The notes under the pieces are model-generated. The model was not told the DNA's origin. It saw nothing but the letters and a program-made list of their open reading frames with translations, and did no database searches. Of a stretch of 64,000 bases of DNA, positions 1-64,000 are shown piece by piece; within the stretch, counting starts at the first letter, position 1, and every line of letters begins with the position of its first letter. The stretch is taken from the NCBI GenBank assembly GCA_016191845.1, contig JACPVF010000009.1, positions 1 to 64,000 on the forward strand. Reading direction: 5' to 3'. The position numbers and the translations under genes are program-made. This stretch comes from Chloroflexota bacterium. Its GTDB lineage: Bacteria > Chloroflexota > Anaerolineae > Anaerolineales > Villigracilaceae.

Positions 1-2
1 AC

Positions 3-236
3 GAGGTCATCCGCGTGAAGAATGAGGATGCCTTCCAGACAGCGCGTCGCATGGCACGCGAGGAAGGTCTGCTGGTGGGCATCTCGTCGGGAGCGGCGAC
101 CTGGGCGGCCTTGCAGGTGGCGAACCGCGCCGAGAATGCGGACAAGCTGATCGTGGTGATCATCCCGTCCTTCGGCGAGCGCTACCTCTCCACCCCGCTC
201 TTCGCGGACCTGGCCGAGGCTCAACCAACTTTGTAA
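3..236 (+). CDS. cysK: Cysteine synthase, C-terminal fragment
   Basis: This is the last ~77 residues of a PLP-dependent O-acetylserine sulfhydrylase, which makes L-cysteine from O-acetylserine and sulfide in the cytoplasm. The reading frame is open from base 3, so the gene begins before the window. The visible residues contain the family signatures [11 protein letters not shown] (phosphate/PLP-side loop) and the C-terminal [12 protein letters not shown] block typical of CysK/CysM. It ends at TAA, followed at once by a hairpin terminator. The converging neighbour is a thioredoxin of a sulfur-related operon. The family is clear; CysK versus CysM cannot be settled from the fragment. Confidence 0.93.
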
Positions 237-250
237 GTCAAAGAACAACA

Positions 251-283
251 AAAAAAGGAGTGGCAAAAACCACTCCTTTTTTT
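251..283. terminator. Bidirectional terminator between cysK and thioredoxin
   Basis: AAAAAAGGAGTGG (251-263) pairs with CCACTCCTTTTTT (270-282) around a six-base loop. There is a T-run in both directions, so it can end cysK on the plus strand and the thioredoxin operon on the minus strand. Confidence 0.9.
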
Positions 284-284
284 G

Positions 285-695
285 TTATCCCTCGTGGATC
301 TGCAGCAACAATTGTTCGGCGCGGGTGACGCCGTGGTTGACGTGGCGCACCTGTCCGCGCGGGTCGATCAGGAAGGTGGTTGGGACGCTCAACACGCCCC
401 AGCGGCTGGCCAGGTCGGGCTGCTGGGTGGCGTCGATCTCCAGCACCTGCAGAGTGTTGCCGAGCATTTCGCTGATCTTCTGAATGGCAGGGCGCTGCAC
501 CGTCTTGCACGGGACGCAGGTGGGGGTGGTGAAGTAGACCAGCAGAAACGCTCCAGGGCGGATTGGCCCGAGGTCCGAGAGCAGGTTGGAGGCGCGGTTC
601 TTGAGAGTCCAGTTATAGGCCAGGTAAAGGCTGAAGCCGCCCAAGATGATCCCGAAGGCGATCAGGGCGCGGGTCAAAGTCTCGTTCAGAAACAT
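285..695 (-). CDS. Membrane-anchored thioredoxin-like protein
   Basis: A 136-residue thioredoxin-fold protein with one N-terminal hydrophobic helix (about residues 8-27), which probably anchors it with the catalytic domain outside the membrane. The redox motif is C60-V-P-C63, and the cis-proline segment VLSVPTTFLI is present. The CVPC active site differs from the classical CGPC. It lies one base after the DUF4395 gene and is the last gene of a leftward operon containing a persulfide dioxygenase-rhodanese fusion, so a thiol/persulfide reduction role is likely. The fold is certain; the exact partner is inferred. Confidence 0.88.
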   Translation of the reverse strand: MFLNETLTRALIAFGIILGGFSLYLAYNWTLKNRASNLLSDLGPIRPGAFLLVYFTTPTCVPCKTVQRPAIQKISEMLGNTLQVLEIDATQQPDLASRWGVLSVPTTFLIDPRGQVRHVNHGVTRAEQLLLQIHEG

Positions 696-696
696 G

Positions 697-1191
697 TCAG
701 ACGCTCGCTTTCGGCTTCATGCCAGGGACGGTTTCCGCAGGCGGCGTTTTGGTAAAGCCAGGCGCGTGCAAACGCCCCAGCCAGTAATAGACGGCGCAGC
801 CCACGCAAAATCCGCCGAAGGCATTCAGAGCGGCGAGCACCACCACCAGCCAGACCAGTGACCAGCCCAGAATGGACGCGCCCAGATAGATCGAAACAGC
901 ACCTACGGTCATAAACAGGAAACCGAGGAACTGAGCAAAGCGATGCGGCTCGGGATTGTCATTCAGCACGTCGGGTTTGAGCAGGCGCAGGGGTTTGTAC
1001 AGATAGCGATAGAGCGGGAGGAAGCCAGGTACTTTGAGCAGCGAGCCCAACCCCATCACCACAGCCACGATGGCTGCCAGGATCGGTAGATTGAAAATAA
1101 AGGCCAGGATGTTCAGCACGATGATGGTGAGCTGATTGGCTTTGAGGGCAGCATGATCCACTTTTTGAAGAGTTTGAGATTGTGTTGTCAT
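697..1191 (-). CDS. DUF4395 integral membrane protein
   Basis: A 164-residue protein with hydrophobic helices near residues 20-47, 87-105 and 108-135. The last ends in a conserved GFCVGC motif (two Cys spaced as C-x2-C), as in DUF4395 proteins. Members are commonly found next to thioredoxins and rhodaneses, as here: the thioredoxin starts one base downstream. A SD-like AAAAGGAC lies upstream of the ATG. The Cys pair could pass electrons across the membrane, but no biochemical role is established. Family assignment is good; function is inference from neighbours. Confidence 0.8.
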   Translation of the reverse strand: MTTQSQTLQKVDHAALKANQLTIIVLNILAFIFNLPILAAIVAVVMGLGSLLKVPGFLPLYRYLYKPLRLLKPDVLNDNPEPHRFAQFLGFLFMTVGAVSIYLGASILGWSLVWLVVVLAALNAFGGFCVGCAVYYWLGRLHAPGFTKTPPAETVPGMKPKASV

Positions 1192-1223
1192 TTTATGTCC
1201 TTTTGAAAATCATCTTATTTAGG

Positions 1224-2618
1224 TCAGGCCACAATGCTGGACTTGACGGTTTCAATCACAAGAGTTTCTGCCAGAGCCAATGCCTGGTTGCGGATCTCGG
1301 GAATGGCGATCGACTCCCACAATGCGGGGATGCGGACGGGACCCAGGGTGAACAGCCCCTGCACCGATCGGCCATCGGCATCGACGAAACGGCCGTCGAG
1401 GTCAGTTTCGAAACCCAGGCGCAATTCATCGGGGACGATGGTTCCCGCGCTGCGTAGTTTCGAGATCAGCGGAGATTGGATCTGCGAATAATCCCGTGAC
1501 GGGCCTGTGCAATTGACGACACGCGCAACGGACAGCTTACTCAACCCCTGCGAGTCTGTCTCACGCAAAGTAACTTCCACGCCTGCCTCGTTTGGCGACA
1601 CAGAGACCAGCCTGCCGTGATGGATGGTCAACGTGCCATCGGCCATCAGCGCCGACAGTTGTTCGGCGATCTCGGGCGCCATGCGGTGACGGTGGATGTC
1701 CCACAGGCTGCGGGCATGCCGCAGGAAGGACTTGCGCTGCGCCATCGTCCAGCCGTGCCAGATGCTTGCGGTGTGCGGACGCAGGCTGTCGATCACGGCG
1801 CGCCAGTCGGAGCCGCTTTGTTCGGCGGACTTGATCTCGCGTCGAATCCAGCGCAGTGCGCTTCGCGGAGAGGCCAGGTCGGCGGGCAGGGTGAGCAGCA
1901 GCCGCGCCTGATATGGCTTGTGATGTTGATATAGCCGTCCGTGGCGGGAGATGGCGTGGATGGGTCCGCGGTGACCCACCTCGCGCAGCGAGAGGGCCAC
2001 GTCCACCATCGTCAAGCCCGTGCCCACCAACAGGACGGGCGCGTTCGCGTCCAGGCCGAGGGCCACGTCATCGGCCCACGGGTTGCGCCAGTAACGGTCA
2101 ACCACCGCGCTGAAGTCGATGGGGTCGCTCGGGATGAGGTGATTTCCAAAGGCCAGCACCACGCTCATGGCCTTGATCGAATGTCCGCTCTTGAGATGCA
2201 CCGACCAGTGATCGAGCTGCGGCGTGACGCCAATAACCGTGTCGGATACATATTCGACCGTATCCGAGCCGCCGACGGTTTCATCGAAAATATCGGACAG
2301 ATAATCGCCGTATAGCAGACGTGGGGCAAAGGTGCCCACATGTGAGCCAGGCAGATGACGCTTGAGCCAGTTCACAAAATGACTCATATCATCGGGGAAG
2401 GCGCTCATGTTGCCCGCAGGCACGTTCAACAGGTGGGCGTGATAAGGCGTGTCGTAGGCCACGCCGCGCGCGGGACTCGGCGAGTTGCCGATCAGTGCCA
2501 GCCGTCCGTGCGGGGCGAGACGCTTGAACTGCGCCGCCACCAACGTGCCGCTGGCGCCCGCTCCCACCACGGCCACGTGATACGGCGTTCCAGTCTGCAA
2601 AGTTTTCTTGATCGTCAT
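1224..2618 (-). CDS. FAD/NAD(P)-binding oxidoreductase (NAD_binding_9 type)
   Basis: A 464-residue flavoprotein-like enzyme. A Rossmann dinucleotide motif VVGAGASGT lies at residues ~17-25, followed by GVAYDTPYHAHLLNVPAGNMSAFPDD, which belongs to the FAD-NAD(P)-binding family related to HpnW/YdhS-like proteins. A second Rossmann-like segment, VLLVGTGLTMVDVALSL, lies near the middle. The ATG overlaps the stop of the upstream persulfide dioxygenase-rhodanese gene by four bases (ATGA), which indicates translational coupling. It could supply or accept electrons in persulfide metabolism. The substrate is unknown and it is not a recognisable sulfide:quinone reductase. Confidence 0.78.
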   Translation of the reverse strand: MTIKKTLQTGTPYHVAVVGAGASGTLVAAQFKRLAPHGRLALIGNSPSPARGVAYDTPYHAHLLNVPAGNMSAFPDDMSHFVNWLKRHLPGSHVGTFAPRLLYGDYLSDIFDETVGGSDTVEYVSDTVIGVTPQLDHWSVHLKSGHSIKAMSVVLAFGNHLIPSDPIDFSAVVDRYWRNPWADDVALGLDANAPVLLVGTGLTMVDVALSLREVGHRGPIHAISRHGRLYQHHKPYQARLLLTLPADLASPRSALRWIRREIKSAEQSGSDWRAVIDSLRPHTASIWHGWTMAQRKSFLRHARSLWDIHRHRMAPEIAEQLSALMADGTLTIHHGRLVSVSPNEAGVEVTLRETDSQGLSKLSVARVVNCTGPSRDYSQIQSPLISKLRSAGTIVPDELRLGFETDLDGRFVDADGRSVQGLFTLGPVRIPALWESIAIPEIRNQALALAETLVIETVKSSIVA

Positions 2619-4048
2619 GCTGCTTCGTATACCCTGTTCTGTTCGACTTCAAAACCCGACTCGACCCAGGCCTGATAGCCCTCTTCGAGCGCATACACAT
2701 TCTTGAAACCTTTTTGCTCAAGCAGCGAGACTGCCACGGTCGAGCGGTTACCGCGCTGACAATGTACCACCACGGGCCGATCCTCGGGCAGCAGGCTGTG
2801 CGCCACGTCGGCCAGGATGCCTGCCTCGACGTGCTTCGCGCCGCGGATGTGGCTTTCATTCCACTCGCGGTTGAAGCGCACGTCCAGCAGCACGGGTGCA
2901 TCCTTTTGTCCGAGCCAATCCTTGAGCTGGGCCGCCGAAAGGCTTTTGGTGCTGGTCAGCGGCTGACCGTCAGCCAGCCAGGCCTCCACGCCGCCTTCGA
3001 GATAGCCTCGCAGGTCGTCATAACCAATGCGGATGAGCTGACGCGTGGCCTCCAGGCGTTCGGAGGGCGTATCGGCCACCAGCATGAGCGGCGTCCCAAA
3101 CGGGATGACCCAGCCCGCCCAGGTGATGAGCGGTGTGACCAGCGGGATGCCATACGAATCGGGGATGTGTCCCGCCAGGAACTGGGGCGTCTCGCGCACG
3201 TCCACCACCACGGCCCCCGCCTTGAGCTGATCCCGCACCTGAGCGGGAGTCAGCGCTTCGAGCACGGGCACGCCGCCCAGGATGCGTCCGCCCTTGCGGT
3301 TGACCGTGCGCATATTCCGATAGTAAGTGGGGTAGCTGGAGAGGCCCGTCGTGGCGCGCTCAACGAATGCCTTTTCATCGGGAATTTGCAGGAAGGGATT
3401 GTTGCGGCGTTCCTGACCGATGGTTGTGAAGCGTTCTCCGCTCGATGAGGTATTACAGAACGAGCCCGCCCCGTGAGTGGGGTAGACCACCACGTCATCG
3501 GGCAGCATGGCCAGTTTCTTGTGGATGGTGTGATAGAGCGAATGCGCCAGCGGGATCATGTGTTCATGGCCCAGCAGGTCGGGACGTCCCGTCCCGCCGA
3601 CGATGAGCGACCCGCCGCTGAACAGGGTTTGCGGCGTCTGATCCTTTTCGCCGTACACGCCAAAACTGATGTGCTCAGGCGTATGCCCAGGCGTGGCGAT
3701 CACGCCAATTGACAGGTTGCCCAGCGACAGTTTGTCGCCTTCTTTCAATGATACGTGCTCGAATTCCGCGTTGGCCGCCGCACTGGCCCCGATCTGAAAA
3801 TGGTGATGCTCGTGACGAATCCCAAGCTGGTGCGCCAGTTCGTGCGCGCCTGAAACGAAGTCTGCGTGCAGGTGGGTGTCGAGGGCGTAGGTCAGCTTCA
3901 GGCCGAGGCCGTTCGCCACGTTCAGGTATTTATCCACATCCCGCTGCGGGTCGATCACCGCCGCCACGCCCGTCTCCTCCGACGCGATCAGGTAGGAGGA
4001 GTTGCCAAGGCCTTCGTCCACGAATTGTTTAACAAATAGTGATTTCAA
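2615..4048 (-). CDS. Persulfide dioxygenase (MBL fold) with two rhodanese domains, CstB-like
   Basis: A 477-residue three-domain protein. The N-terminal metallo-beta-lactamase domain (1-~255) has H59-L-H61-A-D63-F, a PGHTPEH motif and GRPD, the positions that hold the iron in persulfide dioxygenases; the usual HxHxDH ends in Phe here. The first rhodanese domain (~268-370) has no catalytic Cys and is a pseudo-domain. The second (~378-470) has an active loop HCQRGNRS with Cys near 429. This MBL/pseudo-rhodanese/rhodanese order matches staphylococcal CstB, which oxidises persulfides to thiosulfate. It uses a TTG start, chosen because AAGGAG lies seven bases upstream. It is the first gene of the sulfur operon and sits behind a consensus promoter. 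Confidence 0.88.
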   Translation of the reverse strand: MKSLFVKQFVDEGLGNSSYLIASEETGVAAVIDPQRDVDKYLNVANGLGLKLTYALDTHLHADFVSGAHELAHQLGIRHEHHHFQIGASAAANAEFEHVSLKEGDKLSLGNLSIGVIATPGHTPEHISFGVYGEKDQTPQTLFSGGSLIVGGTGRPDLLGHEHMIPLAHSLYHTIHKKLAMLPDDVVVYPTHGAGSFCNTSSSGERFTTIGQERRNNPFLQIPDEKAFVERATTGLSSYPTYYRNMRTVNRKGGRILGGVPVLEALTPAQVRDQLKAGAVVVDVRETPQFLAGHIPDSYGIPLVTPLITWAGWVIPFGTPLMLVADTPSERLEATRQLIRIGYDDLRGYLEGGVEAWLADGQPLTSTKSLSAAQLKDWLGQKDAPVLLDVRFNREWNESHIRGAKHVEAGILADVAHSLLPEDRPVVVHCQRGNRSTVAVSLLEQKGFKNVYALEEGYQAWVESGFEVEQNRVYEAA

Positions 4049-4097
4049 GGTCGCTCCTTTATTATATTTCCTATTGGCTTAGTATGCTTTTGCTTTA

Positions 4098-4126
4098 ATA
4101 TAAAAACGACTTTCGCCGTTTTATAT
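4098..4126. promoter_or_regulatory. AT-rich inverted repeat in the leader of the sulfur operon
   Basis: ATATAAAAACG (4098-4108) and CGTTTTATAT (4117-4126) form near-perfect inverted arms. They lie between the predicted start of transcription (~4136) and the TTG start of the persulfide dioxygenase gene. A second imperfect pair, TTCCTATT (4068-4075) with AATAGGAA (4137-4144), flanks it. Either could be an operator for an ArsR-type or similar repressor, or an mRNA hairpin. No regulator gene of that type is in the window. Confidence 0.45.
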
Positions 4127-4142
4127 GACTTATATAATAGGA

Positions 4143-4171
4143 ATTATAGATTAATGACGAATGCTTGTCAA
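4143..4171 (-). promoter_or_regulatory. Consensus sigma-70 type promoter for the sulfur operon
   Basis: On the minus strand TTGACA (4171-4166), a 17-base spacer and TATAAT (4148-4143) match the bacterial housekeeping consensus at every position. The leader to the TTG start is about 85-90 bases. A promoter this strong normally needs repression, which fits the palindromes just downstream. Confidence 0.82.
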
Positions 4172-4223
4172 GTCTGTGTCAGTAACTCTTATGCGTTTTT
4201 CATGGAGTAGGGCGAAGGAAATC

Positions 4224-4274
4224 TTGACACTGCCTCGAAATCGGGGTATCCTTGCTCTACCGACCGTTCGGTAG
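4224..4274 (+). promoter_or_regulatory. Promoter and TetR-type operator of the fatty-acid operon
   Basis: TTGACA (4224-4229), a 17-base spacer and TATCCT (4247-4252) form the promoter. The start region is covered by the palindrome CTACCGA-CCGT-TCGGTAG (4257-4274), with perfect seven-base arms. Sequences of the ACCGACCGGTCGGT class are classical TetR/AcrR-family operators. The position right before the tetR start codon predicts autoregulation and control of the genes downstream. Confidence 0.82.
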
Positions 4275-4283
4275 GGAGCTTCC

Positions 4284-4844
4284 ATGACCAGAGACGACAT
4301 TCTCGACGCCGCCGCGCAAGTGTTCCGCCAAAAGGGATTCAATGGCGCTTCGATGCAAGATATTGCCGAAGCCGTCAACCTGCAAAAGGCCAGCCTGTAC
4401 CATCATGTTTCATCCAAGCAGGAGATCCTGCTGGCCCTGCTCGACCGTGCCCTGGGGATGTTGACCGAGCATATCGCGGGCATTACTGCCCAGGATTTAC
4501 CCGCCGACCAAAAATTGCGACAAATGATCCGCGCCTATCTGGTCGCGCTCTCCGACAATTCTGACCTGTCCTCGGTGCTGTTATTCGAGCATCGTTCGCT
4601 GGATAAAAAGTCCCATGCCCGCCACGTGCCCCAACGCGACAAGTTCGAGGCCCTGTGGCGGGATGCGATTAACGAGGGCGTGCGCAGCAAAGTGTTCGCC
4701 TGCCCTGACACGGGCCTGGCCATCCGCGCGCTGATGGGCATGATGAACTGGACTCTGACCTGGTACCGTCCCGACGGTGGCAAGAGCATCGAAGCTATTG
4801 CCGATGAATATGCTGATCTGATGTTCAATGGATTGTTGAGGTAG
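4284..4844 (+). CDS. TetR/AcrR family transcriptional regulator
   Basis: A 186-residue regulator. Residues 1-47 are the TetR helix-turn-helix: IAEAVNLQKASLYHHVSSK is the recognition segment. The C-terminal domain is all-helical and probably binds a ligand. It resembles regulators of fatty-acid and acyl-CoA degradation (FadR of Bacillus, KstR2 type) and it heads a beta-oxidation gene set, so an acyl-CoA ligand is a reasonable inference. A TetR-like palindrome overlaps its own promoter. An interspersed repeat separates it from the first acyl-CoA dehydrogenase gene. The family is certain; the ligand is inferred. Confidence 0.92.
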   Translation: MTRDDILDAAAQVFRQKGFNGASMQDIAEAVNLQKASLYHHVSSKQEILLALLDRALGMLTEHIAGITAQDLPADQKLRQMIRAYLVALSDNSDLSSVLLFEHRSLDKKSHARHVPQRDKFEALWRDAINEGVRSKVFACPDTGLAIRALMGMMNWTLTWYRPDGGKSIEAIADEYADLMFNGLLR

Positions 4845-4854
4845 TAAGGTAGTG

Positions 4855-4903
4855 GCGCCCTTCGACTGCGGCCTTCACTGTGCTCAGGCCTCCGCTCAGG
4901 GCG
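4855..4903 (+). repeat. Interspersed palindromic repeat, half copy (B arm)
   Basis: CGCCCTTCGACTGCGG near the left end and CTCCGCTCAGGGCG near the right end match the B arm of the composite repeat found complete at 12335-12450, 58791-58904 and 61938-62049. It contains nested inverted pieces (GGCCT/AGGCC, GCCCT/AGGGC). It sits between tetR and the first acyl-CoA dehydrogenase gene. Confidence 0.75.
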
Positions 4904-4927
4904 ATCAGTTCACAAAGGAGAAGACGC

Positions 4928-6025
4928 ATGTATTCGTTCGAACCCAATGAGGAACAACAGATGCTGGTCGATGCGGTGGGGAAATATGCCGCGAACGACT
5001 TGCGGCCTGCCGCGCATGAAGCGGAGGAGAGCCGCGAACTGCCGAAGAAACTCATCAGCAAGGGATGGGAGATCGGCCTGCTGCAGGCGTCCACACCCGA
5101 GGCGTATGGCGGCTTCGGCGAGCGCTCGACGGTGACGGGGGTGCTGGCCGTCGAAGAGATGGCCTTCGGCGATCTGGCAGGCGCCTACGCGGTGATGACG
5201 CCGTCGCTGTTTGCCACGCCGATCCTGCTGGCGGGTTCCGAGGAGCAGAAGAAGCAGTATCTGCCCGAAGTGGTCGGCGGCGACTGGCGTCCGTACACGG
5301 CGGCATTGATCGAGTTCGCCTTCGATTTCGACGCCCATGCCTTGCGCACCAGCGCCACACTCGAGGGCGGAGAATACGTCCTCAACGGCGAGAAGGCCTA
5401 CGTCCCGTTTGCGAAGGATGCCGAGGCGATCCTGGTCTACGCCAACCTGGATGGGCAGACGCAGGGTTTCATCGTCCCGAAAGGCGTGGCGGGGTTGGCT
5501 GTCAGCGAGGAGCGGGAAAAGCTGCTGGGCCTGAACGCGCTTCCGTTATATCGAGTCAAACTGGACGGAGTGCGTGTTCCCGTTTCCAATCGCCTGGGCG
5601 GCGAGATGGGCCACGACTTCGAGCCGATCCTGGCTTCGATGCGCGTGGCCTCGGCTGCGGCGGCGCTGGGCGTAGCCAAGGCCTCGCTTGAATATGCCAC
5701 CAACTATGCCAAGGAGCGTCAGGCCTTTGGCATGAAGATCGCGCAGAAACAAGCCGTCGCCTTCATGCTGGCCGAGATGGCGACCGAGATCGCAGCCATC
5801 CGCCTGTTGACCTGGGAAGCCGCCTGGAAGTTGGACACAGGCAAAGCCGACGCCGCGATGGAAGCCTACCTGGCCGCCACGGGCGCCGCGGACATGGCCA
5901 TGATGGTCACGGACCGCGGCGTGCAGGTCCTCGGCGGACACGGCTACATCCGCGAGCACCCCGTCGAGATGTTCATGCGCAACGGACGCGGCTTTGCCAT
6001 GCTGACTGGACTGGCCATCGTCTAA
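4928..6025 (+). CDS. Acyl-CoA dehydrogenase family protein lacking the catalytic Glu
   Basis: A 365-residue flavoprotein of the acyl-CoA dehydrogenase family. The start is ATG 4928, seven bases after AAAGGAG; longer upstream readings run into the repeat. The FAD-contact segment YAKERQAFGMKI (~residues 257-268) and QVLGGHGYIREHPVE are conserved. At the C-terminus, where MCAD-type enzymes have IYEGTSQIQ, this protein reads GRGFAMLTGLAIV and ends, so the catalytic Glu is missing. The alternative Glu site of IVD/LCAD (before the Arg in TRP/ER) is Met here (SMRVAS). It is 14 bases from a second, complete dehydrogenase, suggesting a heteromeric enzyme in which this is the non-catalytic subunit. Confidence 0.88.
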   Translation: MYSFEPNEEQQMLVDAVGKYAANDLRPAAHEAEESRELPKKLISKGWEIGLLQASTPEAYGGFGERSTVTGVLAVEEMAFGDLAGAYAVMTPSLFATPILLAGSEEQKKQYLPEVVGGDWRPYTAALIEFAFDFDAHALRTSATLEGGEYVLNGEKAYVPFAKDAEAILVYANLDGQTQGFIVPKGVAGLAVSEEREKLLGLNALPLYRVKLDGVRVPVSNRLGGEMGHDFEPILASMRVASAAAALGVAKASLEYATNYAKERQAFGMKIAQKQAVAFMLAEMATEIAAIRLLTWEAAWKLDTGKADAAMEAYLAATGAADMAMMVTDRGVQVLGGHGYIREHPVEMFMRNGRGFAMLTGLAIV

Positions 6026-6039
6026 GAGAGGAGACACAC

Positions 6040-7299
6040 ATGACCATCGAATTCGAAACCCCCAAACCTGTCGTTCAAATGCAGACCGTGCTGCAGACGG
6101 TCGCCGAAAACATGATGCGTCCCGCCTCGCGTGAGTTCGACGAGAACGAACATTCCATCCCGTGGAATTACATCGAGTTCATGCATACCGCGATGAAGAG
6201 CATGGGCGGCGGCAACGGCCTGACCCCGCGTGAGGATAAGCCCAAGGAAGGTGCGGAGAAGCGCCCGCCGATCGGCTATCAGTTGCTGGCGGCGCAGATC
6301 GAGATGCTGGCCTGGGGGGACGTGGGCTTTTATCTGATCACGCCTGGCGGCGGCCTGGGGGGAGCGGCGGTTCAGGCCGCAGGGACACCCGAGCAGCGCG
6401 CCAAATTCCTGGCCCGCTTTGCCGAAGAGAAACCGACCTACGCCGCCATGTGCATGACGGAAGCAGGCGCAGGCTCGGACACATCCGCCATTCGCACGAA
6501 GGCCGTGCTGGATGAATCCACCAAAGAGTGGATCATCAACGGCGAGAAGATCTTTGTTACGGGCGGCGACAAGTCCTTCAACGCGTATGAGCAGCTTGGC
6601 AAAGGCTTCATCGTGGTGTGGGCCAGCATCGACCCGACGGCGGGCCGCGCGGGCATGCGCGCCTTCGTGGTGGAGTCGGGCACGCCTGGCGTGAAGGTCA
6701 CCAAACTGGAGCACAAGATGGGCATCCGTGCCAGCGACACGGCGGCCATCTCGCTGGTGGATGCGCGCGTGCCGTTCGATCACATCCTCGGTTCGCCGAC
6801 GGTGGAGAAGACCACCACGGGCTTCAAGGGTGCGATGGCCACCTTCGACGCGACCCGTCCGCTGGTGGCAGCCTCGGGCATCGGCGTGGCGCGTGCGGCG
6901 CTGGAATTTCTTAAAGAGAAACTGGCTGAGAACGGAGTCCAGATCCGCTACGGGCTGCCGCGCAACAAGCTGACCTCGGTCGAGCGTGACGTGATCGACA
7001 TGGAGATCATGGTCAGGTCGGCCTGGCTGATGGTGCTCAAGGCGGTGTGGATGGCCGACAACAAGAAGCCCAACGCGCTCGAGTCTTCGATGAGCAAGGT
7101 CCGCGCGGGTGACGTGACCACCAAGGTGACTCAGAAGGCGGTGGAGATCCTCGGTCCGCTAGGGTATAGCCGCGAGTTCCTGCTCGAGAAGTGGTTCCGC
7201 GATGCCAAGATCACCGACATCTACGAGGGCACAGGGCAGATCAACAGGCTTGTTGTTGCGCGACAGATCCTTGGTTACAGCGGTTCAGAGTTAAGGTAA
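6040..7299 (+). CDS. Acyl-CoA dehydrogenase, catalytic-type
   Basis: A 419-residue acyl-CoA dehydrogenase, oxidising acyl-CoA to trans-2-enoyl-CoA with FAD and passing electrons to ETF. MCMTEAGAGSDTSAIRTKA is the substrate/FAD signature, and DATRPLVAASGIGVA is the helix carrying the invariant Arg. KITDIYEGTGQINRL near residue 392 carries the catalytic Glu (~395). GAGGAG lies before the ATG. It follows the Glu-less paralogue closely and is followed ten bases later by the fadN-like gene, so they form one transcription unit. It could be the active half of a heterodimer. Confidence 0.93.
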   Translation: MTIEFETPKPVVQMQTVLQTVAENMMRPASREFDENEHSIPWNYIEFMHTAMKSMGGGNGLTPREDKPKEGAEKRPPIGYQLLAAQIEMLAWGDVGFYLITPGGGLGGAAVQAAGTPEQRAKFLARFAEEKPTYAAMCMTEAGAGSDTSAIRTKAVLDESTKEWIINGEKIFVTGGDKSFNAYEQLGKGFIVVWASIDPTAGRAGMRAFVVESGTPGVKVTKLEHKMGIRASDTAAISLVDARVPFDHILGSPTVEKTTTGFKGAMATFDATRPLVAASGIGVARAALEFLKEKLAENGVQIRYGLPRNKLTSVERDVIDMEIMVRSAWLMVLKAVWMADNKKPNALESSMSKVRAGDVTTKVTQKAVEILGPLGYSREFLLEKWFRDAKITDIYEGTGQINRLVVARQILGYSGSELR

Positions 7300-7308
7300 G
7301 GAGAAACC

Positions 7309-9705
7309 ATGACCTACCAAATTCACAAAGCCGTCGTGATCGGCTCAGGGACGATGGGTGCAGCGATCGCGGCGCACCTGGCAAATGTCGGTGTGCCTGT
7401 CACGCTGTTGGATATCGTCCCACAGGGCGCGCCCGAGGGAGACAAGGCGGCGCGTAACAAGATCGTCCATGAAGGCTGGGACCGCTGCATCAAAGCCAAG
7501 CCCGCCAATTTGATGGGGGCCGACTTGAAGACGCTGGTCAAGCTCGGCAACCTGGAAGATGACTTCGACGCTGTGGCCGAAGCGGACTGGATCTGCGAGG
7601 CGATCATCGAGAACCTCAAGATCAAGCAGGACTTGATGACGCGCATCGACGCGGTCCGCAAGCCGCAAGCCATCGTCAGCACCAACACCTCGGGCATTCC
7701 CGTCAAGGCCATCGCGGAGGGACGCTCGAAGGAATTCAAGAAGCACTTCCTCGGTACGCACTTCTTCAATCCGCCGCGTTACTTGAAGCTGCTGGAGATC
7801 ATCCCCACGGCAGACACCTCGAAGGAAGTGACCGCCTTCATGAGTCACTTTGGAGAGGCACGCATGGGGAAGGGCATTGTGCTGTGCAAGGACACGCCCA
7901 ACTTCATCGGCAACCGCATCGCCTTCGGCACGGGCGCGTTCGCGATGGACTTCATCCTCAAGAACGACTACAGCGTGGATGAAGTGGATGCGATCACGGG
8001 TCCGCTGATGGGCCGCCCGAAAACGGCCACCTTCCGCCTGATCGACCTGGTGGGCCTGGACGTGTGGGATCATGTGGGCCGCAACCTCGCGCCGTTGATT
8101 CCGCACGACAAGCTGGGACAGGAATACCTCAAGGCCGAGGCGCCCAACAAACTGATGGCGACCCTGCTCGAGCGCAAGTGGCTGGGCAACAAGACCAAGG
8201 TCGGCTTCTATAAGGAAGTCCGCAAGGAAGATGGCAGCAAGGAGTTCTGGTCGCTGGACTTCAAGACGCTGGAGCATGCCCCGTCCGCGAAGGTGCGCTT
8301 CGACTCGCTCAAGGCGGCGAAAGAGGCCGAGGGGTTGGGAGCCAAGCTCCAGGTCCTGTTGGCCGCGGAGGATAAAGCGGCCAAACTGGCCCAGGCGCTG
8401 ACCTATCAGTCGTTCCAGTACGCCTCGTCGATCATCCCCGAAGTGGCCGACAGCGGCAAGCCCATCGACGACGCCATGCGCTGGGGCTTCGGCCATGACG
8501 CGGGTCCGTTCGAGATCTGGGACATGCTGGGCGTGCGCGAGACGGTCAAGAAGATGAAGGCCGCGGGGTATCCTGCTGCGAAGTGGGTGGATGCGATGCT
8601 CAAGGCGGGCTTCGAGTCCTTCTACCAGTATAAAGGCGCCAACAAGGTCGGCGTGTACGACGTGACCAAGGGCAAGTACGTGCGCTTCAAACACGACGCG
8701 GGCATGGTGATCTTGAACGACCTGAAGGGGACGAAGAAGGTCATCACCGAGAACGCGGGCGCAGCGATGTATGATATCGGCGACGGCGTGGCGCTGGTCG
8801 AGTTCCATACCAAGATGAACGCGCTCGACGACGACATCTTCACCGTGATGAGCGAGGCGCTCGACCGCGTGGAGCGTGACTTCGACGGACTGGTGATCGG
8901 CAACGAGGCCGATAACTTCAGCGCGGGCGCCAACCTGTTCATGGTGGTGGTGGCGGCGCAGCAGGGCATGTGGGACACGCTGGACGGCGCGATCCGCAAA
9001 CTGCAAAGCACCAACATGCGCATGCGCTACTTCCCCAAGCCTGTGGTCGTGGCTCCCGCGGGGCTGGCCCTGGGCGGCGGCTGTGAAGTGACCATGCACG
9101 CCTCGCGCGTGGTGGCCGCAGCCGAGACCTACATCGGTCTGGTGGAACTGGGCGCGGGCGTCATCCCTGCGGGCGCGGGTACAAAGGAGATCATGCGGCG
9201 CGTCGTGAATCCAGCCATGAAGACCGAAGGCGCGGAGGTCTTCCCCTTCCTGCAACGGGCCTTCCTGCAGATCGGCCAGGCCAAGGTGGCGACCTCCGCT
9301 GAGGAGGCGCGCGGGATGGGCATCCTCGGGCCGCAGGACCGCATCGTGGTCAATCGCGGACATCTGCTGACCGAGGCCAAGCGCGAAGTGTTGCACATGG
9401 CCGCGGCGGGATACCGTCCGCCCGCGCCTGAGCTGATCTATGCCGCGGGCCGTGACATGTACGGCGCGATGAAGATCGGCGCGTGGTCGTTCAAGGAAGG
9501 CAATTACATCACCGAGTACGACGCGCATATCGCCACCAAGCTGGCCTACATCCTGGCGGGCGGCGACCTGAGCAAACCGCAATGGGTCAGCGAGCAGTAC
9601 ATCCTCGACCTCGAACGCGAAGCCTTCCTCTCGCTGTGCGGCGAGGAAAAGACCCAGGCGCGTATGTGGGCGCTGTTGCAAAGTGGAAAGCCTCTGCGGA
9701 ATTAA
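7309..9705 (+). CDS. fadN: 3-hydroxyacyl-CoA dehydrogenase / enoyl-CoA hydratase fusion
   Basis: A 798-residue bifunctional beta-oxidation enzyme. It hydrates enoyl-CoA and oxidises the 3-hydroxyacyl-CoA with NAD. The order is dehydrogenase first: NAD motif GSGTMGAAIAAHLANVG (~11-27) and the catalytic-His segment FLGTHFFNPPRYLKL, with the helical 3HCDH domains to ~residue 460. The crotonase domain follows (~485-700) with NFSAGANL, GLALGGGCEVTMHAS and GLVELGAGVIPAGAGT, including both catalytic Glu positions. This order is that of Bacillus FadN, not of E. coli FadB. AAGGAG lies seven bases before the ATG. It is directly followed by the thiolase. Confidence 0.94.
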   Translation: MTYQIHKAVVIGSGTMGAAIAAHLANVGVPVTLLDIVPQGAPEGDKAARNKIVHEGWDRCIKAKPANLMGADLKTLVKLGNLEDDFDAVAEADWICEAIIENLKIKQDLMTRIDAVRKPQAIVSTNTSGIPVKAIAEGRSKEFKKHFLGTHFFNPPRYLKLLEIIPTADTSKEVTAFMSHFGEARMGKGIVLCKDTPNFIGNRIAFGTGAFAMDFILKNDYSVDEVDAITGPLMGRPKTATFRLIDLVGLDVWDHVGRNLAPLIPHDKLGQEYLKAEAPNKLMATLLERKWLGNKTKVGFYKEVRKEDGSKEFWSLDFKTLEHAPSAKVRFDSLKAAKEAEGLGAKLQVLLAAEDKAAKLAQALTYQSFQYASSIIPEVADSGKPIDDAMRWGFGHDAGPFEIWDMLGVRETVKKMKAAGYPAAKWVDAMLKAGFESFYQYKGANKVGVYDVTKGKYVRFKHDAGMVILNDLKGTKKVITENAGAAMYDIGDGVALVEFHTKMNALDDDIFTVMSEALDRVERDFDGLVIGNEADNFSAGANLFMVVVAAQQGMWDTLDGAIRKLQSTNMRMRYFPKPVVVAPAGLALGGGCEVTMHASRVVAAAETYIGLVELGAGVIPAGAGTKEIMRRVVNPAMKTEGAEVFPFLQRAFLQIGQAKVATSAEEARGMGILGPQDRIVVNRGHLLTEAKREVLHMAAAGYRPPAPELIYAAGRDMYGAMKIGAWSFKEGNYITEYDAHIATKLAYILAGGDLSKPQWVSEQYILDLEREAFLSLCGEEKTQARMWALLQSGKPLRN

Positions 9706-9711
9706 AGAGCC

Positions 9712-9776
9712 GTACACGGATTTGACGGATTACGCGGAGTTGCACGGATTTTCTTTATAAAAAAGAATCCGTGTAC
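9712..9776. repeat. Degenerate CACGGATT repeat and hairpin
   Basis: GTACACGGATT (9712-9722) and AATCCGTGTAC (9766-9776) are inverted copies. Between them are further CGGATT units and an inner TTCTTT-ATAAA-AAAGAA hairpin. It fills the 87-base gap between the fadN-like gene and the thiolase gene and could act as an mRNA processing or attenuation hairpin, or be a fossil of an interspersed repeat. Confidence 0.6.
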
Positions 9777-9792
9777 CAAAAGGAGAAACAAG

Positions 9793-10977
<1,185 letters not shown>

Positions 10978-10981
10978 AATC

Positions 10982-11038
10982 GTAAGGGCACGGCAGGCCC
11001 AGGTTTGACGTGTTGATCAGGGCGCGCCGTGCCCCTAC
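10982..11038. repeat. GTAGGGGC-type palindromic repeat
   Basis: GTAAGGGCACGGC (10982-10994) pairs with GCCGTGCCCCTAC (11026-11038) with one mismatch. A shorter relative with the same GTAGGGGC/GCCCCTAC ends is at 57508-57536. It lies in the thiolase-SCP2 gap. Confidence 0.65.
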
Positions 11039-11058
11039 CAAATCACAAGGAGAAAACA

Positions 11059-11388
11059 ATGCCCCTCTCAATTTCCGACCTGATGTCCAAGATGCCCAGC
11101 GCGTTCCTTCCCGAGAAGGCGCAGGGCGTGAATGCCACCATCCACTTCAAGTTCACGGGCGAGAACGCTGGCGAGTGGACCGCCACCATCAAGGATGGCA
11201 AGTGCGACGTGGCGCAGGGTGCGCCCAGCGGCCCCGCCACGATGAGCCTGACCGCCGACTCGGCCGACTACGTCAAGATCTTCACGGGTGAACTGGACGG
11301 AATGGCCGCTTTCATGCAGGGCAAGATCAAGCTGGGCGGCGACCTGAACCTGGCCATGAAGCTCATGCAGATGTTCAAGATCCGCTAG
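11059..11388 (+). CDS. SCP2 sterol-carrier domain protein
   Basis: A 109-residue single-domain SCP2 lipid-binding protein. The core is INFKFTGENAGEWTATIKDGK-like (read here as IHFKFTG...GEWTATIKDGKCDV), followed by MSLTADSADYVKIFTGELDG and GKIKLGGDLNLAMKLMQMF, the hallmarks of the family. The start is placed at ATG 11059 because AAGGAG lies five bases upstream; an in-frame start at 11029 has no such site. As last gene of the beta-oxidation operon it may carry acyl-CoA or sterol-like lipids to the dehydrogenases. A related SCP2 gene is at 30519. Confidence 0.88.
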   Translation: MPLSISDLMSKMPSAFLPEKAQGVNATIHFKFTGENAGEWTATIKDGKCDVAQGAPSGPATMSLTADSADYVKIFTGELDGMAAFMQGKIKLGGDLNLAMKLMQMFKIR

Positions 11389-11418
11389 CCGCGTCGAAGC
11401 GTGACTTACTGAAATATG

Positions 11419-11451
11419 AAAAGCGCCTCTCGGAAACGAGGGGCGCTTTTT
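11419..11451 (+). terminator. Terminator of the fatty-acid operon
   Basis: AAAAGCGCC-T-CTCG, loop GAAA, CGAG-G-GGCGCTTTTT forms a strong hairpin followed by a T-run, 30 bases after the SCP2 stop. It also lies downstream of the leftward membrane gene ending at 11478 and could serve both. Confidence 0.88.
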
Positions 11452-11477
11452 GATTCACAGGAGACAAGGACAGCGAG

Positions 11478-12323
11478 TCACGGCCTGGAAAATATCCGTT
11501 GCAAGAAGGGTCGATGCAGATAGAACGCGACCGCGATCATTGCCAGCCCGACGAGCAATAGAAAAGGCGGATTCAAGATGACGCCCGAGACGAGTCCCGC
11601 GATCAGCAAATAGGCATGGGCTATGAACGGCACCCAGAAGACCAGGGACGGAGCAGGGCGGACGTTGAAGCGCGGTTTGAGGAAGAAGATGAACAGCAGC
11701 GGGGTCGCGATGGCGATGGCCACCGTCAGGCCGTGATAGGCGAAGGGGATGATGAACGAGATCAGGAAATTCGTCCCGAGCACGCCCGCCAGGCCGAGGA
11801 TCAGCCCCAGCGGAGCCGAGAGCCAGGTCCCGAGCCAGTCCGCGCGGCGCGAGAGCAGGCGGTAGCCCAATGAGAACCAGAAGACCACCCAGAACCAGGC
11901 CCAGAAGTTGGCGAAAGGCACGCCGAAATATTGGAAGTCCAGGCCGCGGCCCCAGTCCCAAAATCCCAGGCGGATGGCGACCGCGTCCAGGGCCAGGTCG
12001 ATGTTGAGGGCCAGCAGGCCGTCCAACACGGGGCGCGCCCAGAAGGGCAGGTCGCTCGCGTCGGAGAATTCCATCGCGCTGTAGACGATGCAGCCCCAGG
12101 CCACGCCGATGCAGAGCGGCACATCCAGCACCATAAAGAGGAAACGTCCGTATTCATAGGCGTTGAGTTGGCGGATGGTGGCCAGCTCGAGCAGCACGCC
12201 GAAGGCCACGCCGAACAGCAGGCGCAGCACATTGGCGGGACGTTGCGTCCACGCGTGGCGCAGGCAGAGCGTGAACTGGATGTAGATGATGAGCTCGAAG
12301 AGGAGGAAGTAGGTGTTGGGCAT
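11478..12323 (-). CDS. Polytopic membrane protein, carotenoid-synthesis (CruF/DUF422)-like
   Basis: A 281-residue protein with about seven to eight hydrophobic helices across its length. The motifs VPLCIGVAWGCIVYSAMEFSD, LDGLLALNIDLALD and FQYFGVPFANFWAWFWVV (shown by their key residues) recall the carotenoid 1,2-hydratase/CruF-type family (PF04240), where a conserved GVP-x-NFxxW segment is found. The start is taken at MPNTYFLLF (12323) rather than an upstream Met in poor context. No carotenoid genes adjoin it, so the reaction is uncertain. It stands alone between a convergent terminator and an interspersed repeat. Confidence 0.6.
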   Translation of the reverse strand: MPNTYFLLFELIIYIQFTLCLRHAWTQRPANVLRLLFGVAFGVLLELATIRQLNAYEYGRFLFMVLDVPLCIGVAWGCIVYSAMEFSDASDLPFWARPVLDGLLALNIDLALDAVAIRLGFWDWGRGLDFQYFGVPFANFWAWFWVVFWFSLGYRLLSRRADWLGTWLSAPLGLILGLAGVLGTNFLISFIIPFAYHGLTVAIAIATPLLFIFFLKPRFNVRPAPSLVFWVPFIAHAYLLIAGLVSGVILNPPFLLLVGLAMIAVAFYLHRPFLQRIFSRP

Positions 12324-12334
12324 GAGGCATTTTT

Positions 12335-12450
12335 CGCGCTGAGCGGAGCCGCACATGCTTTTACGCGGCGTAGTCGAAGCGCAAGTTTAACAAGATATGC
12401 GCCCTTCGACTGCGCTCACATGTGCCTGCGGCCCAGTGCAGGCAGGGCGA
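12335..12450. repeat. Composite palindromic repeat, full copy 1
   Basis: Left arm CGCGCTGAGCGGAGC...GTAGTCGAAGCG and right arm CGCCCTTCGACTGCGCTCA are inverted relatives separated by ~20-25 bases. The same arrangement recurs at 58791-58904 and 61938-62049. It occupies the gap between two leftward genes and slightly passes the degV gene end. Confidence 0.8.
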
Positions 12451-12451
12451 G

Positions 12452-13318
12452 TTATTCCACTCCACACATGTAGTTGAGCGAAACCGTGCCTGGACCCGCG
12501 TGCGTGCCGATGACGGGACTGAGCGGGCAGACCAGCGTCTCGATGGGCGACATCTGCGCTTTGGCGGTGTCCATCAGCCAGGCGGCGTCTGCGGCGGAAT
12601 CCGCATGAGCCACGGCCAGGCGGACGGGGGATTGTGCGCTGACCCGTTCGGCCACCACGTCCACCACGCGCTGCATGGCCTTGCGCTTGGTGCGGACCTT
12701 CTCCACGGGTTCAATGCGGCCGTCCTGCATTTGCAGCACAGGCTTGACGTTGAGCAGGTTGCCGAGCAGGGCCTGTGCGCCGCCGATGCGTCCGCCGCGG
12801 CGCAGGAATTCGAGCGTCTCGACCACGAACAACACGCCGCTGTGATCGCGGGCGTTCTCGGCGGCCTTGCGGCAGCGATCCAGGCTTTCGCCTGCCTGGG
12901 CGGCGCGGGCGGCCGTCAGCACGGGCCAGCCCATCGCCATGGTGGTGGTAAGCGAATCGACCACGGCGACGCGCTCCGCAGCGTGGGCGAGTTCCTCGCG
13001 CGCCTGGACGGCGGACTGGTACGTGCCCGAGAACTTCGAGGAGATGAAGATGCCCAGCACGTGGAAATCCTGGTCGAGCAGGGATTGGAAGGCCTGCTGC
13101 ATGACGGCCACGGGGATCTGCGAGGTGGTGGGCATGACCCTGGACGTGGACAGGCGGCGGTAGAAATCCTCAGCCTTGAGGTCCACGCCGTCTTGATAGG
13201 TCTCCTCGCCCCAGATGATGCCGAGGGGAACGACGTGAATCTGATATTGGTCGAGGAGCGTTTGGGGAAGATAAGCGGTGCTATCGGTGAGTATGGCGAC
13301 TTTAGACATGCGCGCCAT
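12452..13318 (-). CDS. DegV family fatty-acid-binding protein
   Basis: A 288-residue DegV/FakB-type protein. Members bind a fatty acid and present it to a fatty-acid kinase, giving acyl-phosphate for phospholipid synthesis. It has the N-terminal VAILTDSTAYLP, the VMPTTSQIPV loop, FISSKFSGTYQSA (carboxylate-binding Ser region) and the C-terminal VIGTHAGPGTVSL motif. The start at 13318 is preferred because GGGAG precedes it; a second ATG lies nine bases later, and the longer open frame to 13570 reads through the neighbouring terminator. A plsX gene, which uses acyl-phosphate, lies elsewhere in the window (25467). Confidence 0.9.
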   Translation of the reverse strand: MARMSKVAILTDSTAYLPQTLLDQYQIHVVPLGIIWGEETYQDGVDLKAEDFYRRLSTSRVMPTTSQIPVAVMQQAFQSLLDQDFHVLGIFISSKFSGTYQSAVQAREELAHAAERVAVVDSLTTTMAMGWPVLTAARAAQAGESLDRCRKAAENARDHSGVLFVVETLEFLRRGGRIGGAQALLGNLLNVKPVLQMQDGRIEPVEKVRTKRKAMQRVVDVVAERVSAQSPVRLAVAHADSAADAAWLMDTAKAQMSPIETLVCPLSPVIGTHAGPGTVSLNYMCGVE

Positions 13319-13405
13319 TGTACTCCCAATGGAGGGAGGGTGGGAGTGGAAAGTGGGGAGTGGGGGAGGCGGGAATTGAGAAGGAATTAAAGATAGACTT
13401 GTAAT

Positions 13406-13444
13406 GAAAAAAAACGCTGGAAGCCTCAAAGACTCCCAGCGTTT
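13406..13444 (-). terminator. Terminator of the CPBP protease gene
   Basis: AAACGCTGG (13412-13420) pairs with CCAGCGTTT (13436-13444). On the minus strand the hairpin is followed by a run of eight T. It lies between the protease stop and the degV start. Confidence 0.82.
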
Positions 13445-13478
13445 GTCCGTTATGCTTTGCTTATAGGGCTCGCGCCCA

Positions 13479-14492
13479 TTATGTGGCGTGGGATCTTGTG
13501 CGCCGTTTATCAAGCCACTCCAGGAGCAGGGCGGCCAGAAAAAAGAGGATGCCAAGCAGGATGAAGACATCTCCGAAGAGGGCGTACCCGACCGCGAATA
13601 AGCCCACCACGAGAACGACCGCCGCCGCCTGCCATTTTTGCGGCATATCCTTTAGAAGCCGTGCGAAATCGGACAAATACTTATAGATTTCCTTCCATGC
13701 GAAGATGCAGACGAGCAGCATGGTCACGGGCAGGACCCACTGGAGGACGCCCTTCACGGGCAGGTTGACGAGGATGTGCGGGATGATCGTTATCAGCAGG
13801 GAGCGTGTGCGGTGGAAAAGGTATCCCCAGGCGACCGTGCTGAAAAGGATCGCCGCCAGCATGCCCAGGTTGTAAGCGTTCAAGATGTAGTATTGGCTGT
13901 GTGAAAGTGAAAAGAGAACGGCGGTGGCTACGATGGCGGTCGGCCCGCCAAAATCTTCTTCGAGCCTGGTTTGAATGTACCCCCGATAGAACAACTCTTC
14001 CAACAGAGGGATCAACCCGAAGCTGCCCACCGCCATCAACAGCCAGAACTCCAGGCTATTCCAGTTCAGACTGTAGAGGGCCTCGCGCCAGGCTGCCTGT
14101 TCTCCCAAAGGATGGATCGATTGAAGCAGGCTCAGGACCTGGGTCGGCAGTTCGGAGAAGGACAGCAGGATGACGCCGCCGACGAGGTAAAACTTCAACG
14201 GCAGGGAAGACAGGGTCAGGCCATACTGTTTCAGCATGCGCCGCCTGTACCACCAGCCCGTCAGAAGGATCGGAATAAACCAGCCTGCGTATTGCACGAA
14301 GAGCACGCCTAATAATTTCAGGGTGATTTGTCGGAACTCCAGCGGCGTGGATTGCGATGTCAGGTCGGTGATGGGATTGTATAACGGGATGCCCAACAAT
14401 TTCGCCAGAATAAAGGCGACCAATTGACCTGCGGCATAAATGCCAAATACTTCGAGCAGAGCCGCGACTTTTCTTTGAGTTCCTGCGCTCAT
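13479..14492 (-). CDS. CPBP family intramembrane metalloprotease
   Basis: A 337-residue polytopic membrane protein of the CAAX prenyl protease 2/bacteriocin-processing (Abi, CPBP) family. The glutamate-rich motif LLEELFYRGYIQTRL is followed by LFSLSHSQYY and IIPHILVN, supplying the Glu, Arg and His residues of the intramembrane metal site. There are about eight hydrophobic segments. ATG 14492 is preferred: AAAGGA lies ~8 bases upstream and an upstream Met is in a poor context. It is monocistronic, with a terminator downstream. Substrates of bacterial CPBP proteins are usually unknown and none is suggested here. Confidence 0.88.
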   Translation of the reverse strand: MSAGTQRKVAALLEVFGIYAAGQLVAFILAKLLGIPLYNPITDLTSQSTPLEFRQITLKLLGVLFVQYAGWFIPILLTGWWYRRRMLKQYGLTLSSLPLKFYLVGGVILLSFSELPTQVLSLLQSIHPLGEQAAWREALYSLNWNSLEFWLLMAVGSFGLIPLLEELFYRGYIQTRLEEDFGGPTAIVATAVLFSLSHSQYYILNAYNLGMLAAILFSTVAWGYLFHRTRSLLITIIPHILVNLPVKGVLQWVLPVTMLLVCIFAWKEIYKYLSDFARLLKDMPQKWQAAAVVLVVGLFAVGYALFGDVFILLGILFFLAALLLEWLDKRRTRSHAT

Positions 14493-14592
14493 ATCTTTTC
14501 GTCCTTTGTCAATAGCGGAATGGGGCCTGATTGCCACTACTCATACGCGGAGGAACGAAAAGAGTTTCAGGCTGGGTGCCCTCCCCACAGCC

Positions 14593-14687
14593 AGACCCTA
14601 AAGGTTTTTAGCGTGAACCCAAGCCACAATTTTCCGAAAAAGCCCGCCTTAAATGATGTATGCTGGCAAAGGAAACCTTTAGGGTCT
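14593..14687. repeat. Inverted repeat AGACCCTAAAGGTTT in intergenic region
   Basis: AGACCCTAAAGGTTT (14593-14607) and its exact complement AAACCTTTAGGGTCT (14673-14687) bound a 95-base segment in the gap (14493-14745) between the lipoprotein and protease genes. It resembles a small interspersed element. No ORF was recognised inside. Confidence 0.6.
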
Positions 14688-14745
14688 CTTTCCCAGGGAC
14701 TTAAAAATGAGGTGTACCCTTGGCGTTACCAAGCAGGACTGTGCG

Positions 14746-15900
14746 TTACGGACCATTGATGACGATGTTTTTGGTGTACTCGGTCCCTGCCGAATACGGG
14801 TCCATGCCGTCGTTGAGCGAGGCCAGCATGGTGATCTTTGAGGCCAACACCGTCGTATCGGACGTCCACCCGTGCATGACGATGGCGTAACTGAAGCAGG
14901 ACAGCCCGTCGGAACTCTTGTAAAAATAGGGAAACGCCTTGTCCAGAGATACGGGCTGCTCGTTCATGGACATCTCGAAACGGATGTTTTCCAGGTTCTG
15001 GGCCAGGATCTGGTCGGTCGTCGTGCACCAGCCATTCGACCACCAGAGCAGCGGGCCGTTCGAACTGTTCAGTTTGACGTCGTATCGCGTGGTCCCGTTA
15101 TAAGAAAAGGGAGTCCCTTCGGCCAGACTGGTGATACTTTTTACCCCGTCTTTGATCGCGGCCTGAGTCTCATTTGGGGTGCCGAGGGTGGGGCCTCCCG
15201 AACTGGGGTTGCCCTGGCTGGCCCCTCCCGAGCGGATGACTCGATAGGTTCGGGTCAGCTCGCCAGCGGGATATTCCTTGAGGCCGTCATGGATCGGTTC
15301 CTGGAGAATGGCTTTGGAGGTGAGCGTCGTGGTGCCCTCGGGCCAATCGTTGACCAGGATCCGATAGAAGCGGCACAAGTTTCCAGCGGTGTGCCAGGAG
15401 TGTTCGTTGTCGCTTTTGTAGACCTGTTCGAGGTCCACGGGCTGCCCGTCCACCGCCATTTCGAATTGGATCTTTTCCAGATTCTGCTTGAGCGTTTCCT
15501 CTCCCTGTGCGCACCAGCCCGTAGTCCAGACCAACGGCTGTTTGCCCGTTGTGAGCTGGACGGTGAATTGACGGGTTTCCCCGAAATACATGTCCACCTC
15601 GCTCTGATTCTCGCCCGAGAAGCCGTCCGCCAGGTCTTCCAAATAAGCGACTTGGTAGCCGCTCAGGGTACGTTCGGTGTCGACGGCGCTCTCCAATACC
15701 AGGCCGCTGGGCATGGGCAGGGAGTTGGGGGAGAGCAGGGCCTGGGTTTGGGTCGGGACGGGGGTGTCTGCCGTTGGAGCGGCTTCTGTTGGGACGGCGC
15801 CAGGGGCGTTGCCCGCGACGGTGGCACAGGCAAATGTGACCAGAGCCAGCACGGAAAAGATCGAGAGAACCTGCGTGGACTTCCTGCGATGAGCGGACAT
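14746..15900 (-). CDS. Putative lipoprotein with two repeated domains
   Basis: A 384-residue secreted protein of unknown function. The N-terminus (basic MSAHRRK, hydrophobic stretch, then FAC near residue 25) looks like a lipoprotein signal, and a Thr/Pro linker follows. Two related domains can be read: residues ~95-225 and ~260-384. Each has a WC pair (TTGWCAQG / SNGWCTTT), an NLExIxFEM motif (NLEKIQFEM / NLENIRFEM), a PV-L segment, a later Cys, and DGLKEYPAGE / DGMDPYSAGTEY ends. The spacing suggests an intradomain disulfide. It is monocistronic. The domain resembles no family I can name. Confidence 0.7.
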   Translation of the reverse strand: MSAHRRKSTQVLSIFSVLALVTFACATVAGNAPGAVPTEAAPTADTPVPTQTQALLSPNSLPMPSGLVLESAVDTERTLSGYQVAYLEDLADGFSGENQSEVDMYFGETRQFTVQLTTGKQPLVWTTGWCAQGEETLKQNLEKIQFEMAVDGQPVDLEQVYKSDNEHSWHTAGNLCRFYRILVNDWPEGTTTLTSKAILQEPIHDGLKEYPAGELTRTYRVIRSGGASQGNPSSGGPTLGTPNETQAAIKDGVKSITSLAEGTPFSYNGTTRYDVKLNSSNGPLLWWSNGWCTTTDQILAQNLENIRFEMSMNEQPVSLDKAFPYFYKSSDGLSCFSYAIVMHGWTSDTTVLASKITMLASLNDGMDPYSAGTEYTKNIVINGP

Positions 15901-16036
15901 GATTACCTCGTTGTTTGGGCGTTCGCGCGATTGTACTCCCGATGGGGAGTGGATGGGGAGTGGGATGAACTATGGAAAATTGCTGTCACCTGCTAAGTAC
16001 AGAAAGTAGCAAGGAGGTTTAGAAAAAAAACTATTC

Positions 16037-16438
16037 CTAAATTTCAGTTCTATCTATAATGACAACACCTGCCCCAGCACGAAGTAAGATATGCTCTAAT
16101 TCTAAGTTAGGATTTTTGAAATACTTGTTAAAACGATCTGCTCCAAGAAGAAAAATAACAGGTCGTAGTGGAGGGAGAAATTCTTTTTCAAAACATGTCC
16201 CTATTCCGTATGACAATATAAATTGCAATATTTCATCCCTATTTACGCCTTCCGGTAACTCAGAAGCAAACAAGTCTAGCTCAATGAGATTTTCTGGCAA
16301 AGGTTTATTCGGTATTTCTTCGCCCAGATAAGCAATCTCCCATGTTGTTTTTTTCTTTTTGCAGGTAGACAAACGAAGATAATGTGTAAATAAAGTTTGT
16401 GTCTTTTCGCTGAAATACGAAGCGAGATATATTCGCAT
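16037..16438 (-). CDS. Hypothetical protein in an AT-rich patch
   Basis: A 133-residue protein when started at ATG 16438 (MRIYLASYFSEKTQTLF); an in-frame TTG lies 30 bases upstream. No SD site is clear for either. The N-terminal MRIYLASYF slightly recalls nucleoside 2-deoxyribosyltransferase-like folds, but later family motifs are not evident, so no function is given. The gene and ~200 bases around it are clearly more AT-rich than its neighbours, with many AAA and ATA codons, which suggests horizontal arrival. A partly overlapping frame upstream (16305-16517) might reflect an old frameshift. Confidence 0.5.
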   Translation of the reverse strand: MRIYLASYFSEKTQTLFTHYLRLSTCKKKKTTWEIAYLGEEIPNKPLPENLIELDLFASELPEGVNRDEILQFILSYGIGTCFEKEFLPPLRPVIFLLGADRFNKYFKNPNLELEHILLRAGAGVVIIDRTEI

Positions 16439-16561
16439 CAATAATAAGATGTTTGGAGAGACGTACAAAAAGAGTTCTGCGTATTTTAGAGTACATGGTT
16501 ACCTTTTTGTGTGCCATTCTGTTCTGATGAAAGGAATGAATTAAGTAGCTTGTTATATTTC

Positions 16562-16915
16562 CTATTTTTTGAGTTCGTCCAAAATTGCATTTAGGACTGC
16601 GTCCATATTATTGAGTACTTCATGATTCCAAAACCGCAGAACACGAAACCCTCTTAATTCGAAATAAGCAGTGCGTTCGGCATCATACTCTACTTGTTCC
16701 AGATGTTGACTACCATCCAACTCAATGATGAGTTTCTTGCGCGGTGCACAGAAGTCAACAATATAATTCCCGATGGCGTGCTGGGAACGAAAGTGAACAT
16801 TCGCCAGACGATGCGATCGCAATCTTGTCCACAGTTTTGTCTCAACAAGAGTCATTTCATGACGTAACTCTTTTGCATGCGTAAAGACTTTAGGTGTTGT
16901 TCGGCGGTGGTTCAT
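16562..16915 (-). CDS. DUF559 (Vsr-like endonuclease fold) protein
   Basis: A 117-residue DUF559 protein, related to very-short-patch-repair endonucleases. The core reads LWTRLRSHRLANVHFRSQHAI, then VDFCAPRKKLIIELDGSQH and RGFRVLRFWNHEVL, giving the PD-(D/E)xK-like Asp, Glu-x-Asp and Arg/Trp positions. The start at ATG 16915 (MNHRRTTPK) is preferred, since the upstream frame reads into a palindromic repeat. Two strong C-rich palindromes lie directly upstream. Composition is lower GC than the neighbours. Its role (repair, restriction or element maintenance) is unknown. Confidence 0.82.
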   Translation of the reverse strand: MNHRRTTPKVFTHAKELRHEMTLVETKLWTRLRSHRLANVHFRSQHAIGNYIVDFCAPRKKLIIELDGSQHLEQVEYDAERTAYFELRGFRVLRFWNHEVLNNMDAVLNAILDELKK

Positions 16916-16928
16916 AACCCCCTCCCAA

Positions 16929-17034
16929 CCTCCCCCATTTTCAAAAAGCAAAAAATGGGGGAGGAGAAACTATAGAATTTTATACAAGCATCATATTCCC
17001 CTTCCCCCATTCGCGTTCTTCGAATGGGGGAAGG
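16929..17034. repeat. Pair of C-rich palindromes upstream of the DUF559 gene
   Basis: CCTCCCCCATTTT (16929-16941) pairs with AAAATGGGGGAGG (16952-16964). CCTTCCCCCATTCG (17000-17013) pairs with CGAATGGGGGAAGG (17021-17034). Both hairpins share the CCCCCATT core, so they are probably copies of one REP-like unit. They fill the space between the DUF559 start and the helicase gene end, and the second could terminate the helicase transcript. Confidence 0.78.
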
Positions 17035-17046
17035 ACGGGAAGGGGG

Positions 17047-19836
17047 TCACATCCCCAGCCACTGACTTGCCATCTTGGGCAGATTGGCGGCGGGGCCCTG
17101 ACGGGCGGTGCATTGCGGCAGGGAGTTGAGGAACATGCGGCCGTACTGCTTGGTCAGCACGCGGCGGTCGAAGATGGCCACGATGCCGCGGTCCGAGGCG
17201 GAGCGGATCAGGCGGCCGAATCCCTGGCGGAATTTGAGGATCGATTCGGGCAGGTAGTATTCGTTGAAGGGGTCTTCGTACAGCTCCGAGCGGGCGGCGA
17301 TCAGCGGGTCGGACGGCACGTCAAAGGGCAGCTTGGTGATGACCACCACCGAGAGCGCGTCGCCAGGCACGTCCACACCCTCCCAGAAGGAACGCGTGCC
17401 CAACAGCACGGCACGGTCTGCGGACTTGAACGAATCCAGCAGGGAAGCGGGTGAAGCGCCTTCGCCCTGTTCGAAGACGAAGATATCCTCACGCGCCAGC
17501 GGACCTGTGATGGCCTGCGAGGTCTTCTTGAGCGCGGCGTAGGACGTGAACAGCACCAGCATGCGTCCGCCCGTGGCCTTAGCCAGTTGGATGATGCCGC
17601 GGTCCAGGGCCTGCTGGTAACCATTGACGTTCGGCTCGGGGATGTCGTTGGCGATGTACAGCAGCGTGCTCGACTCGTAATCGAAGGGCGACCCCAGCGA
17701 GAGCACCTCGGCCTCTTCGGCCTGCAGGGTGTTCTTGATGTACTGGAACTCGCCGTTGGCGGTCATGGTGGCGGAGGTGAGCACCACGCAGGCCTTCTCG
17801 TGCCAGAGATATTTCTGCACCAGCGGACCCACGCGCAGCGGCGCGGCGTTGAGCGAGAGCCTGTCTCCGCGCGGATTGACCTCGACCCAGTAGACCTGTT
17901 CGCTGGTCGGCTTGCTGATCAGCCCGTTGGCGGCCGCCTCCGCTTCGGACATGCGCCTGAGGATATTGCTCAGGCTGCTCATGGTGTCTTCGAGGTTGTC
18001 GAAGCCTTCCGAGTAGAGCGAGGCCACGTCCTTGTACAACTCGCCGATGGACTTGATGAGCTGCACCATCGTGTCGTCGGCTTCGCCCCACATCATCTCC
18101 ACGTCGTCCCAGCCAGGCAGGGTGCGCGCGGCGGGCGTGATACGCAGCTGCCAGGCGTAATTGCTGGGCGGCTGTCCCTCGCGCTGCAGGGCGGCGAACT
18201 CGCCCAGCACGGTGTAGAACTGACGCATCAACTGTTCGAGGCGGAAGGATTGGTCGGTGGTGCGCTTGACCTTTTGCTGGAGCAGGCCGAAGTCGGAGGG
18301 GCGCAGCGAGTCGTGGACCTCGGTTAGCAGGCGGCCCAGGATCCCCGCCGAGGAGCCGCCCACTTCGCGGGTCATGCGCTCCACGTCCGCCTGTGTCAGG
18401 CGGAAGCTGAGCGCGTTGGTGGTGGCCGACTCCATGTGATGGGCCTCGTCCACGATGACGTAGCCGTACTCGGGCAGGACCTTGCTGCCCGTGGCGATAT
18501 CCGAGAGCAGCAGCGCGTGGTTGACGATCAGCACGTGCGCCGATTGGGCAGCCTGTTTGGCGCGATGGAAGGCGCAGGTGCCGTGCATGCGGCCCAGGCA
18601 GGTATCGGTGGTGCAGTTGTCGTCCTCGGCCGAGATGCGCCGCCAGACCTCGCGCTCGGTGGGGCCCGTCAGGTTGAGCTCGTTGCGGTCGCCGCTCTGG
18701 TTCTCCAACTGCCAGACCAGCACCTTGCACAGCACGCGCAACTCGTCGTCGTTCGCGGGTCCGTGCTGGCGCAGGTATTGCAGGCGGCGCGGGCACAGGT
18801 AGTTGTAGCGGCCCTTCAACACGGCGGCGCGCAGGTCGATGCCCAGCGCGGCGCGCAGGTCGGGGATGTCTTTCTGGATGAGCTGGTCCTGCAGGTTGAT
18901 GGTGTTGGTGGAGACGATCACGCGCGTGTTGTTCTGCATGGCGAACAGCGACGCGGGGATGAGATACGCGAAGGATTTACCCACGCCCGTGCCCGCCTCG
19001 ACCATCAGGTGGATTCCGCTATTGAGGGCGTCGGTCACCGCCTTGAGCATTTCCACCTGTTCGGGGCGATGTTCATAGAGCTGGAAATACTGCGAGAAGG
19101 GTCCGCCGTATTCGAGGATGGAGGCCACCTCTTCGGGGTCGAGCGCCACGGGCTCTTCGGGGATCAACAGCGGCGGCGCGTCCTTCGAAGCGGGAACAGG
19201 CCGCAGGTCCGCTTTGTGCTTGCTCTTCTTCGGCTGAATGCCTTCCTTGACACGAGCACGCAGGGCCTGCTGGAAGGCCCAGTTGGCGTCCCAGGGGATC
19301 GGCTCGCCCAGGCGGACGATCTCGGCCAGGGTCTCGAGCGGGAGTTCGGCGGCCATCTCCATCAGGCGCACATAGGCGGCCTGGGTGACGCGCGCATCGT
19401 CGAGGGCGCGGTGGGTGGCGGGCAGCGGAATGCCCAACTGCTGGCCGAGCGCACCCAGGTTATAGCGGCTGGCCGAGGGCATGAGCACGGCGGCCAGTTC
19501 GTAGGTGTCGATGACTTCGTTGTAGGCCAGGATGCCCGCCTTTTGCAGGAAACCCAGGTCGAAGCGCACGTTGTGACCGACGACGGGGCAATCGCCGACG
19601 AAGGCTTCCAACTCGTGGGCGATATCGGCCAGGCGCGGGGCCTGGCGCACCATGGCGTCGTCGATACCCGTCAGCCCCGTGATGAACTCGGGGATGTGGC
19701 GCCCAGGGTTGACCAGCGTGGAGAACTCATCCTCAACGCGATGTCCCTTGAATTTGACCGCGGCGATCTCGATGATGACGTCGCGCTTTTCGTCGAGGCC
19801 CGTGGTTTCGATGTCGATGGCAACAATGGAAGTCAT
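17047..19836 (-). CDS. dinG: DinG-type helicase with N-terminal DEDDh exonuclease
   Basis: A 929-residue fusion. Residues 1-~165 are a DnaQ-like 3'-5' exonuclease: IDIETTGL (ExoI), GHNVRFDLGFL (ExoII) and HRALDDARVT (ExoIII, DEDDh type). From ~255 an XPD/DinG superfamily 2 helicase follows, with Walker A VEAGTGVGKS, DEAH box VIVDEAHHME, and Cys residues (CPRRLQYL, CTTDTCLGRMHGTC) that fit the iron-sulfur cluster. The C-terminal motif GFGRLIRSASDRG is motif VI. ATG 19836 begins MTSIVAIDIETTG; longer readings add no homology. It probably acts in DNA repair or R-loop/replication restart, as DinG does. The exonuclease-DinG order is common in Firmicutes and Chloroflexi. Confidence 0.93.
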   Translation of the reverse strand: MTSIVAIDIETTGLDEKRDVIIEIAAVKFKGHRVEDEFSTLVNPGRHIPEFITGLTGIDDAMVRQAPRLADIAHELEAFVGDCPVVGHNVRFDLGFLQKAGILAYNEVIDTYELAAVLMPSASRYNLGALGQQLGIPLPATHRALDDARVTQAAYVRLMEMAAELPLETLAEIVRLGEPIPWDANWAFQQALRARVKEGIQPKKSKHKADLRPVPASKDAPPLLIPEEPVALDPEEVASILEYGGPFSQYFQLYEHRPEQVEMLKAVTDALNSGIHLMVEAGTGVGKSFAYLIPASLFAMQNNTRVIVSTNTINLQDQLIQKDIPDLRAALGIDLRAAVLKGRYNYLCPRRLQYLRQHGPANDDELRVLCKVLVWQLENQSGDRNELNLTGPTEREVWRRISAEDDNCTTDTCLGRMHGTCAFHRAKQAAQSAHVLIVNHALLLSDIATGSKVLPEYGYVIVDEAHHMESATTNALSFRLTQADVERMTREVGGSSAGILGRLLTEVHDSLRPSDFGLLQQKVKRTTDQSFRLEQLMRQFYTVLGEFAALQREGQPPSNYAWQLRITPAARTLPGWDDVEMMWGEADDTMVQLIKSIGELYKDVASLYSEGFDNLEDTMSSLSNILRRMSEAEAAANGLISKPTSEQVYWVEVNPRGDRLSLNAAPLRVGPLVQKYLWHEKACVVLTSATMTANGEFQYIKNTLQAEEAEVLSLGSPFDYESSTLLYIANDIPEPNVNGYQQALDRGIIQLAKATGGRMLVLFTSYAALKKTSQAITGPLAREDIFVFEQGEGASPASLLDSFKSADRAVLLGTRSFWEGVDVPGDALSVVVITKLPFDVPSDPLIAARSELYEDPFNEYYLPESILKFRQGFGRLIRSASDRGIVAIFDRRVLTKQYGRMFLNSLPQCTARQGPAANLPKMASQWLGM

Positions 19837-19903
19837 AGTAGAACAAGTGTACCATACGATTGTTCGGATGGGTTGCCTGCAAAGGTTCGGGGGATATGAA
19901 GAC

Positions 19904-19940
19904 ATGAACCGTTCCTGCATCTTGAACAGGAACGGTTCAT
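19904..19940. terminator. Perfect 14-bp hairpin after the fusion glycosyltransferase gene
   Basis: ATGAACCGTTCCTG (19904-19917) and CAGGAACGGTTCAT (19927-19940) are exact complements around a nine-base loop. It lies 41 bases beyond the stop of the leftward 1486-residue gene. The T-run after it is poor on both strands, so it may be an mRNA-stabilising or processing hairpin rather than a true intrinsic terminator. Confidence 0.6.
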
Positions 19941-19981
19941 GGGACTCAAATGGATGTCCGCTTGCGCGGTTCGCGAGCGGG

Positions 19982-22900
19982 TTAGGAGGCCGCTTTTCGC
20001 CTGCCGATCATCAGCATGAAATCACTGGGAAGTTCGCCTGAATCGATCAGACGGTCCTCGATTTCAAAGATATGTTGGATGCGGGCATTATGCTCTGGGT
20101 TCTGGGCGTCGAAGTTGTGGACGATGCCGTTGTAGAGCAGGTGCTGGATCGTGCCGCCCAACTTCCGCATGGTCACCACGTCGAAATACTTTTGGAAAAG
20201 CGGCCAGATCTCCGCCGAGCGGATGGACTCGAAGGGGGAGGCTGCCATTACTTCCTGCGGGGTGGGGCGGCCTTCTGCGGCCTTCAGGATGCCGTGTCGA
20301 TACATGCGCAACGATTCAGGCAGCGCAGCCAGCAATTCCTGGGTGAGTTTGAGCTGCAGATCGGTCCACTGGAATTGCGTCGGGCCGACAAACTCCTCCA
20401 ATACGAAGAAACCACGCGGGGTGAGGGCCCGCGAAACCTGCTCCATTACGGCTTCCAGTTCCACGAAATGATGGAAACTCTGGCAGGAGAAGATCAGGTC
20501 ATAACCATCTGCAGGCAGGACCAGCTTGTTGGCGTCGCCCACGCGGAACCCGCCTGGTGCACCCAACGCCTCGCGGCGCCGCTCGCCTTCGGCCACGCGG
20601 TCCTCACTGATATCCATGCCCTCCAGGTACTGTGTGGAACCCGTTTCCCACAGGAACAGGCTACGGGCCGCTGCGCCGCATCCCAGGTCGAAACTTTTCG
20701 AGGCAGGACCGCCCAACGCATTTCGAAGCCACTCCTCCCAGCGCAGGCCGTCCACGGCGGCGCGCTGTCGATAGTGTTGCGCAATCAGTGGATGATCGAG
20801 CCAGGCATTCCACTGCCCCGTGGCTTCCACTTTGAGGTGGTCGCCCCATTTGAGATTCTCGCGTTGAAGCTTTTTTGCATATTCATCCTCGGCCTGAGGC
20901 TGAACCTGAATGGGAGCAGCGGGGGGGAGAGTTGGCTTGGACGCTAGGGTCGCGATTTTGGGCCGACCGACTGCAGGTGCATGCCTGAAAGAGGTGAGCG
21001 GTCTGTGTACGTGCGGCACCCAACTCACATTCCATTTGAGTTCGTACCGCCGCTTGTTCTCTTCGAAGATGAAATCATAGGAGCCGTCTTCGATCAGCTT
21101 GCCGAAAGCTGCCTGCCCGAAGTGATGGACAAAGACATCCTGCACGTACAGCACACGATAGCCTTCCTGTTTCATGCGGTGAGAGTAATCGTCATCCTCG
21201 AACATGCCCACGCCAAATCGTTCATCCAGCGGGCCGACGGTCTGATACACATCGCGGCGGAAAGCCACGCAGAACATGGCCAGCATGTGAATTTCGGCAG
21301 CCAGGCTTTCGTTCGCCCAGGTGTAGGCGCGGGCAAACCCTTCCATTTCATTCCACGTGCCATATGGTGCGTCGATCTTGGCCTCATTGCCCACAAAATT
21401 AGTGCTCGGACCCACCATCCCGACCTCTGGATCATGTAGATGCCGAATCAGGCGCCTCAACCAGCCTGGGGGAACGATGGTGTCATTGTTGAGCAGGACA
21501 AGGTATTCGCCTGTGGAGAGCGCAATGCCCTGATTATTTGCCTTGGCAAAACCATTGTTTGTGGTGTTGAGAATGGTGCGGATGTGCTTGTGCCTGCTGG
21601 CCATGTAGCGCAGGTAAGATTGAGTACCATCGTGAGAGTTATTGTCCACGACGATGATCTCGTAGCTGGGATATTTCGTATTGCGCAACAGACTTTCGAG
21701 GCAAAGCTTGGTGAGGGCCAGGTTATTGTAGGTGACGATGACAATGCTGGCCTTCGATGTGACCTGACGCAGCGCGGCGGCGACCGTGCCGTAGCGCTGG
21801 CTCCAATCGTTCTGGCGCGCATATTCTATGCGGCGTGTGATCATGGATATGTCATTCTCGACCACGGCCTGATCCAGTTTCGCGAGGAAGTCCTCGCGGC
21901 CATCGGCAATGTAGAGCAGTTCGCGATAATGGAACAACTCGGGCAGCGCCACCGAAACGACGGGCTTGCCGCCGCACAAGTATTCATAAACCTTGACGGG
22001 ATCGGTAGCCTCGGTAATGGGGTTGATCTTAAAGGGGATCAGGCAGGCGTCGAAGTGATATAGATACTGCGGCATCAACTCGTACGGCTGCTGTCCCAGC
22101 ATGCGTACGTTGGGCAGGGATTTCAGTTCACTGACATCCACATCAAAGACGCCGCCCAGTAGAACAAAGGTGTAATCTGGGCGATTCCTGGCGATATAGG
22201 TCATCAGTTCGACGTCAAACCATTCGGCAATGGCGCCGTAATAACCGACCACGGGATGATCGATCTCGGTCAACACCTGGTTGGGACGATAGCGCTGGCT
22301 GTAGAACTCGTAGTCAGTGGCATTACGGGCCAGAACCATCGGGCGATTGGCCTTGCCCCAGGTATCGTACAGACGCTGACTGGTCACCACCAACAGGTCG
22401 CATTCCTGCACCAGCGTCTGTTCTGCATCAAGGATGGCGCGCTCGATGAGGGGGAAGTTATTCCATTCGTCCATGCAGTCATAGATGACCTGCCAGCCCC
22501 AGCGCGTGCGCGTCTCCAGCGCAATCTGACCCCATGAGGCAATCATCACGTAACTAATGGCCGGCTCGATATGATGGGTATGACGCAGTTCGTCCAGCGA
22601 GGCCAGGATCGATTCAGCCAGATCGCCCTCCATCAACTCGCCGTAGACGTTGGGCGGTCGCTGTACAGAGATCACGATCTCGTGGACGTTTTCCTTGAGC
22701 TCGCGTACTACAACCCTGGGGCTGGCGTCCGCCGCCAGGAACTCGGAGATGCAGATATAGAACACACGGTGTCCATGAGCCGCAAATTGCGACATCATCT
22801 GCTGCGGGCGCTGATAGCGGAAGCTCCAGTCGATGATCGAGAAACATATAACGTCAGGCAAGCGTGGAGTTTCGTTCGCCTCGTGCAAGAGGATCTCGGC

Positions 22901-24442
22901 GCGTTTCTCTTCGGGCAGGCTGGGCTGGATGACCAGATTTTCGTAGAAATCTGGCCCGGGCTTGGGGTCGGGATCGGCAATGGGTTGGACCTGCGCCACG
23001 GGAGCAGGTTGGGGCGGGAGCGTGGAATACCCCAGCAGGGCCCGCAGCGGCCGCTTGACGGGTTCGGGCAGGATGCGCTTGGTCCATTGGATCGGGTGCA
23101 GAAGTGGGAAGAAGAGATGGGCCAAACGGCTGCGCCATTCGCGATAGGCGACCCCTAATTTCCAGATGCGTGCCTCGCGCATGCGCAACACTTCCTCGTT
23201 GCTCAGTCTTAATTCTTCACGCAACCAGATGATCCCTTGATCGCGCGCCTGGATGATGATTTGCCGTTCGGACAGTTGGGCCTTGAGGTGCCGAATGGCC
23301 CGTTCGCGGTCCTCAACTCTTTCCTCTGCAAGGCGTTTCTCCCTGGTTTGTTCCGTCAATTGGCCTTGTAATAATGCAATCTCGTTGAGATTCGATTGCA
23401 GGAGGCGATGATTCGCCTGTTGTTGTTCGTTCAGAGACTGCACGCTTTGAAGAAATCGATCATTCTCTGTTTTATAGGCTGCAAGCTGTGCACGCAGGGT
23501 CTCGGCTTCTGCTTCCTTTTGCTGTACCTGTGTCGAGAATTGCTGCAGCGATTTCTCACTGTCAAGTAAACGCTGGCCCATTTCACCGAGCGTCCGCTGC
23601 AAATATTGAATGCGCGCCGCACGGATGTCAGCCGTATGATCGGGTTCGCTGGTTGTCAGGACGCCCGCGTCGATGCCCTGCCATTCCTGGCCTGCAATGA
23701 TCTGATACACGGGGCCTGCATTTGCGCATAATCCCACATAAGTTTCGATCACATCCTGTGCAATATGCGCATCCATCAGGTCACTCAGGCTGGTGGGGTT
23801 ATTTCGAAGTCCCAGATCCACCATCGAACATGCGCGGGAGATCATCTCATCCGTTACAGGCAGGCCGAGATACCCCAGCACGCGGTGTAGTTCCGCCTGG
23901 GGATTAATGAAATAGGCATCATAATGAGTAACAATGTAATCCTGAGGTGATACATCCCCCATCAGCTTTTGATAATAGTTCAGCCACAAGCAGCTGCCGA
24001 ATGAAAGCGATGAAAATCCCCTGCGCTCCAGGGAGCGCGCCACCGAAGCAGGGTTTCGGAGGACAACAACCAGTTTTATATCGGGAAGCAGACTCTTCCA
24101 GAACGGAAGCGTGAGCGAAGTGCGCGGATCCTTCCAACCCCAGATTGACTCTGTTTCGAATTGAGCGATCAATTTCCTGGCGTTCTCGCGTTGGAATTCA
24201 ACACGGTCGGATGTCTCCCATCCAGCGGGGAACTCTGGTACCAGGTCCCAGCCGCCATTGAACTCGGCCAGGATCTGGTTATTGATATTGACGAACTCAG
24301 GGTGTTCCCAAAATCCATCGGGATTGTCTGGCGCGGCATTCTTGATCCTTTCCTCAGGGCCCAGGTATACACCGCACTCTTTCAATAAATGTGCAACCAT
24401 GGATGTCCCCGAACGGTGCATCCCTGTAATCAGGACGGTCAT
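19982..24442 (-). CDS. Four-domain sulfotransferase / glycosyltransferase / GT2 / methyltransferase fusion
   Basis: A 1486-residue cytoplasmic protein. Residues 1-~250 are a sulfotransferase-like domain: LITGMHRSGTSMVAHLL is the 5'-PSB (PAPS) loop and VVLRNPASVARSL the 3'-PB motif. A coiled coil runs ~270-427 (IRAARIQYLQRTLGEM to LRLSNEEVLRMREA). Residues ~528-885 are a GT-B-fold glycosyltransferase with ends such as DPVKVYEYLCGGKPVVS. Residues ~898-1160 are a GT2 (GT-A) domain: SIVIVTYNN, VVDNNSHDGT, LLNNDT (metal site) and MFEDDDYSHRM. Residues ~1195-1480 are a class I methyltransferase with SFDLGCGAAARS. It probably makes or decorates a surface polysaccharide. No other polysaccharide gene adjoins it. 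Confidence 0.87.
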   Translation of the reverse strand: MTVLITGMHRSGTSMVAHLLKECGVYLGPEERIKNAAPDNPDGFWEHPEFVNINNQILAEFNGGWDLVPEFPAGWETSDRVEFQRENARKLIAQFETESIWGWKDPRTSLTLPFWKSLLPDIKLVVVLRNPASVARSLERRGFSSLSFGSCLWLNYYQKLMGDVSPQDYIVTHYDAYFINPQAELHRVLGYLGLPVTDEMISRACSMVDLGLRNNPTSLSDLMDAHIAQDVIETYVGLCANAGPVYQIIAGQEWQGIDAGVLTTSEPDHTADIRAARIQYLQRTLGEMGQRLLDSEKSLQQFSTQVQQKEAEAETLRAQLAAYKTENDRFLQSVQSLNEQQQANHRLLQSNLNEIALLQGQLTEQTREKRLAEERVEDRERAIRHLKAQLSERQIIIQARDQGIIWLREELRLSNEEVLRMREARIWKLGVAYREWRSRLAHLFFPLLHPIQWTKRILPEPVKRPLRALLGYSTLPPQPAPVAQVQPIADPDPKPGPDFYENLVIQPSLPEEKRAEILLHEANETPRLPDVICFSIIDWSFRYQRPQQMMSQFAAHGHRVFYICISEFLAADASPRVVVRELKENVHEIVISVQRPPNVYGELMEGDLAESILASLDELRHTHHIEPAISYVMIASWGQIALETRTRWGWQVIYDCMDEWNNFPLIERAILDAEQTLVQECDLLVVTSQRLYDTWGKANRPMVLARNATDYEFYSQRYRPNQVLTEIDHPVVGYYGAIAEWFDVELMTYIARNRPDYTFVLLGGVFDVDVSELKSLPNVRMLGQQPYELMPQYLYHFDACLIPFKINPITEATDPVKVYEYLCGGKPVVSVALPELFHYRELLYIADGREDFLAKLDQAVVENDISMITRRIEYARQNDWSQRYGTVAAALRQVTSKASIVIVTYNNLALTKLCLESLLRNTKYPSYEIIVVDNNSHDGTQSYLRYMASRHKHIRTILNTTNNGFAKANNQGIALSTGEYLVLLNNDTIVPPGWLRRLIRHLHDPEVGMVGPSTNFVGNEAKIDAPYGTWNEMEGFARAYTWANESLAAEIHMLAMFCVAFRRDVYQTVGPLDERFGVGMFEDDDYSHRMKQEGYRVLYVQDVFVHHFGQAAFGKLIEDGSYDFIFEENKRRYELKWNVSWVPHVHRPLTSFRHAPAVGRPKIATLASKPTLPPAAPIQVQPQAEDEYAKKLQRENLKWGDHLKVEATGQWNAWLDHPLIAQHYRQRAAVDGLRWEEWLRNALGGPASKSFDLGCGAAARSLFLWETGSTQYLEGMDISEDRVAEGERRREALGAPGGFRVGDANKLVLPADGYDLIFSCQSFHHFVELEAVMEQVSRALTPRGFFVLEEFVGPTQFQWTDLQLKLTQELLAALPESLRMYRHGILKAAEGRPTPQEVMAASPFESIRSAEIWPLFQKYFDVVTMRKLGGTIQHLLYNGIVHNFDAQNPEHNARIQHIFEIEDRLIDSGELPSDFMLMIGRRKAAS

Positions 24443-24692
24443 TTAATCCTCCTAGTAACGAACCTTTGTGAGATATGTATCTTTTTGGAACAATCTACTT
24501 TGCATTCGAAGGCTGTCGCAAGCCATATTTTTCCACCTTCGTTCGATGCCTGTGGCATTATAACGTAAAAGTTCGGGTGAATTCATAGACGAAGATTAGA
24601 AAATAAAAAAATTAAGAAATGTCCTGATGAGATGCTTTGCAACACCGAAGATGAGTCCATGAAACTTTTGTCATCCCCTGCCGACATGAAGA

Positions 24693-24725
24693 TAAAAAAA
24701 AGAGCGCCTGATGATGGCGCTCTTT
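24693..24725 (-). terminator. Terminator of the plsX operon
   Basis: AAAGAGCGCC (24699-24708) pairs with GGCGCTCTTT (24716-24725). On the minus strand it is followed by a T-run, five bases after the stop of the leftward gene ending at 24730. The rest of the 287-base gap (24443-24729) holds no recognised gene. Confidence 0.88.
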
Positions 24726-24729
24726 AGGT

Positions 24730-25458
24730 TCATTCTTTTGCCTGGGGCAAGACGGACTTTATTCTTTCGATTTCCGCAGAGGAAAAGGGGTGTTCCTTGG
24801 CCTTCTGCCGCATGAAGTCTTTGATCTGCTTGACCTTCATGGCGGGCATGGGCGCGTCGGCTGTATCCAGTTCCACGTTCTCGTCGGTGAAGACCAGCAG
24901 GGCCGAGATGGGCGGAATCTGCTCCGCGTCCATGTGTTTGGCAAATTCCTTTTGCAGTGACTTGATGTCGGCGTCAGCTTCGACATCGGGGCGGCCGATG
25001 CCTTCCTGGCCGAAGAAGCGCAGGTAGCTCTGGGCAAACCCACCGCCGCTGAGACGCCAGCGCTTCTTGGAATAACTTGCCTTGCCGATCACGGTGGACG
25101 CGATGATCACCCAGATACCCGCAGGTCCGACCAGCAGGTGCGAAGCAGGCGTAACGTAGTGATATAGGGTGGTATCCCCAGGCAGACCTTTGAGCGCGGC
25201 ATCGATCTTCTCGTCAGGACGGGGCGAGCGGCCGAAATTCTTGCTCATCTGGTTGCCAATGCTGGTCAGCAGCATGGACATCACCACCGACCCGATCAGG
25301 AGATACTGGCTTTGCAGCGTGACTTTGGTCGGATCGCCGCTAAGGGTCTGATACGCAAAATAGGCGACCCCGACCAACACCACAATACTTGCAATAGACA
25401 GGTAATTGCTAATCTTGCCGTTGCGTTCGATGAGTTTATCGTTTTTGATGATCTTCAT
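24730..25458 (-). CDS. Membrane protein with NERD-like domain
   Basis: A 242-residue protein with two hydrophobic helices (about residues 20-38 and 50-66) followed by a cytoplasmic domain. The segment LYHYVTPASHLLVGPAGIWVI resembles the beginning of NERD (nuclease-related) domains, which normally read HVLVGPxGVFVI, but the later NERD residues are weak. It starts eight bases after plsX and ends at a terminator, so it is co-transcribed with plsX. Function unknown; a role in membrane-lipid physiology would be inference from the operon only. Confidence 0.62.
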   Translation of the reverse strand: MKIIKNDKLIERNGKISNYLSIASIVVLVGVAYFAYQTLSGDPTKVTLQSQYLLIGSVVMSMLLTSIGNQMSKNFGRSPRPDEKIDAALKGLPGDTTLYHYVTPASHLLVGPAGIWVIIASTVIGKASYSKKRWRLSGGGFAQSYLRFFGQEGIGRPDVEADADIKSLQKEFAKHMDAEQIPPISALLVFTDENVELDTADAPMPAMKVKQIKDFMRQKAKEHPFSSAEIERIKSVLPQAKE

Positions 25459-25466
25459 GATAGGGT

Positions 25467-26483
25467 CTACTTCTTCAAGCTTTCTTCGATGGCAGATTTC
25501 ATGGCGTCGAGCACCTTGGCATCCACGGCGTTCCTGGCCACGCGGATGGCATTCTTGACGGCGAAGGCATCCGAGCGGCCATGACCGATGAAGACCAGTC
25601 CATTGACGCCCAACAGCGGGGCAGCGCCTTCCTCGCTGGGATCGAGCAGCTTCTTGATCTGGTTCAGCGCGGGCTTGACCAACGCGCCGCCGATCAGCGC
25701 CAGCGGTCCGCCGCTCTTGATGGCCGACTTGATCTTGTCCACGATCAACTTGGCCACTGCTTCGGAGGTCTTGAGCATCACGTTGCCCACAAAGCCGTCC
25801 GTGACGGCCACGTCCACTTTGCCGCCGATGACTTCCTTGCCTTCGACGTTGCCGAAGTAATTCAGCTTGGAGGCTTTGAACAACGGTGTGGCTTCCTTGA
25901 CGAGGTGATTGCCCTTGCCTTCCTCTTCGCCGTTCGAGACCAGGCCAACCTTGGGGTTTTTGACGCCGCGCACCTTTTCCGCGTAGATGCTACCCATGAT
26001 GCCGAACTGATAGAGGTGAACCGCTTCACAGTCGGGGTTGGCGCCGATGTCGAGGACCACGCACGAGCCTGTGGCGGTCGGGAAGACGGGGGCCAGCGCG
26101 GGGCGCTCCACACCGCGGATGCGTCCCAGGCGGAAGAGGGCCGTGACCATGGCCGCGCCCGTGTTGCCCGCCGTGACGAAGGCATCCGCTTCGCCCTTCT
26201 TGACCAGGTCGATGCCGACGGCCATCGAGTTCTGTGCATCCTTGTGACGGGCCTTGAAGGCCAGATCCTCGCCCTTGTCGTTCATGGTCAGCATCTCGGG
26301 GGCATGCACGATGCGGATCGGCAGGTTCCCTGGGTTGGCGGCTTCGAGCACGGGCTTGATCCTGGCTTCATCGCCGGCCAGGATGATCTCCACGCCGTAC
26401 TCTCGGGCGGCTGCCACGGCGCCTTGTACGTCTGGCACGGGGAATTCGTCACTGCCCATGGCGTCCACAACAATTCGAGTCAT
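25467..26483 (-). CDS. plsX: Phosphate acyltransferase PlsX
   Basis: A 338-residue soluble enzyme that converts acyl-ACP to acyl-phosphate, the donor for PlsY in phosphatidic acid synthesis. It begins TRIVVDAMGSDEFP and has DAFVTAGNTGAAMV, VVLDIGANPDC, NGEEEGKGN and DGFVGNVMLKT, all conserved in PlsX. Length is normal. A clear promoter was not found, but a 26-base palindrome lies 17 bases upstream of the ATG and may be its operator. It is followed by a membrane protein gene. The usual partner fabH/acpP genes are not here. Confidence 0.95.
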   Translation of the reverse strand: MTRIVVDAMGSDEFPVPDVQGAVAAAREYGVEIILAGDEARIKPVLEAANPGNLPIRIVHAPEMLTMNDKGEDLAFKARHKDAQNSMAVGIDLVKKGEADAFVTAGNTGAAMVTALFRLGRIRGVERPALAPVFPTATGSCVVLDIGANPDCEAVHLYQFGIMGSIYAEKVRGVKNPKVGLVSNGEEEGKGNHLVKEATPLFKASKLNYFGNVEGKEVIGGKVDVAVTDGFVGNVMLKTSEAVAKLIVDKIKSAIKSGGPLALIGGALVKPALNQIKKLLDPSEEGAAPLLGVNGLVFIGHGRSDAFAVKNAIRVARNAVDAKVLDAMKSAIEESLKK

Positions 26484-26500
26484 GATTGCTCCTTATGCGG

Positions 26501-26526
26501 ATAGTGACGACCGACGTCGTCACTAT
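26501..26526. promoter_or_regulatory. Perfect palindrome upstream of plsX
   Basis: ATAGTGACGAC (26501-26511), spacer CGAC, GTCGTCACTAT (26516-26526) have perfect 11-base arms. It lies between the plsX start and the divergent tRNA promoter. It fits a dimeric repressor site or an mRNA hairpin in the plsX leader. It does not match the FapR consensus. Confidence 0.6.
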
Positions 26527-26535
26527 AAAATTTGC

Positions 26536-26563
26536 TTGACAAGAAAAGCATCCCGATTATAAT
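26536..26563 (+). promoter_or_regulatory. Consensus promoter of tRNA-Leu
   Basis: TTGACA (26536-26541), 16-base spacer, TATAAT (26558-26563). The tRNA begins 12 bases after the -10 box, so the transcript has a very short leader. Confidence 0.88.
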
Positions 26564-26574
26564 ACGGCCTGCCT

Positions 26575-26658
26575 GCGCTGGTGCTGGAATTGGCAGACAG
26601 GCATGGTTGAGGGCCATGTGCCTTAACAGGCGTGGAGGTTCAAGTCCTCTCCAGCGCA
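26575..26658 (+). tRNA. tRNA-Leu (GAG)
   Basis: The acceptor arms GCGCTGG (26575-26581) and CCAGCGC (26651-26657) pair fully and the discriminator base is A. The D-arm (TGGCAGAC), a long class II variable arm (GCCTTAACAGGC) and the T-loop TTCAAGT are present. The anticodon stem CATGG/CCATG encloses TTGAGGG, so the anticodon is GAG (26609-26611), reading CUC and CUU. The 3' CCA is not encoded. Confidence 0.95.
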
Positions 26659-26692
26659 CACAAAGTAAGACTGCAACCCCTCAAAAGCAGTA

Positions 26693-26723
26693 AAAAAAGT
26701 CCCCGTGAAAACGGGGATTTTTT
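26693..26723 (+). terminator. Terminator of tRNA-Leu
   Basis: A-run, then GTCCCCGT, loop GAAA, ACGGGGAT and a T6 run (to 26723). It lies ~35 bases after the tRNA 3' end. Confidence 0.88.
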
Positions 26724-26738
26724 GATTCAATTTACAAC

Positions 26739-26840
26739 ATGTCGTTGCGAGCGTGCGCAGCAGGCGAAGCAACCTCCCATGAAAAGGAAATTCTGGAATT
26801 TACAGGAGATTGCTTCGGGCTAACGCCCTCGCAATGACAT
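26739..26840. repeat. GTCGTTGCGAG...CTCGCAATGAC palindromic repeat, long copy
   Basis: The ends ATGTCGTTGCGAGCG and CCCTCGCAATGACAT are inverted relatives. Inside them GCGAAGCAACCTCC and GGAGATTGCTTCGG are a second inverted pair. A short, internally deleted copy is at 49770-49812. It fills the space between the tRNA terminator and the end of the leftward dimethylargininase-like gene. It looks like a non-coding mobile palindrome. Confidence 0.78.
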
Positions 26841-26842
26841 CA

Positions 26843-27604
26843 TCAAGCCAAAATCAAACTACAACAGGTGACGGCGCCTTCGGCCTTGGCGATCTCGGAG
26901 ACGTCGAGCGTGAGGAGTTGTGTCCCGTGCGCCTGGATGCGCGCCTGGGTCTCGGGGAAGGCGTCGGGATAGATGCCCGTCCCGCCGATAACCAGGATGT
27001 TGGCCGCCGTGGGCTCGGACGGGGCCACCTCGACGATCTGGAACTGGCCGAAGACAGTGGAGTCCACCCAGGCAGGATTGACCAGCAGGGTGTCTGCGTC
27101 CAGGCGGGTGACGGCGCTCTTGAGGTGTAGAAAGTCACCGACCTGCACACCATGGACTTTGTAGCCGTATCTATCCAACATGGATTGCAGCTGCCGAACC
27201 GCCTCGGCATTGCTGCGCGAGGACAGGCCAATGTAAATGGCCTTGTCCAGTACGAGCACGTCACCGCCATCGAGGGTGGCGGGCCCACGCACGAAGAGCA
27301 GGTCGCGATGTGGACGCAGGGCGTCAGCGACGGAAGCGGTCTCGGGTTTGCGCGAGTCGGCTCCAGGGCGGGTGATGACGGCCACCTCGAGCAGGATAAA
27401 GGCCGCATCCTCGACGAAAACCGAGTCGGGCAGGTTGTCTTCGGCGGACAATTCCACCACATGACATCCCAGGCTCTTCAACGCGCGAACGTAGCCCGCA
27501 TGTTGGGCGCGGGCCTTGCCCACATCGATGGGCTCACGCTGGATGTGGGTCAATTCACATTCGGCGAAGCGCGCGCTGACCTGACGGACGATGGCGAGGG
27601 GCAT
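26843..27604 (-). CDS. Dimethylargininase (DDAH)-like amidino-hydrolase
   Basis: A 253-residue guanidino-modifying enzyme of the DDAH/arginine deiminase superfamily. LDGGDVLVL and the catalytic-His segment DFLHLKSAVTRL are conserved, and the nucleophilic Cys lies in GAVTCCSLIL at the extreme C-terminus, as in DDAH. DDAH converts N-omega-methylated arginines to citrulline and methylamines. It is the last gene of an amino-acid ABC transporter operon: the ATG touches the stop of the ATPase gene. This suggests that the transporter imports the substrate. A plain citrulline-forming deiminase or ornithine-cyclising variant is less likely. Confidence 0.87.
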   Translation of the reverse strand: MPLAIVRQVSARFAECELTHIQREPIDVGKARAQHAGYVRALKSLGCHVVELSAEDNLPDSVFVEDAAFILLEVAVITRPGADSRKPETASVADALRPHRDLLFVRGPATLDGGDVLVLDKAIYIGLSSRSNAEAVRQLQSMLDRYGYKVHGVQVGDFLHLKSAVTRLDADTLLVNPAWVDSTVFGQFQIVEVAPSEPTAANILVIGGTGIYPDAFPETQARIQAHGTQLLTLDVSEIAKAEGAVTCCSLILA

Positions 27605-28365
27605 CAGTTGCTTCCCGAGCGATAGCGGTCGATCAGGGCGCGGGTGCGCGGGTCTTTCGGGTTCTCGAACAGTTCTTCGGGTGGGGCTTGCTCGATGATC
27701 TCACCGTCGGCCATGACCACCACGCGGTCGGCGACCTCTTTGGCGAAGCCCATCTCGTGCGTGACGATCAGCATGGTCATGCCTTCCTGGGCGACCTTCT
27801 TCATGACGTTGAGCACCTCGCCGATCAACTCGGGGTCGAGGGCGGAGGTGGGTTCATCGAAGAGCATCACACGCGGTTCCATGGTCAGGGCGCGGGCAAT
27901 GGCCACACGTTGTTTCTGTCCGCCTGAGAGGCGGTTGGGATACTCGTCCTTCTTCCAGAGCATGTCCACGTTGTTGAGGTTCTTCTCGGCCAGTTCGATG
28001 GCCTTGGTGCGATCCATCTTCTTGACGATGACGGGTCCCTCGATGACGTTCTCGAGCACGCTCATGTGCGGGAAGAGGTTGAAGTCCTGGAAGACCATGC
28101 CTGTCTTGAGGCGCAGGTCGTGAATCAACTGACGGTGTTCCTTGCCTTTTTCACCCCCCTCTACGATCAGGCCGTCCACTTCGATGGTGCCGCTGGAAGG
28201 TTCTTCGAGGAAGTTGATGCAGCGCAGGAAAGTGCTCTTGCCCGAGCCGCTGCGCCCGATGATGCAGACCACCTCACGCGGCTGGACTTCAAGCGAGATG
28301 TTCTTCAGCACGTGCAGGCGGCCGAAGTATTTATCAAGATTGGAGACTTTGACGATGGGAGCCAT
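27604..28365 (-). CDS. Polar amino acid ABC transporter, ATP-binding protein
   Basis: A 253-residue ABC ATPase of the GlnQ/HisP group, energising amino acid import. Walker A is GRSGSGKST, the Q-loop is [11 protein letters not shown], the signature is LSGGQKQR, Walker B is [12 protein letters not shown], and the switch His is in VTHEMGFA. It starts one base after the permease gene and overlaps the start of the DDAH-like gene, so translation of the three is coupled. The substrate is not set by the ATPase; the operon context suggests a cationic or methylated arginine-type amino acid. Confidence 0.95.
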
Positions 28366-28366
28366 G

Positions 28367-29209
28367 TTAGCGGTCTCCCTTTGACATGCGGGTTTCGAGC
28401 CGATTCTGGAAATAAGTCAGGATCAGGGTCAGGCCCCAATAGAATACTGCTGCGACGATGAGCGCCTCCAGGTTGTTGAACTGCGCGCGGCCGACCTTGG
28501 TGGCGCGCCACATCAATTCGTGGACGAAGCCTGTGGCCGAGACCAGCGCCGAGTCCTTGGTCATCGAGATGAAGTCGTTCCCCATGGGCGGGATGGCAAA
28601 GCGCAACGCCTGTGGGATGACGATGCGGCGCATGGTCTGGCCATTGGTCATCCCGAGAGCGATGGCGGCTTCACGCTGTCCCTTGCTGACCGAGGCGATG
28701 CCTGCGCGGAAGGTCTCACTCATGTATGCACCGTAATTCAATCCGAGCGCCAGCACGCCCGCCCAGAGGCCTGGCACGGCGGCCCAGGCAGGAATGATTT
28801 GGGGTAGCGCAAGAAAAAAGAAAAAAATCTGCAAATACAGTGGTGTGCCGCGAATGAGCGAGACATAGAAAGTGCTCAGAGCGTAGAAGGGCGGAAAGGT
28901 GGAGAGGCGCCCGAGCGCTGCCAGCAGGGCAAGAAGGATGGCTAGCAGAATGGACAAGATCGAAATGCGGATCGTTTCCCCCAGACCGCCTGCAATGAAG
29001 GATAGATTCCTCGAAATGAAGTCGGTATCCAATGAAATGGTTTTGATGCCGAGGAAATTCTGCCCGCTGAAGAAAAAGATAATGATCAGCAGCAAAGCCA
29101 CCCACGTTATTCCTACATGCATGCGAAAGATGCGAACTTTTCGCAGTTGCGCCTGGTAGATTAATTCCGCTTGCGGTATGGGCGCTCCCTGGTCGGCGAT
29201 GGATGCCAT
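28367..29209 (-). CDS. Polar amino acid ABC transporter, permease
   Basis: A 280-residue HisMQ-type membrane subunit. After a charged N-terminus and a first helix (~35-50) it has the [14 protein letters not shown] start of the conserved region, [14 protein letters not shown], and the EAA loop [23 protein letters not shown]. About six helices. GGAGG lies just before the ATG. A strong hairpin separates it from the upstream binding-protein gene, which fits the usual excess of binding protein over permease. Only one permease gene is present, so a homodimer is likely. Confidence 0.94.
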
Positions 29210-29228
29210 CTTTGCCTCCGTATCTTTG

Positions 29229-29270
29229 AAAAAAAATAAAGGAAAGCGGTAAGGATTACCGCTTTCCTTT
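29229..29270 (-). terminator. Attenuating terminator between binding-protein and permease genes
   Basis: AAAGGAAAGCGGTAA (29238-29252) pairs exactly with TTACCGCTTTCCTTT (29256-29270). On the minus strand it is followed by A then a T8 run. It would end most transcripts after the binding-protein gene and let a fraction read on into the permease. Confidence 0.9.
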
Positions 29271-29285
29271 GGTCAAATGTCCCGA

Positions 29286-30233
29286 TCAGGGATTCGCAAC
29301 TTTCACTGCGATAACAGCAGGCGTAAAGTAGTACGGGATGCTGAAGTCCAGAATCTTCTGACGTTCGGTGGTAATGGTCATGGAACCAATGCTGATGTCC
29401 CATTTGTTCGCCCAGTTCCCTGCAGTGATGGTGTCCCATGAGGGCGTTGCGAAACAGGTTTCCACACCGATTGCCTCGCCAACGGCCTTGGCAACATCCA
29501 CATCGAAGCCCTGCATTTCGGCGGTGGTCAGAGCATCGGCGGGACATTTGGTATCGGATGGGCGTTTGCCTTCAGTGTTAAGGAAGGACTGTGGCTCGTA
29601 GTTCGGGTCGGTGGAAACGAGGATGTATCCGCGCTGTTTGATAGTCGAAAGCAGGTCGCCATCTACGGGGGCGGCTTCTGAAGCCGTAAACGCGGCTCCG
29701 CTGGGAGATTGCGTCAGATCGGTCTTGAACCACTGGTTCGAAAGCGCCGCCAGCGAGCCATCGGAGTGCATCTTGGCAAAGACCTTGTCCACTTCGGCGC
29801 GCAGGGAGGCGGTGTCGAGAGTGGAGGATTTGTCGAATGCGGCCGCCAGATCCTCGGAGTAGACGGGTTTCCCGAGTTTCTTGACGGGCATGCCTGCTGC
29901 AATATTCGCATCCACGACCGTCTCGGAAGTGACGTAGCCCACGAAGTCCTGGCGTCCCGCTACCAAAGCCTGGGCGCATTCCTGGTCGGTGTCCAGAGTG
30001 ACAACCTTTACATTGGCGGGAACTTTGGCATAGATGGATGATTCTGGCAAGCCAAGGCCAGCCATATCATTGTTGAGCCAGTAGTCATAAGTAGTAGCGG
30101 TGCCTGCGCACAACGCATACCCAGACAGATCCTCCAGCGAGTTGAACTCGGGAGTCTTGCTTTGGGATCCGCAGGCGGTGAGGGCGAGTGATGCCACCAC
30201 GACCAGACTGATCAGCGTAAACAGTTTTTTCAT
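29286..30233 (-). CDS. Amino acid-binding lipoprotein with circularly permuted lobes
   Basis: A 315-residue solute-binding protein of the polar amino acid family. It has a lipoprotein signal (MKKLFTLISLVVVASLALTAC; Cys at 21). ATG 30233 is preceded by GGAGG. The mature protein begins with what is normally the second lobe: SLEDLSGYALCAGTATTYDYW, LDTDQECAQALVAGRQDF, and LRAEVDKVFAKMHSDGSLAAL ending NQWFKTDLTQ. It then continues with the normal N-terminal lobe: STIKQRGYILVSTDPNYEPQSF, GFDVDVAKAVGEAIGV, and GSMTITTERQKILDFSIPYY, and stops at AVKVANP. All parts of one family member are present once but in swapped order. First gene of the operon with permease, ATPase and DDAH-like hydrolase. Confidence 0.9.
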   Translation of the reverse strand: MKKLFTLISLVVVASLALTACGSQSKTPEFNSLEDLSGYALCAGTATTYDYWLNNDMAGLGLPESSIYAKVPANVKVVTLDTDQECAQALVAGRQDFVGYVTSETVVDANIAAGMPVKKLGKPVYSEDLAAAFDKSSTLDTASLRAEVDKVFAKMHSDGSLAALSNQWFKTDLTQSPSGAAFTASEAAPVDGDLLSTIKQRGYILVSTDPNYEPQSFLNTEGKRPSDTKCPADALTTAEMQGFDVDVAKAVGEAIGVETCFATPSWDTITAGNWANKWDISIGSMTITTERQKILDFSIPYYFTPAVIAVKVANP

Positions 30234-30358
30234 GTTCTCCTCCAGAGAAGTTGATTTGAGAGTTTGGGCAATTGCCTGTTGAAACAGATATCCTTTGGCG
30301 AGTGGCAACTCTCTCCTTTCGGCGTTGGTTCATCCCAAGCTTGCGCTTGTACCGCATA

Positions 30359-30386
30359 AGCATAGACCATTTTGGGCATTTGTCAA
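30359..30386 (-). promoter_or_regulatory. Promoter of the amino acid ABC operon
   Basis: On the minus strand TTGACA (30386-30381), 16-base spacer, TATGCT (30364-30359). The leader to ATG 30233 is about 120 bases. The remainder of the 285-base divergent gap holds the plus-strand start of the SCP2 gene and no other recognised feature. Confidence 0.7.
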
Positions 30387-30518
30387 GATTTTCATTCCTT
30401 AAGATTCAATCGCGGCCAGATTTGTTAAGATTGTGCCAGTCTCGTCATGCGATCATGACCATATGGATCGTTTGATCAAAATGGTACAATCAATCCATAC
30501 TCATCCATGGAGGTTTGC

Positions 30519-30929
30519 ATGACCGCTGTATTCCCCAGCCCTGAATGGCTGACAGGCCTGAAAGACAAGTTGAATTCGGACGAACGCTACCGCGAGATCG
30601 CCAAAAGCTGGGAGGGCGATCTGTTTTTTTTCATCGAGCCCGAGGGAAATCTCAAGGAACAATTGACCTTCTATCTGGACCTGTGGCACGGTACCTGCCG
30701 CGCCGCTGAGTATGCCGCTGATCCCGCCAAATATCCGAGCCCGGTCTTCACCCTGCGCGCCCGCTACAATGACATCACTGCTGTCCTGCTCGGAAAGATG
30801 AATCCCATGACTGCCATGATGACCAGCAAGCTCAAAGTCTCGGGCAGCATGGGGTATATGATGCGCAACGTACCGACCGTGCTGGATTTCGTCCGCTGTG
30901 CGAACGAAGTGACCAAGGAAATCTCCTAA
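30519..30929 (+). CDS. SCP2 sterol-carrier domain protein (second copy)
   Basis: A 136-residue SCP2-type lipid-binding protein. The C-terminal part AVLLGKMNPMTAMMTSKLKVSGSMGYMM matches the GKLKxxGDMxxAM signature, and the N-terminal part SWEGDLFFFIEP is the first strand. The start is set at ATG 30519 because GGAGGT lies five bases upstream; an earlier in-frame ATG overlaps that site. It lies 61 bases before an AOR-family gene, with a half repeat between. It probably binds a lipid or acyl-CoA; the link to AOR is positional only. Confidence 0.85.
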   Translation: MTAVFPSPEWLTGLKDKLNSDERYREIAKSWEGDLFFFIEPEGNLKEQLTFYLDLWHGTCRAAEYAADPAKYPSPVFTLRARYNDITAVLLGKMNPMTAMMTSKLKVSGSMGYMMRNVPTVLDFVRCANEVTKEIS

Positions 30930-30936
30930 TCTCTAT

Positions 30937-30982
30937 GCGCTGAATGGAGCAGACATTCTTCGCAAATGTAGTCGAAGCGTGA
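30937..30982 (+). repeat. Interspersed palindromic repeat, half copy (A arm)
   Basis: ATGCGCTGAATGGAGC and GTAGTCGAAGCGTGAG match the A arm of the composite repeat at 12335-12450, 58791-58904 and 61938-62049. No B arm follows. The GTG inside it is a poor candidate start for the downstream gene. Confidence 0.7.
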
Positions 30983-30990
30983 GTCACTCT

Positions 30991-32808
30991 ATGCAACCAA
31001 TCTTAAAGTTTGACCTTTCCACCGGGACTTACGAGGAGTTTCACATCCCCGAGGCCTGGGAAAAACAGTTTCTGGGTGGAGCGTCGCTGGCGGCGCGCCT
31101 GCTGTACGATACCCTAACCCCCAGCCTGGATCCGTTCTCGCCCGCTGCGCCACTGCTCTTCATGACGGGTCCGCTGACGGGTACTTCGGGCCCCACCACG
31201 GGACGTTTCGTCATCTGCGGGCTTTCGCCTGCCACTGGACTCTGGGCTGAGTCGCATATCGGCGGCTTCTGGGGACCCGAATTGCGCTCCGCAGGCTACG
31301 ATGGCCTTTGGTTGACGGGCAAGGCCGATCGTCCCGTCTACCTGTGGATCGACGATGGCAAAGTCGAGGTCCGCGAGGCGGGACACCTGTGGGGCAGGGA
31401 AACCTATGATACACAGAATCAGGTCAAGGCGGAGATCGGTGTGAAGGGGACACGGGTTTGCGTCATCGGGCCCGCAGGGGAGAAACAGGTTCTGTTCGCG
31501 TCGATCCTCTCCGACCATGGACGCCTGGCGGGCCGCACGGGACTCGGCGCGGTGATGGGCGCGAAGAATCTCAAGGCTGTGGCGGTGCACGGCACGAACA
31601 AAATTCCAGTCTTCGACCTGACTCAATACGCGCCTCTGCGTTCCGAAGCCAACCGTACTCTCAAACAGGATAACGAAGCGCGCATCCTGCACGAACTGGG
31701 ATCGGCGGGCGCAGCCAATTACGCGGAGTATCTCGGGCAGATGCCCGCCAAATATTACAGCCAGGGCGCTTTCCCCGATGTGGACAAGATCTCGGGTTCG
31801 ATGATGACCGAAACCATCCTGGCAGGGACAAGTGCCTGCCAGGGCTGTGTCATTGCCTGCGGGCGGGTGGTCAAGCTGGATGACGGGAACAAACGCAAAG
31901 GTCCTGAATATGAAACGACCGTGGCCTTCGGGGCGAACCTGTTGAACAGTGACCTGTCTGCCGTGGTGCGTTTGGGCGAGTTGTGTGACCGTTATGGCAT
32001 GGACACCATCAGCACGGGCAATACCCTCGGGCTGGCATTTACCCTCTTCGAGCAGGGCATACTCACTGCGGCAGATACTGACAATCTCGAATTGGCCTGG
32101 GGCGACGTGACGGTCATCGAGCAGCTCATCCACAAGATCGGACAGCGCGAAGGTATTGGCGACCTGCTTGCATTGGGATCGAAGCGCTTTGGTGCGCATT
32201 TCAAATCGGAGGAAAAGGCCGTGCAGGTCAACGGCCTGGAAGTTGCCTACCACGATCCACGCGGGGTGTCGGGCATGGCGCTTTCATATGCCACCTCGCC
32301 GCGCGGCGCATGCCACAATCAGTCGGATTATTTCTTTGTGGAATGGGGCCACATCTACCCCGACATCGGGATCGACTTTTACGAACGTCACGCGGGCGCG
32401 GAAAAAGCTGCCAACGTGGCGCGTCATCAGGACTGGCGCACGATCTTCAATGCGCTGACCATCTGCATCTTTGCCAACGTCGAACCGCAGATGCAGGTCA
32501 ATCTGATCAACGCCGCCTGTGGACTGAACTGGACCATCGAGGACATGCTGCAGGCAGGGGAGCGCGCCTGGAACTTGAAGCGTGCCATCAACAACCGTCT
32601 TGGCCTGACGCGTGCCAATGACAAGCTGCCCAAGGCGTTGCTGGAGCCGCTTGCGGAGGGCGGCTCGGCAGGCTTTGTTCCCGACCTGCCCGCCATGCTG
32701 GATGCGTACTATGTTGTCCGTGGTTGGGACCCCGAGTCGGGCCGCCCGACGAAGGAACGATTACTGTCCCTGGGTCTGGAAGATATTGCGGCCGACCTGT
32801 GGAAATGA
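30991..32808 (+). CDS. Aldehyde ferredoxin oxidoreductase family protein (copy 1)
   Basis: A 605-residue tungsto-/molybdopterin enzyme of the AOR family, oxidising an aldehyde to the acid with ferredoxin as acceptor, or the reverse. TGPLTGTSGPTTGRF and GRTGLGAVMGAKNLKAVAV are the pterin-binding segments. The [4Fe-4S] ligands are SACQGCVIACG (C-x2-C-x3-C, ~residues 282-292) with a fourth Cys in ALTICIFANV. ATG 30991 is preferred, since the upstream GTG lies inside an interspersed repeat. It ends at a strong terminator. The substrate is unknown; a second, divergent AOR lies at 59927. Confidence 0.92.
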   Translation: MQPILKFDLSTGTYEEFHIPEAWEKQFLGGASLAARLLYDTLTPSLDPFSPAAPLLFMTGPLTGTSGPTTGRFVICGLSPATGLWAESHIGGFWGPELRSAGYDGLWLTGKADRPVYLWIDDGKVEVREAGHLWGRETYDTQNQVKAEIGVKGTRVCVIGPAGEKQVLFASILSDHGRLAGRTGLGAVMGAKNLKAVAVHGTNKIPVFDLTQYAPLRSEANRTLKQDNEARILHELGSAGAANYAEYLGQMPAKYYSQGAFPDVDKISGSMMTETILAGTSACQGCVIACGRVVKLDDGNKRKGPEYETTVAFGANLLNSDLSAVVRLGELCDRYGMDTISTGNTLGLAFTLFEQGILTAADTDNLELAWGDVTVIEQLIHKIGQREGIGDLLALGSKRFGAHFKSEEKAVQVNGLEVAYHDPRGVSGMALSYATSPRGACHNQSDYFFVEWGHIYPDIGIDFYERHAGAEKAANVARHQDWRTIFNALTICIFANVEPQMQVNLINAACGLNWTIEDMLQAGERAWNLKRAINNRLGLTRANDKLPKALLEPLAEGGSAGFVPDLPAMLDAYYVVRGWDPESGRPTKERLLSLGLEDIAADLWK

Positions 32809-32827
32809 GCGTGACCTTCTACTAGAC

Positions 32828-32863
32828 AAACGTGGCGACCACCTGAAAGTGGTCGCCACGTTT
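32828..32863. terminator. Bidirectional terminator after AOR copy 1
   Basis: AAACGTGGCGACCAC (32828-32842) and GTGGTCGCCACGTTT (32849-32863) are exact complements around a six-base loop. It separates the convergent AOR and SnoaL-like genes. Confidence 0.9.
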
Positions 32864-32864
32864 A

Positions 32865-33248
32865 TTACCCCTTCACGTATGACAGCTTCTCGCAGATCAG
32901 GCCGTCCTTGAACTTGAAGATATCCACCCCGCGGACGTGTCCCTGTACGCCTGTTGAATCCACCCAGGAGTAGGTCCAGCGCATGACGCAGTGGAATCCC
33001 AGCCCGAAGATCTCCTCGATCTCGATGCGGGCTTGTGGCGACTCGCGGAAGAAATCCTGCCAGAACCGGGTCACGGCTTCCTTTCCCGAGTAGGTGGTTC
33101 CGTCGGGGGCGGGGGCCGTGTTCTCGAAGATGCAGTCATCGCTCATCCATTGCATCATCCCCGCCACATCGTGACGGTTGAAAGCCTCATTGAATGCCAA
33201 TACGGTGCGGACCCCTGATTCGACTTTGGACATGCGGGCGGGACTCAT
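32865..33248 (-). CDS. SnoaL-like (NTF2 fold) protein
   Basis: A 127-residue cone-shaped alpha/beta barrel protein. FNEAFNRHDVAGMMQWMSDDCIFENTAP is the typical first helix-strand of the SnoaL-like/ketosteroid-isomerase superfamily, and GVDIFKFKDGLICEKLSYVKG is the last strand. The start at ATG 33248 has AGAGGTG upstream; the longer open frame runs antisense through the next gene and is not coding. It could bind a small hydrophobic ligand or be an enzyme; nothing in the context tells which. Confidence 0.85.
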   Translation of the reverse strand: MSPARMSKVESGVRTVLAFNEAFNRHDVAGMMQWMSDDCIFENTAPAPDGTTYSGKEAVTRFWQDFFRESPQARIEIEEIFGLGFHCVMRWTYSWVDSTGVQGHVRGVDIFKFKDGLICEKLSYVKG

Positions 33249-33410
33249 GGAAACACCTCTTTCTGGGGGAAGGGCAGGCTTGGGAATATTATGCCATAAC
33301 TCCAAAACGCATATAAAACTTTTATCATTCTTGTGTACAATCCCTGCATCCCGTAAAGGATGCCGAAGCCTGAAGCTTTGGACTCCCGCCAAAAATTGGA
33401 GGATCTTCTT

Positions 33411-35048
33411 ATGAAACTGGTCACTGTCGCGCAGATGCGCGAGATCGAAAAGGAAGCCGACGCCAACGGCCTGTCCTACGAAGACATGATGGAAAACGCG
33501 GGCCGCGAACTGGCCTATGCGGTGGCCGACCTGCCTTATTTTTACGAAGAAGAGGAAGATGTCGAGATTCTGGGCCTGGTCGGACCTGGCAACAACGGCG
33601 GCGATACGCTGGTGGCGCTGACTCACCTGGCTGCCGACGGCTGGACCGCGCGCGCCTACCTGATCAAGCGCAAGGCCAAGGGTGACGAACTGGTCGAGCA
33701 ATTCCTCGAAATGGGGGGCGAAGTGGTCGAGGCCGCCAAGGACAAGGAGTTTGCCTCCCTGTATGCCTCGCTCGACACCGCCCACGTCCTGTTCGACGGT
33801 GTGCTGGGCACGGGCATCAAGTTGCCCTTGAAGACGGATGTGGCCGAGGTGCTGGAAGCCGTCAGTGCCGCGCTGGACGAAATGGAGGAGCCGCCCTTTG
33901 TCGTGGCCGTGGATTGCCCTTCGGGCGTGGACTGCGACTCGGGTGAGGCCGCCGACGAGACCATTCCTGCCGACCTGACCGTGACGATGGCCGCCGTCAA
34001 AATGGGGTTGCTCAAATCCCCCGCCGCTGACCTGACGGGCGACCTGGTGGTGGCTGACATCGGCCTGACTGAGAAGGTCAAATCCTGGATGGGTGTCAAG
34101 CGCGAGGTGGCCGACGAGGACACCATCGCCGCCATCCTGCCTGAGCGACCGTCCGAGGCGCACAAAGGCACCTTCGGCACCGCGCTGATCGCGGCAGGCT
34201 CGGTCAACTATACGGGCGCGGCCCTACTGGCGGGACTCTCCGCCTATCGCGTGGGTGCGGGATTGGTCACGATGGCCGTCCCTGCTCCGTTGCATGGGGC
34301 GCTGGCGGGACAATTCCCCGAAGCGACCTGGGTCCTGCTTCCGCACGAAATGGGCGTGATCTCAGCGGGTGCGGCAGACGTGCTGGCCAAGAATTTCGAG
34401 CGCGCCACGGCTTTGCTTATCGGCCCTGGCTTTGGCGTCGAAGACACAACCCGAGAGTTTATCGAAAACCTGTTGACGGGCAAGGCTGTCTCGAAGAAAT
34501 CGGCGGCGCGCATTGGCTTCGTGCATGCCGAGGTTGAGAAGAAGGAAGAAAAGAACGGCAGCCTGCCCCCGCTGGTTTTTGATGCGGATGGATTGAAACT
34601 GTTGGCGAAGATTCCCGATTGGTCGAAGTTACTGCCTGCGCCTGCCGTGTTGACCCCGCATCCTGGAGAGATGTCCGTGTTGACGGGTCTCTCGAAGGAA
34701 GAGGTCCAGGCAGATCGCGAGGGCGTAGCCCTGCGCTTTGCGCAGGAATGGGGTCACGTGGTGGTGCTGAAGGGCGCCTTCACGGTGATTGCCTCGCCCG
34801 ATGGCCGTTCGACGGTCATCCCTGTGGCCTCTCCTGCACTGGCGCGGGCTGGGACGGGCGATGTGTTGGCGGGCCTGATCGTCGGCCTGCGCGCCCAAGG
34901 CGTGGATGCCTATGATGCTGCTGTGGCGGGGGCCTGGATCCACGCACGGGCGGGGCTGGAAGCCGCCGAGGCGCTCGGCACCACAGCCTCGGTCCTGGCG
35001 GGCGATGTCCTTGCGGCTGTGCCTGATGTGCTGTCGGAGCTTGAATAA
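33411..35048 (+). CDS. nnr: Bifunctional NAD(P)H-hydrate epimerase / dehydratase
   Basis: A 545-residue metabolite-repair enzyme. The N-terminal YjeF_N epimerase domain (1-~215) has MMENAGRELA, LVGPGNNGGDTL and AVDCPSGVDCDSG. The C-terminal carbohydrate kinase-like ADP/ATP-dependent dehydratase (~230-545) has HKGTFGTALIAAGS, LTPHPGEMSVLTG, VVLKGAFTVIASPDG and the catalytic GTGDVLAGLI. Together they restore hydrated NAD(P)H. ATG 33411 is chosen because GGAGGAT lies eight bases upstream. It is monocistronic and ends at a strong terminator shared with the response regulator gene. Confidence 0.95.
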   Translation: MKLVTVAQMREIEKEADANGLSYEDMMENAGRELAYAVADLPYFYEEEEDVEILGLVGPGNNGGDTLVALTHLAADGWTARAYLIKRKAKGDELVEQFLEMGGEVVEAAKDKEFASLYASLDTAHVLFDGVLGTGIKLPLKTDVAEVLEAVSAALDEMEEPPFVVAVDCPSGVDCDSGEAADETIPADLTVTMAAVKMGLLKSPAADLTGDLVVADIGLTEKVKSWMGVKREVADEDTIAAILPERPSEAHKGTFGTALIAAGSVNYTGAALLAGLSAYRVGAGLVTMAVPAPLHGALAGQFPEATWVLLPHEMGVISAGAADVLAKNFERATALLIGPGFGVEDTTREFIENLLTGKAVSKKSAARIGFVHAEVEKKEEKNGSLPPLVFDADGLKLLAKIPDWSKLLPAPAVLTPHPGEMSVLTGLSKEEVQADREGVALRFAQEWGHVVVLKGAFTVIASPDGRSTVIPVASPALARAGTGDVLAGLIVGLRAQGVDAYDAAVAGAWIHARAGLEAAEALGTTASVLAGDVLAAVPDVLSELE

Positions 35049-35062
35049 CTCCTGACGAAATC

Positions 35063-35093
35063 AAAGAGGCTCTCCGCATGGAGAGCCTCTTTT
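35063..35093. terminator. Bidirectional terminator between nnr and response regulator
   Basis: AAAGAGGCTCTCC, loop GCAT, GGAGAGCCTCTTTT: a perfect 13-base stem with T-runs on both strands. Confidence 0.9.
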
Positions 35094-35102
35094 GTCGTTG
35101 GC

Positions 35103-35477
35103 TTATTCCTTGGGGCGAAATTTATACCTGCTGACCAGTTGATGCAGTTGCGAAAAACTGATGGGTTTCAACAGGACCAGGTCTGCCTGGGGTTGCAGGC
35201 TGTCAGCGAAGGCGGCGTCGGCGGTGGCTAAAATGACGCGGGTGTTGTGCAGCCTTTTGTCGGCGCGAATGTCCCCAAGGATCACGTTCCCGTCCACCTC
35301 GGGCATGTGCAGGTCGAGGATCACCATGTCAGGAATGGTTGCTGCCACGCGCTGTCGAGCCGTTTCTCCATTGAAGATCGACTCGACCGCATACCCTGCC
35401 TGTTGCAATGCAGTTGTAAAAACCAGGTTTTGATCTTCGTTGTCTTCGATCACCAGTGCAAAGGGTTTTGTTTCCAT
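35103..35477 (-). CDS. Single-domain response regulator
   Basis: A 124-residue receiver domain without an output domain, like CheY/DivK. The acidic pair is in VIEDNED, the phosphorylated Asp is in VILDLHMPEVDG (~D55), the Thr is in VILATADA, and the Lys is in VLLKPIS. It lies 11 bases after the histidine kinase gene and so is its probable partner. The output would be by protein contact with an unknown target. Confidence 0.93.
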   Translation of the reverse strand: METKPFALVIEDNEDQNLVFTTALQQAGYAVESIFNGETARQRVAATIPDMVILDLHMPEVDGNVILGDIRADKRLHNTRVILATADAAFADSLQPQADLVLLKPISFSQLHQLVSRYKFRPKE

Positions 35478-35488
35478 TTTGATTTCCT

Positions 35489-36697
35489 TTATGCTTGCGT
35501 GGGCTGGACGGGTAACGTAACCGTGAACGTGCTGCCCTGGCCAAGTTTACTGTCTACACGGATGGCTCCGTTCATGGCCTTGACCAACAACAGGACGATG
35601 GATAAGCCCAGTCCGACCCCGCCGTATCGGCGGCTGGTGGTTTCATCCGCCTGGCGGAAAGGCTCGAAGATCATCTGCATATCTTCCTCAGAGATCCCCG
35701 CGCCCGTGTCTTCCACCCTGAGAACCCAATTCGCCTCTCCCTGACCATCGATGCGGATGTTCACACGACCTGTGTTGGTAAATTTGATTGCATTGACCAC
35801 CAGATTCGACAGGATTTGCTCGGTCCTGGCCTGGTCCCCGATTACCGTTTGTGGCACCCTGTTGGTGAGCTCTTTGTGTAGGGAGATTCCCTTCTTCAAG
35901 GCCATCGACAAATAATTCGAATATACAGATTCAACGACGGCATTTGGCGAGAATTTCTCTTTTTTCAAACGTAATTGACCAGACTCAATCTGTGATTGAT
36001 CCAGTAATTCGGAGAAGATGTGGCTGAGGGTGGTTGCATTATTCAAGATGCGGCTGACCAAATTCTTCTGCAGGTCGTTGAGCGGACCGTAGACCCCTTC
36101 CTGTAGCATCTCGGACATGCCCATCAGCGCTCCCAAAGGAGTCCTCAACTCGTGGCTGATACGGGCGATGAATTTGGTCTTGAACTCATTGGCCTCGGTG
36201 GCCTGGTCGGCGATCTTCTTGACCTCGGTGATTTCCACCGTGTAGCGGCCAACTGCCAACTGCAGGGCCCCGCGGATACGTTCCTGTTCGGCCAGGATGA
36301 TTTCTTCGTGGTTCTGGGCAAACCCCAAAGCAACAGCTTCTTCATATTGTTCCACGATGCTCAAGGCATCCAGAAGCAAATCATGATCGGTGTGAGCAAT
36401 GACGAATTGACGAGTCGATTTCCCCAACCGAAGCAGGGTTTGATGGCTGACACCAAGCTGCGACAACCAAATACCATGCTCCTGTACCGACTCGGACGAG
36501 TCTGTGAGAGCACGCAAGAAAGCGTCCACTTCCTGCTCCGCGATCTGAGCAACCATACGGGGACGAATCCCTGATCGGTTGGTGAACAGCAGCTCCTGGA
36601 TATCTTTTCGGTAGAGGCTGGCCAATTCATCACGACCAGACTCTACCTGTTGTTTTACGATCTGCCTTGCATTGGACGTCATTCCTGTTTCGTCCAT
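35489..36697 (-). CDS. Soluble sensor histidine kinase
   Basis: A 402-residue kinase with no membrane helix. The N-terminal ~190 residues are helical and of unknown ligand specificity (possibly a globin-like or four-helix sensor). The HisKA H-box is ISHELRTPLGALMGMSE; the ATPase has the N-box NLVVNAIKFT, G1 VEDTGAGISEED and G2 YGGVGLGLSI. The start at ATG 36697 is preferred (GGGGAG upstream); a GTG nine bases earlier is in frame. It is co-directional with a methyltransferase gene upstream and the receiver gene downstream, which suggests one signalling unit. Confidence 0.92.
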   Translation of the reverse strand: MDETGMTSNARQIVKQQVESGRDELASLYRKDIQELLFTNRSGIRPRMVAQIAEQEVDAFLRALTDSSESVQEHGIWLSQLGVSHQTLLRLGKSTRQFVIAHTDHDLLLDALSIVEQYEEAVALGFAQNHEEIILAEQERIRGALQLAVGRYTVEITEVKKIADQATEANEFKTKFIARISHELRTPLGALMGMSEMLQEGVYGPLNDLQKNLVSRILNNATTLSHIFSELLDQSQIESGQLRLKKEKFSPNAVVESVYSNYLSMALKKGISLHKELTNRVPQTVIGDQARTEQILSNLVVNAIKFTNTGRVNIRIDGQGEANWVLRVEDTGAGISEEDMQMIFEPFRQADETTSRRYGGVGLGLSIVLLLVKAMNGAIRVDSKLGQGSTFTVTLPVQPTQA

Positions 36698-36716
36698 GCC
36701 ATACACTCCCCTTTGG

Positions 36717-37520
36717 TTATTTAATCAGATACCCGCCGTACCCACCACCCATCGGTTCGAACGCCTCGAGATCTTCCTTGCCTAGTTCGAGGGCGTCCAG
36801 TCCGTGCCAGTCGAGCAACGAGACGAAGCCTTTTCCATCGGGCTTCCAGGGGGCGAGAATTTCAAGATATCGTTCCAGCGAACGGGTGTGGATGACGGCT
36901 CCTGACTGCTCGTAAATCTTCTTGATCTTGACCGCGGCAGGATTTTCCAGGTCCACATCTGATCCCTGGGCATTGAAGACCAGGCAACTGCCTGGGGCAG
37001 CCCATTCGTACAGGTACTGGACAGCGTGGGTCAGGTCTTCGTCGTTCAGGAACATGCTGACGCCCCACAAGACAAAGGCCACCTTGCGCCGCCCACCGAG
37101 GATCTTTTGAACCTCGGGCTTGTTTAGCAGTTCCTCGGGTTTTCCCGCATCCCCATGAAAGAAATAGGTATCAGGAGTGTCCTTGAGAATCTCGCGTGTA
37201 TATTCGACGACGACAGGATCGTAGTCTGAGTAAATGACGGTCGTGCCCTTGGGGACTTTGTAGTGAATGTGGTCATTCGTGGGTAAACCCGATGCAAAAT
37301 CGATGACCACATCGAATTTACGATTTTCTGTCAATTCGGTGGCAATATCCTGAAGGGCCCAGCGTTGCAGGCGGATATATTTGGGGAGAAATGGTAGAAG
37401 TTTGATGACCTGGTCGGCCACCTGACGATCCACTTCGAAATTGTGGTTGCCGCCGAGATAATAATCATACATGCGCCCCGCTGAGGGTTTGCTCGCGTCA
37501 ACAATGCTATCCTTCGACAT
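36717..37520 (-). CDS. SAM-dependent methyltransferase, PF04672 type
   Basis: A 267-residue class I methyltransferase of the S-adenosyl methyltransferase group common in Actinobacteria and Chloroflexi. It has ASKPSAGRMYDYYLGGNHNFEVDRQ at the N-terminus, the SAM-binding VIDFASGLPTNDHIHY and the acidic strand VIYSDYDPVVVEY, then AFVLWGVSMFLNDED. The substrate of this family is not known. It starts behind AGGAGAG with a TATAAT box (37565-37560, minus strand) but a weak -35. It lies 19 bases before the histidine kinase gene, so it may be part of that signalling operon. Confidence 0.87.
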   Translation of the reverse strand: MSKDSIVDASKPSAGRMYDYYLGGNHNFEVDRQVADQVIKLLPFLPKYIRLQRWALQDIATELTENRKFDVVIDFASGLPTNDHIHYKVPKGTTVIYSDYDPVVVEYTREILKDTPDTYFFHGDAGKPEELLNKPEVQKILGGRRKVAFVLWGVSMFLNDEDLTHAVQYLYEWAAPGSCLVFNAQGSDVDLENPAAVKIKKIYEQSGAVIHTRSLERYLEILAPWKPDGKGFVSLLDWHGLDALELGKEDLEAFEPMGGGYGGYLIK

Positions 37521-37640
37521 GTTGATCTCTCCTTTTGTCTAGGCTAATTGATTGTTTCGATTATAGTGCTTCCGAAAAATAATCGGATAGAAATCGCGGA
37601 TTTTTTTTAATGACAGATTTGTAAGGCAGGCGAAATAAAC

Positions 37641-37675
37641 AAAAAGAGCCTGGCATAGGGAGCCAAGCTCTTTTT
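37641..37675 (-). terminator. Terminator of the SPFH gene
   Basis: AAAAAGAGCCTGGC (37641-37654) pairs with GCCAAGCTCTTTTT (37662-37675) with one mismatch, 11 bases after the SPFH stop. A T-rich tail is present on both strands. Confidence 0.85.
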
Positions 37676-37686
37676 ATTTTTGATTG

Positions 37687-38739
37687 CTAACCCTTGAGGA
37701 AGGCGTCCAGCGCTTCCTTGCTGATGCGGTAGGCACTACCGAGCTTCTTGGCCTTGAGGTCACCCGCGGTAATGGCAGCGATGACGTCTTCTTCGGAGAC
37801 TCGCATGTAAGCCGCAGCCTCAGCAGGGGTCATCACATCGGGGACGGAGGCCTTGGCTGTGCCGCCGTTGTTGCTATTGGCAGCCTGCTGCTGTGTCATT
37901 GCACCCGAGGTGGCCTGCTGCATCAGATTCCCGATGCCCATGCCTGCGCCGATCCCCGCCGTCAGGCCTGCGCCGCCGCTGGGATTCTGCGCGGCGTCAC
38001 GCATCGCGTCCGCGGCCTGGAGCTGGGTGTAGGTGGCCATGTCGAGCATGCCCATGTCGCGCAATTCCTGGGCCGACTTCTCGCTCGGCTTGAGATTGCC
38101 GATGTAGAAGGTTTTGAGCACCAGACCGATGGCCTCGAAGTCGTCCTGCACCTTGGCGCGGACGGCGGCTCCGATCTCTTCGGTCAGGCCGATCATTTCG
38201 GGCACGGAGTGCTTCGCGCCCGTCTCGCCGAGCACATCCTGCAGCTTGGAGAGGAGCATGGTGCGCAGGCGCTCTTCGATGTCGGTGGTGCGATAGGCGT
38301 GCTGGGCACCGACGATCTGGGTGACGAATTGCTGCGGGTCCTTCATCTGGAAGGAGTAGGTGCCGAAGCCCTGCAGGAGCGCCACACCCAGGCCCATGCC
38401 AGGGTTGCGGACGATGATGGGCTGCGGGGTGCCCCACTTCTTGTTGGCGAATTCCTTCATCGAGACGAAGTACACTTCGGCGGGGAAGGGGGTGCGGTCG
38501 TTGAAAGCCTTGCCGATCCAGTCGATCAAGAGCGGGATGTTGGCCGTGGCGATGGTATGGCGGCCCGCGCCGAATACATCCAGGGCGTTGCCGTCGCGGA
38601 AGAAGACCGCGCGCTGGCTCTCACGCACAATGACCTGGGAACCGATACGGAAATCACCGATGCCCTCATCAGGGAAGCGGTGGACAATCTCATCGGTCAT
38701 CTCGTTCGGATATTCAATGACGTCAAAAATTCTGGCCAT
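37687..38739 (-). CDS. SPFH-domain protein with C-terminal excisionase-like HTH
   Basis: A 350-residue protein. Residues 1-~240 are an SPFH/YdjI (virion-core-like) domain: ESQRAVFFRDGNALDVFGAGRHTI and a long helix-rich part with EELRDMGM-type residues. A Gly/Ala/Gln-rich linker (~250-297) follows, and then a ~50-residue helix-turn-helix: VMTPAEAAAYMRVSEEDVI and GDLKAKKLGSAYRISKEALDAFL, typical of excisionase/MerR-like HTH_17 domains. Related YdjI proteins usually end in zinc ribbons, so the HTH is unusual. It is monocistronic with its own promoter and terminator. It may link a membrane or protein-stress scaffold to DNA or another protein. Confidence 0.85.
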   Translation of the reverse strand: MARIFDVIEYPNEMTDEIVHRFPDEGIGDFRIGSQVIVRESQRAVFFRDGNALDVFGAGRHTIATANIPLLIDWIGKAFNDRTPFPAEVYFVSMKEFANKKWGTPQPIIVRNPGMGLGVALLQGFGTYSFQMKDPQQFVTQIVGAQHAYRTTDIEERLRTMLLSKLQDVLGETGAKHSVPEMIGLTEEIGAAVRAKVQDDFEAIGLVLKTFYIGNLKPSEKSAQELRDMGMLDMATYTQLQAADAMRDAAQNPSGGAGLTAGIGAGMGIGNLMQQATSGAMTQQQAANSNNGGTAKASVPDVMTPAEAAAYMRVSEEDVIAAITAGDLKAKKLGSAYRISKEALDAFLKG

Positions 38740-38772
38740 GTTTCTCTCCTTGAGTATCTGAAGAACGGTTTG

Positions 38773-38801
38773 ATTATAGTCTAAGCGACTGCCTCATACA
38801 A
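38773..38801 (-). promoter_or_regulatory. Promoter of the SPFH gene
   Basis: On the minus strand TTGTAT (38801-38796), 17-base spacer, TATAAT (38778-38773). The motif AAGAAC-G/C-GTTTG occurs on both sides (38761-38772, 38800-38811), which could be paired operator half-sites. Confidence 0.65.
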
Positions 38802-38852
38802 GAACCGTTTGTCTTATTTTTATACGGATTTCCCCTGGGGGGCGTTGCATGA

Positions 38853-38878
38853 AAAGAGCGCAGGCTGCTGCGCTCTTT
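38853..38878 (-). terminator. Terminator of the Rnk-like gene
   Basis: AAAGAGCGCAG (38853-38863), loop GCTG, CTGCGCTCTTT (38868-38878); four T follow on the minus strand, just after the stop at 38883. Confidence 0.78.
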
Positions 38879-38882
38879 GGAA

Positions 38883-39299
38883 TTACAGGTCAAAATTACC
38901 CGACGCCTCAGGCTGGAACAGAATCTTCATTACCTTGAATTTCCGCACCCCGTCGGGTACCTGCCATGAAAAGACGTCACCTACGCGGTACCCAAGCATG
39001 GCCGTGCCAATCGGAGCCAGCACCGAGACCCTACCCTGGGCGGGATCGGCATCCTGTGGAAAGACGAGGGTATATTCCATCTCCTCGCCGCTTTCTGTGT
39101 CAGCCAGCAGGACACGCGAGTTCATGGTTACCACATTGGCGGGGACGTCCTGCGGGCGGACGACCTGTCCGCGGTGAAGTTCCTCGTCCAGTTGTTTCAG
39201 ATACGGGCTATTGCGATAGTCGGTACTGCCCGCATCTGCGATCAACTCGCGCAGGCGTTTCAAGTCGAACTCGGTGATGAAAATGATTCGTTCGCTCAT
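38883..39299 (-). CDS. GreA/Rnk-type transcription factor
   Basis: A 138-residue protein of the GreA/GreB family in the Rnk (regulator of nucleoside diphosphate kinase) arrangement. The N-terminal helices are short (IIFITEFDLKRLRELI, DYRNSPYLKQLDEELHRGQVV). The C-terminal FKBP-like domain has NSRVLLADTESGEEMEYTLVFP, VSVLAPIGTAMLGYRVGDVFSW. It probably contacts RNA polymerase. The start is ATG 39299 behind AAAGGA. The frame is open further upstream into a zinc-ribbon gene, but this is best explained by a one-base frameshift in that gene, not by a fusion. Confidence 0.88.
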   Translation of the reverse strand: MSERIIFITEFDLKRLRELIADAGSTDYRNSPYLKQLDEELHRGQVVRPQDVPANVVTMNSRVLLADTESGEEMEYTLVFPQDADPAQGRVSVLAPIGTAMLGYRVGDVFSWQVPDGVRKFKVMKILFQPEASGNFDL

Positions 39300-39361
39300 G
39301 ATCCTTTCGCTTTCATGGGTGTGATGGTCAAAAGTGTACCAGACTTTTCGTCGGGCAGGCT

Positions 39362-39944
39362 TTACCCGTCGACCAGGCGAGTGCCACAGGCCTGGCAAAA
39401 GAGGGCGTCGGAGGCCGCATTTGGGGCAGACGCGCGGCAGATCAACGGGCAAGGCCGCGCCGCAGCCTGTACAGGTCTCGAACTCGGGGTTATTGACCAC
39501 GCCGCAGTACACGCAGACCCTAGGGTTGGTGGGGCCGTTCCGCTCGCCAGCCAGGGAACGGGTCAGGGCGCAGATATCATTGATCGCGTTCCAGATCAAT
39601 GGGGCGACATTTTCCTGCTTGAGTTCTCCGACCACGTCGGGCAGGGCCGCCAACAGCGAAAGCGGATTGGCGGCGGCGCGTTCGAGCAACTCGCTGGCAT
39701 CGGCGGTGCGATCCAGCCAGTCACGGTCACGACTCATGGTCACCAATACGCCACCCTCGGTGTCCGCGATATGAACGGTGACGGGCGTGCCGTGCTTCGA
39801 GCCGACCTGCACCAGCGCCGTCTCACCGCGCACCTCGACGCGGGTCTTATGCTGGTGGTCGTTAAAACGCGCGGCCAATTGATCGGCCAACGCCGCCGCG
39901 CGAATGCCGCCGTGGAACATGCGTTGATTGGGCGGAAGCGCCAT
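39362..39944 (-). pseudogene. Double zinc-ribbon protein, apparent one-base frameshift
   Basis: About 194 residues of a probable zinc-ribbon protein. The first pair of Cys motifs, VCVYCG and TCTGCG, is intact; then VCPKCG is followed by LRRPLLPGLWHSPG in the continuous frame. Dropping one base near 39411-39415 gives CPKCG-SDALFCQACGTRLVDG and a stop at 39362, a textbook double zinc ribbon. The stop then lies 62 bases before the Rnk-like start. Either the gene is freshly broken or the sequence has an indel error. The ATG overlaps the XdhC stop (TGATG). N-terminal domain function is unknown. Confidence 0.75.
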
Positions 39945-40735
39945 CAGGCCTTCATCATTTTTCCTGTGCCATGGTCACGCAGCATCAGGATCTCGGCCAT
40001 GATGCTGACCGCGATCTCCTCGGGCGTCTCGGCGTTCAGTTCCAACCCCATCGGCGAGTGGACGCGGGCGATCTTCTCGGGGTCCAAGCCCTTTTCCTTG
40101 AGCGCTTTGACCGTGGTAACCCAGCGGCGCTTCGAGCCGATCACGCCGATATAGGCCGCGGGTGAATCGAGCAGGCTGGGCAGCCCAAGCGCATCCACAT
40201 TGGACCCACGGGTGGTCAGCACGAAAAAGGTTCGGCGGTTCACCTTGAAGGACTCCGTCAATTTTTCGATCGGGACGGGGTAGTACACATCCGCACCAGG
40301 GACGGCCTCGGGCGTACAGAATTCCTCACGGTCGTCGCTGACGGCCACGCGGAACCCGAGCCACTTCGCCAGGTGGACGACGGCCTTGCCCACGTGTCCC
40401 GCGCCGACCACCACCACCATCGGGGCGGGCAGGATCGGTTCCACGAACACCTCCACGGTCCCGCCGCATACGCCCACGTCGCCGCGGCTGGGATCCACCA
40501 TGCTATATTTGATCATCTGCGCCTGGCCCTCGGCCATGGCGATCAGGGCTTCATCGATCACGCGATGTTCCATGTCCCCGCCGCCGATGGTGCCGATGAA
40601 ACGCCCATCGGAATAGACGAGCATCTTGCTGCCTACATGGCGGGGCGTGGAGCCCTGACTGGTCACCACCGTGCAGAGCGCGGCGGTTTGATTGTTCTTT
40701 TCAATTTCTGCGAGCGCTTGATAAATGGTTGACAT
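39944..40735 (-). CDS. XdhC/CoxI family molybdenum-hydroxylase maturation protein
   Basis: A 263-residue XdhC-type protein, which binds and sulfurates molybdenum cofactor for xanthine dehydrogenase-family enzymes. It has TVVTSQGSTPRHVGSKML, TIGGGDMEHRVIDEA, a central CGGTVEVFVEP and the C-terminal Rossmann domain VVVVGAGHVGKAVVHLA with YIGVIGSKRR. It is the likely assembly factor for the xanthine dehydrogenase-like fusion at 45687 and its FAD subunit at 53533, although other genes lie between. Overlap with the next gene indicates co-translation. Confidence 0.93.
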   Translation of the reverse strand: MSTIYQALAEIEKNNQTAALCTVVTSQGSTPRHVGSKMLVYSDGRFIGTIGGGDMEHRVIDEALIAMAEGQAQMIKYSMVDPSRGDVGVCGGTVEVFVEPILPAPMVVVVGAGHVGKAVVHLAKWLGFRVAVSDDREEFCTPEAVPGADVYYPVPIEKLTESFKVNRRTFFVLTTRGSNVDALGLPSLLDSPAAYIGVIGSKRRWVTTVKALKEKGLDPEKIARVHSPMGLELNAETPEEIAVSIMAEILMLRDHGTGKMMKA

Positions 40736-40870
40736 GAGTTTTCATCCAGGGTTGATTGGTGGATATTATACCTTTTCGAGCATCCTTCCCTCGCAATATT
40801 GCCTCCATGCATCGCGCCGCACGCGCGTATAATACGTCTACATTTTTTGACCCTGCGCGGGACAGAATTC

Positions 40871-41404
40871 ATGGTTCATCATCCGATCGAATTGACTCAC
40901 CCCCTGACCTCCACCGACAAACTGACGGGATTGCCGCTTCGCCGCGCCTTTCTGGAACAGGCCGCCGAGATGTTTGCGTGTTCATCCGAGTCGCGTTTGG
41001 GTGTGGCGGCCATTTTGCTCGACCTCGACCGCATTCGGCGGCTCAACCGAACCTATGGCCGCGCCGTGGGCGACGAGGCCTTGCGGGCCGTGGCTGACAT
41101 CCTGCGCGAGACCTTCCGTCCGCAGGACCTGTGCGGGCGTTACCGCAGCGCAAAGTTTGCGGTGCTGTTGCAATGTTCCGCCCTGGCCGACGCCTGCCGC
41201 CTGGGGGAACGGGTGCGGGCCAGGGTCCAGGCCCAGCCTCTTGTGGTGAATGGACAATCGATCCCGTTATCGATCAGCCTGGGGGTGTTCTTCACGCGCG
41301 GCACGCTGCCCAGTGTGGATGCATTGCTGGTGCGCGCCCGCCTGGCTTTGTTGCGCGCCAAGCGCAACGGCCGTGATTGTTGGGTGTGCGAGGAAGAACC
41401 TTAA
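40871..41404 (+). CDS. Degenerate GGDEF-domain protein
   Basis: A 177-residue GGDEF-fold protein. TDKLTGLPLRRAFLEQA, AILLDLDRIRRLNRTYGRAVGDEAL and SLGVFFTRG are normal for the domain, but the catalytic GG[DE]EF signature is RSAKF (in RYRSAKFAVLL), so cyclase activity is not expected. There is no sensor or membrane part. It may act as a c-di-GMP or nucleotide receptor or bind its neighbour. It ends convergently with the active cyclase gene, their stop codons overlapping by four bases. ATG 40871 is preferred over an upstream start that lies in a poorly conserved region. Confidence 0.85.
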   Translation: MVHHPIELTHPLTSTDKLTGLPLRRAFLEQAAEMFACSSESRLGVAAILLDLDRIRRLNRTYGRAVGDEALRAVADILRETFRPQDLCGRYRSAKFAVLLQCSALADACRLGERVRARVQAQPLVVNGQSIPLSISLGVFFTRGTLPSVDALLVRARLALLRAKRNGRDCWVCEEEP

Positions 41405-42447
41405 TCCTGTTTCCCCGATTTGTTTCGATATAACTCCATATCCGCGCGCTTGAGCAGGGTTTGCATGTTGTCACTCTCAGTACAGGTGGCGACCCCAAAG
41501 CTCAGACGGAATGGCTGGACCACCCTGGGGTCCAAATCAGTGCCGATGGTGTTAAGCCGTTGCAAAAGGGAGGACTGCCCGCCTGTGCCCAGATTGGGAC
41601 AGATGATCAGGAATTCGTCGCCGCCCCAGCGTCCTGCCAAGTCTCCCCGTCGGAGGATTCTGTTCAGTTCAGTGCCAAAATATTGCAATACCTTGTCGCC
41701 AGCATCGTGCCCGTAGGTATCATTGATGCTCTTGAAGCGGTCGATATCCACCAAAATGACCGAGAAGGGAATATTCTCCCGAATCAAGGAAACGATGGTG
41801 TCGGTCAATTTGCGTCGATTGTGGATGCCCGTCAACGGGTCGGTGTTGGCGAGCTGGTCCATCAGCATGGACCGCGTTTCGGCCTCGACGACTTTATCCT
41901 TCAGGTTGACGATCACCGAAAGAAGAATGATGTATAGAAGGTTGGCGATCAAAACCTGAAAGATCACGCTGACATTTTGGCCAAAATTGGCGTTTTTTGG
42001 GACCCTGATCAGGAACCATAACCCTATTGCAAGGATGTAGCCATAGCTCCCGATGGAGAGACGTGTAGCGGTCCTGGATGAAAACATAAGAAATGGCGCG
42101 GCATACAGCATGACCATCCAGAGAAAAAATTTATTCAGGTCAAGGGAGGTCGTTTGCACGCTGAGAAGGACGCTGTAGGTAAAGAATCCCAGAAGATAAA
42201 GGACCGTGGCTGTATAGATAATTCGTTCGAAATAGCGAATGAATTTCTCGTTGCGTTTCCAGATCCAATAGATGGGGATGGCGTAGAAGAGGGAGAGCAC
42301 GGGAAGATAGCCACTCGATATTGGGTTTGTATCCTGGACAATCCGATCCAGTATCCAGACCCCCAACGTGATGACAACGCCCGCAGCCAGGGCCCCCAAA
42401 TAGACTCTGACCTTGAGCCTGGTAATGAAGGAAACCTGATTTTCCAT
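41401..42447 (-). CDS. Membrane diguanylate cyclase (GGDEF)
   Basis: A 348-residue protein that should make cyclic di-GMP. About six membrane helices (residues ~12-185) form the sensor. The GGDEF domain has DPLTGIHNRRKL, VDIDRFKSINDTYGHDAGD and an intact GRWGGDEF. An RxxD motif (RRGD), the inhibitory I-site, lies five residues before it, implying product feedback. ATG 42447 is preferred because GGATGGAG lies just upstream; an ATG twelve bases earlier sits on that SD. Next to an inactive GGDEF protein and near an HD-GYP gene. Confidence 0.92.
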   Translation of the reverse strand: MENQVSFITRLKVRVYLGALAAGVVITLGVWILDRIVQDTNPISSGYLPVLSLFYAIPIYWIWKRNEKFIRYFERIIYTATVLYLLGFFTYSVLLSVQTTSLDLNKFFLWMVMLYAAPFLMFSSRTATRLSIGSYGYILAIGLWFLIRVPKNANFGQNVSVIFQVLIANLLYIILLSVIVNLKDKVVEAETRSMLMDQLANTDPLTGIHNRRKLTDTIVSLIRENIPFSVILVDIDRFKSINDTYGHDAGDKVLQYFGTELNRILRRGDLAGRWGGDEFLIICPNLGTGGQSSLLQRLNTIGTDLDPRVVQPFRLSFGVATCTESDNMQTLLKRADMELYRNKSGKQD

Positions 42448-42570
42448 GGATGGCTCCATCCTTTCAATGTGTTGGTGAAAGGAACATGGGCAAAATCGAA
42501 AGCCTTAAGAGCGAACGGGAGGCCAGGCCCCCCGTTCGTCATACTTGAGGATGGATCTTGCGGGCGAGAT

Positions 42571-43914
42571 CTATTTTTCGAGCAAGCCCAGCACGGCAGG
42601 CAGCAATTGTTTCTTACGCGAGACCACGCCTGCCGCGTCACGCGTGCCGTCGGGAAGGGGTGGATAGGGCAGGTCATCGAGGATGGGCGTGGCGTTGGAT
42701 GAGACCAGCAGACGGCTGGTGCCACGTACCACGTCGGTGATGAGCAGCATGGCAAAATCCAGGCCGCGCTTGTCCTTGAGCTCGTCGAGGGCGAAGCGCA
42801 GCGGATCGAGGTGCTCGGCGATCTGCACCAGGTCGGTGACTTCAGCCTGGGCCACCGCGAACTTGAACCCACCCGCCTCGAAGGGCTTGATGTCGGTGCT
42901 GACGATGTCCTTCGGGTCGCGGTTGGAGAGGCCAGCGCCTGCCGAGAGCACGGCATTCCCGTAGGATTCGATGGTCTCGCCCTTGAGCGGACCATTGCCC
43001 ACGAAGGCCCAACGCGAGAGGCGGTCAGCGGCGGCCTTGTCGCGCGGGGTGGTGGTGGGGGAGGTGAAGATCAGGGTATCGGCCAACAGCCCAGCCAGCA
43101 GGGTGCCTGCCAGCGCGGGCGGCATGGACAACCCTGCCTCGGCAGTTTGTTCCGAGACCAGGGTGGAAGTCGAGCCGACGATGTCCACGGTAAAGCGGAT
43201 GGGGGTATGGGTGTGCGGGTTGCCGAGGCGATGATGATCGAGGATCTCGAGCAGCTCGGCCTCCTCGAGCGCGGCGATGGCCTGGCGCGGCTCGTTATGG
43301 TCCACCAGGATGATCTTGAGACGGGGTGGGTTGAGCACGTCGCGCTGACGGGCGATGCCGAGGTATTGTCCGTTTTCGTCCACCACCCAGTATTCGTTGT
43401 GCTCGTCGCGCAGGATGCGGTTGAGCATGTCGCGGATGTGGGCATTGGCCGCATACTTGGGTACGGTCGTGTCGGCGGCATCGGCGCACGGCACAGCCAT
43501 CATCTCACGGACGGTGGCATTGCCAGGTCGCGGCCCCAGCACCTCAGTAAAGTACTTGAACAGGCTCAAGCCGTTGATCAGGCCGAAGGGTTTGCCATCC
43601 TCGCCGACCACGGGAGCGACCCCGCCTGTGCGCGAAGCCAGGGTCCAGGCCAGGCCCAACTGCGAGTCGGGGCGGATGGTGTCGAGGCGGTGCATGACCG
43701 ATTCGAAGCGGGGTGAGGCGTCTGTCAACAGGACGGGCGGCTCCAGGCCAAGGGTCTTAAGCACCCAGGCAGTCTGGGCATTGAGCGCACCTGCGCGCGC
43801 CGCCACGGTATTGACGCCATCGCGTTCGCGCAGCAACCAGGCATAGCCCATCGCTGCGGCAACGGTGTCGGTATCGGGGTTGACGTGTCCCACTACAAAG
43901 ATTTGATCGCTCAT
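42571..43914 (-). CDS. ppaC: Manganese-dependent inorganic pyrophosphatase with CBS domains
   Basis: A 447-residue family II pyrophosphatase, splitting PPi to two phosphates. The DHH domain has GHVNPDTDTVAAAMGYAWL, ILVDHNE and ILDHHRLG, which supply the Mn ligands. The DHHA2 domain ends with VVSRKKQLLP, which binds substrate. Between the first and second motifs (~residues 70-190) is an insert of two CBS domains (FGLINGLSLFKYF and EYWVVDENGQYLGIARQRDVL), so adenine nucleotides probably regulate it. A DRTGG insert was not evident. Monocistronic. Confidence 0.94.
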   Translation of the reverse strand: MSDQIFVVGHVNPDTDTVAAAMGYAWLLRERDGVNTVAARAGALNAQTAWVLKTLGLEPPVLLTDASPRFESVMHRLDTIRPDSQLGLAWTLASRTGGVAPVVGEDGKPFGLINGLSLFKYFTEVLGPRPGNATVREMMAVPCADAADTTVPKYAANAHIRDMLNRILRDEHNEYWVVDENGQYLGIARQRDVLNPPRLKIILVDHNEPRQAIAALEEAELLEILDHHRLGNPHTHTPIRFTVDIVGSTSTLVSEQTAEAGLSMPPALAGTLLAGLLADTLIFTSPTTTPRDKAAADRLSRWAFVGNGPLKGETIESYGNAVLSAGAGLSNRDPKDIVSTDIKPFEAGGFKFAVAQAEVTDLVQIAEHLDPLRFALDELKDKRGLDFAMLLITDVVRGTSRLLVSSNATPILDDLPYPPLPDGTRDAAGVVSRKKQLLPAVLGLLEK

Positions 43915-43945
43915 GCCATTCTCCAGCCAGTCAGGTTTTGGGCAA

Positions 43946-45616
43946 TTATATCTCGCCCTTCTCCGTCAGCTTGAGGAAAATGTCCACGACATGTGGATCG
44001 AATAGTTTCCCTGCCTGTTCTTCGAGATAGGCCAGCGCCTTTTCGCGCGGCCAGCCGCGGTTATATGGCCGCTCGGATTGAACGGCATCCCAGACGTCCA
44101 CCACGGCAAAGACGCGCGCCGCCAATGGGATGGCGCGTCCCTTCAAACCGCGCGGATAGCCTGACCCATCCCAACGCTCATGGTGACAGTAGGGGATATC
44201 CAGCGCCTTGTGCAGGAAGGGAACGGGACTGAGGAGCTGATAGGCCGTTTCGGGGTGTTTCATCACGATGGCGCGCTCTTCGTTGGTCAGCGGACCTGGC
44301 TTGCTGAGGATACTATCGGGGATGCCCATCTTGCCAATGTCATGCAGCAGCGCGCCGCGATGGATGTGCAGGATGTCATCCTCGGGGATGCCGAGCGCGC
44401 GCGCCACCTTTAGGGTGGTTTCCGTTACACGGCGTGAGTGTCCCTCCGTTTCCTTGTCCCGCAATTCGAGCGCGCGCGCCCAGCCTTCCAGGGTGGTCTC
44501 GTAGGCTTCGGCCAGTTCACGGGTGCGCATGTCCACGCGCTCTTCCAGCACCTGATTGAGCCTGCGCAGGTCGCTTTCCAGCGCTTTCATGGCGGTGATG
44601 TCGTGACAGAAGTACACGCGGCCCGTCAACACACGGTCCTGCCCGAACAGCGGCCAGACCGTCAACTCGTAATGGACCAACCTGTTCTCCACTGGGAAGA
44701 CCGCCTCGGTGCGCGCATAGGTCACATCGGTGTACATCTTGATCGGGATGGGAAAATCGGCGAAGATCAGCTTGGCCGACTGGCCGATGACCTGTTCCGC
44801 TTTCATACCCAGCAGGTCGAGCATGGCGCGGTTGATATCCACAATGGTGGTACTGCGGTCGAGAATGACCACGGGATCCACCATCTCCTCGAAGACGCGG
44901 TCCCGTCCAACGGGAACCACCTGGAAGATACGGAAGCGGAACAACCCCCAAGCAATGATCAGGTTCCCGATCCCGATGGTCAGGGGCGCAGGGTCTCGCT
45001 GGGGGATCAGGTGGACGCTGAGGATGGGCAGAATGGTCCCAATGACGGGGACAAGGAAGCCCAGGATGATGGTGACGATCTGGGCGCGATAGAGGTTGTG
45101 CGGGCGGAAGAAACGTTGTGCGACGATGAAAAGCGCGGCCAGGATTATCCCGTAACTGTAGGCAGCATAGAAATAAACGAAAGAAGTGAATTCATATTTC
45201 AATTCCGAGAACGGGCCTGTTACGATCAGTTCAGGGCGGACGTAGATCCAGTGATAATAAGAATCGGTCAGCAACAGGAACAGCAAGGTGACAGGCACTA
45301 TCAGCGAAACGTGGAAGAACAACTTCGTGCTCTTTAGCTTGAACTCGGTATATCGCACAGCGAAAACGGGAAATGCCACCAGGGAAACGGCCCCTGCCAC
45401 CCATTGCACCGCATCCCAAAAGATCTTATACCCCAGATGGTAGTTGACCAGTTCCAGAATAAAGCCAAAGACCCAGAGAGTCTGCCCGCCCACATACCAA
45501 AAGAATGCCCAGGCCCCCAACGCGCGTCGTTGCACGTAGGTGTAGATCAAGACTCCCATTGATAAGGCCAGGGAGCCCAGATAGGGCAACAGGTAGATCA
45601 ATTGAGCAGGGGTCAT
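43946..45616 (-). CDS. 7TM-PAS-HD-GYP cyclic-di-GMP phosphodiesterase
   Basis: A 556-residue membrane protein. Seven N-terminal helices (~residues 5-225) resemble the 7TM histidine-kinase sensor module. A PAS domain follows (~235-345: DPVVILDRSTTIVDINRAMLDLLG), and then an HD-GYP domain (~365-550) with LHDIGKMGIPDSIL, HPETAYQLL and HHERWDGSGYPRGLKG. It should degrade c-di-GMP. Together with the two GGDEF proteins nearby it makes a small c-di-GMP cluster. It is separated from the upstream oxidoreductase gene by a hairpin. Confidence 0.92.
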   Translation of the reverse strand: MTPAQLIYLLPYLGSLALSMGVLIYTYVQRRALGAWAFFWYVGGQTLWVFGFILELVNYHLGYKIFWDAVQWVAGAVSLVAFPVFAVRYTEFKLKSTKLFFHVSLIVPVTLLFLLLTDSYYHWIYVRPELIVTGPFSELKYEFTSFVYFYAAYSYGIILAALFIVAQRFFRPHNLYRAQIVTIILGFLVPVIGTILPILSVHLIPQRDPAPLTIGIGNLIIAWGLFRFRIFQVVPVGRDRVFEEMVDPVVILDRSTTIVDINRAMLDLLGMKAEQVIGQSAKLIFADFPIPIKMYTDVTYARTEAVFPVENRLVHYELTVWPLFGQDRVLTGRVYFCHDITAMKALESDLRRLNQVLEERVDMRTRELAEAYETTLEGWARALELRDKETEGHSRRVTETTLKVARALGIPEDDILHIHRGALLHDIGKMGIPDSILSKPGPLTNEERAIVMKHPETAYQLLSPVPFLHKALDIPYCHHERWDGSGYPRGLKGRAIPLAARVFAVVDVWDAVQSERPYNRGWPREKALAYLEEQAGKLFDPHVVDIFLKLTEKGEI

Positions 45617-45632
45617 ACGCTGGGGTAAACGA

Positions 45633-45665
45633 AGACTTCCGAAGTTTAATCCACTTCGGAAGTCT
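45633..45665 (-). terminator. Hairpin between the Xdh fusion and HD-GYP genes
   Basis: AGACTTCCGAAGT (45633-45645) and ACTTCGGAAGTCT (45653-45665) are exact complements around a seven-base loop. The T-run after it on the minus strand is weak. Confidence 0.65.
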
Positions 45666-45686
45666 TTCGGTTAATGCTTTTGTAAG

Positions 45687-48647
45687 TTACTGAGCCGCCT
45701 TGAGGGCTTTCCAGACCTTCTCGGGCGTGACGGGGTTCTCGTCGATGTTCACGCCGACCGCGTCGAGGACGGCATTGCCCACGGCGGGCGCGACGCCGTC
45801 CATGGGGATCTCGGCCACGGCCTTGACTCCGAACGGATGCGACGGCTCGAAGGTCTCGACGAAGATGGTCTCCAACTCAGGCATTTCATCCGCGCGGAAG
45901 AGGTGATAGCGGTCGAAGTCACGTTCAAGCGCCTGGCCCTTGTCATCGTAGCGCATCTCTTCGCAGACGGCGTAGCCAAGGGCCTGAGTCATGCCGCCTT
46001 CGATCTGGCCTGAAGCCGTGAGCGGATTGACGATCACGCCCGAGTCAACGGCCATGACCAGCTTGTCGACCGTGACCTGGCCTGTTTCCGTGTCGACGGT
46101 CACTTCGGCGAACTGCGCGCCGAAAGGCGGAGGCGAAACCTGTGAGACGTGGCTGGCCACGCCCATGATCTGCTCCTGGTTGTTCTTGTGCAGCGAGTCG
46201 AGCGCCATCTCGGCCATGGTCACCGAGCGGCCATCAGGTGCGTACGCCTTGCGGTCCGCGAGGCGGATGTTGACGGCTTCTGATTCGGGCAGGCCCAGCA
46301 TCATTGTGGCGCGGATGCGGATGCGCTCTGCGGCAGCCTGCGCGGCCTTGGTGGCGGCAGCGCCCGAAATGTAAGTGGTGGAGGAAGCATACGCGCCGAC
46401 GTCAAATGGGGTGAAATCGGTATCGGACGAGTAGCAGATCACGTCCTCGACGGGCACGCCCAATACCTCGGCGGCCATCTGCGCGAGGACGGTGTCGGAA
46501 CCCGTCCCCAGGTCCGTGGCGCCGACCAACAGGTTGAAGGAGCCGTCGTCGTTGAGCTTGATCGATGCGCCGCCCATGTCGAGGTAGGGGATGGCCGTGC
46601 CTTGCATGACCATCGCCACGCCAATACCCTTGCGTTTGTTGGATCCCAGGCTGGCCTGCCATTCCTTGTTCCCGAACTTGTCATCCCAGCCGATGGCGGC
46701 CTTGCCCTGCGCCACGCATTGCTCCAGGCCCACGGTCTGGATGATCTCGGGGCGCGGTTCGCGGCCTTCGTTCCAGGCGGTGGAGAAGGGATGATATTCG
46801 CCGGGGTGGATGGTGTTCTTGAGGCGGAATTCGATCGGGTCGAAGCCCATCTCGCGCGCGATCTTTTCGAGGTGACGGTCGAGCGGCCAGTAGCCCTGCG
46901 GCACGCCATAGCCACGGAACGCACCCGCGGGCGGCGTGTTGGTGTAGACCACGTCGGCATAGAAGCGGATGTTGGGCGACTTGCGATATTCGCCGTCGCC
47001 GACGTACAACGCCATCGACTTGTGGCCCGTGTTGCCCGTGACGGTCAGCGCGTGACAGCCGTAGGCGCCCGTATCGGACAGGGCATACATCGAGTTGGCG
47101 GTGATGGTGCCGTCTTTCTTGACGCCCGTCTTCATCGTGACGCGCATGGGGTGACGCGAGCGCGAGGCAATGAATTCTTCGTCGCGGGTGTATTCGTAGA
47201 TCACGGGACGCTTGGTGGCAATGGTCAGATGTCCAGCCACGTCTTCGATCAGCATTTCCTGCTTGCCGCCGAAGCCGCCGCCGATGCGCGGTTTGACCAC
47301 GCGGATGCGCTTGACGGGCAGGCCCAGCACGGGCGCCAGCATGCGGCGTACGTGGAACGGCACCTGCGTGGAGGTGCGGATGACGAGGCGGTCGTCCTCG
47401 TCCCAGTAGGTGACCACGACATGAGGCTCGATGTGGGCCTGCTGGACCTTGGGTACCACGTACTCGGCCTCGAAGATGCGGTCCGCTTCGGCAAAGCCTT
47501 TTTCCACATCGCCGATGTCGATGCGGATCTCGGCAGCCAGGTTCTTCTCAGGATGGGAGTCAGCGAAGTTGACGTACTCGGGTTCATCGTGAATGCGGAT
47601 CGCGCCAGGCTGCATCGACTCGCGTGAGTCCAAAATGGCGGGCAGGAGCTCGTACTCGACCTCGATCAGGCGGAGGGCTTTCTCTGCGATTTCGGGGGTC
47701 TCCGCTGCAACGAAGGCCACGCGGTCGCCGACGAAGCGCACTCGGTGGTCGAGCGAGAACATATCCAGCGGACCAGGGATCGGGTCCGATTGCCCCGCGG
47801 TGGAATAGACCACACGCGGCAGGTCCTTCCAGGTCAGCACGGCAGCCACACCCTCCAGTGCTTTGGCCTTGCTGACGTCGATGCTCTTGATCTCGGCATG
47901 CGCGTGCGGCGAGTGCAGCACCTTGGCATACAACAGGCCGCGCTTCTCGAAGTCTGCGGCGAAGGCGGGCTTGCCCTGCACCAACTTGACGGCATCCAGC
48001 TTCTTCTCGGGCTTGCCAACCGTCTGCCAGGTCTTCGTTTCGGGGGTGACGACCACCTTTGGGCGTACCTGCACTCCTGTCATGGAGGACGAGTCGCCTG
48101 CGGGTGTTTCGGGCTGGGGCGCGCCGAAGTCCCAATGAATGGCGTCGCCTTCCAGGGGCGCTTCCCCGCGCATCTCCGCCGCGGCCTTCAGGATGGCTTG
48201 CACAGGCTTGACGTACCCCGTGCAGCGGCATAACACGCCCGAGATGGCCTCGCGCACTTCCGCCTCGCTGGGGTTGGGATTCTTCTCCAACAGGGTTTTG
48301 GCTGCCAGGATCTGCGCGGGGGTGCAGTATCCGCACTGGATGGCACCCGACTCGACGAACGCCCGTTGCAGCGGATGCAGGCCATCGGTCTGCTTCCAGC
48401 CCTGTTCGGGATGTTCGCCCAACGCCTCGATCGTGGCGATCTTGTGACCTTCCGCCTGGGCCGCGAGCAGGGAGCCTGCATTGACGGGGCGCCCGTCCAG
48501 CAGGACCGTGTCCGAGCCCGAGAGGCCATCTTCGTCTCCGAACTTGACTCCGTGAAATCCCAGCCCACGCAAAACGGCGAGCAGGGTGGCAGCGGGTGCT
48601 GTTTCATAGGGGTAGTCCGTGCCGTTGATGTGCAGGGTGATCTTCAT
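45687..48647 (-). CDS. Xanthine dehydrogenase family fusion (Fe-S plus molybdopterin subunits)
   Basis: A 986-residue Mo hydroxylase. Residues 1-~165 correspond to the [2Fe-2S] subunit; the second cluster is intact (QCGYCTPAQ and LCRCTGY). In the first, plant-ferredoxin-like cluster the usual GCGEGxCGAC reads GDEDGLSGSD, so its Cys ligands are gone. E. coli XdhD shows the same kind of loss. From ~200 the Mo subunit follows: HAEIKSIDVSKAKAL, GGGFGGKQEML, PPAGAFRGYGVPQ and the catalytic-Glu region near FGVKAVAEIPMDG. Substrate may be a purine or another heterocycle. AAGGAG precedes the ATG. An FAD subunit gene is at 53533. Confidence 0.9.
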   Translation of the reverse strand: MKITLHINGTDYPYETAPAATLLAVLRGLGFHGVKFGDEDGLSGSDTVLLDGRPVNAGSLLAAQAEGHKIATIEALGEHPEQGWKQTDGLHPLQRAFVESGAIQCGYCTPAQILAAKTLLEKNPNPSEAEVREAISGVLCRCTGYVKPVQAILKAAAEMRGEAPLEGDAIHWDFGAPQPETPAGDSSSMTGVQVRPKVVVTPETKTWQTVGKPEKKLDAVKLVQGKPAFAADFEKRGLLYAKVLHSPHAHAEIKSIDVSKAKALEGVAAVLTWKDLPRVVYSTAGQSDPIPGPLDMFSLDHRVRFVGDRVAFVAAETPEIAEKALRLIEVEYELLPAILDSRESMQPGAIRIHDEPEYVNFADSHPEKNLAAEIRIDIGDVEKGFAEADRIFEAEYVVPKVQQAHIEPHVVVTYWDEDDRLVIRTSTQVPFHVRRMLAPVLGLPVKRIRVVKPRIGGGFGGKQEMLIEDVAGHLTIATKRPVIYEYTRDEEFIASRSRHPMRVTMKTGVKKDGTITANSMYALSDTGAYGCHALTVTGNTGHKSMALYVGDGEYRKSPNIRFYADVVYTNTPPAGAFRGYGVPQGYWPLDRHLEKIAREMGFDPIEFRLKNTIHPGEYHPFSTAWNEGREPRPEIIQTVGLEQCVAQGKAAIGWDDKFGNKEWQASLGSNKRKGIGVAMVMQGTAIPYLDMGGASIKLNDDGSFNLLVGATDLGTGSDTVLAQMAAEVLGVPVEDVICYSSDTDFTPFDVGAYASSTTYISGAAATKAAQAAAERIRIRATMMLGLPESEAVNIRLADRKAYAPDGRSVTMAEMALDSLHKNNQEQIMGVASHVSQVSPPPFGAQFAEVTVDTETGQVTVDKLVMAVDSGVIVNPLTASGQIEGGMTQALGYAVCEEMRYDDKGQALERDFDRYHLFRADEMPELETIFVETFEPSHPFGVKAVAEIPMDGVAPAVGNAVLDAVGVNIDENPVTPEKVWKALKAAQ

Positions 48648-48674
48648 GGGAACTCCTTGGATTGAAATCGGACG

Positions 48675-49812
<1,138 letters not shown>

Positions 49813-49816
49813 GGAT

Positions 49817-52714
49817 TTAAAGGACCTTCTTTACTTCCAGGAACTGACCTTTTTCAGCATTGGCTTTGTTAATAGCCTCGGCCGAGCCGAGGACGACAAC
49901 TTCACCGTGTTCGGCCACGCGCTGGAGCACCTCCGCGAATTGCTTGAAATCCTGGGTGGTGGTGCCGAGCACTTCGTCACGGGTGCGCTGACGGGCCTCG
50001 TCGGTGTAGTTGGTAAGGTGGCGCAACATGGACTGGTAGCCCTTGGCATCGGGCAGCAGGTAGGCGTCGAAGTCGCCGATGGTGCCGATGATGGCCTTGG
50101 TCAACTCGGAGTCGCTCAGGTCGAGGTCACGCAGGAATTTGACGGTGTTGTCGTAGTTGTCGAGCGTGGCCAGCACGTTCGGGTCGCGGTAGGAGAGATA
50201 ATCAAAGGTGCCCGAGTTCTGGTCGAAGGTGCTGAAGCCACCATAGGCGCCGCCCTGCACGCGGATCTTGTCCCACAGCCAGGTGGTGCCGAGGTAATTG
50301 CGGATGACGTGGATCGAGCCGTCGGGTTCGTAGCCCTGGGCGTAGAGGTTGGCGCCTTTGCCCACGTAGTTGACCTGCGCGGGAATGGTGAGACCCTCGT
50401 TGATGGTGACAGGCTGGCGGTCCCAGCGCTGGGGTGTGAACGGGGCGGAGGGCAGCGCCTGGACGAAGTCCGCCACCTGGGGCTGAATCCGCTTCCAGTT
50501 GGCTTCATCCAGCGTGACGTTGACCAGCATGGCCGAACGGTTGATGAGCACCTTGCGCAGGGCTTCGAGTTTGGCCAGCACGCCCGCCCAATCCTTATCC
50601 ATCTGCTCGGCCAGGCCGCGCAGGAAGAAGAGCTGGTCAAGGCCGCCGATCTGCTCGCTGACCCAGGCCGCTTCGCTGAAGCGTGCGCTCAAGCGGCCGT
50701 GCACCACGCCATGTCCGCCAGGGATGAGGCCCGCCTCGGTGCCCGCCTTTTCTTCAAGCACGATCTGCTTGAAGCGTTCGGGATTGTCGAGTTGGGCGGT
50801 GAGCAGCACATCCTTGAGGATGGCGAACAGTTCGGGTGTCTGCGAAACGACGGCCTTGCCGCGCAGCATGAACCATAGCACCGACTTATCGCTCTCGCGC
50901 TCGGTGGTGGTGATGGTCGAGGACCATACGCCGCCCGTGCTGCGCCCGATGCGCTGAGTCAGTTTGACGAAGTCTTCCTTCTCGGTGCCGAGTTCGAGCA
51001 GGGCGCGGCCGAACAGGCCGACGTAGGGCAACAGGTCTTGCGGGACGCTGTGCAGGTCGAAGCCCAGGTCGAGATAGGCGATGCCATTGGTGAACAGGTC
51101 GTGATAAAGTACCTGCGCGCCGCCTGCCTTTGAGACCTCAATGGGCACGGTCTTGGCCTGTTTGTCGAGGTCGTTCAACGAGAGTGACGGGATGCTGGCG
51201 AGCGCCTCGGGGGTATCGGGTGTTTCCTGGTGATGTTTGAGCGCGGCAAGGTCGGCCATCACTTTTTCGAGGTCGGCCTGGCTCATGGCGGCCCTGGTCT
51301 TGGCAAGGCGTTCCTTCTCGATCTCATCGCGCTGCTTGTTGACGTTCGGGTCGGGCTCCAGCACCACGGTGGAGCGGTGCGGGTTATCCAGCAGATATTT
51401 CTGGATCAGGCCCTCGAAGTATTTCTCGCCCTTGGCAATGCGCGCCTTGACGGCGCTCAGCGGAGCCTCGAAGGCCAGTTCTTCGAGCGGGTCGCGGTCG
51501 TAGATCCAGGCGGTCAGCGCGCCGAGCATGAGCGACAGTCCGCGCGGGAAGCGGCCCGTGTTCTGCTCGCGCAAGTGGAACTCAACTGTGTTGACCGAGG
51601 CCGCGATGGTGTCGGCGTCGATGCCCGACGTAAGCTGGGTCAGCGTTTCGAGGATCAATTCCTCCACTTTGGCGGTGTTCTCGGCCAGCACGCCCTTCAT
51701 GCCGACCGAATATTTCATCTGGCGGAAGTCGCTGTCCATGCCGCCGCCCGTCAGGTCTTCGCCCAGGCCCGAGTCCATCAGGGCCTTGCGCAGCGGGGAG
51801 GCGGGCGTGCCCGTCAGGATGTGGGAGAGGATCGCCAGGCCGAGGCTGGTCTCGGATTCGGGGATCTCATCCAGCATCCAGTTGAGGTTGATGTAGCTCT
51901 TGGGGTCGTCGGTCTCGCCCGAGTCATATTTGTGGACCTCGCGGCGCGGTGCGCTGAAACGCGGCTGCAGCGGAATCTCGGACTTGGGGTCCTGCTTCTC
52001 GAAATCCTTGAGCCAGTCTTCGAGGATGCGGAAACGCTCCTCTTCGGGGTCGTCGCCGTAGAACCAGATGTAGGCGTTGGACGGGTGGTAATAGGTCTGG
52101 TGGAAGTGTTTGAACTCGGCGTAGGTCAGGTCGGGGATGACCAGCGGGTCGCCGCCCGAATCAAGGCTGTAGAGCATGTCGGGGTAGATCGAGTGCTGGC
52201 TGTGCTCGTTGAGCAGGCTGTCGGGCGAGGAGTAATTGCCCTTCATCTCATTGAAGACCACGCCCTTGAAGGTCAGCGGCGCGTCGGGGGATTCGATCTC
52301 GTAGTGCCAGCCTTCCTGCTGGAGCGTGCGCTCGGGGATGAGCGGATAGAAGACGGCGTCGAGGTAGACGTCGATCAGGTTGTAGAAGTCCTTGAGGTTG
52401 GTGCTGGCCACGGGATAGGTGGTCTTGTCGGGATAGGTCATCGCGTTCAGGAAGGTGTTGAGCGAGCTCTTGGCCAGCTCGATGAACGGTTCCTTGGCGG
52501 GATATTTGCGCGAGCCGCACAGCACGGAATGTTCCATGATGTGGGCGATGCCGTTCGACGAGGCAGGCGGGGTGCGGAAGGTGATGCCGAAGGCCTTGTT
52601 CTCGTCGCTGTTGGTGACAGAGATCAGCCGCGCCCCCGTCTGCTCGTGGACGTAGAGCTTGGCTTTCGAGTTGATCTCGGGGATGTCGCGTTCTTGAAGG
52701 AGGGTAAAGGTCAT
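49817..52714 (-). CDS. PreP/M16C family zinc peptidase
   Basis: A 965-residue insulinase-type peptidase of the presequence protease group. The inverted zinc motif HIMEH (~residues 58-62) with the distal Glu in NEMKGNYSS is present, followed by NAMTYPDKTTYPVAS, another M16C hallmark. Two homologous halves are joined by a long linker, the closed-chamber design that degrades peptides up to ~70 residues. No signal peptide is visible, so it should be cytoplasmic and act in peptide turnover. It stands alone between a repeat and a less GC-rich gene. Confidence 0.94.
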   Translation of the reverse strand: MTFTLLQERDIPEINSKAKLYVHEQTGARLISVTNSDENKAFGITFRTPPASSNGIAHIMEHSVLCGSRKYPAKEPFIELAKSSLNTFLNAMTYPDKTTYPVASTNLKDFYNLIDVYLDAVFYPLIPERTLQQEGWHYEIESPDAPLTFKGVVFNEMKGNYSSPDSLLNEHSQHSIYPDMLYSLDSGGDPLVIPDLTYAEFKHFHQTYYHPSNAYIWFYGDDPEEERFRILEDWLKDFEKQDPKSEIPLQPRFSAPRREVHKYDSGETDDPKSYINLNWMLDEIPESETSLGLAILSHILTGTPASPLRKALMDSGLGEDLTGGGMDSDFRQMKYSVGMKGVLAENTAKVEELILETLTQLTSGIDADTIAASVNTVEFHLREQNTGRFPRGLSLMLGALTAWIYDRDPLEELAFEAPLSAVKARIAKGEKYFEGLIQKYLLDNPHRSTVVLEPDPNVNKQRDEIEKERLAKTRAAMSQADLEKVMADLAALKHHQETPDTPEALASIPSLSLNDLDKQAKTVPIEVSKAGGAQVLYHDLFTNGIAYLDLGFDLHSVPQDLLPYVGLFGRALLELGTEKEDFVKLTQRIGRSTGGVWSSTITTTERESDKSVLWFMLRGKAVVSQTPELFAILKDVLLTAQLDNPERFKQIVLEEKAGTEAGLIPGGHGVVHGRLSARFSEAAWVSEQIGGLDQLFFLRGLAEQMDKDWAGVLAKLEALRKVLINRSAMLVNVTLDEANWKRIQPQVADFVQALPSAPFTPQRWDRQPVTINEGLTIPAQVNYVGKGANLYAQGYEPDGSIHVIRNYLGTTWLWDKIRVQGGAYGGFSTFDQNSGTFDYLSYRDPNVLATLDNYDNTVKFLRDLDLSDSELTKAIIGTIGDFDAYLLPDAKGYQSMLRHLTNYTDEARQRTRDEVLGTTTQDFKQFAEVLQRVAEHGEVVVLGSAEAINKANAEKGQFLEVKKVL

Positions 52715-52736
52715 GGGGTGGCTCCTGAGTAAATTA

Positions 52737-53450
52737 TTAAGACATTTCTTTGTTGTATTTTTTCGTCAGTAAATGGCTCGATATCCAATATAGAGTTAAG
52801 TCAACAAGAATTTTTAAGTCTTCTATATCCTTATCTTCCCACTTTCTAACATAGTGAGTTTCATCATTTCCTAACCAAGTGGCTTTCTCTGCCGCCATTT
52901 TAATTCTTGGTTCATCTATGTATTTATTAATACATCTTCCTAATAATTCGTTTTGAATATCTTTTGAGCTCTCAGGTTTTTCTCCTGTTAGGAAATCTTT
53001 TATAAGGAATTCTAAAGCTTTTCGGTATCCCATTCCACAGATTTGATCTAAACCTTGTTGCTCAGACGCATACGCTTGGTTATATATTTCTACAAAGGAA
53101 GGTGAAATTTTAATTATTTGATCTTCAAATACGCGCGATTTGATAGGCTTATCTGGAAGTGCATATATGAGACTAAATAATGGGACCTCTATATCTGGCC
53201 CATGAAAATATTCCGTTTTCCCACTTATGGGAGTAGAACCAATGTGCTCATAAAATGCTGCACTGTATTTTCGACAATTGTTGCGTGGGCATTTAAAAAA
53301 TAATTCAATAAAACTTTCTTCCGCGTCAATGAGCGATATTAACGGTTGAAAATCTACACCTCGCTCACAATGTGGACAAGTATCAGGAAGCCAATCAATC
53401 GCAACTTCTGCAGTTTTTCCGTGAGGGCCCTGGCATTTTATCAATTTCAT
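52737..53450 (-). CDS. DUF4145 domain protein in an AT-rich island
   Basis: A 237-residue protein. The N-terminal half has a possible zinc finger (CPHC near residue 25 and CPRNNC near 54). The C-terminal half carries GMGYRKALEFLIKDFL and later WLGNDETHYVRKWEDKDIEDLK, the DUF4145 signature. DUF4145 is often found in restriction-modification and defence-linked genes; none is adjacent. The gene is clearly more AT-rich than its neighbours and splits the xanthine dehydrogenase genes from each other, so horizontal insertion is likely. Function unknown. Confidence 0.75.
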   Translation of the reverse strand: MKLIKCQGPHGKTAEVAIDWLPDTCPHCERGVDFQPLISLIDAEESFIELFFKCPRNNCRKYSAAFYEHIGSTPISGKTEYFHGPDIEVPLFSLIYALPDKPIKSRVFEDQIIKISPSFVEIYNQAYASEQQGLDQICGMGYRKALEFLIKDFLTGEKPESSKDIQNELLGRCINKYIDEPRIKMAAEKATWLGNDETHYVRKWEDKDIEDLKILVDLTLYWISSHLLTKKYNKEMS

Positions 53451-53532
53451 TTTTTGTATCCAAAAAATAACAAAGGGACTAAATATATATTGAATAATCT
53501 GTCAGGTCTTTGAATATTATGCCTCCTGTAAC

Positions 53533-54270
53533 CTACTTTAGGCTTTCCAAACATCTCTTCGCCAGCGTGGCAGCGACATCCATGCGGTAGTCGGCGGAGG
53601 CGAAATCGTCAGCGGCTTCGTGGCAGGCATTACGGGCGGCGGAGTCCACGCCAGCGGATTCGGTGCCGTCCATGGCAAGGGATGGGGATTTGCCGAAGCC
53701 ACCGATGACCAGGCGTGCGCGGCCCGAGGGCCACTGGGCCAGCGCGGCGCTGACAATGGGCTTGTCCGCGGGAGTGCGGGAGGTGTATTCAAAGGCGAAT
53801 TTGGTCTGAGCGGGCAGGGTAATGGCGGTGATGAGTCCCTGCGGGCGCAGGGGCAGGAATTCGCCTACGCCTATGACGCTCGCTGATGATCCCTGGACCG
53901 TGATCTTCGCGTCCAGGGCCAGGAGCGCGGCGGCGAAAGGCGAGCGGCCGTCGCCCGCGACCAAGGTCCCTGCCATGGTGGCGGAGTTGCGCAGGTTGAG
54001 CGGGGCTTCGAGCTTGATGGCGGCCTTGAGCGCCTCTGGGCAATGCTCCGATTCGAGCAATTGCTGTAGAGTAACGGTGGCACCGAGTTCGAGGTCATTT
54101 CCCTTGCGGGTGATGGTGTTCAGGCCGAGGGCCTGCAAATCCACCACGGAAACAGGGTCAGGCGTCGGGCAGGAGAGGAGAGTCCCGCCGCCGAGGGGCA
54201 GGGTATTGGGCTGGGCCAGGAGAGTCAAGGCTTCGTCGAGGGTCTGAGGGCGATGGTAGGTGGTAATCAT
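53533..54270 (-). CDS. Xanthine dehydrogenase family FAD-binding subunit
   Basis: A 245-residue FAD-binding (CoxM/XdhB-type) subunit. TYHRPQTLDEALTLLAQ, PLGGGTLLSC, LGATVTLQQLLES and NSATMAGTLVAGDGRSPFAAALLALDA are the FAD-binding signatures. It is somewhat shorter than usual at the C-terminal CODH domain. It should accept electrons from the [2Fe-2S] domain of the fusion at 45687, but is ~5 kb away with a methyltransferase, a peptidase and a DUF4145 gene between. ATG 54270 was chosen as it begins the conserved domain. A TATAAT (54312-54307, minus strand) lies upstream. Confidence 0.88.
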   Translation of the reverse strand: MITTYHRPQTLDEALTLLAQPNTLPLGGGTLLSCPTPDPVSVVDLQALGLNTITRKGNDLELGATVTLQQLLESEHCPEALKAAIKLEAPLNLRNSATMAGTLVAGDGRSPFAAALLALDAKITVQGSSASVIGVGEFLPLRPQGLITAITLPAQTKFAFEYTSRTPADKPIVSAALAQWPSGRARLVIGGFGKSPSLAMDGTESAGVDSAARNACHEAADDFASADYRMDVAATLAKRCLESLK

Positions 54271-54321
54271 GGCTTTAGCTCCATTCTGGAGAAGATGTCT
54301 GACAATATTATACACTTGAAC

Positions 54322-54355
54322 AAAAAAGTGCTCCGTAACCTCGGAGCACTTTTTT
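54322..54355 (-). terminator. Terminator after the LysM membrane protein gene
   Basis: AAAAAAGTGCTCCG (54322-54335) pairs exactly with CGGAGCACTTTTTT (54342-54355), 11 bases after the stop of the leftward gene at 54367. T-runs are present in both directions. Confidence 0.9.
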
Positions 54356-54366
54356 GGGCGTGACCT

Positions 54367-56877
54367 TTATCCTGGCGGTTCAACCGTCTGAAGGACGGGC
54401 GAGAGGAACTCATCTTTGAGCGCCTGGACGAGGAACTCGAACTCGTCTCCGTTGCTGTAGTGGCCGTAGAAGCGCCACATCGGCTGGATGTAGGCGGGGC
54501 TGGATGAGGATCCCGTCGCGGGGTAACGCGGGTCGGTGATGTAATAAACCAACTCGACCTTCTCGATGGTCATGTTGGGCGGGACGTAGGTGGTTGGGTC
54601 ATCCATGACGTAGACCTGGTCGGCGGTCACTTGCAATTCGATGGGCTGGCCGCTGGGGTCAAAGGCTGGAACCTTGCTGTGTATGCACACGGTCGGGTAA
54701 CCGCCCCAAGTCTGGTTCGGGATGGCCAGGGCCTCGACCTGAATGGCAGGTTGGTCAGCGCTGAGCGCTGATTCAGCCCCCGCTGGACTGTTGCAGTCCG
54801 AGTTGAGTTCGAGGAAGGTCTGACCATCTTCGGTCGTGAAGAGCAGGACCGTCTGGCCCTCGACTTCCACGATTTTCTCCGTTCCCTTTAGGATCTTGAA
54901 GTTCAAGTCAGGGAAGGGGATTTCGAACTTGCTGACCTTCACGACGAGTGCGAATTTAGCAGCATCCATCTCAAGCGCACCCCATACATCCACGGGGCGG
55001 TTGCGGTACCCTTTGAGGGCGTCCAGTCCGTCGCCTTCCAGCAGCACGTAGGGGTAATCGGGATTGGCGGTGACCAGGGCATACTCGATGCGCTGGCTGC
55101 CATCAGGGCGGTTGTACTGGTTGACCATCAATATGCCACGCAGCCCTTCGACGGTTTCTGGCAGGCTGGGCGACGGCAATTGGATGGTGAGGGTCTGGTC
55201 GACCTGCAGGGTGGAGCAATCCACGGGTAGCCCATTCGCCGCGATCAGGTCCTCGACAGATACATTGAAGGCCGTCGCGATGCCCTGACAGGTGTCGCCT
55301 GCCACAACGGTGTACATGTAGCCTGATCCCCCGCCGCCTCCACCACCACCTCCACCTCCGCCGCCCGTGGACGGAAGGGTCGGAACGGGGGTGGGTAAGG
55401 GCATAGGCGTGCCCGACAGGTTGAGCTCGTAGAATCCGCTCCCGCCGCCGCCACCTCCTCCGCCATTATTGCCCGACGGGAAGTATTGGATCATGGTCCA
55501 TTCCATGCGGCCATCCACCAGGAAGCCGCTGACGATCAATTGTTCATCGGGCGGCTGGGTGCCGAGCGGGACATCAGTGGGGATGTCGACAAGCGGGTAG
55601 TCTTTCCCGTCCGAGAACAGGATGAACTGTCCGCCTTCGGTGCGCAGTGCGCCTGTCAGGCTGGTCGACTGGCCCGAGGAATAGGTCCACGAGGCGACTT
55701 GGAATACGCGGATGTTGTTCTGGACGGTGAAGCGTCCGCTGGCCTCGATAAAGACACCCTCCTGCACGGCTTCCATGCCCGCGGTGTTGCCCGTCAGCGG
55801 GTGTTCCTGGATCGTGAGCAGCGGCGCCCCACCTGCTTCGGCGGATGGGAAGATGCGCATCCCGCCGTATAGTGTGACAGGTTCGTTATCGGGATACGTG
55901 CGCTGCCAAAACTGTTCGTTCAACATGCCACCCGAACGCTGGGTCTGTTGTATGCCTGCATCGGCATACCCGATGATCTTTTGGAAGGCCTCTTCAGCCG
56001 AGCGGATGCCGTACGCACCGACCTTCTGTGTGTCGATCAGCGCGCCGTAGACGCTCATCACTTCGGCGTTCTCGTCGAGGGTGATGTCGAGGCGGGCGGG
56101 CAGGTTGTAATCGTAGCGCAGAGGCTGACCGTCCATCAGCGGCACAACGTAGTACTCGCCGTAGATCTGCGGGGCGTGTTCGATGCGGTATTCGAAATCG
56201 AATCCGTGCGACTTCATGAACTCCGCGATGGACGCGGCAACCTGCTCGTCTGTCAGGGCTCGGCCGCCGATGAAGTTCCCGCCGTATTCGCGGTAGTACG
56301 CGAAATAATTGTTCGAGCGTACGAACAGACGCGGTCCGCCCGCCGTGACCATGTAATCGGTGGTGCCTGGCACCTCGCCTGGCGTTTCATATACCTGACC
56401 TTGGATGCCGAAACGCAGGGCCAGCGCCCGCGCCGACTCGACCGTGGCGTGCTGGTCGGGCAGGGCGAGGTAGACATTGGCCTCGCTGGGCAAAGCGGGC
56501 AAGTCGGCGTTGAGGTAGAGCATGGCGCCGTTGTATTCGAAGCCCTCTCCCTGTGGGACGGGCGTTCCCTGTCCACTTGGGACGCGTGTGGGAGTCGCCA
56601 TCACAGGTGTGGACGTCTCATACCCCGCGGGGACGCGGTTGGGCAGCAGGGAGCGAATGGCCCAACTGAGGAAGACTGCCAATGCGGCCAGTGCCAGCGC
56701 CAGTCCCGCAAGTTGGAAAGCATCCCTGCGGCTGACGTGGAAACTGGCGCGCGGCTTGTGCGCGGCCCTCAACTTCTCGGCCAGGTCAAATTTGAATTGT
56801 GCATCGGGCGCGATCTCTTCTGCCAGGCTTTGCAGCGATTGGAACAGCGCGTCGTTTTCAGGCATGGTTGGGTTCAT
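54367..56877 (-). CDS. Large membrane protein with LysM domain, probable sigma-factor partner
   Basis: An 836-residue protein. The first ~55 residues are cytoplasmic, then comes one membrane helix (~55-75), a Thr/Pro linker, a long extracytoplasmic part, and a LysM domain (~520-565: YTVVAGDTCQGIATAFNVSVEDLIAANG) between Gly-rich tracts (~470-480 and ~503-517). Its first codon overlaps the stop of the ECF sigma gene by four bases, the usual position of an anti-sigma factor, though no zinc-type anti-sigma motif is seen. LysM would bind peptidoglycan or a similar glycan. The other domains are not recognised. Confidence 0.78.
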   Translation of the reverse strand: MNPTMPENDALFQSLQSLAEEIAPDAQFKFDLAEKLRAAHKPRASFHVSRRDAFQLAGLALALAALAVFLSWAIRSLLPNRVPAGYETSTPVMATPTRVPSGQGTPVPQGEGFEYNGAMLYLNADLPALPSEANVYLALPDQHATVESARALALRFGIQGQVYETPGEVPGTTDYMVTAGGPRLFVRSNNYFAYYREYGGNFIGGRALTDEQVAASIAEFMKSHGFDFEYRIEHAPQIYGEYYVVPLMDGQPLRYDYNLPARLDITLDENAEVMSVYGALIDTQKVGAYGIRSAEEAFQKIIGYADAGIQQTQRSGGMLNEQFWQRTYPDNEPVTLYGGMRIFPSAEAGGAPLLTIQEHPLTGNTAGMEAVQEGVFIEASGRFTVQNNIRVFQVASWTYSSGQSTSLTGALRTEGGQFILFSDGKDYPLVDIPTDVPLGTQPPDEQLIVSGFLVDGRMEWTMIQYFPSGNNGGGGGGGGSGFYELNLSGTPMPLPTPVPTLPSTGGGGGGGGGGGGGSGYMYTVVAGDTCQGIATAFNVSVEDLIAANGLPVDCSTLQVDQTLTIQLPSPSLPETVEGLRGILMVNQYNRPDGSQRIEYALVTANPDYPYVLLEGDGLDALKGYRNRPVDVWGALEMDAAKFALVVKVSKFEIPFPDLNFKILKGTEKIVEVEGQTVLLFTTEDGQTFLELNSDCNSPAGAESALSADQPAIQVEALAIPNQTWGGYPTVCIHSKVPAFDPSGQPIELQVTADQVYVMDDPTTYVPPNMTIEKVELVYYITDPRYPATGSSSSPAYIQPMWRFYGHYSNGDEFEFLVQALKDEFLSPVLQTVEPPG

Positions 56878-57449
56878 CGTTCCACCTCCAGGGCAAGGGA
56901 GGTCCGCTCACGCAGGTCTTGCAACCCGCGCGAGACGAGCATCTTCACCGCGGCCTCGCTCTTGTGCAGCAGGCGCGCGGCCTCGGCATATTTCAATCCG
57001 CCGAACGTGGTCAGGATGATGGCTTCGGCGCGGTCGGGGCTGATCTGTTTGAGGGCACGGGAAACGGACTCGAGTTGAAGCCGTTGACCCGCCTCCTGGT
57101 CGGGGAGCAGGCCTGGGCTGGGAATCTGGTCCGCCGCCTCGATCTGGACCTCGGGCCTGGTTCCGCGAAAGAAGAGGGCGCGCTTGCGTGAAGCGATTCC
57201 CATCAACCAGGCGGCGAAGGGAGCCTCCCCGCGATACGAGCGGATGCCCTCCAGCGCGGCCATGAAGGTCTGCGAGGTCAGGTCTTCCGAGTCTTTGACG
57301 TTGCCCGTGTGCGCCATGTGATAGCGATAGACGCGCGTCACGTGGCGACGGTATAACTCGGCGAAGGCCTCGGCGCTGCTGATGGCCTGTCGTGCCAGGC
57401 GTACCTCGTCGGGCGGACTTTGGGTTTGTGCGGTCATGGTGAGAGACAT
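56874..57449 (-). CDS. ECF-type RNA polymerase sigma factor
   Basis: A 191-residue sigma-70 family factor of ECF size. Region 2 is seen in YRRHVTRVYRYHMAHTGNVKDSEDLTSQTFMAALEGI and APFAAWLMGIASRKRA (positions ~33-85). Region 4 (~130-180) is a helix-turn-helix: ALKQISPDRAEAIILTTFGGLKYAEAARLLHKSEAAVKMLVSRGL. The ATG lies behind AGGAGG. It is transcribed with the membrane LysM protein, which probably holds it inactive until an envelope signal. The regulon is unknown. Confidence 0.92.
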   Translation of the reverse strand: MSLTMTAQTQSPPDEVRLARQAISSAEAFAELYRRHVTRVYRYHMAHTGNVKDSEDLTSQTFMAALEGIRSYRGEAPFAAWLMGIASRKRALFFRGTRPEVQIEAADQIPSPGLLPDQEAGQRLQLESVSRALKQISPDRAEAIILTTFGGLKYAEAARLLHKSEAAVKMLVSRGLQDLRERTSLALEVER

Positions 57450-57507
57450 AAACCTCCTGTCAGAGATAGGTTACAGGAGGCGGGGAAAAGGTAACAGGGA
57501 AAATTTA

Positions 57508-57536
57508 GTAGGGGCGGCCCGTCGGGCCGCCCCTAC
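57508..57536. repeat. GTAGGGGC-type palindrome
   Basis: GTAGGGGCGGCCC (57508-57520), GTC, GGGCCGCCCCTAC (57524-57536). The perfect 13-base arms share ends with the longer element at 10982-11038. It is right after the thioesterase-like gene, in the gap to the sigma factor. Confidence 0.75.
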
Positions 57537-57539
57537 GCG

Positions 57540-58019
57540 TCAATCGGGATAAACCTTCCAACCGAGCTCGTCCAATTTGGACATATCGAACTGGTCCTCG
57601 GGCACGTTGATGTGGACGGCGTCCGCTTCGGCCAGCAGGTCGCCCGTCTCGGCGTCGTAGATACCCGCCCAGCATTCGGCCAGCCTGCGGTTGGTCTTGC
57701 CCGCCTTGCCGACCAACTTGAGCGGCTTGCCGATGGGTACATTCTTGCGGTAGCGGATGGCCAGCTTGCCCGTGAACATGAAGCGCGGATTTTCTCCCGA
57801 CCCCATGTGTGAACGGCTGCTGATCTCGTCGAGGATGGCGGCCACGATTCCGCCATGCAGCACACCAGGATACCCCTGGAAATGTTCGGGCGCGACGTAT
57901 TTGCTCTCGACCACGCCAGGCTCGGTCTCATAGATGTGCAGGTGCAGCCCCACGGGATTCTCGACCCCGCAGATGAAGCACATCCTGGAATTGGGTTGTT
58001 TGATGGGGTAGTCAGACAT
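57540..58019 (-). CDS. Hotdog-fold thioesterase (PaaI-like)
   Basis: A 159-residue hotdog protein. CFICGVENPVGLHLHIY opens the domain, GYPGVLHGGIVAAILDEIS carries the conserved HGG loop and helix with Asp/Glu, and KLAIRYRKNVPIGKPLKLVGKAG forms later strands. It probably hydrolyses an acyl- or aryl-CoA. It starts six bases after the menG gene, so both are co-transcribed; it might act as the DHNA-CoA thioesterase of menaquinone synthesis, but this is an inference from the neighbour. Weak N-terminal Cys pair (C-x2-C) also seen. Confidence 0.85.
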   Translation of the reverse strand: MSDYPIKQPNSRMCFICGVENPVGLHLHIYETEPGVVESKYVAPEHFQGYPGVLHGGIVAAILDEISSRSHMGSGENPRFMFTGKLAIRYRKNVPIGKPLKLVGKAGKTNRRLAECWAGIYDAETGDLLAEADAVHINVPEDQFDMSKLDELGWKVYPD

Positions 58020-58025
58020 TTTATG

Positions 58026-58721
58026 TTACTTCTCCGCCCAGTGGATGGCGATGGTGCCGAACATCAGGCGCTTGAAATTCACGGCTTTGAATCCCGCCGC
58101 GGCCAGGTGAGCGGCCAGCTTTTCAGCGGTCAGGAATCCTTCGGTGGTGTCGGGCAGGTAGGTATAAGCTTCGCGCACGCCTGAGAGAATCCCGCCCAGG
58201 GTGGGGATGATAATGTGCATATGGATCCAGATGAAGGGCGAAAGCAAATTCTTCTTCGGGCGGGTGGTGTCGAGGATGACGATGCGTCCGCCTGTTTTCA
58301 GCACACGGTACTGTTCCTGTAAAGCCTTTTGCACGTCAATGACGTTGCGCATCAGGAAACCCGAGACGACCGCGTCGAAGGTGGCATCTTTGAAGGGCAG
58401 GCGCAGCGCGTCCGCAGTGGAAAAATCCAGCGGGCCGACAGTCTGCGCGCCGACCCGCATCATCTCGAAGGTGAAGTCAACGGCGGCCACTTTGAGTCCA
58501 GGAACCTGGGCCTTGGCCTCGCGCGCCAGGTCGCCTGTGCCCGCGCCGAGGTCCAGCAGGTGCGATTTTGCATTCAGCCTGGCGAGTTTGATCACCTGCC
58601 TGCGCCAGCGCACATCCTGAAAGCCCGTCATCAGACGGTTCATCAGGTCATAACGTTTGGCGATCTTGGTGAACATGTTTTGGACGTATGCGGCGCGCTC
58701 GTTACCAGTCAATTGGGTCAT
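58026..58721 (-). CDS. menG: Demethylmenaquinone methyltransferase (UbiE/MenG)
   Basis: A 231-residue class I methyltransferase, the last step of menaquinone synthesis. It shows MFTKIAKRYDLMNRLMTGFQDVRWRR, the SAM motif LLDLGAGTGDLA, LRLPFKDATFDAVVSGFLMRNV and RILILD-type strand (RIVILDTTRP), all UbiE/MenG signatures. ATG 58721 has GAGGAG upstream. It is divergent from menA with an interspersed repeat in the shared promoter region. Ubiquinone synthesis is not indicated in this window, so MenG is the more likely function. Confidence 0.92.
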   Translation of the reverse strand: MTQLTGNERAAYVQNMFTKIAKRYDLMNRLMTGFQDVRWRRQVIKLARLNAKSHLLDLGAGTGDLAREAKAQVPGLKVAAVDFTFEMMRVGAQTVGPLDFSTADALRLPFKDATFDAVVSGFLMRNVIDVQKALQEQYRVLKTGGRIVILDTTRPKKNLLSPFIWIHMHIIIPTLGGILSGVREAYTYLPDTTEGFLTAEKLAAHLAAAGFKAVNFKRLMFGTIAIHWAEK

Positions 58722-58790
58722 GGAAGCTCCTCGTAAAAACTCGCCCAATTATAAGGGATTGTGGTGATATACTGCGGCGCATTGTAAATT

Positions 58791-58904
58791 CGTGCTGAGC
58801 GACATCACCCCTCTTGTAGGAGGTCGAAGCGTGGGCGCGGGAAGATCATATTGCTGTTGCAACCTGCCCTTCGACTGCGCGGCTGCGCCGCTCCGCTCAG
58901 GGCA
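58791..58904. repeat. Composite palindromic repeat, full copy 2
   Basis: A arm CGTGCTGAGCGAC...GGTCGAAGCGTG (58791-58832) and B arm CCCTTCGACTGCGCGGC...CTCCGCTCAGGGC (58867-58903) are inverted relatives. The middle ATTGCTGTTGCAACCTG is similar to the middle of copy 3. It occupies the menG-menA divergent gap. Confidence 0.82.
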
Positions 58905-58922
58905 TAGTTTTCGGAGGCGACC

Positions 58923-59819
58923 TTGACCCAACAATCAACGATCAACTGGCAGGCCTGGGGATTGGCCATCCGCCCGCGGACTCTGCCCGCCGCCGCGGCG
59001 GGCGTGGTGATGGGATCCGCGCTGGCCTGGGCCGACGGCTGGTTCCGTCTCGACGCGCTCCTCGCCTGCCTGGGCGCGGCGCTGCTGCTGCAGATCGGCA
59101 GTAACCTCGCCAACGATGTCTTCGACTTCGAACGAGGCACCGACACGCCCGAGCGTCTCGGCCCGACGCGTGTCACCCAGGCGGGGCTGCTCACGCCGAG
59201 GCAGGTCAAGGTGGGGATGGCGGTCGTCTTCGGGCTGGCTGCCATGCTCGGACTGTATCTAGCCTGGCTGGGCGGCTGGCCGATCATCGTCATCGGCGTC
59301 GCTTCGATCCTGGCGGCCATCGCCTACACGGGCGGACCTTTCCCACTGGGCTATCACGGCCTGGGCGACCTGTTCGTCTTCCTCTTCTTCGGCCTGGCCT
59401 CCGTGGCGGGGACGTATTACGTGCAGGCGGGTTCCGTCTCCGCCGCCGCGTGGTGGATGACCCTGCCGCCTGGCCTGATCATCACTGCCATTCTGGTGGT
59501 CAACAATCTGCGCGATATCGATAATGACCGCAAAGGTGGCAAGCATACCCTGGCTGTGCGTCTGGGCGAACGCGCTACGAAAATAGAGTATGTCATTTGT
59601 ATGGCGCTGGCTTATCTGGTATTGCCCCTTGCTGCACTAATAGGAATTATCCCGTGGCTGTCGTTGCTGGCATGGTTATCCCTGCCGCTGGCGTATACAT
59701 CCATGCAAGTGGTGTTGACGCAGAAAGGACGTCCGCTCAACGCCGCGCTGGCAGGCACGGGTCAGACGGCGCTGGTGTTTAGTCTGTTATTCTGGGTGGG
59801 GATGATCTTTTCGCGCTGA
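58923..59819 (+). CDS. menA: 1,4-dihydroxy-2-naphthoate polyprenyltransferase
   Basis: A 298-residue UbiA-family membrane prenyltransferase, which attaches the polyprenyl chain in menaquinone synthesis. The aspartate motifs are NLANDVFDFERGTDTPER (~residues 62-79) and NNLRDIDNDRKGGKHTLAVRLG (~196-217). About eight to nine membrane helices. The start is TTG 58923 because GGAGG lies five bases before it and no ATG fits the conserved N-terminus. Divergent from menG, the methyltransferase of the same pathway. Confidence 0.92.
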   Translation: MTQQSTINWQAWGLAIRPRTLPAAAAGVVMGSALAWADGWFRLDALLACLGAALLLQIGSNLANDVFDFERGTDTPERLGPTRVTQAGLLTPRQVKVGMAVVFGLAAMLGLYLAWLGGWPIIVIGVASILAAIAYTGGPFPLGYHGLGDLFVFLFFGLASVAGTYYVQAGSVSAAAWWMTLPPGLIITAILVVNNLRDIDNDRKGGKHTLAVRLGERATKIEYVICMALAYLVLPLAALIGIIPWLSLLAWLSLPLAYTSMQVVLTQKGRPLNAALAGTGQTALVFSLLFWVGMIFSR

Positions 59820-59897
59820 GCAAGAAATGAACCGCGAAGACGAGAAGGGCGCGAAGAGAACCATAATAAAGCTTTGCGGGCATAGCGGCGAAAAAAT

Positions 59898-59921
59898 AAG
59901 GCCACTCGGATGAGTGGCCTT
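59898..59921 (-). terminator. Terminator of AOR copy 2
   Basis: AAGGCCACTC, loop GGAT, GAGTGGCCTT; on the minus strand A then T6 follows. It lies five bases after the AOR stop and may also stop menA transcripts. Confidence 0.85.
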
Positions 59922-59926
59922 TACGT

Positions 59927-61909
59927 TTAGGAGGCTTTCGACAATTTTCCCTGTTGACCAGGAGTGAGCGCATCGGGGATGGCGTCGGCGCCTGCATCGA
60001 AGCCTGCGCGGATGCCCGCCAGGGTCTCGTCCCAGAAGTCGCGCGCGGCTTTAAACTTATCCTGGCGGAAGCGTTCCAGCCAGGCGAGCAGTTCGGGGTC
60101 CTTCAGCCCGTCCGCTTCCCATTGGACCAGGAAGCCCATCACCAGGTCGATGACGCGTTCGCTTTCCCAGAAGACCAACTTCTCGTCCTCGCGCTCGAAG
60201 ATGGCGCGCGAGAGCTTGAACTGGTGCGCCTTGTAATTCACATTCAGGTTATAGTGCGCCTTGAGGATCTCATCCGTGATCAACTCGGACCACTTGCGGT
60301 GGAAACGACAAATGCCGCTGTTCTCATTGAACAACTCATAGGTCATGCGCTCGACGTTCTTGCGGCCCAGTTTGCTGGGCGGCAAAAACTCCACGCCATA
60401 GTGGACGAAGTATTTGCCCATCATCGGCATGGGACTGAGCATGCCTGGCACCCAATACTGATTGGGAACCATGCATCCCTGTTCACCGTGACTTACGAAG
60501 ACCGCGCGGTCGATGCTGCGGATACCAAGTTGCTTATCCAGCTCGTGCGCTGCGGCGCGGATTCCCTGCTGGAAGACGGCCGCCTTCGAGTCAAACAGGA
60601 TGGCGCGCACGATCTCCATTGCATACTCGGCATTGAGCTGACTGTCGGCGACCACGTCGAACTGGCTGGGATCATCGACGAAGCGGAAGCACAGCCTGTC
60701 CGCGGGGGGAAAGCCGAACGAAACGGGATCAATCAACCCGTCGGAAACGAGTTCCATGATCCAGGCCAGGGTGCCGCCCGTTTGGATCGAGTCGAAGCCC
60801 ATCGCGTCCACAAAGTCATTGAGCACCTCCGCCGCGCGCTGGTCGAAGACGCCGACCTGCGGACCGAGCGCGTGATATGGCTCATAATCTTTTTTGTAGG
60901 GACCGTTGAGCTTTTTGCAGACCACGGGACAAGGCTCGCCGCAGTGCTGGAACTTCTTGGGCTTGATGGTCTCCTCGTTGAACTGCGCGAGGTAATGCTT
61001 GAGGATGAAGTTGTCGTGCTGGCGCAGGCGCGAGTCGACGCTGGCGTAGATCGAACGGTAGTTGAAGCTGAGGATGCGCTCGTTGAGGTCGCGCATGTTG
61101 ACACCGAAGGTGCCGCCCGTCTCGAACTCGGGCACGTAGCGATATTTCTCGGTGACGGCCAGGTCGGTTTGCATGGCCTTCTTGCCGAAGTGTTCGAGGA
61201 AGTAGGCGTCGATCTCCTTCGAGTCGCGCAGATCTGGATCCTCCCATTCGCCGCCGAAGACAATGCCGACCACGTTGTGATACTGGAAAAGACGGCTGCC
61301 CAACCCGCCGCGCCCCGCCCAATCGACGACGGGCGAGAAGGCTCCGTTACGGATCGGGCTCGACCCGATGGCCCCCTCGCGGGTGTACTTGGCGGCAGGC
61401 CCGACGGCGCAGATACGGACCTTGCCTGTAGGATATTCATTGGCATAACGGTCGAAGATAGCCTGCTGCAACGCATAGAGCCCCGTCAGCGGTTCGCCGT
61501 TGGGATTGGCATAACTGGCCCACAACGCTTCGACGTTGATCGGCTCCAGACGGACCTGGATCTCGCCCGCTTTGTGATTGAGCAATACCACGCTCGGCTC
61601 GGAGGCGCGGTCGCGCAGGGCCACGTAGTTCACGCCCACGTGATGGAATGTGTAAGCTGCGCCGCCCATACTGGAGAGGTAAAAGCCCTCCCATTGCGGA
61701 CTCCACGCGCTGAAGACCAGCCGCCGCGAGCCAGGGATGGAACTGCCCGCCAACAGTCCTTCGCCGAAAGTGAAACTATCGGGGTAAGTGTTATAGCGAT
61801 GCCAGCCATAGTCGGCAGGTCCCAGCACTTTCTCGTCGATGGGGCGCAGGTACCAGTTGCCGTTGTTGAGGTGAACGGTCAGTTCGCGTTGAATGATGGG
61901 GTAGGTCAT
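59927..61909 (-). CDS. Aldehyde ferredoxin oxidoreductase family protein (copy 2)
   Basis: A 660-residue AOR-family tungsto/molybdopterin protein. TFGEGLLAGSSIPGSRRLVF and GRGGLGSRLFQYHNVVGIVF correspond to pterin-binding segments. The cluster motif is HCGEPCPVVCKK, that is C-x3-C-x3-C rather than the usual C-x2-C-x3-C of copy 1, with a later Cys in NSGICRFHRKW. Sequence is far from copy 1. It follows, with a repeat in the gap, the NitT/TauT-type ABC genes in the same direction, so the transporter may bring in a substrate or the metal, though the latter is not typical of this ABC class. Reaction unknown. Confidence 0.88.
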   Translation of the reverse strand: MTYPIIQRELTVHLNNGNWYLRPIDEKVLGPADYGWHRYNTYPDSFTFGEGLLAGSSIPGSRRLVFSAWSPQWEGFYLSSMGGAAYTFHHVGVNYVALRDRASEPSVVLLNHKAGEIQVRLEPINVEALWASYANPNGEPLTGLYALQQAIFDRYANEYPTGKVRICAVGPAAKYTREGAIGSSPIRNGAFSPVVDWAGRGGLGSRLFQYHNVVGIVFGGEWEDPDLRDSKEIDAYFLEHFGKKAMQTDLAVTEKYRYVPEFETGGTFGVNMRDLNERILSFNYRSIYASVDSRLRQHDNFILKHYLAQFNEETIKPKKFQHCGEPCPVVCKKLNGPYKKDYEPYHALGPQVGVFDQRAAEVLNDFVDAMGFDSIQTGGTLAWIMELVSDGLIDPVSFGFPPADRLCFRFVDDPSQFDVVADSQLNAEYAMEIVRAILFDSKAAVFQQGIRAAAHELDKQLGIRSIDRAVFVSHGEQGCMVPNQYWVPGMLSPMPMMGKYFVHYGVEFLPPSKLGRKNVERMTYELFNENSGICRFHRKWSELITDEILKAHYNLNVNYKAHQFKLSRAIFEREDEKLVFWESERVIDLVMGFLVQWEADGLKDPELLAWLERFRQDKFKAARDFWDETLAGIRAGFDAGADAIPDALTPGQQGKLSKAS

Positions 61910-61937
61910 TGGATAGCCTTCTTGTTAAAAATATTCC

Positions 61938-62049
61938 TCGCTGAGCGGTGGAACAGCGTTTGCCCGTTCCGCAGTCGAAGCGTGGGTAACAGTTCGGTAT
62001 GGAGTATTGATGCAACTCGCCCTTCGACTTCGCTACGCTCAGTGCGACT
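61938..62049. repeat. Composite palindromic repeat, full copy 3
   Basis: A arm CGCTGAGCGGTGG...GCAGTCGAAGCGTGG (61939-61985) and B arm CCCTTCGACTTCGCTACGCTCAG (shown by its ends CCCTTCGAC and GCTCAG; 62019-62042) are inverted relatives. The middle TTGATGCAACTCG recalls copy 2. It fills the AOR-permease gap. Confidence 0.82.
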
Positions 62050-62790
62050 CTAGGAGACATACTTCCACGGGCACAACCAGCGTTCGAGCCAGTCGACGAG
62101 AAAGTACATGCCCAGGCCGAGCAGGCTCATGGCGATCACGCCTGCGTACATGGCGGGGTAATCGAACAATGTGCTTCCATTGTAATAGATGTAGTAGCCC
62201 AATCCGTATTTGGTGGCGAACAACTCGGTGATGTACAGCACTGCCACCGTCGTGCCGATGGATTGACGAAGGGCGGTCAAAATCGCGGGCAGGCTGGCAG
62301 GCAGGTACACAAAGCGGAACAGAGCGCGCCGTCCCGCGCCGAGGCTGCGCAGGCTTTGCAAAAGCTGAGGCGGGAGTCCCGCCGCCTGGTCACGTACCAG
62401 CACGAGAATTTGAAAGAACAAAATCAAAAAGATAATGGCGATTTTAGCGACGTCGCCGATGCCCAAGAACAAAAACACGATGGGAACGAAGACTACTTTC
62501 GGAATCGGATACAACAAATAGATGATGGGCGAGAAGATACGGTCCAGATTCTTCGAGCCGCCGATGATCAACCCAAGTGGAGCTGCCACCAGCACCGAAA
62601 GCGCCATCCCTGCCGTGGCGCGCCACAGGCTGACCCCGAAGTGGATCAGCAATCCGTGGCGCAACTCCTCGAAGAAGACCAGCAACACTTGCCACGGCCC
62701 AGGCAGGATGGGGCGATTCACCAGTACGGCCGCAACCTGCCAGACGACGAGCAATCCCAGCGCAGAGTAGAAGATGTCACGCCGTTTCAT
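62050..62790 (-). CDS. NitT/TauT-type ABC transporter, permease
   Basis: A 246-residue permease of the nitrate/sulfonate/taurine class (SsuC/TauC). About six helices; the EAA loop is QSLRSLGAGRRALFRFVYLPASLPAILTALRQS, shown here by its conserved QSLRSLGA and LPASLPAIL residues. It starts at ATG 62790, 14 bases inside the end of the ATPase gene, which implies coupled translation. It is followed by an interspersed repeat and then AOR copy 2. Substrates of this class include sulfonates, nitrate, pyrimidine precursors and aromatic acids; none can be chosen here. Confidence 0.92.
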   Translation of the reverse strand: MKRRDIFYSALGLLVVWQVAAVLVNRPILPGPWQVLLVFFEELRHGLLIHFGVSLWRATAGMALSVLVAAPLGLIIGGSKNLDRIFSPIIYLLYPIPKVVFVPIVFLFLGIGDVAKIAIIFLILFFQILVLVRDQAAGLPPQLLQSLRSLGAGRRALFRFVYLPASLPAILTALRQSIGTTVAVLYITELFATKYGLGYYIYYNGSTLFDYPAMYAGVIAMSLLGLGMYFLVDWLERWLCPWKYVS

Positions 62791-63544
62791 GCCGCATTTC
62801 CCGCCATAGCGTCTGGCATAGATCATGATAAGCCTGTGAACTGCGATAATCAGGCTGGCCTGCCTGCGGATTATCGAAGATGCGCGTGGCTTGATTGGGA
62901 GCAGTATCCAGTAGCAATATTTTCTGCCCGAGCGCAGCGGCTTCTTCGATGGCGTGGGTGACCATGACCAGCGTCAGGTTTTGTTCCTTGCACAAAGAGA
63001 GCGTCAGGTTCTGCAGGTCTTCACGCGTGACCGCATCCAGTGACGAGAAGGGTTCGTCCATTAGCAATAGGTCAGGCTGGACTGCCAGCGTGCGCGCAAT
63101 CGCGGTGCGTTGACGTTGTCCGCCTGAGAGCTGCGTGGGGAACTTGTCTGCGACGGCGCTCAGCCCGAGGCGCTCCAGCCAGTATGGTACCTTGTTTTCG
63201 GCCTGAAAATTCTTTGGCGTGTGCTTGCCATCGGGGCCGTAGAAGTCACGCACCTGCAAGCCCAACTCCGCATTCTGTCGAACCGTAGCCCAGGGCAGCA
63301 ATCCGTAATCTTGCAGGATCAAGCCCGTGCGTGGACGGGGACGCAGCAGCGACTCGCCGTCGATCTCGATGCGTCCGCTGGTGGGGACGTGCAGTCCCGC
63401 CAGCAAATACAGCAGGCTGGTCTTGCCGCAGCCCGAGGAGCCGAGGATGGCCCACATCTCTCCGCGCTGCACCTGCCAGTTGAAGTCCTGGAAGAGCGGC
63501 GCGTGATGCGGGTAGCCAAAGGTGAGGTCGTGGGTGTAGATCAT
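62777..63544 (-). CDS. NitT/TauT-type ABC transporter, ATP-binding protein
   Basis: A 255-residue ABC ATPase. Walker A is GSSGCGKTS, Q-loop LILQDYGLLPW, signature LSGGQRQR, Walker B LLLMDEPFSSLD and H-loop VTHAIEEAAALG: the SsuB/TauB type. ATG 63544 is the best start, since it begins the conserved MIYTHDLTFGYPH and an upstream frame runs through a hairpin. It lies 65 bases after the binding-protein gene, with a strong hairpin between, and overlaps the permease start. Confidence 0.93.
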   Translation of the reverse strand: MIYTHDLTFGYPHHAPLFQDFNWQVQRGEMWAILGSSGCGKTSLLYLLAGLHVPTSGRIEIDGESLLRPRPRTGLILQDYGLLPWATVRQNAELGLQVRDFYGPDGKHTPKNFQAENKVPYWLERLGLSAVADKFPTQLSGGQRQRTAIARTLAVQPDLLLMDEPFSSLDAVTREDLQNLTLSLCKEQNLTLVMVTHAIEEAAALGQKILLLDTAPNQATRIFDNPQAGQPDYRSSQAYHDLCQTLWREMRHETA

Positions 63545-63551
63545 GATGCAA

Positions 63552-63585
63552 AAGTGACAGCCACCGATGCAGGTGACTGTCACTT
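63552..63585 (-). terminator. Attenuating hairpin between binding-protein and ATPase genes
   Basis: AAGTGACAGCCACC (63552-63565) pairs with GGTGACTGTCACTT (63572-63585) with one mismatch. On the minus strand TTTTGC follows. It would lower expression of the ATPase and permease relative to the binding protein. Confidence 0.72.
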
Positions 63586-63609
63586 GATTATAACGGGAAC
63601 AAACGTCGG

Positions 63610-63999
63610 CTAGGGCAGCAGGGAGCCGTTGACCGAGTCCGCGTAGGAGACGTCAGCGGCCAACATGCCTTTTTCCCTGGCCCAGGCCAGGGCATCGGTC
63701 CACTCCGTTTCGGTGGGGATGCCTGCGGCGGGGAAGGGCGGGACGGCGAACTTGCCGATCAGCGGCTCGGGCACGAGCTTCTGCTCGCTGAGCACCGAGT
63801 TGTATTTGGTCGGGTCGGCGTTGATCAGGTCCGTGGCTTCCTCGACAGCCGCCAGGAAAGCCTTGACCGCGTCGGCGTGCTCGTCGATGACCTGCTTGCG
63901 GAAGGAGATCACGCTGAAGCCGTATTGCGGATACTTCGAGTCGTCCACGACCTTGACCGCGCCCTGGGCGGCGGCCAGTGAGGCCAGCGGGTCGGGCAG
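63610..63999 (-). CDS. NitT/TauT-type ABC substrate-binding protein, C-terminal part
   Basis: The last ~129 residues of an NMT1/THI5-like or SsuA-type binding protein; the frame stays open to the right end of the window. PDPLASLAAAQGAVKVVDDSK and GFSVISFRKQVIDEHADAVKAFLAAVEEATDLINADP match the end of lobe 2 in this class. It is the first visible gene of the operon with the ATPase and permease. The signal peptide and ligand pocket lie outside the window, so the substrate cannot be inferred. Confidence 0.9.
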   Translation of the reverse strand: MPDPLASLAAAQGAVKVVDDSKYPQYGFSVISFRKQVIDEHADAVKAFLAAVEEATDLINADPTKYNSVLSEQKLVPEPLIGKFAVPPFPAAGIPTETEWTDALAWAREKGMLAADVSYADSVNGSLLP

Positions 64000-64000
64000 C

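Follow-up and report, generated by a model that had tools for sequence, protein, structure and literature searches.

Most known natural circular permutants are ancient, and the event itself is inseparable from the divergence that followed. Among the binding lipoproteins of ABC importers, a natural permutant was described in T. pallidum, whose glucose-binding lipoprotein TpMglB-2 (Tp0684; Type Ic / Cluster Bc) binds glucose and closes; its cut lies in the N lobe and creates a fourth hinge crossing, the arrangement is common to many species and the permuted part aligns at 13% identity (PMC4990184). The glycine-betaine-binding proteins of the OpuAC/ProX group are also mutually related by circular permutation, a natural one as well, but it represents an old divergence with less than 24% identity and was found from structures (PMC2395249). 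The tandem substrate-binding domains (SBDs) of the GlnPQ type contain a C-part followed by an N-part and are likely the sort of intermediate through which a permutant can arise. An earlier note on the DNA studied here, made from the sequence alone, knew of no well-described natural permutant in the polar amino acid binding family; for PF00497 none was found reported in the open-licence literature, although permutants are known in the wider binding-protein superfamily.

The stretch analysed, referred to as the window, comprises the first 64,000 nt of contig JACPVF010000009.1 from a Chloroflexota bacterium (GCA_016191845.1). The product of the gene at 29286-30233 on its minus strand is an SBP_bac_3 (PF00497) lipoprotein in circularly permuted form, with the signal peptide left in front. 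It resembles the members of PF00497 cluster F (ArgBP, LAO, GlnH and AncCDT-1) in family, in lipobox and in its cluster with a HEQRo-type permease and an ATPase, but differs from them in the reversed halves, in the termini predicted within the small lobe and in a 17-residue linker between the old termini. TpMglB-2 is likewise a natural permutant of an ABC-importer binding lipoprotein, but of the Type I, cluster B branch of sugar-binding sequences, in which the first strands of the N lobe have gone to the C-terminus, whereas the sequence of the window protein is that of PF00497, of the amino-acid type, and not of Type Ic / Cluster Bc. Unlike the widely shared permutation of TpMglB-2, the present event is private to one genome and has unpermuted relatives that are 83% identical. 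Compared with the GlnPQ-type tandem SBDs, it holds a single copy of each part in 315 aa instead of two full domains. By analogy, the ligand binding and closure of TpMglB-2 provide a precedent for a permuted binding protein that may stay functional.

Order of the parts in the permuted gene

The open reading frame starts with an ATG at 30233, begins MKKLFTLISLVVVASLALTAC and ends with a TGA at 29288-29286 (315 aa), on the coordinates and strand originally proposed. A canonical profile of 298 positions was built from an alignment of 46 canonical orthologues, and the permuted protein matched it in three pieces, which along the chain correspond to profile positions 1-27, 152-298 and 24-149; a canonical member, used as control, gave a single unbroken match from 1 to 298. 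The first piece (residues 1-27) includes the signal peptide with its lipobox LTAC (residues 1-21; 30171-30233, minus strand), and the leader of the gene aligns with the leaders of the canonical orthologues. It is followed by the canonical second part, now N-terminal (residues 29-177; 29703-30149, minus strand; 240.9 bits, i-E 2.6e-75), which contains the small lobe minus its first strand, the second hinge crossing and the C-terminal large-lobe helices. A new internal linker, SPSGAAFTASEAAPVDG (residues 176-192; 29658-29708, minus strand), leads from the old C-terminus to the old N-terminus, and the canonical consensus has no such stretch between the corresponding elements. The canonical first part, now C-terminal (residues 187-312; 29298-29675, minus strand; 251.2 bits, i-E 1.9e-78), comprises the beginning of the large lobe together with YYFTPAVIAVK, the hinge strand. 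The chain then ends in a new C-terminus, VANP plus the stop codon TGA (29286-29300, minus strand), directly after the first small-lobe strand, at the point where the canonical chain goes on through a loop to the SLxDLxG helix. The sequences at the new junctions are LTACGSQSKTPEFNSLEDL and WFKTDLTQSPSGAAFTASEAAPVDGDLLSTIKQ.

In the profile search the permuted chain lacked roughly two loop positions of the canonical protein and nothing else, and it contained no informative segment twice. Since the profile segments occur once each and in rotated order, the protein is a true circular permutant; the swapped order, the single occurrence of each element and the signal peptide at the new N-terminus, all read from the sequence by the earlier note, were borne out, and the match in standard order that would have spoken against them was absent from the 46-orthologue profile. 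The separate match of both halves to PF00497 was recovered with Pfam as well (91.2 bits against a cut-off of 26.4, in two stretches), the better stretch aligning residues 236-314 with SBP_bac_3 profile positions 17-94. Relatives in the PDB aligned with residues 195-314 of the permuted protein through their N-terminal part and with residues 73-170 through their C-terminal part. The protein departs from the collinear order of SBP_bac_3 (N-terminal part, hinge, small lobe, hinge, C-terminal part) and is a circularly permuted homologue of PF00497, rather than a standard member. The unpermuted parent is present in relatives, and the lipobox LTAC together with the adjoining permease and ATPase genes agrees with the exported lipoproteins of the family.

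Site of the cut and predicted topology

Structure prediction for the closest canonical orthologue (L032) gave a model with a mean pLDDT of 90.6, which superposed on TTC0807, AncCDT-1 and ArgBP at Z ~27. In this model the hinge is crossed towards the small lobe by the strand YYTPAVIAVA (139-148), and residue 156 opens the SLDQL helix (156-159). The permuted protein ends with VANP, added to the equivalent of L032 residue 148; TPEFNSLEDL is where its mature chain joins the fold. On the model, the cut is in the loop 149-154 inside the small lobe, just past the first post-hinge strand, and not at the lobe hinge itself, where the earlier note had placed the break. An alignment with GlnH agreed with the small-lobe cut: the window segment YYFTPAVIAVKVAN corresponds to GlnH 85-98, a range consistent with the 1ggg match, and the hinge of GlnH lies at 85-89. 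Both hinge crossings are retained in the permuted chain, the second now ahead of the first. From this topology, the lipidated cysteine would sit on the large-lobe side in the canonical proteins and on the small-lobe side in the permutant.

The AlphaFold model of the permuted chain had a mean pLDDT of 63.7 and a pTM of 0.45 and was confident for the small lobe only; the poor modelling of the large lobe is attributed to the input, in which only six large-lobe fragments were alignable. The modelled small lobe superposed at Z ~10 on its counterparts in GlnH and GlnP, and searches with Foldseek and VIA using this model returned matches to the small lobe only. The L032 model shows the bilobed fold with its cleft and two hinge strands; a like fold of the whole permuted chain is presumed. 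The cysteines C42, C86, C230 and C260, two per lobe, are conserved throughout the orthologous group; these pairs possibly form intralobe disulfides, unaffected by permutation.

Gene cluster and expression signals

The permuted gene heads a cluster in which a permease, an ATPase and a dimethylargininase-like gene follow, the same order as at most canonical loci. A putative sigma-70-type promoter (TTGACA - 16 nt - TATGCT; 30359-30386, minus strand), a consensus match from a scan, lies upstream, and the same element is found upstream of the canonical gene at a locus of the same genus (L045). The open reading frame is preceded by a GGAGGAG ribosome-binding (Shine-Dalgarno) site. Downstream there is a hairpin of 15 bp with a T-run (29238-29270, minus strand), located between the binding-protein and permease genes. 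The promoter, ribosome-binding site and terminator ascribed to this gene before thus all have their counterparts in the sequence, as they do around the canonical orthologues, but the hairpin stands between cistrons, with the genes for permease and ATPase beyond it. Equivalent hairpins (GGGAAGCGG...CCGCTTCCC) lie downstream of the canonical genes; the GGGAAGCGG-type hairpin in this position is kept in nearly all relatives examined, and probably sets an excess of binding protein over permease.

The ABC permease gene (BPD_transp_1, HEQRo_perm_3TM; 28367-29209, minus strand) and the gene for an ABC ATPase of the polar-amino-acid type (GlnQ/TcyN-like; 27604-28365, minus strand) encode products 90% and 92% identical to those of L045, respectively. 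The last cluster gene (26843-27604, minus strand), a neighbour at most canonical loci too, is dimethylargininase (DDAH)-like and scored 224.7 bits with NCBIfam NF045660, below the cut-off of 340. As the promoter, the leader and the 3' hairpin match those of canonical loci, only the gene interior was rotated. On the far side of the promoter there are genes for an SCP2 protein (30507-30929), an aldehyde ferredoxin oxidoreductase (30979-32808) and a NAD(P)HX dehydratase/epimerase (33360-35048), all on the plus strand, and beyond the cluster one for a fatty-acid synthesis (PlsX-type) protein (25467-26483, minus strand).

Distribution of the permuted order

Two collections together yielded 90 orthologous Anaerolineales loci, from partly identical assemblies and with about 70 distinct sequences. 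The first half preceded the second in all of them (90/90), in a single frame in 89/90, so that the permuted order is found at one locus only, that of the window. The orthologues that the earlier note had suggested looking for in related bacteria are abundant, but all are canonical and the permutation is private to this genome. The remaining locus (L089, 1846-2593) is a canonical orthologue with a 112-base out-of-frame gap between the halves, possibly a pseudogene or a sequencing error. The closest orthologue, L032, is 87% identical over the canonical first part, 80% over the canonical second part and 83% over 267 columns.

Other permuted copies were searched for by matches spanning both halves. 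The 152 family genomes, 88 of which carry the gene, gave none, and neither did 400 from the order, where 74 had a strong match. When the sequence around the new linker served as query, 396 genomes of the class yielded half-matches only, and searches of the genus and of viral contigs were negative for a permuted orthologue as well. Another species of the same genus (G001, on the same contig as L045) is canonical. The source genome is 99.17% complete, in a draft of 18 contigs, and the permuted gene is its only close homologue; a second canonical copy was rejected, the sole other match being 26% identical over 69 residues.

Conservation and signs of function

Near-invariant positions, defined by a conservation of 93% or more among the canonical sequences, number 104, and the permuted protein kept 102 of them, the exceptions being an L to I change and the Asp at the cut itself. 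Differences from the L045 gene were in excess at third codon positions (49/32/129 by codon position). NG86 dN/dS values against the nearest relatives ranged from 0.06 to 0.13, as between canonical genes, and span time before the permutation too. Changes private to the permuted gene numbered 7/2/16 by codon position, with 10 synonymous and 2 non-synonymous codons, and its terminal branch (0.19) was not longer than that of canonical L045 (0.29).

These data bear on the possibility that the rearrangement is real and its product dead, a recent in-frame accident heading to decay. Being private to one species, the event may be very young, the selection tests mix time before and after it, and the confident part of the permuted-chain model is limited to the small lobe. 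Against decay stand the intact frame, the private changes favouring third positions, the intact permease and ATPase genes that depend on the product, and the linker and tail, whose sequence is absent from relatives and which therefore do not look like freshly cut junctions. Given the promoter, Shine-Dalgarno site, lipobox and hairpin, the near-invariant residues retained and the low dN/dS, decay appears unlikely on the sequence evidence, and the impression of the earlier note that the gene looks functional gains support at the same level.

An assembly artefact, in which the true gene would be canonical and its pieces joined in the wrong order, is in our judgement very unlikely. It is suggested by the single draft genome in 18 contigs and by relatives that are all canonical, but it would need three wrong joins that together left an open frame, an in-frame signal peptide, a stop after a strand and each segment once; moreover, no exact word of more than 7 bases is common to the breakpoints, the region is without gap, and linker and tail hold sequence missing from the canonical genes. 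Collapsed tandem genes were rejected, as a collapse would restore the canonical order and the rotated order is observed. A chimera of the second half and first half of two paralogues from a tandem two-domain protein (GlnPQ-like SBD1-SBD2) is scarcely credible and not favoured, for although permutation by duplication passes through a tandem form and tandem SBDs exist (6h30 was among the fold matches), both halves have their nearest relatives in one and the same set of orthologues (L032: 87% and 80%) and no duplicated segment remained in the profile search; a tandem form as the historical route fits the preferred explanation, a genuine permutant.

The permuted protein most likely captures an amino acid and passes it to the permease encoded next to it. 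Its TTER sequence (residues 288-291) would supply the Arg of the TxER motif of the carboxylate site. In the alignments, neither the permutant nor the canonical orthologues have an Asp at the place of the small-lobe Asp that contacts the ligand amino group in GlnH and LAO, so the ligand may differ; it would be an amino acid, perhaps arginine-like. The dimethylargininase-like gene of the cluster may hint at import of arginine or methylated arginines.

Proposed origin of the permutation

Quite probably, the locus encodes an amino-acid-binding lipoprotein that underwent a genuine circular permutation in nature, within a single lineage of the Anaerolineales, and that still works; this reading draws on a single genome and on the order, completeness, uniqueness, neighbourhood and conserved residues observed there. 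The mature part of a canonical SBP_bac_3 gene would have been rotated in place. The 5' leader, the signal peptide and the 3' hairpin would have stayed where they were, and the segment reaching from the former start of the mature chain as far as the first strand of the small lobe would now follow the segment that closes with the old C-terminus. The chain would be exported and lipidated as before, with its anchor moved to the small lobe. The flexible 17-residue linker, possibly the former tether, would bridge the two old termini, which both belong to the large lobe. The new C-terminal strand would still cross the hinge and complete the small-lobe sheet, keeping both hinge strands and the cleft, and the protein could still close on its ligand and deliver it to the adjacent-encoded permease and ATPase.

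In the literature, permutants usually arise when a gene is duplicated in tandem and the outer halves are then lost, and block transposition leads to the same result; either may have operated here. No trace of a duplicated intermediate or second copy was found when the linker, the tail and the relatives' hairpins were compared. A linker derived from the 3' UTR of a first copy was rejected, its alignment to the tail being not significant (p = 0.41), and the comparison with the relatives' hairpins (p = 0.035, best of 70) was not convincing, as 7/65 windows from the same gene scored equally. In the canonical orthologues L054, L055, L011 and L098, long tethers of ATEAP repeats separate the first lobe from the lipidated cysteine. 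In composition the linker is like the Ala/Ser/Thr/Glu/Pro tethers of the first three, a likeness not significant in shuffles (p = 0.63), and a visual resemblance is seen between EATEAPVSGEADLLST of L055 and ASEAAPVDGDLLST; reuse of the old tether as an internal linker is suggestive only.

The distance between the permuted protein and the L045 binding protein (0.48) is three-fold that between the transporter genes (0.16), an outlier ratio, and the proportion of identical fourfold sites was 0.51 for the binding-protein gene and 0.67 for the transporter genes. The best tree grouped the two binding proteins vertically, without support. Either both are fast-evolving or one was exchanged by horizontal replacement. 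In L058, L079 and L092 the binding-protein and transporter distances were strongly discordant (ratios of 3 to 5), such as an exchange of binding-protein genes from cluster to cluster might leave them. The fuller proposal, namely a young, first natural permutant in PF00497 (cluster F), with the tether reused as linker, the anchor moved from large to small lobe and transport kept, is one to which we give even chances.

Implications

In its gene cluster the permutant takes the place that unpermuted orthologues, with identities of up to 83%, have in theirs; one canonical orthologue belongs to the same genus. With such close unpermuted relatives, the cost of the permutation, its route (duplication or block transposition) and the shift of the anchor from lobe to lobe become directly testable. 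For a scaffold type in wide use for biosensors, the locus also supplies a permutation site and a linker that evolved naturally. What sets it apart is the apparent youth of the permutation together with its many close unpermuted relatives. It has the look of a gene for nutrient uptake that was rearranged in nature not long ago and apparently still functions.
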